Assembly: GCF_017545445.1 (NCBI RefSeq)
Contig: NZ_JAFWOM010000004.1
Span: forward strand, 1 to 33,059
DNA length: 33,059 nt
Direction: 5' to 3'
Source: Fibrobacter sp.
Lineage (GTDB): Bacteria; Fibrobacterota; Fibrobacteria; Fibrobacterales; Fibrobacteraceae
Numbering within the stretch: the first letter of the stretch is position 1; the number at the start of each line of letters is the position of its first letter. Below the pieces are notes generated by a model that worked only from the letters and a program-made list of their open reading frames with translations, ran no database searches and had not been told where the DNA came from. A program made the translations under genes and the position numbers. Positions 1-33,059 of the stretch are shown piece by piece.

Positions 1-100
1 AGAACGTCGAAAAGTACTGATTTCAGGACTATTAATCGCCCACAGGCCTTATAGAACAAGGGGTAAACATGAAATCGGGTCTCCAAATGACACTTAAATG

Positions 101-129
101 AAAATGAGGCCTTGTTCAGGTCTCATTTT
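101..129. terminator. Terminator-like hairpin in the leader of the truncated DUF1016 gene
   Basis: The arms AAAATGAGGCC (101-111) and GGTCTCATTTT (119-129) pair over 11 bp with one G-T wobble, around the 7-nt loop TTGTTCA. The octamer GAACAAGG at 54-61 is the exact reverse complement of CCTTGTTC (110-117), so an alternative pairing could compete with this hairpin. The segment GGTCTC-N5-GACACTTAA occurs twice, at 79 and 119. No long T-run follows on the plus strand, so terminator function is uncertain. The rest of 1-155 has an open reading frame remnant (frame 2, up to about 97) that I cannot assign. Confidence 0.45.
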
Positions 130-155
130 GACACTTAAGCCAGAAAAATAGAAAG

Positions 156-923
156 ATGGAAATTGTGCAGACACCGTCTGCACAATTAAGCTCGTTTCCG
201 AAGGTTGTTTCGCTTACATCATTTTCAAACCACGTAGAAATTCTTTGCCATTGCAAAACTAAAGAGCAACGTCTCTTCTATATGCTTTACGCAAATAAAG
301 AGCGTCTTAATTTTAGGGAATTGAAACGTTGTATTAAGAACGATACTTTCACGACCCTTTTACGTTCAAAGAAGAATCTTTCAAAAGGGATGCTGAAAAA
401 TTATCCGCAAGCAGGAATAGCCTTTAAGGACGAACTCTTCCTAGATTTTTTAAACTTACCGCAAAAGCATTCGGAAAACAAACTAAAAAAATCTATTGTA
501 GAGAAAATGAAGAATTTCATTTTGGAACTTGGCAGCAAAGATTTTCTTTTTGTTGATATGGAATATGTTTTGCAGGTCGGTGCATCTACATTCAAAGCCG
601 ATTTACTCTTTTATCATAGAGGCTTGCAGGCTTTAGTTGCAATTGAACTAAAAACAGCAAAGTTTCATCCTAAGGATTTGGGACAACTTGAATTCTACCT
701 GGAAGCGTTGGATAGGGATGTGCGAAAGCCAAACGAAAATCCCTCCATCGGTATGATTCTTTGTCCTTCGGCAGATCAAGTTGTTGTCGAATATGCGATG
801 AATCGTTCAATGAGCCCTACATTGGTCGCAGAATACAAGAAGAAGTTAATTCCGCAAGAAACGGTTCAAAAATTACTTGGTGAATACTGCGCCTCATTTG
901 ACAGAGGAAACAAGCAAGGTTAA
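156..923 (+). CDS. N-terminally truncated DUF1016/YhcG-family PD-(D/E)xK nuclease
   Basis: This 255-residue protein has the C-terminal PD-(D/E)xK nuclease domain of the DUF1016 (YhcG) family: the core reads KADLLFYHRG followed by AIELK, then the helix DLGQLEFYLEALD. Full relatives are about 340-380 residues with a DUF1016_N helical domain first. Here only the end of that domain remains, with NHVEI in place of the usual W-SHY. The ATG at 156 is the first in frame after a stop at 129-131, with no strong ribosome binding site. The gene starts 5 bp before the 161-187 palindrome, so nearly the whole N-terminal domain is lost right at that element. YhcG-like proteins are presumed nucleases, often near restriction or defence genes; their biology is poorly known. 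It may be a decaying copy or an expressed nuclease-only form. Confidence 0.75.
   Translation: MEIVQTPSAQLSSFPKVVSLTSFSNHVEILCHCKTKEQRLFYMLYANKERLNFRELKRCIKNDTFTTLLRSKKNLSKGMLKNYPQAGIAFKDELFLDFLNLPQKHSENKLKKSIVEKMKNFILELGSKDFLFVDMEYVLQVGASTFKADLLFYHRGLQALVAIELKTAKFHPKDLGQLEFYLEALDRDVRKPNENPSIGMILCPSADQVVVEYAMNRSMSPTLVAEYKKKLIPQETVQKLLGEYCASFDRGNKQG
161..187. repeat. Palindrome inside the DUF1016 coding sequence (copy 1)
   Basis: AATTGTGCAGAC (161-172) and GTCTGCACAATT (176-187) are perfect 12-bp arms around the 3-nt centre ACC. It encodes IVQTPSAQL just upstream of the conserved segment around NHVEI. The other DUF1016 copies in the window have inverted repeats of different sequence in the same place. 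Confidence 0.85.
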
Positions 924-1110
924 AAAACAAAAGACTAAAAAAGATATTTTAGCAGGTTCGATAAAATTGACCGTTATACCATTTGCGGTTCCCGAGACAA
1001 AAGGGAACTTTGAAGTAATTCGAATAGCAATGTGCGAAGAAGAAAATTTGTTGAAAAGAAATCTAGTCATCTAAGAAAAATGCTATCATTACACAATCCC
1101 GAGGCCTCAC
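924..1110. other. Gap between truncated nuclease gene and DUF3791 gene
   Basis: AT-rich stretch with no gene I can support. An open frame continues to 1074 in a different frame from the upstream gene, but it begins inside that gene, lacks a ribosome binding site and matches no family I recognise. A GAGG ribosome binding site for the next gene lies at 1100-1103. Confidence 0.4.
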
Positions 1111-1329
1111 ATGAACGAACAGCAGCAAATCCTTTTTATGCAAATTCGCATTCTTAGAATCGCGGCCCAGAGGTTTAATCTTTCACTGAAAGAAGCTGCA
1201 CAACTTTTCAAAAAATTCGATGTTCTTAGATACATCCGCGAAGGTTTTGGGATTTTCCATGTAGAAGGCGACGAGGCTGTTTTTGAAGATGTAAAGTCAT
1301 ATCTCAAATTCAAAGGGGCTACCGTTTGA
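1111..1329 (+). CDS. DUF3791 domain-containing small protein
   Basis: A 72-residue protein matching the DUF3791 pattern from end to end: MQIRILRIAAQRFNLSLKEA, then AQLFKKFDVLRYIREGFGIF and HVEGDEAVFEDV. DUF3791 proteins are small, of unknown function, and usually sit in short operons with another small partner gene such as a DUF3990 protein, an arrangement reminiscent of toxin-antitoxin modules. GAGG at 1100-1103 serves as ribosome binding site. The stop codon overlaps the next start (TGATG, 1327-1331), so the two genes are probably translationally coupled. It neighbours hipBST, fitting an accessory island. The family call is from pattern recognition; the function is unknown. Confidence 0.8.
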   Translation: MNEQQQILFMQIRILRIAAQRFNLSLKEAAQLFKKFDVLRYIREGFGIFHVEGDEAVFEDVKSYLKFKGATV

Positions 1330-1593
1330 TGCAAATTTCAGACTGGTTTAAAATCAGCGACAAAACTTTATTCTCAATGGATCTTGTGGCCCGCAGAAAG
1401 AGAGCAAAAATCCAAAGAAGATGTCCTCATCTCTTTCATGGAATCAAACACAGCGAAGATGCTCTACGACGACTCCACAAAGCTCTGGTGGGATGGCCCA
1501 GCCGCAACAGCAGAGGAATACGAGAAGGAAAAAGGTCGAAAGCAACCATTTCCTTCAATTGCCGCTGAAAGCTTACCCCCAGCGTACCACTAG
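1329..1593 (+). pseudogene. Frameshifted small partner of the DUF3791 gene
   Basis: The ATG at 1329 overlaps the DUF3791 stop. The first 22 codons (MQISDWFKISDKTLFSMDLV then AR) read well, but the likely continuation EREQKSKEDVLISFMESNTA and then KMLYDDSTKLWWDGPA lies in the next frame, ending at 1593. Removing one base between about 1395 and 1411, for example in the run of As, would join them into one protein of about 87 residues. I believe small proteins of this kind commonly follow DUF3791 genes, but I cannot name a family. It is most simply a disrupted gene; a sequencing error or programmed frameshift is possible. Confidence 0.5.
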
Positions 1594-1652
1594 CCCCATT
1601 TTTCTCGTTAACCAAGCTCTTGCAATCCGAAGGCATACAAAAAGAGTTAAAA

Positions 1653-1730
1653 CCGCAATATCTTGCAGATTTTCATTGACAAACCGTTTTAAATTATATA
1701 TTTTGAAGCAAAAACCGCAATATCTTGCGG
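1653..1730 (+). promoter_or_regulatory. hipBST promoter flanked by two operator-like repeats
   Basis: TTGACA (1676-1681) lies 17 bp before TATTTT (1699-1704). On each side is a copy of the same imperfect palindrome: CCGCAATATCTTGCAG at 1653-1668 and CCGCAATATCTTGCGG at 1715-1730, 62 bp apart. The second copy lies over the expected transcription start. HipB proteins autorepress their operons by binding paired inverted repeats, so these are the likely HipB operators. The promoter and repeats are seen; HipB binding is inferred. Confidence 0.65.
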
Positions 1731-1781
1731 AATTTTACAACAAACAAAAATGGACTAATGGGTATATTCGGAGCATCGCGT

Positions 1782-1988
1782 ATGGAAAATCTCGGAAAAC
1801 AGATTTCGGAAAGGCGAAAAAAACTGGGACTCTCCCAAGAGGACTTGGCCGAGATTTCCGGTGTTTCGCCCAGAACAATCAACTCCGTCGAACTCGGGAA
1901 AGCGAACCCGTCCATCAACGTTTTGAACAAGATAGTGAAGCCCCTCGGTTTTGTGGTCTCATTAAGCGAGAGGGTAACGCATGAATAA
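1782..1988 (+). CDS. hipB: HipB-like XRE-family antitoxin/repressor
   Basis: Starting at the ATG at 1782, which begins MENLGKQISERRKKLGLS, this 68-residue protein is almost entirely a Cro/C1-type helix-turn-helix: QEDLAEISGVSPRTINSVEL then GKANPSINVLNKI. An upstream in-frame start at 1725 would add 19 unrelated residues and overlap the operator region, so the shorter form is preferred. It overlaps the next gene by 8 nt. In hip systems HipB binds operator DNA and represses the operon, usually together with the other components. The hipB-hipS-hipT order matches the tripartite HipBST class known from enteropathogenic E. coli. Confidence 0.85.
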   Translation: MENLGKQISERRKKLGLSQEDLAEISGVSPRTINSVELGKANPSINVLNKIVKPLGFVVSLSERVTHE

Positions 1989-2313
1989 CAAAATCCGCAG
2001 CGCATGCGTTTATTATAACGATATTCTTGCCGGATATCTTCTGCAAAACAGCAAAGGCTACACATTTTTTTACGACTCCAATTACGCGACATCCCGAAAC
2101 CCATCCATCGCATTGGACATGCCCAAAAAGAAGCGGCTGTTCCGCTCGCCTTATTTGTTCCCGTATTTTCAAGGGCTACTCCCGGAAGGGGCTAACAAAA
2201 CTTTCTATTGCGAACGTATCGGCATTAAGCGCACAGACAAATTTGCAATGCTCTTGAATCTCGCTAATCACGAAACTATCGGTGCGGTTACCGTACGTAA
2301 AAGGAGTCGCTGA
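1981..2313 (+). CDS. hipS: HipS-like protein (HipA N-terminal subdomain as separate polypeptide)
   Basis: A 110-residue protein corresponding to the N-terminal subdomain of HipA kinases (couple_hipA type): VYYNDILAGYLLQ, then FRSPYLFPYFQGLLPEGANK, ending NHETIGAVTV. In HipBST systems this domain is encoded separately and HipS neutralises the kinase HipT, unlike classical HipAB where HipB does so. Its start overlaps hipB by 8 nt and its stop overlaps the hipT start (TGATG, 2311-2315), so the three genes are one translationally coupled operon. The split is clean: each half keeps a ribosome binding site (AAGGAG at 2301-2306 for hipT), arguing for a natural tripartite system, not a broken hipA. 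Confidence 0.85.
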   Translation: MNNKIRSACVYYNDILAGYLLQNSKGYTFFYDSNYATSRNPSIALDMPKKKRLFRSPYLFPYFQGLLPEGANKTFYCERIGIKRTDKFAMLLNLANHETIGAVTVRKRSR

Positions 2314-3314
2314 TGGGTCTTTGCCGCTGTTGCTTAAAAGAATCGGAACAAGATTTTTGCCGAGCCTGCTCGAAGGCTTTGTTCGGCGTTTCCAGATTCA
2401 ACGCCACGTTAGATTTTGACGTTCCGCAACTTGCATTTGCGAAGGATGGAACAGTCAAGAGAATTTCCATTTCCGGGGCACAGACAAAGTTTTCCGTGAA
2501 AGTCGAAAACAAGAAACTGGTCAATACAGACCGTGGCGGCACACACATTCTCAAACCGACATTGCTACCGTACTACGAGAACTACCAAGACGCACCCGCC
2601 AACGAACATGTAACTATGCTGATGGCACGCATCCTTTTCAAGATTCCGACAGCGTTATCAGCTTTAATGAACTTCAAAAATGGCGACCCCGTCTATATCA
2701 CCAAACGATTCGATGTCATTGAAACCGGTGAGCATGCTGGAGAACGTTTGAGTCAAAGCGACTTCGCACAAATTGCAGGCCTTATTCCCGAAATAAACGG
2801 TAGCGACTACAAGTACAAAGGTATTTCATACGAGGGAATCGCCTCATTGATTCGCGAGAACGTGAGTGCCGCCGATGTCGCCGTTGAAGTGTTTTTCAGG
2901 ATAGTCCTATTCAATTATCTCGTATGTAACGGCGACGCTCATGCAAAGAATTTTTCGCTACACAATTCCGTTGAAAATCCCGATGTCTATAATTTGACTC
3001 CTGCATACGACTTGTTGAACACGTCGCTCCATATTCCATTTGAACAATCGCGTACAGCACTAGATTTATTCAAGGACGAAGACGATTTCAAGACCCCTTT
3101 TTATGAGGCTAACGGTTTTTACGGCACTCCAGATTTCATGGAATTTGCCAAAAGAATCGGAGTTGTCGAGAAAAGAGCCGCACGCTTCATAAAACAAGCC
3201 ATCGAAGCCGTGCCCGCGATGGAAGAAATGCTAGACAAGTCCTTTTTGAGCGAACAAGGCAAATTAAAATACAAAGAATCTATTCGAGATAGAGCGAAAG
3301 CGCTAGGGCTGTAG
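2313..3314 (+). CDS. hipT: HipT-like serine/threonine kinase toxin
   Basis: A 333-residue HipA-type kinase core. A cysteine-rich start (C4, C6, C7, C16, C19) looks like a small zinc-binding knob. Next comes ISISGAQTKFS (51-61), the Ser-Ile-Ser loop where E. coli HipT is autophosphorylated; here the serines are S52 and S54. GGTHILKP gives the probable ATP-binding lysine K81. The catalytic loop NGDAHAKN has D208, and AYDLLNTS has the metal-binding D233. All key residues are present, so it should be active. HipT of E. coli O127 phosphorylates tryptophanyl-tRNA synthetase, and HipA phosphorylates GltX; the target here cannot be told. Remnant DUF1016 sequence begins within 10 bp of its stop. Confidence 0.88.
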   Translation: MGLCRCCLKESEQDFCRACSKALFGVSRFNATLDFDVPQLAFAKDGTVKRISISGAQTKFSVKVENKKLVNTDRGGTHILKPTLLPYYENYQDAPANEHVTMLMARILFKIPTALSALMNFKNGDPVYITKRFDVIETGEHAGERLSQSDFAQIAGLIPEINGSDYKYKGISYEGIASLIRENVSAADVAVEVFFRIVLFNYLVCNGDAHAKNFSLHNSVENPDVYNLTPAYDLLNTSLHIPFEQSRTALDLFKDEDDFKTPFYEANGFYGTPDFMEFAKRIGVVEKRAARFIKQAIEAVPAMEEMLDKSFLSEQGKLKYKESIRDRAKALGL

Positions 3315-3321
3315 AGAATTA

Positions 3322-3477
3322 TCTGACCTATTCAAATTTGACAATCAGTGATTGTCAAATCTCAGACACCCTATTTTTACGAGACCTAAACTTTAGTGAA
3401 ATTGACTTTGCCTAAGGATGCAAATATCTACGCCTCCGTTTATGAGTTGTATCTGCCGGACAAGAAACTTTTGCAAG
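3322..3477 (+). pseudogene. Internally deleted DUF1016/YhcG remnant
   Basis: Two pieces match the full DUF1016 gene at 3651-4700. Positions 3322-3373 match 3935-3986, covering LTYSNLT, the palindrome and QISDT. Positions 3391-3477 match 4573-4659 almost base for base and encode LTLPKDANIYASVYELYL then PDKKLLQ. About 587 bp of the gene, including the nuclease core, are missing between them, replaced by 17 unmatched bases, and the two pieces are in different frames. The fragment starts 14 bp before its palindrome, right after hipT. It is a direct-repeat partner of the downstream gene, suggesting duplication followed by deletion. Confidence 0.85.
3336..3360. repeat. Palindrome in the DUF1016 remnant (copy 2)
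   Basis: ATTTGACAATCA (3336-3347) and TGATTGTCAAAT (3349-3360) are perfect 12-bp arms around a single G. The outer 8 bp on each side equal those of copy 3 (3949-3973). The inner part differs by paired changes that preserve the palindrome. Confidence 0.9.
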
Positions 3478-3511
3478 AAGCGATGGGTTATGTAAAATTT
3501 TATTAAATACC

Positions 3512-3540
3512 TTGCCAACTTTTCAAATATTAGGTACATT
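3512..3540 (+). promoter_or_regulatory. Promoter of the DUF1016 leader
   Basis: TTGCCA (3512-3517), a 17-bp spacer and TACATT (3535-3540) match a sigma-70-like promoter. The start point would be near 3547, at the very base of the hairpin that follows, so a terminated transcript would be little more than that hairpin, about 42 nt. Confidence 0.5.
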
Positions 3541-3548
3541 AATGCAGC

Positions 3549-3588
3549 ACGTGGTTCTCTGTCAAATGGAGAATCGCGTCTTTTTTTA
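3549..3588 (+). terminator. Strong terminator-type hairpin in the DUF1016 leader (possible small hairpin RNA or attenuator)
   Basis: ACGTGGTTCTC (3549-3559) and GAGAATCGCGT (3569-3579) form an 11-bp stem with two G-U pairs and the 9-nt loop TGTCAAATG, followed by C and seven Ts. It sits directly after a promoter and 63 bp before the gene. The decamer TCTGTCAAAT (3558-3567), spanning the loop, is identical to 3964-3973, the right arm of the palindrome inside the downstream gene, and so is complementary to its left arm. It could be an attenuator or an independent tiny RNA. Confidence 0.6.
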
Positions 3589-3607
3589 TTTCGGAATAAA
3601 GGGACGC
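3576..3607 (+). promoter_or_regulatory. Alternative (anti-terminator-like) hairpin
   Basis: GCGTC (3576-3580) pairs with GACGC (3603-3607), and TTTATT (3585-3590) pairs with AATAAA (3595-3600) around the loop TCGG. This structure uses the base of the terminator stem and its T-run, so the two folds exclude each other, as in attenuators. Pairing is seen; regulatory use is inferred. Confidence 0.4.
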
Positions 3608-3622
3608 CTCTAACATCAACTG

Positions 3623-3637
3623 TCCGCAATATGCGGA
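3623..3637. promoter_or_regulatory. Operator-like palindrome resembling the hip operators
   Basis: TCCGCA-ATA-TGCGGA is a 15-bp palindrome 13 bp before the start of the DUF1016 gene. It shares CCGCAATAT and GCGG with the two repeats around the hipB promoter (1653-1668, 1715-1730), lacking their central CT and one T. It may be a HipB-type binding site linking the two systems. Confidence 0.4.
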
Positions 3638-3650
3638 AAATGGAGGCTGT

Positions 3651-4700
3651 ATGGTTAAAAATAAAGAGAACATCCCTGCAAAAATGGTGGAGTCGCTGTT
3701 CAATAAGGTTGCGAACTTGATTGAACAAGCCCGAGCCCGTGTGGCTACAGCAATGAACGTTGCCGAAGTTTACACGAAGTACCAAATTGGGCGATACATT
3801 GTGGAAGAAGAACAATCCGGGAAAAAACGCGCGGAATATGGAAAACAGGTTCTTGAAGGCTTGTCGGAACGCCTCACGGCTCATTATGGGGATGGATGGT
3901 CTTACTCGAACTTGAGACAGATACGGCAATTTTTTCTGACCTATTCAAATTTGACAGACACTGTCTGTCAAATCTCGGACACCCCAAATTTCACATTAAG
4001 CTGGAGCCATTATCAGGTGCTCATGCGCATCAAGAATGATGAAGAACGCCGCTTTTACGAAATAGAGGCCACATCCGGGAACTGGTCCGTTCGTGAATTG
4101 CAGCGGCAGTATGGTTCAAGCTTGTACGAGCGTCTTGCGTTAAGCCAGGACAAGGAAAAAGTTGCTCGTCTGTCACAGGTTGGCAATGTGGTCGAAAAGC
4201 CCGAAGACATCATTAACAATCCGGTGACACTGGAATTTGTGGGTTTGAAGCCAGACGCGTCGTATTCAGAAACAAGTCTGGAAACCGCCATTATCAATAA
4301 GCTGCAAGAATTTTTGCTTGAATTGGGAAAAGGCTTTTTGTTTGAATCTCGTCAAAAAAGGTTTTCTTTTGACGAAGACAACTACTATGTGGATTTGGTT
4401 TTGTACAATCGACTGTTGCAGTGTTATGTGCTTGTTGACTTGAAGGTTGACAAGTTGACTCATCAGGATCTCGGGCAAATGCAGATGTACGTTAACTACT
4501 ATGATCGCTATGTAAAGCAAGATTTCGAGAAGCCAACCATTGGCATTTTGCTCTGCAAAGAAAAGAAAGATGCCTTAGTAAAACTGACTTTGCCTAAGGA
4601 TGCAAATATCTACGCCTCCGTTTATGAGTTGTATCTGCCGGACAAGAAGCTTTTGCAAGCAAAGGTCAAAGAATGGATTAACGAATTTGAGAATAAGTGA
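3651..4700 (+). CDS. DUF1016/YhcG-family PD-(D/E)xK nuclease, full length
   Basis: A 349-residue protein with both family domains. The DUF1016_N helical domain (about 10-165) holds IGRYIVEEEQSG, then WSYSNLRQIRQFF and LSWSHYQVLMRIK. The PD-(D/E)xK domain (about 190-345) holds YYVDLVLYNRLLQCYVLVDLK, whose D and DLK form the nuclease core, then DLGQMQMYVNYYD. GGAGG at 3642-3646 is a good ribosome binding site. Between the two N-terminal motifs, the linker codons form a perfect palindrome (3949-3973). The C-terminal 87 bp are duplicated in the remnant upstream. The gene ends 66 bp before recQ. YhcG proteins are predicted nucleases often linked with restriction and defence islands; substrate and role here are unknown. 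Expression may be attenuated by the leader hairpins. Confidence 0.92.
   Translation: MVKNKENIPAKMVESLFNKVANLIEQARARVATAMNVAEVYTKYQIGRYIVEEEQSGKKRAEYGKQVLEGLSERLTAHYGDGWSYSNLRQIRQFFLTYSNLTDTVCQISDTPNFTLSWSHYQVLMRIKNDEERRFYEIEATSGNWSVRELQRQYGSSLYERLALSQDKEKVARLSQVGNVVEKPEDIINNPVTLEFVGLKPDASYSETSLETAIINKLQEFLLELGKGFLFESRQKRFSFDEDNYYVDLVLYNRLLQCYVLVDLKVDKLTHQDLGQMQMYVNYYDRYVKQDFEKPTIGILLCKEKKDALVKLTLPKDANIYASVYELYLPDKKLLQAKVKEWINEFENK
3949..3973. repeat. Palindrome inside the DUF1016 coding sequence (copy 3)
   Basis: ATTTGACAGACA (3949-3960) and TGTCTGTCAAAT (3962-3973) are perfect 12-bp arms around a single C. It encodes the linker NLTDTVCQI between the RQIRQFF and WSHY motifs. Ten bases of its right arm recur in the loop region of the leader hairpin at 3558-3567. 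Confidence 0.92.
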
Positions 4701-4717
4701 TTCACTGAAAATAATTC

Positions 4718-4725
4718 TATTTTAC
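4718..4725 (+). promoter_or_regulatory. -10-like element of recQ
   Basis: TATTTTAC lies 42 bp before the recQ start in the recurring context TTCTATnTTT seen before several genes in this window. No clear -35 is visible. No Shine-Dalgarno sequence precedes recQ. Confidence 0.35.
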
Positions 4726-4766
4726 ACTATCCCAAAGTCGCACGAACGTTTCCCGAATTCAAAACG

Positions 4767-6662
4767 ATGCCTACCCCACGTGAAATTTTAAAATCGGTTT
4801 TTGGCTACGATTCCTTCCGCCCCATGCAGGAAGATATCATCAACCATGTTGTCGCACACAACGACGCTTTGGTATTGATGCCCACGGGTGGCGGCAAGTC
4901 CATTTGCTACCAGATTCCGGCATTGATTTTCGATGGAATTACGGTCGTTATTTCGCCGTTGATTTCGTTGATGAAAGACCAAGTCGATGCGTTGAATGCT
5001 AACGGCATCGGGGCAGAAGCTCTCAACAGCAACAATGACGAAAGCGAAAACGCGGCAATCCGACGGCGTTCAAAATCGGGCGAAGTCAAGATTCTCTACA
5101 TTTCGCCGGAGCGTCTGCAACGCGAAATCCCGTGGTTGCAGCAGCATTTGAACGTTTCGTTATTCGCCATCGACGAGGCGCATTGCATTTCGCAATGGGG
5201 GCACGATTTTCGGCCAGAATACACGCAACTCGGTGGGCTACACCAAGCATTCCCGAAAGCGACCATCATGGCGTTGACGGCAACGGCAGACAAGCTAACA
5301 AAAGAAGATATCGTCCGGCAGTTGAATTTGCAAGACTACAAACTTTTCATAAGTTCTTTCGACCGCCCGAACTTGAGTCTCGATGTGCGACGCGGATATT
5401 CCGGCCAAGACAAATTAAAGACAATTCTATCCATCATATCGAAGCACGAAAACGAATCGGGAATCATCTATTGCCTTTCACGCAAGAACACGGAGAAGGT
5501 CGCGGCAGACCTTATTGACGCAGGAGTTTCTGCAAAGGCGTACCATGCAGGGATGAGCGCCGAAGAACGCAATCAAGTGCAAGAGGATTTCATCAACGAC
5601 CGCATTGACGTGGTGTGCGCCACAATCGCGTTCGGCATGGGAATCGACAAGAGCAACGTCCGTTATGTTATCCATTACAACTTGCCCAAAAGCATCGAAA
5701 GCTTTTATCAAGAAATCGGGCGTGCAGGCCGCGACGGCCTCCCCTCTGAAACGGTGCTGTTCTATAATTTCCAAGACATCATGACGCTTCGCGGATTCGT
5801 AAACGAAAGCGGACAAAGAGAAATCAACTCCGAAAAGTTGGACCGCATGCAGGAATACGCCGAATCGCAAGTCTGCCGCCGCCGCATTTTGCTGAACTAC
5901 TTCGGCGAGAACAATAGCAGCAACTGCGGCAACTGCGACATCTGCAAGCATCCGCCACAACGGTTTAACGGCACCATCCTCGTGCAAAAGGCACTCTCGG
6001 CCATCAAGCGAACGGGCGAACATGTCGGCTTTTCGATGACCGCAGAAATCCTCAAAGGGTTCCGCAGCGAAGAGATTGTCCAGAACGGTTACGACAAAAT
6101 AAAAACGTTCGGCGTAGGTTCCGGCACAACGCTCAAGCATTGGCACGATTACCTATTGCAAATGTTGCAACTGGGCTACATCGAAATCGCCTACAACGAA
6201 TCGAGCCACCTCAAGATTACCGAAAGCGGAAACGAAGTGCTGTTCGGGAAGAAAAGCGCGGAACTCGCCGTACCGCCCCAAATCGAAACAAAGCCAGACG
6301 GTAAGCAACGCAAGCCCCGGTCCAAATACACACTGTCTGGAGCAGCAAGATTCAACACAGACGACGCACGGCAATACACCGATGCCCCCGACAATCCCTA
6401 TAACGACCACATTGCAAGCGAAAGCAACCATGCAGACAAGACATTATTCGAAGTTTTACGGAAGGTTCGCAAGCAAATTGCCGACGAAAACAACTGGCCT
6501 GCATACGTCGTGCTCTCCGACAAGACGCTGAAAGACCTCGCCTACAAAACTCCCTTGTCGCTAGACGAACTGCAAGACGTGTTCGGATTCGGCGAAGTGA
6601 AAATTCAAAAGTTCGGGCAACGTTTCATCAACGCCATTTTGGAATACTTAAAGATGCACTAA
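4767..6662 (+). CDS. recQ: ATP-dependent DNA helicase RecQ
   Basis: A full-length 631-residue RecQ. Helicase motif 0 is FRPMQEDII, Walker A is MPTGGGKS (38-45), motif II is DEAH (136-139), and motif VI is QEIGRAGRDG. The zinc-binding cysteines C370, C387, C390 and C393 follow, then a winged-helix domain with FSMTAEILKGF. After a basic, Pro-rich linker near residue 515-545, a single HRDC domain (about 555-630) closes the protein with FGEVKIQKFG. RecQ unwinds DNA 3' to 5' in recombinational repair. It is the first housekeeping gene after the accessory island and ends 39 bp from a convergent acyltransferase gene. Confidence 0.96.
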   Translation: MPTPREILKSVFGYDSFRPMQEDIINHVVAHNDALVLMPTGGGKSICYQIPALIFDGITVVISPLISLMKDQVDALNANGIGAEALNSNNDESENAAIRRRSKSGEVKILYISPERLQREIPWLQQHLNVSLFAIDEAHCISQWGHDFRPEYTQLGGLHQAFPKATIMALTATADKLTKEDIVRQLNLQDYKLFISSFDRPNLSLDVRRGYSGQDKLKTILSIISKHENESGIIYCLSRKNTEKVAADLIDAGVSAKAYHAGMSAEERNQVQEDFINDRIDVVCATIAFGMGIDKSNVRYVIHYNLPKSIESFYQEIGRAGRDGLPSETVLFYNFQDIMTLRGFVNESGQREINSEKLDRMQEYAESQVCRRRILLNYFGENNSSNCGNCDICKHPPQRFNGTILVQKALSAIKRTGEHVGFSMTAEILKGFRSEEIVQNGYDKIKTFGVGSGTTLKHWHDYLLQMLQLGYIEIAYNESSHLKITESGNEVLFGKKSAELAVPPQIETKPDGKQRKPRSKYTLSGAARFNTDDARQYTDAPDNPYNDHIASESNHADKTLFEVLRKVRKQIADENNWPAYVVLSDKTLKDLAYKTPLSLDELQDVFGFGEVKIQKFGQRFINAILEYLKMH

Positions 6663-6701
6663 CGGCAGCACAGAAAACACATCGTAAACTCATTCCTCAA
6701 T

Positions 6702-7616
6702 CTAATATATTTCAGCATTACAGCTATAAAAACGACGATGCGTGAAGCTGTACCAAAGATTCGGATTTTCGAGAATGCGCTGCTCAAGCCACTTGTTGAA
6801 TTGCGTGTTGACAACGCTCAATTGCACTGAGGATTCATTTTTTAACGGGACTCGCTCCACTTCGACAGCATGGAGCACATGGACTCCGCAAACTTCTTCC
6901 ATCCAACATATATATACAGGAGTTTGTGGGCGATGTTCTAGCAAAAAATCTGGCAACGGGTTCACATTCGCCGGTCGCCCCAGCAAAGTCCCCTGGATCG
7001 CGCTCGGGATGCGAGAATCCTGATCGGCGAGCAAGCAGAAAAGTTTTCCACCATTCAAGATCCGCAAAAAATCACGCGGAGTCTGGGCATCCACGGAATA
7101 ACTCCGGCCATCCACAGCACGAATTTTACTTTCAAGAATGCGATTCAGCCACTTCGGTTTTACGGGAATGTAGCTTGCCACAAGCGGTATTCCAAGGCGG
7201 CAAAGCCATGGCCCCATAGCCTCGTAATTGCCGTAATGCGCCGTCAAAAAAATTCCACCACTCCGCATTTTTTCAAGCACCAGAGCAGAACCTTCGGCAA
7301 TATCGAAATCCCAGCCATCTACACGACACGGGTAAGCAGAAAAATCATGCGGCAACTTCTTGAAAGTGCCAAAGCAGAACAAGAGTTCACTCACATGACG
7401 TGTCAAGTTTTTCAGGAGGGTATCGTAGATGACAGGCGTGACGGTCGATGCACCCAAAATCGAGTTCGAAAAGGCATCCGGATTCGTTTGCGGAAACGCA
7501 CTAGCCACATGCTTCGCATTTGCCAAAACAGTTCCCCGCTTCCAACCAACAAGTTTGAGCACAGAGTAAGTTCCCCGTGCAAAGATTGCAGCCACTATTT
7601 TACGCATAAAAGACAT
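6702..7616 (-). CDS. LpxL/HtrB-like lysophospholipid acyltransferase
   Basis: A 304-residue member of the lipid A late-acyltransferase (LpxL/HtrB) family. The catalytic HX4[DE] motif is H127-YGNY-E132 in TAHYGNYEAMG, and the later family block ADQDSRIPS is present. The N-terminus (MRKIVAAIFARGTYSVLKL) looks like a membrane-anchoring helix. Such enzymes add secondary acyl chains to lipid A at the inner membrane, supporting a Gram-negative envelope. The ATG at 7616 is preferred over the GTG one codon upstream; neither has a clear ribosome binding site. The gene is convergent with recQ and divergent from the membrane gene at 7689. Whether it acts on lipid A or another lipid cannot be decided. 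Confidence 0.88.
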   Translation of the reverse strand: MSFMRKIVAAIFARGTYSVLKLVGWKRGTVLANAKHVASAFPQTNPDAFSNSILGASTVTPVIYDTLLKNLTRHVSELLFCFGTFKKLPHDFSAYPCRVDGWDFDIAEGSALVLEKMRSGGIFLTAHYGNYEAMGPWLCRLGIPLVASYIPVKPKWLNRILESKIRAVDGRSYSVDAQTPRDFLRILNGGKLFCLLADQDSRIPSAIQGTLLGRPANVNPLPDFLLEHRPQTPVYICWMEEVCGVHVLHAVEVERVPLKNESSVQLSVVNTQFNKWLEQRILENPNLWYSFTHRRFYSCNAEIY

Positions 7617-7664
7617 CACGTCATAAAGATACGAAAAATAAACAAGTTTTGAAAAAAGTATTTC

Positions 7665-7672
7665 TATATTAG
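7665..7672 (+). promoter_or_regulatory. -10-like element of the 7689 gene
   Basis: TATATTAG in the context TTTCTATATTAG lies 16 bp before the start codon, matching the recurring TTTCTATnTTT pattern of this window. The leader would be about ten bases. Confidence 0.35.
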
Positions 7673-7688
7673 TTCATTGAGGTTTGTT

Positions 7689-8345
7689 ATGACTGAAGAA
7701 GAAATATCCACTCAAGAAGAACCAGAAAACATTCTGCGCGGCAGAAGCGCCATCGTCTGGTTAAAAATTTTCATCGTTTTCGCTTTTATCATAGGGCTGT
7801 TCACTGAATATATAATCGTCATTTTTAGGCCCTACATGAATTTAACAAGTGCTGATGCAATACCTCCAATGGAATTCTCATCAGCAATCGCATTCCTATG
7901 CTATCTGTTCCTGCTCTTAATATTTGGAATAGTAATGTGCATTTCGTTATTCAAATTCTGCAAATGGATGTATATCAGCATCAAGACGGTACGCAATTCC
8001 ACACCAACGAAATTTTCACCCATCGTAGCCGTCATTTGCACATTGATCCCGTGGGTATGCGGAATCTTCGACTACTTCATTTTTAAAGACATCCTCGCCC
8101 GTCAAGAAGATGTTATCAAATCGCACAATGCCAAATTTGAAGCTCTAAAGCCCGGGGTGCTTAAGTGGATTCTCATATTGACGATTCTCTCATTGGTTCC
8201 ATCAATAATCGGCGATTTCTTCGTATGCAGACTTATCAGCTTATTACTGATGTTCCCAATTTGCCTACTCTACATTAAATCCATGAACGCCATCATCGAA
8301 AACGAAAAAACGCTTTATTCCTTAGACAATCACGAAAACACCTAA
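7689..8345 (+). CDS. Small multi-pass membrane protein, DUF4328-like
   Basis: A 218-residue protein starting at the ATG at 7689; an in-frame TTG at 7677 is less likely. Four to five hydrophobic segments are visible, at about 24-45, 60-85, 107-130, 155-175 and 178-195. The part KFSPIVAVICTLIPWVCGIF, preceded by a KWMYISIKTVRN helix, resembles DUF4328 proteins, which carry KFSPxxAV-type segments after a conserved W. No catalytic residues are recognisable. It stands alone between a divergent acyltransferase and the HIT gene, 27 bp upstream of the latter. Function unknown. Confidence 0.7.
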   Translation: MTEEEISTQEEPENILRGRSAIVWLKIFIVFAFIIGLFTEYIIVIFRPYMNLTSADAIPPMEFSSAIAFLCYLFLLLIFGIVMCISLFKFCKWMYISIKTVRNSTPTKFSPIVAVICTLIPWVCGIFDYFIFKDILARQEDVIKSHNAKFEALKPGVLKWILILTILSLVPSIIGDFFVCRLISLLLMFPICLLYIKSMNAIIENEKTLYSLDNHENT

Positions 8346-8372
8346 CCCTCCTTTTACTACTATTATAACACT

Positions 8373-8729
8373 ATGAGTGAAAATTGCCTTTTCTGCAAAA
8401 TCATCAAGGGTGAAATCCCTTCCAAGAAAATCTACGAAGACGACGACGTTTTCGCCTTCTACGACATCGCCCCGCAAGCTCCGGTACACTTTTTGGTGGT
8501 GCCGAAGCGCCACATTGCAACCATCATGGACATGAAGCCGGAAGATTGCGAACTCGTAGGCAAGATGCTCTACCGCGCACAGCTTATCGCGAAGGACCTC
8601 GGCCTTGAAGAAGGCGGCGCCCGCTTTGTGTTCAACTGCAAGGCTGATGCCGGTCAGACCGTGTTCCACATCCACCTGCACGTGGTTGGCGGACAAGAAA
8701 TGGGCTGGCCTCCGTTCCCAGCGGTTTAG
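8373..8729 (+). CDS. HIT-family (HINT-like) nucleotide hydrolase
   Basis: A 118-residue histidine-triad protein of HINT type. It opens with CLFCKIIKGEIPSKKIYEDD and ends with the active-site triad in FHIHLHVVGG (H-x-H-x-H). Such proteins hydrolyse AMP-NH2 or AMP-lysine-type phosphoramidates as cytosolic dimers. It is near-leaderless: TATTATAA at 8361-8368 lies just upstream of the ATG. Its TAG stop overlaps the first base pairs of a word-repeat that fills the gap to recO. Confidence 0.95.
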   Translation: MSENCLFCKIIKGEIPSKKIYEDDDVFAFYDIAPQAPVHFLVVPKRHIATIMDMKPEDCELVGKMLYRAQLIAKDLGLEEGGARFVFNCKADAGQTVFHIHLHVVGGQEMGWPPFPAV

Positions 8730-8925
8730 ACGAAAGAACGCTCGTAAAACTCGCTATAGACTAAAGACGAGAGATTTATAATGGCGCTTCGCGCTTGAAT
8801 AATAAGTAGAATCAAGCTAAACCCATGATAACACAAATTAAGCTCGATCATGCCCAACTTTGTTGGTCGCGCCTCTCGCTTTTATCAGTTGTCGTCTCTC
8901 GTCTTTCGTCTCTCGTCTTTCGTCT
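8727..8925. repeat. Intergenic word-repeat, GACGAGAG/GACGAAAG type
   Basis: The left block, 8729-8775, contains GACGAAAG, GACTAAAG and GACGAGAG words. The right block, 8891-8925, is made of the complementary words CGTCTCTCGTCTTTCGTCT and ends at the recO ATG. Between them GGCGCTTCGCGCT forms a small hairpin near 8785. The same words recur at 13578-13798. Confidence 0.7.
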
Positions 8926-9675
8926 ATGATAAAAACTCGTGCCATTGTTCTGCATCGTTTTCCGTACAGCGACTCTAGCTTTATTGTTAAAGTCCTGACG
9001 GAAGAGAGCGGGATTGTTTCGTTCATCGTCAAGGGCGGCAAAAAAAAAGAATCTCCGTTCCGGGGTGCTCTGGATCCGCTCGCGTTGAGCGAAGTTGTCT
9101 TTCGACAAAACCCGAATACCGAATTGCAGTTCATCAAAGAAGCGACGCTCTTGGACTGGCGCAAGGACTTGCGAAATGATTTGCTTTGCCTCGCAAAAGC
9201 GCAAGTCATCACAGAAATGATTTTGCGCTACGCCCCGCAAGGAGTTCCTCTCCAAGAAGAATTCGAGCGGCTAGAACAAGCCATCCGCGAATTTAACGAA
9301 ACTTGCAACAACTCCGCAAACACCCACAAATCAAATATTTTCGCACGCTGGCTTTTGGATACATGCGACATGTGGGGATACAACCTCGACCTTGAAACGT
9401 GTTGCCGATGCGGTCGCGCACTCGACAAACCCGCCGCAGACTTTTTCCCCGAAACAGGCGGATTCGTATGCCACGCATGCCTCGGCGTCGATACACCCCG
9501 TGCACGAACAGAAACGCTACAAGGTCTTTGGGCTCTCCGCAATGGTGGAAAAATCGAACTCCCCGAATTCACCGAGAACGCACTCCTCACCTACTTGCGC
9601 CACCACATCGGATTCTTGAAAGAAATTCATTCCCTCAAATTCTTGAACGAGACAAGAAAGCTTTTTGGTCATTAG
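8926..9675 (+). CDS. recO: DNA repair protein RecO
   Basis: Starting at MIKTRAIVLHRFPYSDSSFI, the usual RecO N-terminus, this 249-residue protein has the OB-fold (1-80, with FIVKGGKKK), a helical middle and the zinc-binding CCRCGRALD ... FVCHACLG region (about 163-190). RecO loads RecA onto SSB-coated DNA with RecR. An upstream in-frame start at 8860 would only add translated repeat sequence. The ATG directly follows the repeat word TCGTCTTTCGTCT, and no Shine-Dalgarno sequence exists, so initiation is unusual. Confidence 0.93.
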   Translation: MIKTRAIVLHRFPYSDSSFIVKVLTEESGIVSFIVKGGKKKESPFRGALDPLALSEVVFRQNPNTELQFIKEATLLDWRKDLRNDLLCLAKAQVITEMILRYAPQGVPLQEEFERLEQAIREFNETCNNSANTHKSNIFARWLLDTCDMWGYNLDLETCCRCGRALDKPAADFFPETGGFVCHACLGVDTPRARTETLQGLWALRNGGKIELPEFTENALLTYLRHHIGFLKEIHSLKFLNETRKLFGH

Positions 9676-9890
9676 TCATTGGTCAGTAGTCAATAGTTAG
9701 TAGCTATCAATCGTTAGCTGAACCAATGACTAACAACCAATCTCTAAGTTCTACCAAGAAATGGTTCGTCTCAAAGTTGGTGAGTTTGTTTCACTGGATC
9801 CTTCCTCCTTACAGTCGTCAGGATGACGTTCACATCCTACTGCCTACTGTTTACTAACCACTGTTTACTAACCACTGTTTACCAGTAACC
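9676..9890. repeat. Intergenic word-repeat, TTAGTCATTGGT / ACCACTGTTTACTA type
   Basis: The left part, 9668-9715, consists of GGTCATTAGTCATTGGTCAG-like words. ACCAATGACTAACAACC (9721-9737) is its near complement. The right part, 9840-9885, repeats ACTGTTTACTAACC. A partial TGGATCC...AGGATGAC element lies at 9795-9827. The remainder of the gap to panB is AT-rich promoter sequence. Confidence 0.6.
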
Positions 9891-9916
9891 AAATAGCCAC
9901 AGTTTTACAGTATTTG

Positions 9917-9924
9917 TATATTTG
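9917..9924 (+). promoter_or_regulatory. -10-like element of panB (TAnnTTTG)
   Basis: TATATTTG lies 29 bp before the panB start and matches the Bacteroidetes-type TAnnTTTG consensus exactly. Position fits a short leader carrying the GAGG ribosome binding site. Confidence 0.5.
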
Positions 9925-9953
9925 CCGCTAGTAAAAATATTTAAGAGGTTATC

Positions 9954-10697
9954 ATGTTAACACCAGAAGATATCAAAGCAAAAAAATCCAAGCACGAAAT
10001 GATTTCCATGATCACCGCTTACGACTTCGCTTTCGCAAATATTGCAGAAGCCGCCGGAATTGACCAGATTCTCGTAGGCGATAGCCTTGCAAACACAATG
10101 CTCGGTTACAAGAGCACCCGTGAAATCGGCATGACCGAAATGCTCATCTTCACAGCAGCCGTCTGCCGTGGCGCCCCAAACACTCACGTAGTCGCCGACA
10201 TGCCCTACTTGAGCGACAAAGATCCGCAAACCGCTTACGACAACGCCCGCCGTCTCATGGATGTGGGAGCCTCTAGCGTAAAAATTGAAGGCACACCCGC
10301 TGGCGTTCTCGAGTTCTTGCACGAAAAAGGAATTCCCGTCTGCGGGCATCTTGGACTTTTACCGCAGACCGCAGAAAACTTCAAGCAGAAAGGCCGCACC
10401 GAAGAAGAAGCTCGCGCCATTGAAGAAGCCGCCAAGTTTGTAGAAGGGCTTTGCTTCGAAACCGTTCTCGAGCACATTCCCGAAGAACTCGGCAAAAAAA
10501 TCACCGACGAAATCAGCATTCCCACCATTGGCATCGGTGGCGGCAAGTTCACAGACGGTCACGTTCTCGTGATGCATGACGCTCTCGGAATGCATCCGAA
10601 TAAAATTCCACCGTTCGCTACAAAATTCGTAGATATGTATTCTGTTGGTGTTCAAGGAGTTAAGAAATACATCGAAAGTGTACACGCCAAAGCATAG
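9954..10697 (+). CDS. panB: 3-methyl-2-oxobutanoate hydroxymethyltransferase
   Basis: A 247-residue PanB, slightly shorter than the 264-residue E. coli enzyme. It catalyses the first step of pantothenate synthesis, moving a hydroxymethyl group from methylene-tetrahydrofolate to 2-oxoisovalerate. Family blocks seen are MITAYDFAFANIAEAAGID, ILVGDSLANTMLGYKST (with the metal-binding D), PVCGHLGLLPQ and IGIGGGKFTDGHVLVMHDAL. GAGG sits before the ATG at 9954. No panC or panD is adjacent. A strong terminator follows at 10752-10790. Confidence 0.96.
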   Translation: MLTPEDIKAKKSKHEMISMITAYDFAFANIAEAAGIDQILVGDSLANTMLGYKSTREIGMTEMLIFTAAVCRGAPNTHVVADMPYLSDKDPQTAYDNARRLMDVGASSVKIEGTPAGVLEFLHEKGIPVCGHLGLLPQTAENFKQKGRTEEEARAIEEAAKFVEGLCFETVLEHIPEELGKKITDEISIPTIGIGGGKFTDGHVLVMHDALGMHPNKIPPFATKFVDMYSVGVQGVKKYIESVHAKA

Positions 10698-10751
10698 CGT
10701 TATATTATTCTAAATAAATTTTAATATAAAGTAATAAAAATTTTATTTAAA

Positions 10752-10790
10752 AAAATCGATCTCATTGAATTTTTCATGAGATCGATTTTA
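10752..10790. terminator. Rho-independent terminator after panB
   Basis: AAAATCGATCTCAT (10752-10765) and ATGAGATCGATTTT (10776-10789) are perfect 14-bp arms around a 10-nt loop, followed by ATTTTATTT. A-runs on the other side make it potentially bidirectional. Confidence 0.85.
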
Positions 10791-10871
10791 TTTTATTTAA
10801 AATCATTTCGTACTAACCATTTTTGATACAAAATTTTTCTAAAAAAAATTTGAAAAAATTTAAAATAACTG

Positions 10872-10900
10872 TTGATTATTTGTGAAAAAGAAGTTATTTT
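10872..10900 (+). promoter_or_regulatory. Promoter of the H1-like gene
   Basis: TTGATT (10872-10877), a 17-bp spacer and TATTTT (10895-10900) in very AT-rich DNA. The ATG is at 10943 with GGAAG at 10931-10935 as ribosome binding site. Confidence 0.4.
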
Positions 10901-10942
10901 TCAGATATCAAACAATAAAATAACATAAAAGGAAGAAAAAAA

Positions 10943-11215
10943 ATGGCTGAAACAAAAACTGAAACGAAACCGGCTGCTAAAAAAGCCCCTACAAAGAAAC
11001 CGACTGCTAAAAAGCCGCCTAGCAAAAAGAAGCCAGTTGCCGCTGCTAAGAAGCCTGCCGCTAAAAAGCCAGCTCCAGCTAAGAAGCCCGCTGCCGCTAA
11101 GAAGCCCGCTGCCGCTAAGAAGCCCGCTGCCGCTAAGAAGCCTGCCGCTGCTAAGAAGCCCGCTGCTGCTAAGAAGCCTGCCGCTGCTAAAAAGCCGGCT
11201 GCTGCTAAGAAGTAA
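10943..11215 (+). CDS. Histone H1-like Lys/Ala/Pro-rich DNA-binding protein
   Basis: A 90-residue highly basic protein, MAETKTETKPAAKK followed by Thr/Pro/Lys-rich sequence and seven PAAAKK repeats at the end. It resembles the C-terminal tail of eukaryotic histone H1 and the bacterial HC2/AlgP-like group, which bind DNA by charge and help compact the nucleoid. No folded domain is visible. It has its own promoter and strong flanking terminators, so it is monocistronic. The 18-bp coding repeats make its length liable to change between strains. Confidence 0.85.
   Translation: MAETKTETKPAAKKAPTKKPTAKKPPSKKKPVAAAKKPAAKKPAPAKKPAAAKKPAAAKKPAAAKKPAAAKKPAAAKKPAAAKKPAAAKK
11087..11212 (+). repeat. Tandem 18-bp coding repeats (PAAAKK x7)
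   Basis: Seven copies of an 18-bp unit such as CCCGCTGCCGCTAAGAAG, differing at third codon positions, fill the last 126 bp of the H1-like gene before its stop. Confidence 0.9.
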
Positions 11216-11240
11216 TCTTCTTTTTGCCCCAACGATTTTG

Positions 11241-11276
11241 GCCCGCAGATTTCTGCGGGTCTTTTTCTTTTTTCAG
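11241..11276 (+). terminator. Rho-independent terminator of the H1-like gene
   Basis: CCCGCAGA (11242-11249) and TCTGCGGG (11252-11259) form a GC-rich stem followed by TCTTTTTCTTTTTT. Confidence 0.9.
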
Positions 11277-11320
11277 CCATTAAACAAATTTGCACCTTTG
11301 GCGCTGAACCACACGTTTAC

Positions 11321-11328
11321 TATTTTTG
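11321..11328 (+). promoter_or_regulatory. -10-like element (TAnnTTTG) of the 11334 gene
   Basis: TATTTTTG ends only 5 bp before the ATG at 11334. Transcription would begin at or next to the start codon, so the mRNA may be leaderless. No Shine-Dalgarno sequence is present. Confidence 0.45.
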
Positions 11329-11333
11329 TTAGT

Positions 11334-11708
11334 ATGATTTCAGAAAAAGATTTGACCAACTCGCTAAACATTCCCTACGAAGAACGCATCAATCGCATCG
11401 AAAAGATGGTCGAAGCAGAAGCGGAACCGAAAGCATTCGAGCTCGGGCTTTTGCTTGCACTCAAGATGGGGCAGGAAATCCGCGATAGGAAGCCGCTTGG
11501 CAGCACTACAAGCGACCTCGTAGCCGGTTGGACTTCCAAATATCCGGAAAGCGTTGTCGAAGAAGCCATTTCACACGCAAGGCAGTTCCTCACAAATCCG
11601 GGAACTCTCGCTGAAAAGATGAAAAACATCATATTGAAAATGAAGCAAAGCGAAACTGAAAGCGAGAGTGAAAATAAAGAAACTGGCGAGGATCAAAGTG
11701 GAAAATAG
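11334..11708 (+). CDS. Hypothetical protein, 124 aa, upstream of ppx/gppA-like gene
   Basis: I do not recognise the family. The protein starts MISEKDLTNSLNIPYEERIN, is helical and acidic, has no signal peptide or membrane segment, and ends in an acidic Glu/Ser-rich tail after residue 103. The ATG at 11334 is preferred because it follows the upstream terminator and a TAnnTTTG element. The gene overlaps the Ppx/GppA-like gene by 11 bp, so the two are co-transcribed and probably coupled, hinting at a related role. Confidence 0.75.
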   Translation: MISEKDLTNSLNIPYEERINRIEKMVEAEAEPKAFELGLLLALKMGQEIRDRKPLGSTTSDLVAGWTSKYPESVVEEAISHARQFLTNPGTLAEKMKNIILKMKQSETESESENKETGEDQSGK

Positions 11709-12822
11709 ACTCCAAGCAACCATCGACATTGGGAGTCACAGTTGCATTCTACTGATTGCAGCTTTTGATGACGTTCCCTTAGAAGTTGCAAAACCCGTTG
11801 AATCCGCCGAGATAAAAAACGAAACGGAAGTTCCCGCTGAAAATGACGAAGCGACTGAAAATGTCGCATCTACAGAAGCAGAAACTCCATCAACTTCTGA
11901 AAACGAAAATAACGAATCTACAACTCCGGCAGAGCAAGCAACGACATCTGAAGCGCCGACCGCTCCGGCGACCCGCAAAGTCCTCATTCCGAAACTGCAA
12001 AAAGTAGAAGTCTGCCGCCTTGGTGAAGATATTTACGAACACGGAAAAATCACGCCAGAGCGCATCCATGAACTTGTGCAAATCATGACCAAGTTCCGCA
12101 TGGACTTGCACGCTCTCGGCGCTGACCTCAAAGCAGTCGCCATGACAGAAGCCATGCGCAAAGCCGAGAATCCAGACGAAGTCATCGAAGCTGTAGAAAA
12201 AGCCGTGTGGGTCAAGCCGCGCGTCATCACCGGCGAAGAAGAAGGCAAGCTCACCTACCGTTCCGTCAAGGAATGGCACGGTTCAGGCTTTGTCACCATT
12301 GACATTGGCGGCGGTTCCACGGAACTCAGCAATGGCGAAACGACGTTCTCGATTCCGGTGGGAGCCCTCAAGATGTTCAAGGCGATGGGTCCGATTCCCG
12401 GTCCGGAATACAAGAAGTTTATCAAGGAAACATTCAAGGATTTGTCATTCAAGGGCATGACGAAAAAGCCTATTTACCTTATCGGTGGAACAGGCACTGC
12501 ACTTGCAATGGTGTTCTTGAATAAACAAGTGTTCGACTACAAAGCCATCGAAGGACTTGAATTGAGTCTTTCCGATCTCGAAGCCGTCACCACGCGAATC
12601 ACGAACCTTTCAAAAGAACTCCGCGCCATGCTTCCGGGGCTTGAAAATGGTCGCCACGAAGTCATTATCTGTGGACTTTTCTGGTTGCGCTCGCTTCTTG
12701 AAAAACTCCGCGTTAACACGTTCAAAATCAGCACGGCAGGGCTGCGATTCGGCTTGCTCTACCCGCCCGAAAAAGAACCAGAACAAAAGCCGAAGAAGAA
12801 ACCCGCTTTTTTGAAAAGTTAG
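11698..12822 (+). CDS. Ppx/GppA-family phosphatase with low-complexity insertion
   Basis: A 374-residue exopolyphosphatase/pppGpp phosphatase relative of the ASKHA fold. Phosphate-binding loop 1 is TIDIGSHSCILLIA (8-21), loop 2 is VTIDIGGGSTELSNG, and the adenosine-type motif is YLIGGTGTALAMV. A stretch of about 58 residues (35-92) rich in Glu, Thr, Ala, Ser and Asn separates the first strand from KVEVCRLGEDIYEHGKIT, where relatives have a short hairpin. The GTG at 11698 with GCGAGG upstream is favoured over the GTG at 11668. Whether it acts on polyphosphate or pppGpp cannot be told. The 3' end is basic with Pro/Lys repeats. Confidence 0.85.
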   Translation: MENRLQATIDIGSHSCILLIAAFDDVPLEVAKPVESAEIKNETEVPAENDEATENVASTEAETPSTSENENNESTTPAEQATTSEAPTAPATRKVLIPKLQKVEVCRLGEDIYEHGKITPERIHELVQIMTKFRMDLHALGADLKAVAMTEAMRKAENPDEVIEAVEKAVWVKPRVITGEEEGKLTYRSVKEWHGSGFVTIDIGGGSTELSNGETTFSIPVGALKMFKAMGPIPGPEYKKFIKETFKDLSFKGMTKKPIYLIGGTGTALAMVFLNKQVFDYKAIEGLELSLSDLEAVTTRITNLSKELRAMLPGLENGRHEVIICGLFWLRSLLEKLRVNTFKISTAGLRFGLLYPPEKEPEQKPKKKPAFLKS

Positions 12823-12845
12823 TTGTTAGTCATTAGTTATTAATT
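12823..12845. repeat. Short word-repeat between ppx-like and pseudouridine synthase genes
   Basis: The whole 23-bp gap reads TTGTTAGTCATTAGTTATTA plus ATT, the same TTAGTCATTAG words as at 9668-9715. It leaves no Shine-Dalgarno sequence for the next gene. Confidence 0.55.
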
Positions 12846-13577
12846 ATGCGTATAAACAAGTACATTTCTCTCAGTGGTTTCGCTAGCCGCCGTGCAGCAG
12901 ACGAACTCGTCGCAGAAGGTCGCGTTCAAGTGAACGGAGAAACCATCTCCGACCTCGGTCATCAAGTGGATGAAACGAAAGACCAAGTGACGATCGATGG
13001 CAAGCTCCTCAAAGTTTCCACGAACAAGAAAAGCAAAGTCATCATGTTGCATAAGCCCGCTGGTTGCGTCTGCACCAAAGACGATCCGCAAGGTCGCCGC
13101 ACAGTTTATGACTACTTGCCGCCAGGCTACCAGACGTTCAAATACGTCGGGCGACTCGACTTGCAGAGCCGCGGTCTATTGCTTTTCACCGACGATGGCG
13201 AATTGCTTTACCGCCTCACGCACCCGAGCTTCGAAGTGCCACGCAGTTACTACGTATGGACAACACGACCGCTCAGCGAATCAGCGGCCCAGCGACTTGT
13301 CGAAGGCGTAGATATCCGCGACCCCGAAGATCCGGACGCACCAGAAGAAATTGCATTTGCCACAGACGTTTATCTCGAAAACGGATTTGCAGAACTTGTG
13401 CTCATCGAAGGCAAGAACCGCGAAATCCGCCGCATGATGCGAGCTGTCGGTTACGAAATCCGCGACCTCAAGCGCGTAAGCTATTGCCAAATCCAGCTCG
13501 GCGACTTGCCCGCAGGCGAATACCGCGAACTTACTGCAAACGAACTCAACAAATTGCGACAAGCAGTGCATTTATAG
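12846..13577 (+). CDS. RsuA/RluB-family pseudouridine synthase
   Basis: A 243-residue enzyme with an N-terminal S4 RNA-binding domain (MRINKYISLSGFASRRAADE ... EGRVQVNGE) and a catalytic domain with GRLDLQSRGLLLFTDDGELL, where D105 is the catalytic aspartate. KNREIRRMMRAVGYEIRDLK is the typical C-terminal block. It converts uridine to pseudouridine in rRNA; length and order fit RluB/RluE/RsuA, which I cannot separate. The start codon directly follows a word-repeat with no ribosome binding site, and the TAG stop is also part of a repeat word. Confidence 0.93.
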   Translation: MRINKYISLSGFASRRAADELVAEGRVQVNGETISDLGHQVDETKDQVTIDGKLLKVSTNKKSKVIMLHKPAGCVCTKDDPQGRRTVYDYLPPGYQTFKYVGRLDLQSRGLLLFTDDGELLYRLTHPSFEVPRSYYVWTTRPLSESAAQRLVEGVDIRDPEDPDAPEEIAFATDVYLENGFAELVLIEGKNREIRRMMRAVGYEIRDLKRVSYCQIQLGDLPAGEYRELTANELNKLRQAVHL

Positions 13578-13843
13578 ACGAAAGAACGCCGCTATGCGGC
13601 TACAGACTAGAGACGAAAGACGAGAGAGAGGCGAGAGTCACATCGGCAAGTACGATTGCCGATATAACCGAGCCGAAAAGTTTTGACTCGAAGAGTAAAG
13701 ACGAGAGATTATAGCAATGTGCAACGAGCAAAAAATTTTTACTAGGCGGCGAAGCCGCGATTATTCCTCTCTCGTCTCTAGTCTCTCGTCTTTCGTCTAA
13801 TTAAACCTCATTACCTAACCACTAACCACCAACCACTAGCCAC
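13578..13843. repeat. Large intergenic word-repeat with GGCGGC-GAA-GCCGC core
   Basis: The left arm starts at the stop codon (ACGAAAGAACGCCGC...) and includes GACTAGAGACGAAAGACGAG (13604-13623). The core GGCGGC-GAA-GCCGC is at 13745-13758. The right arm, 13767-13798, consists of CTCTCGTCTCTAGTCTCTCG then TCTTTCGTCT, complementary to the left. A second word type, CTAACCACTAACCACCAACC, fills 13807-13843 up to the next start codon. Confidence 0.75.
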
Positions 13844-13844
13844 T

Positions 13845-14675
13845 TTGACAAAACGTACTCTCTACATCGGCGATGTGCACGGCTGTGCGGATGAACTTTC
13901 CGAGATGATCGACAAGTTCGGCTTCGTTCGTGGAAGCGATACGCTGTACCAGACCGGCGACATCATCAACAAAGGCCCCGACACGCTGCGTTCCATCCGC
14001 ATCGTCGAAGAACTCGGTATTTTGACCGTTCGCGGAAACCACGAGGAACACCTCGTCCGCATGATGGAAACTCCACAAAGCCAATGGACCGAAAAGCAAC
14101 GGAAACGATTCAAGGCGCTCTCGCTCGACGAATGGGTCTATATCCGCGATACCGTGAAGAATTGGCCGCTTTGGCGAGACACGCCGCATGCATTGCTCGT
14201 GCACGCAGGCCTTGAACCGGGCAAGACGCGTCTCGAAGACATGAGTCCCGAAGTGCTCCTTTCCATCCGTTATTGGAATGACAAGCCGTGGTTTGAACAA
14301 GTGAAGTGGGAAAAGAAAGTTGTCTTTGGACATTGGGCCAAGATGGGCTTTGTGAACATCCCCGGATTCATTGGTCTCGATTCCGGTTGCTGCTACGGCA
14401 AGGCTCTCACCGCCTGGTGCCCCGAAGAAGACAAGTTCTACACCGTCAAAGCACTCCGCGAATACACGCCCGTCAAAGACAAAGCGAAAGAATCCGAAGT
14501 CGCCCCCTGCAAAGTGCTTGGCGACAACACCCCCGATTCTATTCCGCCAAAAACGTTCGACGAAATCAAGGCACGCATCGCAAGCGGAGACATCGCCCGC
14601 AAAGACGAAACCACCGAAGAAAAAAACATCCGCGAAGCAAGCCCCTCCATCAGCGCCGAATGGGCGGGGTATTAG
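13845..14675 (+). CDS. ApaH/PP2A-like metallophosphoesterase
   Basis: A 276-residue metallophosphatase. The metal-binding motifs are in order: GDVHG (9-13), GDIINKGPDT (about 45-54), GNHEEH (about 66-71), HALLVHAGLEPG and FGHWAKMG, then IGLDSGCCYGKALTAW. This fits symmetrical Ap4A hydrolase or PrpE/serine-threonine phosphatase relatives. The C-terminal 60 residues are charged and low in structure (KDKAKESEV...). No ATG or GTG is available near the conserved start; TTG at 13845 is used, directly after a word-repeat and without a ribosome binding site. Confidence 0.85.
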   Translation: MTKRTLYIGDVHGCADELSEMIDKFGFVRGSDTLYQTGDIINKGPDTLRSIRIVEELGILTVRGNHEEHLVRMMETPQSQWTEKQRKRFKALSLDEWVYIRDTVKNWPLWRDTPHALLVHAGLEPGKTRLEDMSPEVLLSIRYWNDKPWFEQVKWEKKVVFGHWAKMGFVNIPGFIGLDSGCCYGKALTAWCPEEDKFYTVKALREYTPVKDKAKESEVAPCKVLGDNTPDSIPPKTFDEIKARIASGDIARKDETTEEKNIREASPSISAEWAGY

Positions 14676-14800
14676 CGCCTACGGCGCAGTAAACAGTAGA
14701 CAGTAGGCAGTAGACAGGATTAGTTTGGCGGCAAAGCCGCGATTATAAAAAAACTTCCTACTTCCTACCGCCTACTTCCTACTAACCACTAACCACCAAC
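14676..14800. repeat. Intergenic word-repeat with GGCGGC-AAA-GCCGC core
   Basis: The left arm, 14683-14717, repeats CAGTAGACAGTAGGCAGTAG. The core GGCGGC-AAA-GCCGC is at 14727-14740, followed by GATTATAA. The right arm, 14754-14800, repeats CTTCCTACCGCCTACTTCCT and AACCACC, largely complementary to the left arm. Confidence 0.75.
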
Positions 14801-14812
14801 CACTCTAATTTC

Positions 14813-14820
14813 TATCTTTA
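14813..14820 (+). promoter_or_regulatory. -10-like element of nadA
   Basis: TATCTTTA in TTTCTATCTTTACAC lies 27 bp before the nadA start, a variant of the TAnnTTTG pattern recurring here. Confidence 0.45.
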
Positions 14821-14847
14821 CACTAGGCATTTAACCACGGAACAACA

Positions 14848-15861
14848 ATGACAGCAGAAGAACTTTACAATCGTCTCAAGTCCGTCAAGCCGGGCGCAGC
14901 CCTTTGCACCTACACTATGGAAAAGGTGGAAAAGATGCTCCCGCTCATCAACGAAATCAACGAGCTCAAAAAGCAGCAGGACACCGTTATCCTCGCCCAC
15001 AGCTACTGCGCTCCTGAAATTCTTTTGGGCGTTGCCGACTTCACGGGCGATAGCTTTAAGCTCAGCAAGGACGCCACCACAGTCCAGCAAAAGACGATCC
15101 TCTTCTCTGCAGTGCGTTTCATGGGCGAAACCGCCAAGATTTTGAACCCGCAGAAGGATGTGATTATCCCGGGCCCGCTTACAGGTTGTAGCCTCGCCGA
15201 TTCCATTACCGGCAAGGACGTCGAAGAACTCCGCAAGCAAAATCCGGACTACACGTTTGTCTGCTACATCAACACGACTGCCGACGTGAAGGCCGCCTGC
15301 GACGTCTGCGTGACTAGCGGTAACGTGATGCACATCGTCGAAACGATTCCGTCCGACAAGATTTTCTTTGTGCCAGACGCCCTCATGGGTCAGAACATCA
15401 TCGACGAAATGAAGCGTCGCGGTGTCAGGAAGGACATCAAGCTCTATAACGGTTGCTGCTACGTTCACGAAAACTACGACCCGGACTTGATCCAGTTCTT
15501 CCGTAGCCAAAACCCGAATCTCAAGGTGATTAGCCACCCGGAATGCAACCCGTCTGTCGCCATGCTCAGCGACTACGTCGGAAGCACCGGTCAGATGGTG
15601 AGCTACATCAACCAACAGCCCAAAGACAGCTGCATTTTGCTCCTCACGGAATGCGGTCTCAACGCACGCATGCACTACGAGCACCCCGATATGAACTTTA
15701 TTGGTAGTTGCTGCATGTGCAAGTACATGAAGTCGAACTCGCTCGAAAACATCTTGGAAGCACTTCGTCACCCCGAAAAGGCAGAGCACATTTCGCTTGA
15801 CGAAGGCGTACGCGTGAAGGCCAAGAAGTGCATCGACGCGATGTTCAAATACGCAGAATAA
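14848..15861 (+). CDS. nadA: Quinolinate synthase NadA
   Basis: A 337-residue NadA, the 4Fe-4S enzyme that condenses iminoaspartate with dihydroxyacetone phosphate to quinolinate in NAD synthesis. Typical segments seen are VILAHSYCAPEIL, VADFTGDSFKLSKDA, RFMGETAKILNP, the repeated GCCYVHENYDPDL, HPECNPSVAML and ECGLNARMHYEHPDMNF. Cysteines in the PLTGCSLAD, HPEC and GSCCMCKYM regions include the cluster ligands. No nadB or nadC is adjacent. It has its own promoter element. Confidence 0.96.
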   Translation: MTAEELYNRLKSVKPGAALCTYTMEKVEKMLPLINEINELKKQQDTVILAHSYCAPEILLGVADFTGDSFKLSKDATTVQQKTILFSAVRFMGETAKILNPQKDVIIPGPLTGCSLADSITGKDVEELRKQNPDYTFVCYINTTADVKAACDVCVTSGNVMHIVETIPSDKIFFVPDALMGQNIIDEMKRRGVRKDIKLYNGCCYVHENYDPDLIQFFRSQNPNLKVISHPECNPSVAMLSDYVGSTGQMVSYINQQPKDSCILLLTECGLNARMHYEHPDMNFIGSCCMCKYMKSNSLENILEALRHPEKAEHISLDEGVRVKAKKCIDAMFKYAE

Positions 15862-15907
15862 CCCACTATAATAAATTACAGTTCACAACAAGCGGCCATC
15901 AAAATTC

Positions 15908-15915
15908 TATCTTTA
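15908..15915 (+). promoter_or_regulatory. -10-like element of the 15958 gene
   Basis: TATCTTTA in ATTCTATCTTTATTG lies 42 bp before the ATG at 15958, same pattern as before nadA. Confidence 0.4.
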
Positions 15916-15957
15916 TTGCAACTCTATTGGGATACAAAATTCTTGGGGGTAAAAAAG

Positions 15958-16638
15958 ATGAAAAAAATTTTATTGGCCGTCGTTTTATTGTGCGCCACAG
16001 CTTTCGCTCAGCCAGACGGTAGTGATTTTACCTACTGGCCGCGTTCCTATTTTGCAAGCATCGGTTTCGGAGTCATCGCCAACCGTGGTGATTTTTTTGA
16101 CAAAACCCTAAAAATCAAGGGTGATGACGACATAACAGAAACAGTCAATTTGCCCCAAACCAAAGTCCTCATGTCCCCCAACTACAACATTGGCGTGAAC
16201 ATTCGAGAATTTTCACTTGCAGCAACATTCCAGTACTGGTCTATGAACGTCGCCATTAACAACCTTCCAAATAATATCTCAGAACAAAAAATGCGTTTTT
16301 GGAGATTGGGAGCGGATTTCACTTACAACTTTTTCTACCCCGAATTTTTTCAAGTCGGTGTAGGCCTTGGATACTCATTCTCTTCGCTAAATATCAAGGA
16401 TAATGCGACAAGCACAGAATTGGGACTCACAGATTCAGAACTAATGGGTTCATCAATCGCACTCCTCACAAACGTACGTTATTACATTACGGATTTCTTT
16501 TGCCTAAATCCGTCTTTGCACTTTTACGAGACTTGGTATAAAGCAGTCAATACAAAAAATGCAGGGACTCAGGATTTAAAAAGTTACGTATGGCAAACTT
16601 ACATAGCCATATCCATGAACTTAATGGTCCAGTTTTAA
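15958..16638 (+). CDS. Secreted outer-membrane beta-barrel-like protein
   Basis: A 226-residue protein with a clear signal peptide, MKKILLAVVLLCATAFAQP, cleaved after about residue 17. The mature part alternates aromatic and polar residues in short strands (YFASIGFGVIANRGDFF, FQVGVGLGYSFSSLNIK) and ends in ...SMNLMVQF with a terminal Phe, all typical of outer-membrane barrels. GGGGGT and an A-run before the ATG at 15958 support this start over an upstream in-frame one. cstA follows after 22 bp, so they may be co-transcribed. Specific function unknown. Confidence 0.8.
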   Translation: MKKILLAVVLLCATAFAQPDGSDFTYWPRSYFASIGFGVIANRGDFFDKTLKIKGDDDITETVNLPQTKVLMSPNYNIGVNIREFSLAATFQYWSMNVAINNLPNNISEQKMRFWRLGADFTYNFFYPEFFQVGVGLGYSFSSLNIKDNATSTELGLTDSELMGSSIALLTNVRYYITDFFCLNPSLHFYETWYKAVNTKNAGTQDLKSYVWQTYIAISMNLMVQF

Positions 16639-16660
16639 TTAACTAAAGAAGGCACAAAAA

Positions 16661-18196
16661 ATGATAACATTCCTAATTGGTGTTGCAATCCTCATCATTG
16701 GATATTTCACCTACGGCAAGTTTGTTGAACGTGTATTCGGCCCCGATGACCGCAAGACTCCGGCGCTTGCGAATCCGGATGGCGTTGACCGCGTCCCGAT
16801 GCCGCACTGGAAAAACGTTCTCATTCAACTTTTGAACATTGCCGGCATCGGCCCCGTGATCGGCGTGATTTTAGGCATCAAGTTCGGCGCCATCGTGTTT
16901 ATACTGCTTCCGCTCGGCAACGTGCTCGGCGGGGCGGTACACGACTACTTTAGCGGCATGGTAAGCATGCGCAACAACGGTTACAACGTGCCTGCCCTTT
17001 CCCGCAAGTTCTTGGGCAAGGGGCCTGCTAAGGTTGTGATGACACTGATTTCGGTGGCGCTCATCCTCGTCGGTGCGGTGTTCACCAACACGCCGGCAGC
17101 ACTCGTGAACACACCTATTCTCGCCGGTAGCCACGTTTCGCCGACACTATTCTGGATTGCGGTCGCCGTCATCTTCGCTTATTACTTCGTAAGCACGTTC
17201 TTCCCGATTGACAAGATTATCGGTCGTATCTACCCAGTTTTCGGTGCTCTTTTGATTCTCGCTTCGCTTGCGATTTTCATAGGCATTGTCCCGAACTTGA
17301 ACGTTCTCGATGAATTCTGCTTCAGCGATATCATGAGCAACTTCCACAAGCATCCGGCAGGCCAACCGATTATCCCAATGCTCTTCGTGACGATTGCATG
17401 CGGCATCATCAGCGGATTCCACAGCACGCAAAGCCCGCTCGTCGCCCGCACTGAAGTCACCGAAAAGACAGGTCGCCAGACGTTCTACGGCATGATGATT
17501 ATCGAAGGTTTGATTGGTATGATTTGGGCTGCCGGCGGCATGTTCATTTATCACCAGATGCCGGAACTTTTGACAGGCGCTTCAGGCGTGAAAGTTTTGA
17601 GCGTTCTCGTTTCGACCGTAATTCCCTGGGCACCGATTTCGATTCTCGTGGTTGTGGGCGTGATTATCCTTGCAATTACCAGCGGCGATACAAGCCTCAG
17701 AAGCCTCCGCCTCACTATCGCAGAACTCACGGGACTCGAACAGACCTCAGTGCGGAACCGCTTGATTCTCACTGTTCCGATGTTTGCTCTCTGCGCTGTG
17801 ATTATTTTCTGGAGCAACTTGAACCCCGAAGGATTCAACATCTTGTGGAATTACTTTAGCTGGAGCAACCAGCTCATGGCCGTTTGCAGTTTGAGCGTTG
17901 CTGTAGTTTATCTCCGCAGCAAAAAGAAGAACTTCTGGATAGCACTGATTCCGTGCATGTTCATGACGTTCATCACGACGGATTACATTCTCTGGGTAAG
18001 CCCCGAAAACCTCAAAGGTGCTCCGCTCGGATTTGGGCTTGACTACAAGACAGCACTCGTAATCGCACTCCATGATGCCGCCATTCTCGGATTCCTGCTT
18101 TGCACTCGCGGTAAAACGCTTACCAAGATGGAAGGTTTCGATCCTGACGTTTGGAATCCGGAACTGGACGAAGGGAAAATTCCCAAGGCAAAATAA
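16661..18196 (+). CDS. cstA: CstA-family carbon starvation protein (pyruvate/peptide transporter)
   Basis: A 511-residue integral membrane protein with about 13 hydrophobic segments. Family blocks seen are HWKNVLIQLLNIAGIGPVIG, GGAVHDYFSGMVSMRNNG, and FHSTQSPLVARTEVTEKTGR. It is shorter than E. coli CstA (about 700 residues) and matches the compact CstA forms found in many anaerobes. Family members move pyruvate, or peptides during carbon starvation, across the inner membrane. AAGAAGG precedes the ATG. The end, EGFDPDVWNPELDEGKIPKA, is cytosolic and acidic. Confidence 0.93.
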   Translation: MITFLIGVAILIIGYFTYGKFVERVFGPDDRKTPALANPDGVDRVPMPHWKNVLIQLLNIAGIGPVIGVILGIKFGAIVFILLPLGNVLGGAVHDYFSGMVSMRNNGYNVPALSRKFLGKGPAKVVMTLISVALILVGAVFTNTPAALVNTPILAGSHVSPTLFWIAVAVIFAYYFVSTFFPIDKIIGRIYPVFGALLILASLAIFIGIVPNLNVLDEFCFSDIMSNFHKHPAGQPIIPMLFVTIACGIISGFHSTQSPLVARTEVTEKTGRQTFYGMMIIEGLIGMIWAAGGMFIYHQMPELLTGASGVKVLSVLVSTVIPWAPISILVVVGVIILAITSGDTSLRSLRLTIAELTGLEQTSVRNRLILTVPMFALCAVIIFWSNLNPEGFNILWNYFSWSNQLMAVCSLSVAVVYLRSKKKNFWIALIPCMFMTFITTDYILWVSPENLKGAPLGFGLDYKTALVIALHDAAILGFLLCTRGKTLTKMEGFDPDVWNPELDEGKIPKAK

Positions 18197-18251
18197 GCAT
18201 TTCATAGCACATTGCATATTACAATCAATGCATGAACAATCCACAACAAAT

Positions 18252-18283
18252 AAAGGAGATGCCCGACTAAATCGGGCATGACA
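18252..18283. repeat. Interspersed hairpin repeat overlapping the recD2 start
   Basis: AAAGGAG then ATGCCCGA (18259-18266), loop CTAAA, TCGGGCAT (18272-18279), then GAC. The 8-bp arms are perfect. The same layout with different arm bases occurs at 25442-25473 (ATGCCGGC / GCCGGCAT, flanked by AAAGGCG and GACA). The ATG of recD2 is the end of the right arm. Confidence 0.8.
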
Positions 18284-20428
18284 ACGGTTGTGGTCATAAA
18301 AGGCAACATAAAATCCATCACGTACCATAACCCGCAAAACGGGTTTACCGTGATGCGTCTTAACGACATCGAAAGCAAAAAAGTTGTTGTCGTCACGGGT
18401 TCTTTTCCGGCGTTTCAGGCAGGCGAATCCATCTCTATCGAGGGCACTTGGGGCAGCCACCCCAAATACGGCAAGCAATTTCAAGCAACCTCTTTTGAAT
18501 ACCTCACAACAGAAGATAACGATATCGTCGAATATCTTGCAAGTGGACAATTCCCGGGAGTCGGGCAAAAAATTGCCGAACGCATTGTCGAAGCTTTTGG
18601 CGACAAGACCGCCGACATTCTCGACAATGACCCAGACAAATTCCGTGAAGTCAAAATCAAGGGATTTCCGGCAAGAAAAGTCGAAGCTTTCCTTGCACGT
18701 TGGCAAGAGGCAAGGCACAGCCGCGAAACAATGCTGTTCTTGTACAAGCACGAAATTGTCGGCAGTGTAGCAAAACGCCTTTGGAACAAGTTCGGGCAAG
18801 CGACGATCGAACGCATCACGCAGAACCCGTACATGCTCTGCGAAGAAGTTTGGGGTATTGGATTTTTAAAGGCCGACGAAATCGCACAAAAAGTAGGATT
18901 CCCCAAAGACAGCCCCGAACGGTTCCAAGCGGCATTGCTTTACACGCTCCAAGAATCCTCCGTGAGCGACGGGCATGTATTCTTGCCCAAAAACGTTCTC
19001 TTGGAACGCACATTCCGCAATTTGCGGTTGCTGCCAGACGACGACGGCCCCATCAACACGCTCCTCGACGAATTCGAAAAAGCAAGCGAAATCGGACGCA
19101 TCAAGCGAGAAGGCGACGACTGCTATTTTCCGCCGCTCTACAATGCAGAACAGCGAATCGCAGACAACATCAAGCTCCGTCTCCGCTACAACGAACTTGA
19201 AATCGACAACTTCGAAAACGACCTCGCGCAGTGGGAACGCGAGCACAAGTTCAGCTTTGACCCGATTCAAAGACGAGCCATCCAAATGGCGCTTTCGCGA
19301 AAGATTTCGATTATCACAGGCGGCCCAGGCACAGGCAAGACGACGATTCTCAAAGGGATTCTCTATCTCGCCCGCCAAATGGAAGAATGCGTAAGCCTCA
19401 CGGCCCCCACCGGACGCGCAGCCAAGCGCATGGGCGAATGCTGCGGCGAAAAAGCACGCACAATCCACCGGTTACTCGAAGTCGATCCGATTTCGGGCAA
19501 GTTCCACCGCGACGAAAGCAACAAGCTCCAATGCAATTTGCTCATCGTCGATGAATTCAGTATGGTCGATACGTGGCTTGCCGCCTCGCTCCTCGAAGCA
19601 ACACCGCTCAATGCACGAATCGTTCTCGTGGGCGACGCTGACCAGCTCCCCAGCGTGGGGCCTGGCAACGTGCTGAATGATTTATTACGTTGCACGCAAA
19701 TTCCGAGCACGCGGCTCCAGCATATTTTCCGCCAAGCAAGCGGTAACGACATCGCCGACAAAGCGGCCAAAATCAACCAAGGCATTTGCCCCTCGCCTAT
19801 CGAAGGTCCTAATTTCCACTTTTTACCCTACGAAACCGCCGACGAAGCCAAAGACCTCATCGCACGCCTCGTCACATACGGCATCAAAGAAAAAATCGAC
19901 ATCGACACGCAAGAGATGCAACTCCTTACGCCCATGCGCAAAGGCCCTCTCGGCATCTACGAGCTGAACACATTCCTGCAAAACCTACTCAACCCCGATA
20001 AAGAACGAATTAAAATTGCAAGCAACAACTGGAGCACGGGCGACCGCGTGATGCAAATCCGCAACAACTACGACAAGAACGTGTTTAACGGCGACGTGGG
20101 CATCATCTACAAAATCGGCAAGGAAAGCAAAAAAATCACCGTCTTTTACGACGACAAGACCGTCGATTACGAACCCGACGAAGTCGAAGAACTCATCCTC
20201 GCCTATGCCTGTACCATCCACAAAAGCCAAGGCAGCGAATACCCCGCCGTCATCGTCGTACTCGATTCAAGCCACAGCATCATGCTGCAGCGGAACCTCA
20301 TCTACACCGCCATCACGCGAGCGAAAGGCCACGTATGGATTCTATCTGCACCCGGCGCGTTCTACCAAGCCGTGCGCAACAACCGCAGCACAAGGCGTTA
20401 CACGCGACTTACCGAAAAGTTGACGTGA
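18278..20428 (+). CDS. recD2: RecD2-type ATP-dependent DNA helicase
   Basis: A 716-residue SF1B helicase of the RecD2 class (RecD-like without RecBC). The N-terminal OB part GNIKSITYHNPQNGFTVMRL and helix-hairpin-helix repeats (SGQFPGVGQKIAERIVEAFG; NPYMLCEEVWGIGFLKADEI) precede the motor. Walker A is GGPGTGKTT (about 348-356), Walker B is LLIVDEFSMVDTW, motif III is GDADQLPSVGPGNVL, and the C-terminal motif is CTIHKSQGSEYPAVIVV with AITRAKG. It unwinds DNA 5' to 3' in repair. The start codon comes from an interspersed repeat, and the only ribosome binding site, AAAGGAG, is about 20 bp upstream, across the hairpin. Confidence 0.95.
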   Translation: MTTVVVIKGNIKSITYHNPQNGFTVMRLNDIESKKVVVVTGSFPAFQAGESISIEGTWGSHPKYGKQFQATSFEYLTTEDNDIVEYLASGQFPGVGQKIAERIVEAFGDKTADILDNDPDKFREVKIKGFPARKVEAFLARWQEARHSRETMLFLYKHEIVGSVAKRLWNKFGQATIERITQNPYMLCEEVWGIGFLKADEIAQKVGFPKDSPERFQAALLYTLQESSVSDGHVFLPKNVLLERTFRNLRLLPDDDGPINTLLDEFEKASEIGRIKREGDDCYFPPLYNAEQRIADNIKLRLRYNELEIDNFENDLAQWEREHKFSFDPIQRRAIQMALSRKISIITGGPGTGKTTILKGILYLARQMEECVSLTAPTGRAAKRMGECCGEKARTIHRLLEVDPISGKFHRDESNKLQCNLLIVDEFSMVDTWLAASLLEATPLNARIVLVGDADQLPSVGPGNVLNDLLRCTQIPSTRLQHIFRQASGNDIADKAAKINQGICPSPIEGPNFHFLPYETADEAKDLIARLVTYGIKEKIDIDTQEMQLLTPMRKGPLGIYELNTFLQNLLNPDKERIKIASNNWSTGDRVMQIRNNYDKNVFNGDVGIIYKIGKESKKITVFYDDKTVDYEPDEVEELILAYACTIHKSQGSEYPAVIVVLDSSHSIMLQRNLIYTAITRAKGHVWILSAPGAFYQAVRNNRSTRRYTRLTEKLT

Positions 20429-20447
20429 GGTCCGATTCTCAATCTTT

Positions 20448-21257
20448 TTAAAAGACAAAGCCTACAGACAAATTCGTTTCAAAGAAAATATTTTCAAGCA
20501 AGCGAGTGTAAATAAACTTGTTACTAGCACTCACGTTTATTTCATCCATGAATTGAGGCTTTTTCACAAAACGACCAAAATTTATTTCTGTACCCCAGAA
20601 AAAACGAGTCCCAATAAATCTCGTTCCAAAGCCAACCACAGCAGCAAGGCCATTTTGATTCCGATTAAAAATCCGTCCTTGATCTGTCGGGTCGGTAAGA
20701 TCCGCTACATAAAAAACAGGATCCATTCGCAACTGCAAAAATAATTCCATTTGGGATTTCTGTCCAATTTCATGATTGCCACCAGCCGCATCAATAACTT
20801 GAGTCGTTCCCGAATTTCGACGTCCAAAATACCACCGAAGCATCAAGGGAATCGAAAAGGCATCCATTTCACCTTCGACATCCGTATAACTAGCAATATT
20901 TTTTTTAGAAAAACTAGAATAACTAAATCGTGCCGAAACACTCCAAAAATCGGCAAACAAATATTCATACGTTATCCCAGGAGCCAAATTCTGAGCTACA
21001 AGTTCCGCATATAACCGATGCCTTGTATATGGAGGAACACTCAAGTCAGACGGGTTATCGAGCGTCTGAGCTTCTGACACCGTCGTATTATAAGCAGGGG
21101 ATGCTTCCTTAGGCTCATCATCAACATACGTTACCTTATGCGTGTCCACATAAAGCGTGTCCGATTTACTCAACTTTGACGTTGAAGAATCCCATCCAAC
21201 GGCAAATGCAACCGACACCGAAAAAAGAATCGAAAAAAACAAGCAATATTTTTTCAT
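20448..21257 (-). CDS. Envelope protein with DT[VI]YV motif, barrel-like (third of three)
   Basis: A 269-residue protein with signal peptide MKKYCLFFSILFSVSVAFAVG. The mature N-terminus has SKSDTLYVDTHKVTYVDDE, a short form of the DTVYV motif of its two neighbours. The rest is strand-rich with aromatic alternation (YEYLFADFWSVSARFSYSSF; NLSVGFVF at the C-terminus ending in Phe), as in outer-membrane barrels. It starts 1 bp after the preceding gene ends, so it is the last of a three-gene minus-strand operon. No known family recognised. Confidence 0.75.
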   Translation of the reverse strand: MKKYCLFFSILFSVSVAFAVGWDSSTSKLSKSDTLYVDTHKVTYVDDEPKEASPAYNTTVSEAQTLDNPSDLSVPPYTRHRLYAELVAQNLAPGITYEYLFADFWSVSARFSYSSFSKKNIASYTDVEGEMDAFSIPLMLRWYFGRRNSGTTQVIDAAGGNHEIGQKSQMELFLQLRMDPVFYVADLTDPTDQGRIFNRNQNGLAAVVGFGTRFIGTRFFWGTEINFGRFVKKPQFMDEINVSASNKFIYTRLLENIFFETNLSVGFVF

Positions 21258-21258
21258 A

Positions 21259-22074
21259 TCAGAAACCCAATTTTATTTCGAAACCAAAGAATGCCCCCTT
21301 AAGAGAACTTCCATTAATAAGAGCAACATTTTCCGTATTCAACATCAATCGAGCTTTTTCGTCCCAATATTGATACCCGCCGCTGAGTCCAAATTCCCAA
21401 AGGAAATTTCCGAAATTTCCCACTACCCCCAAAGTCCCTTTAGCGAATCCTCCAAAAGCACACGCGCCCCGCTCTTCGTCATCACCTTCTACATTCCGTA
21501 TTTTATCGTAATTCAAAGTAGGCCCGATCATAGCCTGAGCAAAAAGGGATAAACTGTTGAGCGGCACGTTCCTGTGTTTCACAGGATGTTTACTAGGATT
21601 CGCATGTGTCATCACGGATGTCACAAAATATTGTCTATAGCCTAATCCCAAGCTCCATATACTTTTAATTCCTTTCCACTCGTCCCAAAGGTCATGGAAT
21701 CCAAAAAAAGCTGAAAAATTATAAATAACGGATCCTCGATACATGTTCTCTTGTTCTAACTCAAAACCCAAAACGCCAGCACCAAGCGCCAAAAGAATCA
21801 AATCCGCACCCAAGCTGCCATCAATATAAAAGTTTATCGCCGGAGGAATCGTATCCGTATCATAATACGTCACAAATTCATTTTTTTCAGGTGCATTCTC
21901 AGCCAGTTTTGCAGAAGCTTTTTTTATATAAACGGTATCTGGAGGATACTTTACAAATACAGTATCTGTCACATGCTTACGAACATAAACCGTATCGGTT
22001 TGCGCCATAGCAGCACTTGAGAAAAGCATAACAAGCAATACAGTCCATACCATTTTTTTCATAAAATTTATCAT
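21259..22074 (-). CDS. Envelope protein with DTVYV repeats, barrel-like (second of three)
   Basis: A 271-residue protein with a signal peptide (VWTVLLVMLFSSAAMAQ). Directly after it come repeats: TDTVYVRKHVTDTVFVKYPP then DTVYIKK. Then a strand-rich part with a short hydrophobic segment (LGADLILLALGAGVLGFE) and a C-terminus KGAFFGFEIKLGF ending in Phe. It overlaps the upstream gene by 4 bp (ATGA), showing translational coupling. Start at 22074; an internal ATG at 22062 (MKKMVW) is also possible. Function unknown; paralogous to its neighbours by layout. Confidence 0.75.
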   Translation of the reverse strand: MINFMKKMVWTVLLVMLFSSAAMAQTDTVYVRKHVTDTVFVKYPPDTVYIKKASAKLAENAPEKNEFVTYYDTDTIPPAINFYIDGSLGADLILLALGAGVLGFELEQENMYRGSVIYNFSAFFGFHDLWDEWKGIKSIWSLGLGYRQYFVTSVMTHANPSKHPVKHRNVPLNSLSLFAQAMIGPTLNYDKIRNVEGDDEERGACAFGGFAKGTLGVVGNFGNFLWEFGLSGGYQYWDEKARLMLNTENVALINGSSLKGAFFGFEIKLGF

Positions 22075-22916
22075 AGCATACCAACACTTATGTTAATTTT
22101 AAAATCAATCTGAATACCGTCCGCAAGGTACATAATATGATTCTTCAGAACATCCCCATGTTCTGACAAGGTGTTATATGCAAGTCCATATTCAAAACTA
22201 CAAGTCACGTAATCGCTACGGCGAACAAATCCATGATGAATGTAAGGTTGGATTCCCCATTGATTACGTTGTACAACAGTCGGAACCATATCATATTTCC
22301 AATAAGGATGATACGTGTAATCCGAATTACGAAATTGAGCATTCAAGCCCAATTCTATCATCGACGATGTCTTTGCTGGGCGGAAATAATGGCGATACCC
22401 TAAGCCAAAAATGAATTGTGTTATATTTCCACTATAGTCTTCCTTTTTAAAATTTTCAGTATAATCATCCGAAGGCATCTTTTTTGCATAATGGAAATTC
22501 ATCATTAAGGAATTCTTACGACTAAAAGCAAACTCAGCATTAGCAACAATGGTAATATTACCCAACAGGGAATTTAGAGCAGAAAAAATATCAGCGCCAA
22601 TGTAAAGTGAATGCCGAATATAGTTCGTATCGTTGCGCAAGAACTTTGTCGTATCAAGCCCAAACGGATTGTCTTCGGTCGGGCGGCAGCAAGTCGGCAC
22701 AGAAGCCGTTGCATTTAAAGCCTCGGAAGCATTCGCATTAGGTAAATCTCCGACAACATAAATTGTATCGGTTTTGGGTTTAATCGGAACATACACGGTA
22801 TCGCGAGTCACCAATTCGACATAAACGATATCGTGTAATTTACCGATATCGGCAGAAAATGAATTGGCAAAAAGTGTCGCCACGCTAAAAAAAAGCAGTA
22901 AAAGATACTTAGGCAT
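22071..22916 (-). CDS. Envelope protein with DTVYV repeats, barrel-like (first of three)
   Basis: A 281-residue protein with signal peptide MPKYLLLLFFSVATLFANSF. The mature N-terminus repeats the motif: DIVYVELVTRDTVYVPIK then TDTIYVVGD, followed by a Cys-Cys-containing linker. The body is barrel-like (HSLYIGADIFSALNSLLGNI; FIFGLGYRHYF). First gene of the three-gene operon; TTGACA occurs on the minus strand at about 22961-22966, but I see no convincing -10. The repeated DTVYV segments could be a periplasmic linker or interaction element. Function unknown. Confidence 0.75.
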   Translation of the reverse strand: MPKYLLLLFFSVATLFANSFSADIGKLHDIVYVELVTRDTVYVPIKPKTDTIYVVGDLPNANASEALNATASVPTCCRPTEDNPFGLDTTKFLRNDTNYIRHSLYIGADIFSALNSLLGNITIVANAEFAFSRKNSLMMNFHYAKKMPSDDYTENFKKEDYSGNITQFIFGLGYRHYFRPAKTSSMIELGLNAQFRNSDYTYHPYWKYDMVPTVVQRNQWGIQPYIHHGFVRRSDYVTCSFEYGLAYNTLSEHGDVLKNHIMYLADGIQIDFKINISVGML

Positions 22917-23055
22917 TTATCTAAAATTCCTGTTTGTTCGAGTTTTAATTTAACAATAACTTTGTCAAATCAAGTCCTAAACCGTGTTAACTTTCGTGAA
23001 GCACACAAAACAGGAGATTATCTGCTAATTTTGAGCGACAGATGGATTACAAGAT

Positions 23056-23069
23056 GGGGCAAAAGCCCC
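23056..23069 (-). terminator. Hairpin after the SGNH hydrolase gene
   Basis: GGGGC-TTTT-GCCCC on the minus strand lies 3 bp after the stop codon. The stem is GC-rich, but no T-run follows, so termination strength is uncertain. Confidence 0.45.
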
Positions 23070-23072
23070 AAT

Positions 23073-24116
23073 CTAATGTTTTCTGTAAACTTTTTGGTAT
23101 TTACGTGTCGTTTTCAAAGCACGTCCACCGGCATCAAAACTTTGTTCAAAATTACTAAAATTTTGCACATTTTCGCAACTTTCACTCGTGCGGATATTCG
23201 GTTTGAGTCCCGTCGTTTCTTGCACATCCATCGGCGCAGTCACAATCCGCGACAAACTTTTTTCATCAACTTTCACAGAAACCTTGTACTTGCCCACTCC
23301 CGAAATGGCAAGCGTTTCAAGCGTATCGCCTTCAAGCATCTTGCCGTTTTTGTACCACTGGTAACCAAAACCTTTCGGAGCCTTGAGCGTCGAGCCATCT
23401 TGCGTTACACGCAAAGTATCCATCTGCAAATGGGCATACACAATTTCTGCCAAGTGCTTTGCGCCTTCGACAGACGGGTGCACCATATCCGACAAATACC
23501 AGCTTGGATTTTCAAGTGCGCTAAAACGCGAATGCAAGTCAATCACGTTCACGCCTTTTTCGAGCCCCGCCCGCAAAATTGCAGGATTCACGCGCTTCAC
23601 GACCGTCGTATCAATAATGTTCCAATCTACGTTATTTACATAAGGAGCCAAGCAAATGAAAACATGCGGTTTAGACTTCACTTGGAACGTGTCAATCAAC
23701 GCTTCAAAATCAGCCGTAATCGCCGAATCGACCACAGCATTCTGTGCCGGAGTATTCCACGGTGCGTAAGCCTTGGAATCGTTCGTGCCCAGTTCAATGA
23801 TTACCGTATCTGCCGCAAATTCAATCGCCGGAGCAAAACGGTGGCCCTTCCAGTACGAAGCCTGATCATCTTTCCGAACGGTTAGCGAACTCACGCCAAA
23901 ATTTTCGACTGTATCGCCAGGTGCATCGCCACGCAACATCTCCTGCAAATGATGCGGATAACTCGTCTGGTCAGGCCAAGACACAATCCCGTAACCGTAC
24001 GTAATACTATTGCCGACGCAAGCCACCTTGCCCGCCGCAAACGCCGACACAGCCAAAGCCGACGCAGCGACAACCGTAGCAGCCAAAACTATCTTCCCAA
24101 ACATATTCATAGCCAT
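23073..24116 (-). CDS. Secreted SGNH/GDSL-type hydrolase
   Basis: A 347-residue protein with a signal peptide (MFGKIVLAATVVAASALAVS, cleaved after AFA). The SGNH blocks are CVGNSITYG (nucleophile S37), VIIELGTNDSKAY (block III Asn) and SDMVHPSVEGAKHLAE (Asp and His). Such enzymes are esterases, often acetyl-xylan or sialate O-acetyl esterases in polysaccharide users. After residue 215 an Ig-like segment follows (GYQWYKNGKMLEGDT ... GKYKVSV), then a basic tail. The ATG at 24116 is chosen because TATATTTA at 24121-24128 lies just upstream; 24110 is also possible. The precise substrate is unknown. Confidence 0.85.
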   Translation of the reverse strand: MAMNMFGKIVLAATVVAASALAVSAFAAGKVACVGNSITYGYGIVSWPDQTSYPHHLQEMLRGDAPGDTVENFGVSSLTVRKDDQASYWKGHRFAPAIEFAADTVIIELGTNDSKAYAPWNTPAQNAVVDSAITADFEALIDTFQVKSKPHVFICLAPYVNNVDWNIIDTTVVKRVNPAILRAGLEKGVNVIDLHSRFSALENPSWYLSDMVHPSVEGAKHLAEIVYAHLQMDTLRVTQDGSTLKAPKGFGYQWYKNGKMLEGDTLETLAISGVGKYKVSVKVDEKSLSRIVTAPMDVQETTGLKPNIRTSESCENVQNFSNFEQSFDAGGRALKTTRKYQKVYRKH

Positions 24117-24120
24117 GTAA

Positions 24121-24128
24121 TAAATATA
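24121..24128 (-). promoter_or_regulatory. -10-like element of the SGNH hydrolase gene
   Basis: TATATTTA on the minus strand ends 4 bp before the ATG at 24116, so the transcript would be leaderless or nearly so. This argues against the longer reading frame that begins at 24185. Confidence 0.4.
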
Positions 24129-24253
24129 ATCAAGAAAGCATCCGATAGATTGCGAGTTATGCCAACTTACGCAAATTAGTCGCAAAAGTTCGAGCTATTG
24201 CGCTCTTTGCACATAAGCATTATTTTTATCAGCAAAAGAAGGAATTATGTAAC

Positions 24254-25387
24254 ATGAATCGCAAGAAAAATAATTCAGAAGCAGAAACATCTCGCATCGT
24301 TCAATCGCACGACATCCACCTCGACAACGAATACGTCACATGGATTGCGGAACTGAAAGACCGTTACCGGTCCGCACAGACCAAGGCCGCAGTCAAGGTA
24401 AATGCAGAAAAGCTCATGTTCAACTGGCAGCTTGGTCGTGATTTGGTACAGAAAAAAGCCGAAGAACGCTGGGGCAGCGGAGTTGTAGAACAAGTCAGCC
24501 TTGATTTAAAAAAGGCTTTTCCAAACGCCGACGGATTTTCTACAGCAAATCTTTGGTTTATGAAAAAATGGTATCTATTTTATACCCAAAAAAGCTCCTC
24601 AGAAAAACTCTACCAAGCTGGTAGAGAATTTCCCCAGCAATTTGCATTCGTCCCTTGGCGTCACCATGTAGAAATCATTTCCAAATGCAAATCGGTCGAA
24701 GAAGCCCTATTCTACATCGGCAAAGTCATAGAACAAGGAATGAGCCGCGATGCCCTCATAAACTGCATAAAGGCAAACCTTTTTAAACATCAGGGCAAGA
24801 TTAAGAATAATTTCACATGCAATTTGCCAGCGTCGCAAAGCTCTCTAGTTCAAGAGGTTCTAAAAGAAAATTACGATTTCGGCTTTGCTACAGTAAGTCA
24901 CGAAATTTATGACGAAAACGAACTTGAAAATGCCCTTACAGAAAATGTGACAAACCTTCTTCTTGAAATGGGCACGGGATTCGCATTTGTCGGTCGCCAA
25001 AAAGAAATCCTTGTAGGTGGACACTCTCGCAAAATCGACCTGCTGTTTTATCACATCCGTTTGCGTTGTTATATTGCATGCGAACTGAAAGCAAAACCTT
25101 TTGAACCAGAATTTGTCGGCAAGCTTAATTTCTACGTGAATGCAGTTGACAATCTATTGAAAAGTTCAGATGACAATCCAACGATTGGACTTTTGATTTG
25201 CTCCGATATGAACAGCACTGATGTACAATGGTCATTTCAAGGCTTTGGCACACCATTGGGCATCGCCACTTACAACAACATCCGAATCAAGGACGCACTA
25301 CCCTCCAAAAAACAACTCGAAGACCGAATGCAGCTCTTGCAAAAAGAAATACAACAGACCAAACGACTGATGAGCAAAAATAAGTGA
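24254..25387 (+). CDS. DUF1016/YhcG-family PD-(D/E)xK nuclease, second subtype
   Basis: A 377-residue full-length DUF1016 protein. The N-domain (about 20-185) has NWQLGRDLVQKKAEERWGSG, FSTANLWFMKKWYLFY and the subtype-specific FVPWRHHVEIISKCKS. The nuclease domain (about 215-360) has RKIDLLFYHIRLRCYIACELK, with D and ELK as core, and VGKLNFYVNAVD. It ends in a coiled basic tail. It is only distantly similar to the copy at 3651. It stands alone; the leader holds a bulged hairpin (GCAAA/TTTGC plus GAGC/GCTC, 24182-24210). A palindrome sits in the linker before PWRHH (24608-24626). Terminated at 25400-25426. Confidence 0.92.
   Translation: MNRKKNNSEAETSRIVQSHDIHLDNEYVTWIAELKDRYRSAQTKAAVKVNAEKLMFNWQLGRDLVQKKAEERWGSGVVEQVSLDLKKAFPNADGFSTANLWFMKKWYLFYTQKSSSEKLYQAGREFPQQFAFVPWRHHVEIISKCKSVEEALFYIGKVIEQGMSRDALINCIKANLFKHQGKIKNNFTCNLPASQSSLVQEVLKENYDFGFATVSHEIYDENELENALTENVTNLLLEMGTGFAFVGRQKEILVGGHSRKIDLLFYHIRLRCYIACELKAKPFEPEFVGKLNFYVNAVDNLLKSSDDNPTIGLLICSDMNSTDVQWSFQGFGTPLGIATYNNIRIKDALPSKKQLEDRMQLLQKEIQQTKRLMSKNK
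24608..24626. repeat. Palindrome inside the DUF1016 coding sequence (copy 4)
   Basis: CTCTACCA (24608-24615) and TGGTAGAG (24619-24626) are perfect 8-bp arms around AGC. It encodes LYQAGRE in the linker between WYLFYTQ and PWRHH, the same place as copies 1-3, with unrelated sequence. Arms are shorter than in the other copies. Confidence 0.75.
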
Positions 25388-25399
25388 CTAAGAAATAAC

Positions 25400-25426
25400 A
25401 AAAGGACGAGCTGAACTCGTCCTTTT
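25400..25426. terminator. Terminator after the third DUF1016 gene
   Basis: AAAAGGACGAG (25400-25410) and CTCGTCCTTTT (25416-25426) are perfect 11-bp arms around CTGAA. A and T runs on both sides let it work for either strand, serving also the convergent nrdG transcript. Confidence 0.85.
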
Positions 25427-25441
25427 GGATTTTCCCCTAAA

Positions 25442-25473
25442 AAAGGCGATGCCGGCACTATGGCCGGCATGAC
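25442..25473. repeat. Interspersed hairpin repeat, second copy
   Basis: AAAGGCG then ATGCCGGC (25449-25456), loop ACTATG, GCCGGCAT (25463-25470), then GACA. Same frame as the element at 18252-18283 but with other arm bases that remain complementary. The sequence from 25474 to 25531 holds a further small GC-rich inverted repeat (GAGCCGAAGGCTC, about 25499). Confidence 0.7.
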
Positions 25474-25531
25474 ATTCTCAAAGCGAAGCGACCTCAAAGA
25501 GCCGAAGGCTCGACCCCAAAGCCCATAGCGC

Positions 25532-26092
25532 TTACGTATTGTATTCGCGGTCGGGATGTTCCGCCATTTCGTCGAGCTGGATTTGGTGAATCACCACATG
25601 GCCTTCGACGAGGCTCTTCTGCACATCGATAATGCGCTGGTTCCATGAACCGCGGAACTTGAGTTCAAGCGATTTTTTCGCCATGATGAACGGGCCGTCA
25701 ATCAGAATATCCGCGAACGAAAGGAGTTCAAAAAGCTCCGGCTTTTCGGGAGTCAGCTTTATCAGCTGTTCGTACGTATAGCCCGTGAAAATCACGAGAT
25801 TGAGTCCGCGTTCCTTGATTTCGCGGGCAAGCGGAACAAGTGCCGCCGCCTGGTCCATCGGATCTCCACCGCTAAACGTCACTCCGTCCAGCAGCGGATT
25901 TTCCTTGATCATCGTGATGATGGCTTCGCGCTCGATAAAGTGTCCGCCAGCAAAATCATGCGTCTGCGGATTCTGGCAACCAGGGCAGTTGTGGTGGCAG
26001 CCCTGGGTAAACACAGTCAAGCGGATTCCGGGACCATCGACAAACGATTCCGGCTCGATTCCAGCAATACGTAAAGGAGGATAATCGGACAT
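25532..26092 (-). CDS. nrdG: Anaerobic ribonucleotide reductase activating protein
   Basis: A 186-residue radical SAM enzyme with the cluster motif GCHHNCPGC (C32, C36, C39) and the SAM-binding GVTFSGGDPMDQA. It forms the glycyl radical on class III ribonucleotide reductase. It is last in the minus-strand nrd cluster, after nrdD and the separate glycyl-radical ORF, separated from the latter by about 150 bp of repeat DNA. It ends with a charged tail (EMAEHPDREYNT) longer than usual. Start at 26092 (MSDYPPLRIAGIEPES). Confidence 0.94.
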   Translation of the reverse strand: MSDYPPLRIAGIEPESFVDGPGIRLTVFTQGCHHNCPGCQNPQTHDFAGGHFIEREAIITMIKENPLLDGVTFSGGDPMDQAAALVPLAREIKERGLNLVIFTGYTYEQLIKLTPEKPELFELLSFADILIDGPFIMAKKSLELKFRGSWNQRIIDVQKSLVEGHVVIHQIQLDEMAEHPDREYNT

Positions 26093-26099
26093 GGTGAGG

Positions 26100-26242
26100 A
26101 AGCTCGCAAGCTCGCTTTAAGGTTGTTAGGTTTTAGGTTGTAGGTCTTAGGATCACTATCACGCGTTTCTCGCGTCCATTATAAGGCGGCTCTGCCGCGA
26201 TTTTTCCTAATACCTAACCCCTATTACCTATAACCTCTTTTA
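26100..26242. repeat. Intergenic word-repeat with GGCGGC-TCT-GCCGC core
   Basis: The left arm repeats GGTTGTTAGGTTTTAGGTTG (26121-26140). The core GGCGGC-TCT-GCCGC is at 26185-26198. The right arm, CCTAATACCTAACCCCTATT (26206-26225) plus ACCTATAACC, is complementary to it. It lies between nrdG and the glycyl-radical ORF. Confidence 0.75.
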
Positions 26243-26389
26243 TTACACACCGTGCTTTACGCGATCGTTGACTTCGGCACGCTTGGCGTTGTTGAAGCGA
26301 TCGACTGTACCGACGAGGTAACCTGTAATGCGGCGGATGCGTTCAAATCCGACACCTTCACCATACTGAGAGAGTTCTTTTTCTGACAT
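26243..26389 (-). CDS. Separate glycyl-radical domain of class III ribonucleotide reductase
   Basis: A 48-codon ORF starting MSEKELSQYGEGVGFERIRR, followed by ITGYLVGTVDRFNNAKRAE and VNDRVKHGV. This is the C-terminal end of NrdD, containing the glycyl-radical motif R-x-x-G-Y-L (R20, G23), comparable to RVCGYL around Gly681 in E. coli. AAGGAG at 9 bp before the ATG is one of the best ribosome binding sites in the window, so it is translated on its own. The large NrdD upstream lacks this motif. The two presumably assemble into one reductase, like the spare-part protein GrcA/YfiD does with pyruvate formate-lyase. Confidence 0.85.
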   Translation of the reverse strand: MSEKELSQYGEGVGFERIRRITGYLVGTVDRFNNAKRAEVNDRVKHGV

Positions 26390-26394
26390 TTGGT

Positions 26395-26567
26395 TTCTCC
26401 TTGTTTGCGGCTTCGCCGCAGTTGGCAGTTAACAGTAGGCAGTGGTTAGAAGTTATGCATCGTCATCCTTCGAAGAGAATCCATACACAGCAATCAGGTA
26501 ATGTATGGATCCTCGCTACGCGAGGATGACTGCAATCCTGTTTACCAACCACTATTTACTAACCACT
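26395..26567. repeat. Intergenic repeat between nrdD and the glycyl-radical ORF
   Basis: GCGGC-TTC-GCCGC (26407-26419) is followed by the words AGTTGGCAGTTAACAGTAGG (26420-26439). The complementary words TTTACCAACCACTATTTACT (26541-26560) run into the nrdD stop codon. Between them an element with GTCATCCT/AGGATGAC (26462-26469, 26523-26530) and ATCCATACA/TGTATGGAT arms (26479-26487, 26502-26510) is nested. Confidence 0.75.
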
Positions 26568-28898
26568 TTACCTAATCCCTCTGAATGCGGGCATTCCTGG
26601 GAATTTCTTTCTAAGTTCTTCGAGTTTTTCGCACGAAATCGCATGGCCTTCGCTACGTCCGCAGCGCGGGCAGACGTCGCCAATCACGCCCACGAATCCG
26701 CAAACCGGGTCGCGATCCACCGGATGGTTGATGCTTCCGTAGCCGATTCCGACTTTTGCCATGTGCTGCACAATCTTTTCGAAGGCTTCCAAGTTCTGCG
26801 TCGGATCGCCGTCGAGTTCCACATAGCTGATGTGGCCAGCGTTGGTGAGCGCGTGGTACGGGGCTTCGAGCGAGAGCTTCTTGAAGGCCGAAATCTTGTA
26901 ATAGACCGGCACGTGGAAAGAGTTCGTGTAGTAATCGCGGTCGGTAACGCCCGGGATAATGCCAAACTTTTTCTTGTCCATGCGCACAAAACGGCCCGAG
27001 AGGCCTTCAGCCGGTGTTGCAAGCAAGCTGAAGTTGAGGCCAAGACGTTCGGATTCCTTGTCGCAGAATTCACGCATGTGGCCGATAATCTTGAGGCCAA
27101 GTTCCTGCGAGGCATCGGATTCGCCATGGTGCTTGCCCGTAAGCATCACGAGCGTTTCAGCAAGGCCGATAAAGCCGATGGAAAGTGTACCATGCTTGAT
27201 GACTTCACCCACGGTATCTTCCCAGCCGAGCTTGTCGGAATCAATCCACACGCCCTGTCCCATGAGGAACGGGAAGTTCTTGACCTTGCGGCGGCTCTGC
27301 ACGGCAAAGCGTTCCATGAGCTGGTCGCTCACGAGTTGCATCATGCGGTCGAGTTCCTTGAAGAACAAATCGACGGACTTCATCTTGATGGCGATACGCG
27401 GGAGGTTAATCGAGGTAAAGCTCAAGTTGCCACGGCCATAAGAAATTTCACGGCTCGGGTCGTAATTGTTGCCAATCACGCGGGTACGGCAGCCCATGTA
27501 CGAAATTTCGGTTTCGGGATGCCCCGGCTTGTAGTACTGCAAGTTGTACGGAGCGTCCTGGAAGCTGAAGTTCGGGAACAAGCGCTTTGCACTCACGCGG
27601 CACGCGAGCTTGAACAAATCGTAGTTCGGTTCGCCCGGATTCAAGTTGATGCCGTCCTTGACGCGGAAAATCTGGATCGGGAAGATAGCCGTTTCGCCAC
27701 CGCCGAGGCCTTCTTCGGTCGTCAAAAGCAAGTTCTTCATGACCATGCGGGCTTCCGGTTCCGTGCACATGCCATAGTTGATGCTAGAGAACGGAGTTTG
27801 GGCACCGGCACGGCTGTGCATGGAGTTCAAGTTGTGGACAAACGCTTCCATGGCTTGGAACGTTGCCTTATCCGTTTCTTCGTAAGCCTGCTGTTCGGCA
27901 AACTTTTGAGACTTCTTCACGATTTCAGCATCGTAAGTCTTGGAAAGTTCGCGGATTTCTGTTTCCCGGAACTTTTCGTTCGGCACGAGCGTCGCGACCA
28001 TGCCCATTTCGGCCATTTCGCTATGAAGCTTCTTCACGACCGGCAAAATTTCCTCTTCTTCCTTGCCCGTATAAAGGATAAGAGCCTTCACCATGTTCGA
28101 AAGGTAGGCCTTGCGGTACGTGATGCGCACGCCGTTCGCCATGGCATAGTCAAAATTCGGCACAGACTGGCCGCCATGCTGGTCGTTCTGGTTAGACTGA
28201 ATCGCAATAGCGGCAAGAGCTGCGTAACTGCGGATGTCCTTCGGTTCGCGAAGATGACCGTGACCCGTATTGAAGCCATTCTTGAACAACTTAATGAGGT
28301 CTATCTGGCAGCAAGTCATCGTGAGGGAATAGAAATCAAGGTCATGGATGTGAATGTCGCCATCCATGTGAGCACGGCTGTGTTCCGGCTTGAGCATCAT
28401 CATCGTGTAGAAGTGCTTTGCGGATTCAGAACCGTACTTGAGCATCGTGCCCATGGCTGTGTCGCCGTCGATGTTCGCGTTTTCACGCTTGAGGTCGGAT
28501 TCCTTCGCAGAACTGAACGTGATATCGTGAAGCGTATGCATGAGGCGCGTATTGACTTCACGCACACGGGTGCGTTCAGCACGGTACAAGATGTAGCTCT
28601 TGGCAGTATCGGCGTAACCACCTTCGGTCAAAGCCTTTTCTACAGCATCCTGAATTTCTTCGATGTCCGGCTTCGTCTTGTTTTCGGCTTCCAAGTGGCC
28701 AACAGCTTCGGCAGCAACTTTTAGAGCAACGTTTGTCAGAAGGTCATCGTTTCCAAGCAAATTCATCTGCGACTGTGCAGCCTTGATCTGCTCGTTCAAT
28801 TCCCCGGAGGCTCTAAAAGCCTTGATAACGGCATCCGCAATCTTCTCAATGTTGAACGGCATTTCGCGGCCGTCACGCTTCTTTACTGTAAAGATCAT
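26568..28898 (-). CDS. nrdD: Anaerobic ribonucleoside-triphosphate reductase, large part lacking the glycyl-radical motif
   Basis: A 776-residue class III reductase. An ATP-cone (1-100, FTVKKRDGREMPFNIEKIAD) is followed by the ten-stranded barrel with active-site cysteines in TMTCCQIDLIK and ISYMGCRTRVIGNN. Near the C-terminus are zinc-type cysteines (DPVCGFVG, DVCPRCGRSEGHAISC). The protein then ends with EELRKKFPGMPAFRGIR, exactly where relatives continue into the glycyl-radical segment, which here is a separate ORF 178 bp downstream. It reduces ribonucleoside triphosphates under anaerobic conditions. NrdR-like boxes lie upstream. Confidence 0.95.
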   Translation of the reverse strand: MIFTVKKRDGREMPFNIEKIADAVIKAFRASGELNEQIKAAQSQMNLLGNDDLLTNVALKVAAEAVGHLEAENKTKPDIEEIQDAVEKALTEGGYADTAKSYILYRAERTRVREVNTRLMHTLHDITFSSAKESDLKRENANIDGDTAMGTMLKYGSESAKHFYTMMMLKPEHSRAHMDGDIHIHDLDFYSLTMTCCQIDLIKLFKNGFNTGHGHLREPKDIRSYAALAAIAIQSNQNDQHGGQSVPNFDYAMANGVRITYRKAYLSNMVKALILYTGKEEEEILPVVKKLHSEMAEMGMVATLVPNEKFRETEIRELSKTYDAEIVKKSQKFAEQQAYEETDKATFQAMEAFVHNLNSMHSRAGAQTPFSSINYGMCTEPEARMVMKNLLLTTEEGLGGGETAIFPIQIFRVKDGINLNPGEPNYDLFKLACRVSAKRLFPNFSFQDAPYNLQYYKPGHPETEISYMGCRTRVIGNNYDPSREISYGRGNLSFTSINLPRIAIKMKSVDLFFKELDRMMQLVSDQLMERFAVQSRRKVKNFPFLMGQGVWIDSDKLGWEDTVGEVIKHGTLSIGFIGLAETLVMLTGKHHGESDASQELGLKIIGHMREFCDKESERLGLNFSLLATPAEGLSGRFVRMDKKKFGIIPGVTDRDYYTNSFHVPVYYKISAFKKLSLEAPYHALTNAGHISYVELDGDPTQNLEAFEKIVQHMAKVGIGYGSINHPVDRDPVCGFVGVIGDVCPRCGRSEGHAISCEKLEELRKKFPGMPAFRGIR

Positions 28899-28927
28899 CT
28901 AAAAAAAACCTTCAAATCCCTTTTCCT

Positions 28928-28935
28928 CAAATATA
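28928..28935 (-). promoter_or_regulatory. -10-like element of nrdD (TAnnTTTG)
   Basis: TATATTTG on the minus strand, followed by GAGGAAAAGG, lies about 30 bp before the nrdD start and just downstream of the NrdR-like boxes. Confidence 0.5.
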
Positions 28936-28952
28936 GTCAAATTTCAAAGAAT

Positions 28953-29001
28953 TTACTATATCTTGTGTTCGAAATCGGACCACACCCACAAGATGTAGGT
29001 C
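28953..29001. promoter_or_regulatory. Pair of NrdR-box-like sites
   Basis: TTACTATATCTTGTGT (28953-28968) matches the NrdR box consensus ACACwATATATwGTGT at 13 of 16 positions. A weaker copy, CCACAAGATGTAGGTC (28986-29001), shares CACAAGAT-TAG with the reverse of the first. Centres are 33 bp apart, close to the three-turn spacing known for NrdR. They lie upstream of nrdD, the expected target. No nrdR gene is in the window. Confidence 0.5.
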
Positions 29002-29107
29002 AACAACACTACAAGTATAATAAATCTTGAACCATTTTGGAGTATTTTTTCCATTAAAGTTGTAATTTTTTTATAATATATCATAAACTTATCAACAGAA
29101 AAAAATA

Positions 29108-29635
29108 ATGAACAATCAAATCACAATTCTTCTATCGCATCCTAACATTTGTAACTCAATGTTTAACAAATACTTAGTGGATATCAACAGGAAAAATCCA
29201 AATTTTTGTTTTCACCACCTTGACAAAAACAGAAATAATGGTTATTTCGATTTAAATGTTGAAAAAAATTTACTTCGAGAGTCTAAAGCGATCGTCTGGC
29301 AGTTCCCTATATATTGGTACAACTCCCCCGCAAGTCTGCGCGACTGGCAAGACCAAGTCATGAGTCCAATTGTCTATAGTGCCGACAACTTTCTGAAAGG
29401 GATGCCCGTACGCGTCGTGTTTACCGCAGGCGCCGCCGCCGAACACTACACCCACGAAGGCCTCAACCGCTTCACGGCAGAAGAAATGCTCATCCCGTTC
29501 GAAATGACCGCGAACGCCGCCGGCATGAAATGGTTTAAGCCGCTCGGTTTTTACGGGTGCAGCCCGGATATGCCAAAGGCCGCCCTCGAAAAGGCGGCCC
29601 AGGATTACGAAAAAAGTTTGTTAGAATTACTTTAG
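29108..29635 (+). CDS. Flavodoxin-fold NAD(P)H-dependent oxidoreductase
   Basis: A 175-residue member of the flavodoxin_2 (NQO/MdaB/KefF-like) family. The segment AIVWQFPIYWYNSPASLRDW and QDQV is the FMN-contact block, followed by FTAGAAAEHYTHEGLN and the late motif FYGCSP. Members reduce quinones or act as ancillary subunits of KefC-type transporters. TATAAT at 29072-29077 in AT-rich DNA may be its promoter. Its 3' end overlaps by 9 bp the convergent SIMPL gene, and an inverted repeat within its last codons (GGCCGCC/GGCGGCC, 29578-29599) may terminate that opposing transcript. Confidence 0.85.
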   Translation: MNNQITILLSHPNICNSMFNKYLVDINRKNPNFCFHHLDKNRNNGYFDLNVEKNLLRESKAIVWQFPIYWYNSPASLRDWQDQVMSPIVYSADNFLKGMPVRVVFTAGAAAEHYTHEGLNRFTAEEMLIPFEMTANAAGMKWFKPLGFYGCSPDMPKAALEKAAQDYEKSLLELL

Positions 29636-30418
29636 TTCAAACGTCACGCGGACGGAAGCACTGACCTCGACGGAATCGGCAATTGCACTTTCGTCAGGCA
29701 TTGCAGCCTCCGCAGCACCGTCCATCATTGCAGATTTCGCCATCATGAGACCGTTCGTGCGGAGGCGAATCGGCCTGTAATAGACACCGCCGCCTTCGCC
29801 ATTGATTTGAAGCACTCGGCCAAGGCTAGCTCCAACGCCTTCGGCGTATTCTTTTGCCTTGTTCCTAGCCTTTTCGCCCACAGCCTTGATAACTTTAGAC
29901 TGCACGGCGTTTTCGTCCTTGAGCCCAGCCGACGTACGGCGGATTTCAACATCCGGTTCCGGAGAAAGAGCCTGCACAAGAGCGGCTGCATCAATTTTCC
30001 TGTTCACGGTAATGACAAAACTCTGCGTCGCCACATAGCCTACAAGTTCGCGCTTGTTGTTGCGGTAAGTCCATTCCTTGCGGATATCGACGCTATTCTG
30101 TTCCACGTCGGACTGCGGAATGTCCAGCGACTTGACGTTTTCAAAAATCACGGAGCGGCGTTCCGAAATGCGTTTAAAGACAGCTTCCTTGTCCTTGCCG
30201 CGGATTTCGAGGCTAAAGCCCATCTCGAACTTGTCGGCGGCGAACTTCTTGGTTTCGGACGCCGAGACCTCGATACGCGGGACCTCGATTGTCGTAGTGC
30301 CATTGGCATTGACCGTCGGAACCACCGCAGCGCGATCGTCCTTGACCGTGCGGATGAGGAAAATAACGCAAACAAGAAGCGCTATCAAATAAACCATGTT
30401 TAGCAGTTTTGATATCAT
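29627..30418 (-). CDS. SIMPL (DUF541) domain protein, single domain
   Basis: A 263-residue protein with one N-terminal membrane anchor (LLNMVYLIALLVCVIFLIRT) and a SIMPL/DUF541 domain (about 45-263). Typical parts are EIRGKDKEAVFKRISERRS, ELVGYVATQSFVI, and the ending SVEVSASVRVTFELK. SIMPL proteins are envelope proteins of unclear function, related to periplasmic oxidative-stress and porin-associated proteins (E. coli YggE). It is 126 bp after a two-domain paralogue on the same strand. GAGGG precedes the ATG; a copy of the start region (ATGATATCAAAAC) lies 33 bp upstream as a 5-codon decoy. Confidence 0.88.
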   Translation of the reverse strand: MISKLLNMVYLIALLVCVIFLIRTVKDDRAAVVPTVNANGTTTIEVPRIEVSASETKKFAADKFEMGFSLEIRGKDKEAVFKRISERRSVIFENVKSLDIPQSDVEQNSVDIRKEWTYRNNKRELVGYVATQSFVITVNRKIDAAALVQALSPEPDVEIRRTSAGLKDENAVQSKVIKAVGEKARNKAKEYAEGVGASLGRVLQINGEGGGVYYRPIRLRTNGLMMAKSAMMDGAAEAAMPDESAIADSVEVSASVRVTFELK

Positions 30419-30458
30419 TGTTTAGCCCTCTTTTTAATGTTTTGATATCATTTTGTCA

Positions 30459-30496
30459 CCCCGGCTTAGGTCCCTGAGCTTGTCGAAGGGCCGGGG
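30459..30496. repeat. Interspersed GC-rich repeat between the SIMPL genes
   Basis: CCCCGGC (30459-30465) and GCCGGGG (30490-30496) enclose CCCTGAGCTTGTCGAAGGG, a sequence type seen dispersed in many bacterial genomes. It may act as a terminator or processing site between the two genes. Confidence 0.65.
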
Positions 30497-30544
30497 CCAA
30501 CTTTTATGGATTTAAAATAGTCATTTTCTATAAGAAAAACCACT

Positions 30545-31984
30545 TTACTTCAGTTCGACGACCACATTGACGCGAGAACTGACCTCGACAGAATCCGCAA
30601 TCATGTCACCGGCGCCACCTCCCAAAAGACCGGCCAAGCCTCCACCAAAACTACTTGAAAGCCCTCGTCTGTTTCCAAGAACGGTCCTACCCCTGGCATT
30701 GGATTCATAAGAAATCTCGTTGACAATATTGTAATCCTCAGAAGAGTTGTCCCCCACAAAAACAACATCGCCCAGTTTTCCACCAAAGCCCTCGGCAATC
30801 GCCGTCGCACGAGCCATGGCCTTACGCCCGGCAATTTCGGTCACGAGGACCTGAAGGGAATCTCGATTTTTCAACACGGACGAGATTTCACTAACAACAA
30901 TATTGTCCGCACCACCGACCTCCGCCAAAAAAGCCGCCGCATCCTGCTTGGACGTAAAATTGACCGTAACAAACTGGCGGGCTCTAAAACGGCTCTTCTT
31001 GTGCGCATTGTTTTCCATATCCCATCTTGACTTGATTCCAATCCTTGCGGTATGGACTTCTATTTCGGATTCGGCAACGCCCAAATTTTTAGCAAGCGAA
31101 ACGATAGAATCCTTCACACGCCCCACTTGGTTGTAGATTTCATCCCTGTTATTGCCATCAACCACCGCCCCCGCAGAAATAGTAAACAGGTCCGCCAAGA
31201 ATTTCTTAGATTCATCCTGACTCACCTGGACATAAGATTGCTTGGGTTCATCACGTCCCTTTAGCTGCACAGACACATTCAATTCTGCGCGGATGCAAAC
31301 GGAATCCGAATAGCTCGCATACTCTTTAACGTTGGAATTGCCTTCGGCAGCTAGAATTCTCCCCGCCGTAGCCCCGACGCTCCGGGCATATACATCGGCC
31401 TCTTTCAGAACCTTCTTGCAAGCACGCTTTATCGTTTCGACCTCTAGCGAATCTGCATTTTTCAATCCGCCAACAGTTTTAAGTTCATCTACAAAATCGA
31501 GAGTCGCCAATTTGCGTTCGACTTCGTCGGTACGGGACTTGTTCGGTAACTTGATTTCGATAACCTGCTGGGCCACGTAGCCTAGCAAAATTCTTTTTCC
31601 TTTGAGATAATCAACATCGGTAGAAATGCTCATCGAATGCATGTCGTAACTTGATTTTTCGACATTCAATTCTTTGAACATCGAAAGCAACTTTTCGCGG
31701 CTTTCGTTCAGCAAGTTAAAAGCGCGGCTCTTTTCCTTATGCTTTTGAACAATCTTGAACGTTATCTTGTACTCGTCAGCGAGAAACATCTCTTGCTCAC
31801 TCGTCGAAAGCGAGATGACATTCCAGCCGTCCTTGACTTTAGTCTGTTCGCTCGCAACCTCAGGAGCCGTCGATGCCGCAACATTCCCCTTGTTCGCTTG
31901 GTCGTCACGCCCGAGTTTCATCGAAAGAATCAGGCACACGAATGCGAGCACAATAATAACGATGTACGAAACCTTGTTCTGCAT
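30545..31984 (-). CDS. SIMPL (DUF541) protein with two tandem domains
   Basis: A 479-residue protein with an N-terminal anchor (VSYIVIIVLAFVCLILSMKL) and two SIMPL domains in tandem, about 50-245 and 250-479. Each has a QQVIEIKLPN / RQFVTVNFTS strand, an ENSS/GLKNADSLEV-type helix start and the closing strand (CIRAELNVSVQLK; SVEVSSRVNVVVELK). Most family members have one domain, so this is an internal duplication. AGGAG precedes the ATG. It follows the lipoprotein gene by 20 bp and precedes its one-domain paralogue, suggesting a shared envelope role. Confidence 0.88.
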   Translation of the reverse strand: MQNKVSYIVIIVLAFVCLILSMKLGRDDQANKGNVAASTAPEVASEQTKVKDGWNVISLSTSEQEMFLADEYKITFKIVQKHKEKSRAFNLLNESREKLLSMFKELNVEKSSYDMHSMSISTDVDYLKGKRILLGYVAQQVIEIKLPNKSRTDEVERKLATLDFVDELKTVGGLKNADSLEVETIKRACKKVLKEADVYARSVGATAGRILAAEGNSNVKEYASYSDSVCIRAELNVSVQLKGRDEPKQSYVQVSQDESKKFLADLFTISAGAVVDGNNRDEIYNQVGRVKDSIVSLAKNLGVAESEIEVHTARIGIKSRWDMENNAHKKSRFRARQFVTVNFTSKQDAAAFLAEVGGADNIVVSEISSVLKNRDSLQVLVTEIAGRKAMARATAIAEGFGGKLGDVVFVGDNSSEDYNIVNEISYESNARGRTVLGNRRGLSSSFGGGLAGLLGGGAGDMIADSVEVSSRVNVVVELK

Positions 31985-32004
31985 ATTTTTCTCCTATACT
32001 GATA

Positions 32005-32445
32005 TCAATTTAATTTTTTCAAAGAATCCAAATTTATTTCCCAATGATTTCCTTTAGGTGGACCTAAAAAAAATCTTTTTTCTTCAAGTTTAACGAGTAA
32101 ATCTATTACTTTATAATCATTACCATTAGTCAACTCCTGCAAACTTATTTGGTCAACAACATTTGAATCGACAAGCCACTGTACAATACAGCCATCTATA
32201 CAAGTTCCACCAAGCATAGTTTCTGTCACTACATGACCATCTTTTTCTTGCTTAATCAAACAATCATTGACTTGTCTAACAGGATTACCAACATAAATAA
32301 CAGAGTTTAAGCGTTGATCCTTTTTTAATTCATATTTACTACTGTAAATCAAAACATTACTAAACGCCATTGGGTTTTCAAGCGGCCACATGCACCCAGC
32401 CAAAAACAACAAAGCACAACATAGAAAACGCCCAATTTTCCACAT
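32005..32445 (-). CDS. Small lipoprotein upstream of the SIMPL genes
   Basis: A 146-residue protein with a type II signal peptide: MWKIGRFLCCALLFLAGCMW, lipobox LAGC with the acylated Cys at 18. The mature part has three further cysteines (DCLIK, GTCIDGCIV), possibly one disulfide pair, and no family I recognise. It is the first gene of the minus-strand group, 20 bp before the two-domain SIMPL gene, so the lipoprotein and SIMPL proteins may act together in the envelope. Confidence 0.7.
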   Translation of the reverse strand: MWKIGRFLCCALLFLAGCMWPLENPMAFSNVLIYSSKYELKKDQRLNSVIYVGNPVRQVNDCLIKQEKDGHVVTETMLGGTCIDGCIVQWLVDSNVVDQISLQELTNGNDYKVIDLLVKLEEKRFFLGPPKGNHWEINLDSLKKLN

Positions 32446-32457
32446 CTTTAATTTCCC

Positions 32458-32465
32458 TAAATATA
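32458..32465 (-). promoter_or_regulatory. -10-like element of the lipoprotein/SIMPL operon
   Basis: TATATTTA on the minus strand, 12 bp before the lipoprotein ATG, matches the recurring TAnnTTTG-like pattern. Confidence 0.4.
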
Positions 32466-32639
32466 TGGACTCCCTTTCCTATCCACCAACAGACATGAAG
32501 GATGAAATCACCGAATGATAAACTACTTAATTTCAGTACAGCAACGCATAAAATTAATTTTTACATATTTGGGGAGTCCCCAGCCACTTTCAGGAATAGA
32601 CTTGAGGGGATCCAGCGATTCACCTCTTGTCTAAATTTC

Positions 32640-32647
32640 TATATTTG
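32640..32647 (+). promoter_or_regulatory. -10-like element of thrC (TAnnTTTG)
   Basis: TATATTTG in TTTCTATATTTGCGACG lies 24 bp before the thrC start, an exact TAnnTTTG match. AGAGG at 32661-32665 is the ribosome binding site. Confidence 0.5.
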
Positions 32648-32671
32648 CGACGTAAAATTAAAGAGGAAATT

Positions 32672-33059
32672 ATGTCTCAGTTTAACGCTCATTTCAGAAA
32701 CATCAACGGCGACGACACCTACCCGCTGACCGACGTCATTTACCGCAGCAAGGTCGATGGGAGCCTGCTCGAAGTCGAACACGACCGCGCAGCACTTGCA
32801 AGCAAGAGCCCCGAAGAATGGAAGAAGCTCTTTGCCGAACGCCGCATGAGCTTCAAGCCCGAAGACATGAGCGGTATCTGGAGCAAGCGTGAAATGGTGC
32901 TCCCGGACATGCCGGTCGAAGACATCGTCACCATGCGCGAAGGCTGGAGCCCGCTTTTTGACGCAGCTCCGCTCGCAAAAGATTTAGGCATCGGAAGCCT
33001 CAAAGTGAAGCTTTGCGGTAACTCCCACACGGGTAGCTTCAAGGACCTCGGCATGACGG
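32672..33059 (+). CDS. thrC: Threonine synthase, 5' part (runs off the window)
   Basis: The first 129 codons of a PLP-dependent threonine synthase. It starts MSQFNAHFRNINGDDTYPLT and reaches the pyridoxal-phosphate lysine in HTGSFKDLGMT at the window edge. The preceding MREGWSPLFDAAPLAKDLGI is the usual TPL-type block. The enzyme converts O-phosphohomoserine to threonine. Good ribosome binding site and promoter element upstream. The gene continues beyond 33059. Confidence 0.9.
   Translation, partial: MSQFNAHFRNINGDDTYPLTDVIYRSKVDGSLLEVEHDRAALASKSPEEWKKLFAERRMSFKPEDMSGIWSKREMVLPDMPVEDIVTMREGWSPLFDAAPLAKDLGIGSLKVKLCGNSHTGSFKDLGMT

What the first reader, a model, noticed from the sequence alone, without database searches (positions are those of the whole stretch)
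3651..4700. DUF1016 nuclease genes carry a sequence-variable palindrome at a fixed place in the coding sequence
Seen: all four DUF1016 copies in this window have an inverted repeat in the linker between the LRQIRQFF/NLWFMKKW motif and the W-[SR]-H-[YH] motif. They are 161-187 (12-bp arms, 3-nt centre), 3336-3360 and 3949-3973 (12-bp arms, 1-nt centre), and 24608-24626 (8-bp arms, 3-nt centre). Arm sequences differ between copies, yet the arms remain exactly complementary. A perfect 12-bp arm pair at a given spot has a chance of about 4 to the power -12. Protein constraint alone does not explain it, since the residues encoded (IVQTPSAQL, NLTDTVCQI, LYQAGRE) vary. Inference: the palindrome is a DNA or RNA element, perhaps a self-recognition or specificity site of the nuclease, that diversifies between copies. 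I know of no report of this.
Basis: partly seen in the sequence, partly recalled or inferred. Interest (0 to 1): 0.95.

Follow-up and report, generated by a model that had tools for sequence, protein, structure and literature searches.

The report
Nuclease gene carries its own target
Genes of a widespread bacterial nuclease family, E. coli yhcG among them, carry inside their own coding sequence a palindrome that differs from gene to gene yet matches the amino acids with which the same protein is predicted to read DNA, so each of these proteins likely binds its own gene.

Summary
The palindromes are real, at the stated coordinates, and far beyond chance. Of 269 DUF1016/YhcG genes, 157 have perfect arms of 9 bp or more in the linker (synonymous-codon shuffles: mean 1.7); 226 have a near-palindrome (shuffles 5.95). 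E. coli K-12 yhcG has three. The typical element is 27 bp (13+1+13): AATT ends, variable middle. Mismatches show no G.T excess (88 vs 105 A.C): DNA, not an RNA hairpin.

The palindrome co-varies with the protein. Residues at the starts of two predicted HTH recognition helices track single half-site bases: R86-G 52/53, E89-C 24/24, N90-A 29/29, R148-C 120/121. With relatives above 60% identity left out, they rank a gene's own palindrome at mean percentile 0.926 against foreign ones; best nuclease-domain columns 0.71, random 0.50; 12 scored holdout genes 0.949. The AlphaFold N domain resembles ParB/Noc (inconclusive Z).

Best reading: the protein binds, as a dimer, a site inside its own gene, probably an autoregulatory operator inherited with its reader. 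Binding, repression and cleavage are untested. ORF6N genes show the same architecture (27/27).

The parts
3651..4700 (+). Intact DUF1016/YhcG gene (349 aa): DUF1016_N (aa 20-161) and YhcG_C PD-(D/E)XK nuclease domain (aa 186-338)
   Evidence: Pfam 2.5e-38 and 6.3e-49; active-site residues E224, D248, D263, K265
3900..3932 (+). Codons 84-94 (SYSNLRQIRQF): start of predicted HTH1 recognition helix; residues 86, 89, 90 co-vary with half-site positions 5-8
   Evidence: co-variation; helix 85-103
3949..3973 (.). Self-palindrome ATTTGACAGACA-C-TGTCTGTCAAAT in the linker; the 27-bp form 3948-3974 has one mismatched end pair
4005..4016 (+). Codons 119-122 (SHYQ): residues 119 and 122 co-vary with half-site positions 3-4
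4089..4115 (+). Codons 147-155: predicted HTH2 recognition helix; residues 147 and 148 co-vary with half-site positions 1-3
3326..3490 (+). Remnant of a DUF1016 gene (linker region joined to 3' end); edges approximate
   Evidence: similarity to 3940-3985 and 4576-4660 read from the sequence; one search finds the 3' piece
3336..3360 (.). Palindrome ATTTGACAATCA-G-TGATTGTCAAAT in the remnant; same outer arms as 3949-3973, inner arms changed on both sides
156..923 (+). 5'-truncated DUF1016 ORF beginning at the palindrome; nuclease domain present
161..187 (.). Palindrome AATTGTGCAGAC-acc-GTCTGCACAATT
24254..25387 (+). Second intact DUF1016/YhcG gene (377 aa)
24539..24571 (+). Predicted recognition helix (STANLWFMKKW); A86, W89, F90 equivalents fit C7, T8, A5 of its own palindrome
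24604..24630 (.). Degenerate self-palindrome around 24617 (perfect 8-bp arms at 24608-24626)
3623..3637 (.). Short palindrome TCCGCAATATGCGGA, 13 bp before the start codon, where several relatives have GGTCGCAAATTGCGACC; possibly a second operator
   Evidence: read; function not tested

Best explanation
The palindrome is most likely the DNA-binding site of the very protein that the gene encodes. A DUF1016/YhcG dimer is predicted to lie on the palindrome with two-fold symmetry: in each half HTH2 (residues 147, 148, with 119 and 122) reads the inner bases 1-4 and HTH1 (residues 86, 89, 90) reads bases 5-8, while the near-constant outer AATT is contacted in some common way. The site sits in the linker between the two HTHs, where very different peptides occur, so it can change sequence and even reading frame; because it lies next to the codons of its reader, reader and site can be inherited and exchanged as one cassette. 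What the binding does is inferred: most likely it represses the gene by blocking transcription from inside it, which would keep a nuclease scarce wherever the mobile gene lands; a role as an address for the nuclease is the main alternative. Shown: fixed place, symmetry, family-wide spread, co-variation code. Inferred: binding, dimer, repression. Self-binding I put at about 0.85, autorepression as its main use at about 0.45.
Confidence: 0.78

Rival explanations
1. Self-address for the nuclease: the protein binds its own site, but the site serves to mark rival or incoming copies of the gene for cleavage or gene conversion, so that alleles form immunity-like groups and cassettes are swapped by repair.
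For: Active-site residues intact in 233 of 241; PADLOC lists the family as candidate defence PDC-S02; neighbours include a methyltransferase and helicase, BrxL, integrases; broken copies end at or in the palindrome in the window and in some E. coli strains.
Against: No clear depletion of similar sites among co-resident genes: at 20-50% identity 1 of 122 within-genome pairs share 6 or more of 7 variable positions, 84 of 6409 between genomes; in all 3 of 133 within. Unpaired gene halves are few (3 of 305 N parts, 10 of 313 C parts). The own site would have to be spared.
Confidence: 0.3
2. RNA hairpin in the mRNA, controlling translation or decay of the message.
For: The window palindrome folds as RNA, z -2.95.
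Against: G.T mismatches (88) do not exceed A.C (105); symmetry is kept at position 1 next to a 1-nt centre in 216 of 270, which RNA cannot pair; co-variation with recognition-helix residues.
Confidence: 0.04
3. Selfish or mutational palindrome: a mobile palindromic element or template-switch repair makes and keeps palindromes in a tolerant linker, without any role for the protein.
For: Some linkers hold two or three palindromes (21 of 139 genes; E. coli K-12 three); Rickettsia palindromic elements insert in coding sequences without disrupting them (passages of PMC4316617).
Against: Not dispersed: 80 of 88 strong in-ORF palindromes lie in DUF1016 ORFs; sequence predicted by protein residues outside the linker.
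Confidence: 0.06
4. Linkage only: helix and palindrome are co-inherited through recombination, and the protein does not read the site.
For: The strongest segment adjoins the linker and differences form tracts.
Against: Signal persists between proteins 15-45% identical; it returns at 147/148, about 87 nt after the linker, with no column from 123 to 146 among the top 20; and it follows amino-acid/base pairs known from DNA-binding proteins (recalled).
Confidence: 0.05

Closest known systems
ParB/Noc family (ParB-parS, Noc-NBS)
   Different: No ParB domain found by Pfam; a PD-(D/E)XK nuclease domain instead. No match to ParB/Noc in the PDB profile search by sequence. Site is 27 bp, hypervariable and inside each gene.
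YhcG / COG4804 / PDC-S02
   Same: It is this family: DUF1016_N and YhcG_C, PDC-S02 models. Kosinski 2005 (passages of PMC1189080) predicted the nuclease and found no known structure for the N domain.
   Different: Neither palindrome nor specificity code appears in the passages seen or in the search listings.
Homing endonucleases
   Same: Nuclease gene with a specific target tied to the gene itself.
   Different: A homing gene interrupts its target (recalled); here the site is intact inside the gene.
Rickettsia palindromic elements
   Same: Palindromes inside coding sequences without breaking the frame (passages of PMC4316617).
   Different: Those are selfish elements of about 100-150 nt found in intergenic regions, RNAs and CDS; these are 27 bp, mostly in one gene family at one place, and track the protein.
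Autoregulators with intragenic operators
   Same: Operator-like palindrome for the gene's own product.
   Different: As a family-wide, diversifying feature placed between the two reading helices it has no counterpart that I know of (recalled).

Membership tests
DUF1016/YhcG (PF17761 + PF06250) | Both Pfam domains above the curated cut-off | tested here: met
   genes 3651-4700 and 24254-25387; ORF 156-923 passes only for PF06250
PD-(D/E)XK nuclease | E...D...(D/E)xK residues | tested here: met
   E224, D248, D/E263, K265 in 233 of 241 aligned genes
PD-(D/E)XK nuclease | DNA cleavage | not testable with these tools
   needs an assay
ParB/Noc | ParB/Noc-type DNA-binding fold | tested here: inconclusive
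ParB/Noc | ParB N-terminal CTPase domain | tested here: not met
   Pfam finds only DUF1016_N and YhcG_C in the two whole proteins
Homing endonuclease | Gene interrupts its recognition site | tested here: not met
   palindrome intact inside the gene
Mobile palindromic element | Dispersed copies in many unrelated genes | tested here: not met
   80 of 88 strong in-ORF palindromes in DUF1016 ORFs, in loci chosen for those genes; window palindrome once in its genome
Structured RNA | G.U pairs preferred among imperfect pairs | tested here: not met
   88 G.T vs 105 A.C
Autorepressor with intragenic operator | Own product represses through the site | not testable with these tools
   inferred; similar palindrome upstream of other cassette genes

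The most novel reading that the evidence does not exclude
In DUF1016 the address would tell the attached nuclease which gene copies are kin, making the family a gene-level self/non-self system with a readable amino-acid-to-base code.
Probability: 0.3. Interest if true: 0.97.

Novelty: categorically new. Interest (0 to 1): 0.93.

Why it matters
A family present in E. coli K-12 and across many phyla, of unknown function, gains a concrete, testable biochemistry: each gene states the sequence its protein should bind. The co-variation amounts to a specificity code learned from sequence alone, useful for predicting targets and for programmable DNA binding. It would also show a way in which coding DNA carries a second message at a fixed place that is largely free of the reading frame, and ORF6N suggests a wider class.

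Tried and rejected
RNA hairpin: rejected on mismatch types and symmetry at position 1, although the RNA does fold. Dispersed element: rejected. Matching operator upstream of each DUF1016 gene: not found; upstream palindromes are mostly of another type. Avoidance of the same site within a genome: no clear signal. Breakpoints of broken genes at the palindrome: too few cases; kept as an observation. First or most symmetric palindrome as the current one: no rule, though the first palindrome fits in the two E. coli alleles. APC-corrected mutual information was badly normalised and is not used; leave-clade-out accuracies were noisy, and I use the raw tables of that call. PDB sequence search: no match for the single protein, none credible for the profile (5 weak matches, E 0.05 or more). 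NCBIfam: no family for the two whole proteins. Listings showed nothing on the palindrome. Dropped rows: one search used 139 of 154 ORFs, 269 of 280 (linker or N part missing, or duplicate); searches used 188 of 230 palindrome genes (near-duplicates with the same site removed); one search scored 12 of 18 new genes (3 without a regex match for the helix, 3 without a palindrome in the stretch scanned; in two of these the script had seized HTH2); one search tested 27 distinct genes of 32 ORF hits. Gene sets are best-scoring, capped lists: 30 loci per genome search, the best 80 of 582.

Full report
What is in the window. Two whole DUF1016/YhcG genes (3651-4700, 24254-25387), one ORF without its 5' part (156-923) and one remnant (about 3326-3490). 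Palindromes at 161-187, 3336-3360 and 3949-3973 have exact 12-bp arms; that at 24608-24626 has 8-bp arms within a longer imperfect repeat. In the remnant and in the neighbouring gene the outer arm is the same and the inner arm differs on both sides. The core AGAC..GTCT of 161-187 and 3949-3973 is read in different frames, so the DNA rather than the peptide is kept.

Is it more than chance? I collected DUF1016 genes from the window's genome (10 matches), from 60 relatives and 167 genomes of the phylum (the best 30 loci of each, and 60 further stretches), from the best 80 of 582 loci in GTDB genomes, IMG/VR, annotated plasmids (14 regions) and E. coli K-12. In 139 linkers 75 have perfect arms of 9 bp or more, shuffled synonymous codons 0.83. 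In the enlarged set of 269 it is 157 vs 1.7, with 12 bp or more 113 vs 0.05, and 226 near-palindromes (score 8 or more) vs 5.95; same-length windows elsewhere in the same genes give 38 of 2200 for the last measure. A scan of 1.22 Mb of these loci found 88 strong palindromes inside ORFs, 80 of them in DUF1016 ORFs, 2 in ORF6N genes, 1 in a Bro-N gene, 5 in others.

Anatomy. 270 odd-length palindromes in 230 of 269 genes. Read from the centre outward a half-site is A/G, C/A, then seven variable positions, then T/A, T/A, A, A; the single central base is C or G in 237 of 270. The centre falls in all three codon phases (234, 32, 4). Mismatched pairs are G.T 88 and A.C 105, so there is no sign of G.U pairing. 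Some genes have two or three palindromes, often with the same inner core. K-12 yhcG has three. A blastn search with the third of them matched 3526 of 5426 E. coli genomes, median 2 places per genome (highest 4); I take the usual two as the two strands of one palindrome, and all 25 rows listed lie in yhcG or its truncated form.

The palindrome tracks the protein. Proteins 70-97% identical that have different palindromes differ, more than same-palindrome pairs, in the segment at the linker's edges, mostly the 13 columns before it (ratio 2.34; all other segments 0.64-1.24; 197 and 143 pairs of mean identity 0.76 and 0.82, rates normalised within each group). L014 and an L168 gene, 97% identical, differ almost only there and in the linker. 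Among pairs 45-70% identical, residues 90, 86, 89 and 87 are the top four of 301 columns in predicting half-site similarity; among pairs 15-45% identical 86 is first and 90 fourth of 311, with 321 and 174 between. With half-sites permuted within clades, the top columns of 313 by summed excess are 86, 90, 89, 147, 119, 148 and 151. The tables read like amino-acid/base contacts known from DNA-binding proteins (recalled; R-G and Q-A also in the ParB/Noc passages): R86-G7 52/53, K86-C7 13/15, E89-C8 24/24, W89-T8 19/20, Y89-T8 8/8, K89-G8 36/44, N90-A5 29/29, Q90-A5 18/18, R90-C5 32/40, V147-A3 57/64, R147-C3 29/31, R148-C2 120/121. These counts are sequences, not independent events. A predictor trained without relatives above 60% identity places a gene's own palindrome at mean percentile 0.926 among 60 foreign ones, in the top 5% for 139 of 188; at 45% it is 0.919. 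The best columns of the nuclease domain give 0.71, of the rest of the N region 0.75, 12 sets of random columns 0.50 on average, 0.61 at most. Twelve genes not in the training set, of 18 new ones, give 0.949, 8 in the top 5%. Noisier tests are told in the Against line.

Window genes fit. The 3651 gene has S86, R89, Q90 with A7 (5 of 23 for S), G8, A5 and C6. The 24254 gene has A86, W89, F90, R147 with C7, T8, A5 and C3. E. coli has two alleles at one locus: K86/R89/Q90 with AATTCGCCAGACA, and R86/W89/Q90 with AATTGTGCAGACA; K-12 itself has one mismatch in that palindrome.

Mechanism. Binding of the protein to its own palindrome is the simplest cause of the code. Repression from within the gene is the likeliest use: the site has operator geometry, and a palindrome of the AATTGCGTC type lies in a conserved block 48 bp before ORF6N genes (L211, L232), 61 bp before a Schlafen/AlbA_2 gene (L233) and about 127 bp before a DUF1016 gene (L210) of related genomes (distances counted on the printed sequence). 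The nuclease could also use the site as an address; PADLOC lists the family as PDC-S02, a defence candidate. I found no clear genomic sign of self-avoidance. Which use is right needs experiments.

A second family. In 27 of 27 distinct ORF6N genes (from the best 30 loci of the phylum) a palindrome of score 8 or more lies just before the FTEQG motif, shuffles 0.4. This was not part of the finding and was not tested for co-variation.

What is known. YhcG is described as a predicted PD-(D/E)XK nuclease whose N domain had no confident match to a known structure (passages of PMC1189080). Full-text searches for DUF1016, YhcG with nuclease, coding palindromes, own-coding operators, PDC-S02, homing targets and ORF6N with palindrome (listings only, plus passages of PMC4316617, PMC1189080, PMC7383237, PMC12704722 and PMC7022226) showed nothing on this element; most subscription papers are not held.

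Noticed in passing
L342-L371; also L211, L229, L232: ORF6N-domain genes carry a palindrome (TTGAGGTCGCAATTTGCGACCTCAA type, sequence variable) inside the coding sequence just before the FTEQG motif in 27 of 27 distinct genes tested, shuffles 0.4. Co-variation with the protein not tested.
   Followed up: partly
L210, L211, L214, L217, L218, L220, L222, L224, L228-L230, L232-L234 near 1501 (L218 703, L222 105, L233 955): A conserved block of about 150-200 bp with a DUF1016-type palindrome stands before start codons of different genes (ORF6N in L211 and L232, Schlafen/AlbA_2 in L233, DUF1016 in L210), like a shared promoter of mobile cassettes.
   Followed up: partly
window 3623-3637: TCCGCAATATGCGGA just before the 3651 start codon, where several relatives have GGTCGCAAATTGCGACC, which resembles the ORF6N-type palindrome; perhaps cross-regulation.
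   Followed up: no
L301, L302, L305, L308, L310 (E. coli yhcG): Broken yhcG copies in some E. coli strains: a transposase remnant at the edge of the third palindrome, an IS1 whose edge lies in it, and a deletion spanning palindromes 2-3.
   Followed up: partly
L202 4004: A Bro-N gene has a strong palindrome CAAACCGTGACAATTTGTCACGGTTTG inside its coding sequence.
   Followed up: no
window 1725-3314: HTH regulator followed by split HipA-like genes (Couple_hipA, HipA_C), a toxin-antitoxin-like cluster between the truncated DUF1016 ORF and the remnant.
   Followed up: no
window 10943-11215: Small ORF rich in Lys-Pro-Ala repeats, resembling a histone-H1-like protein (resemblance recalled).
   Followed up: no
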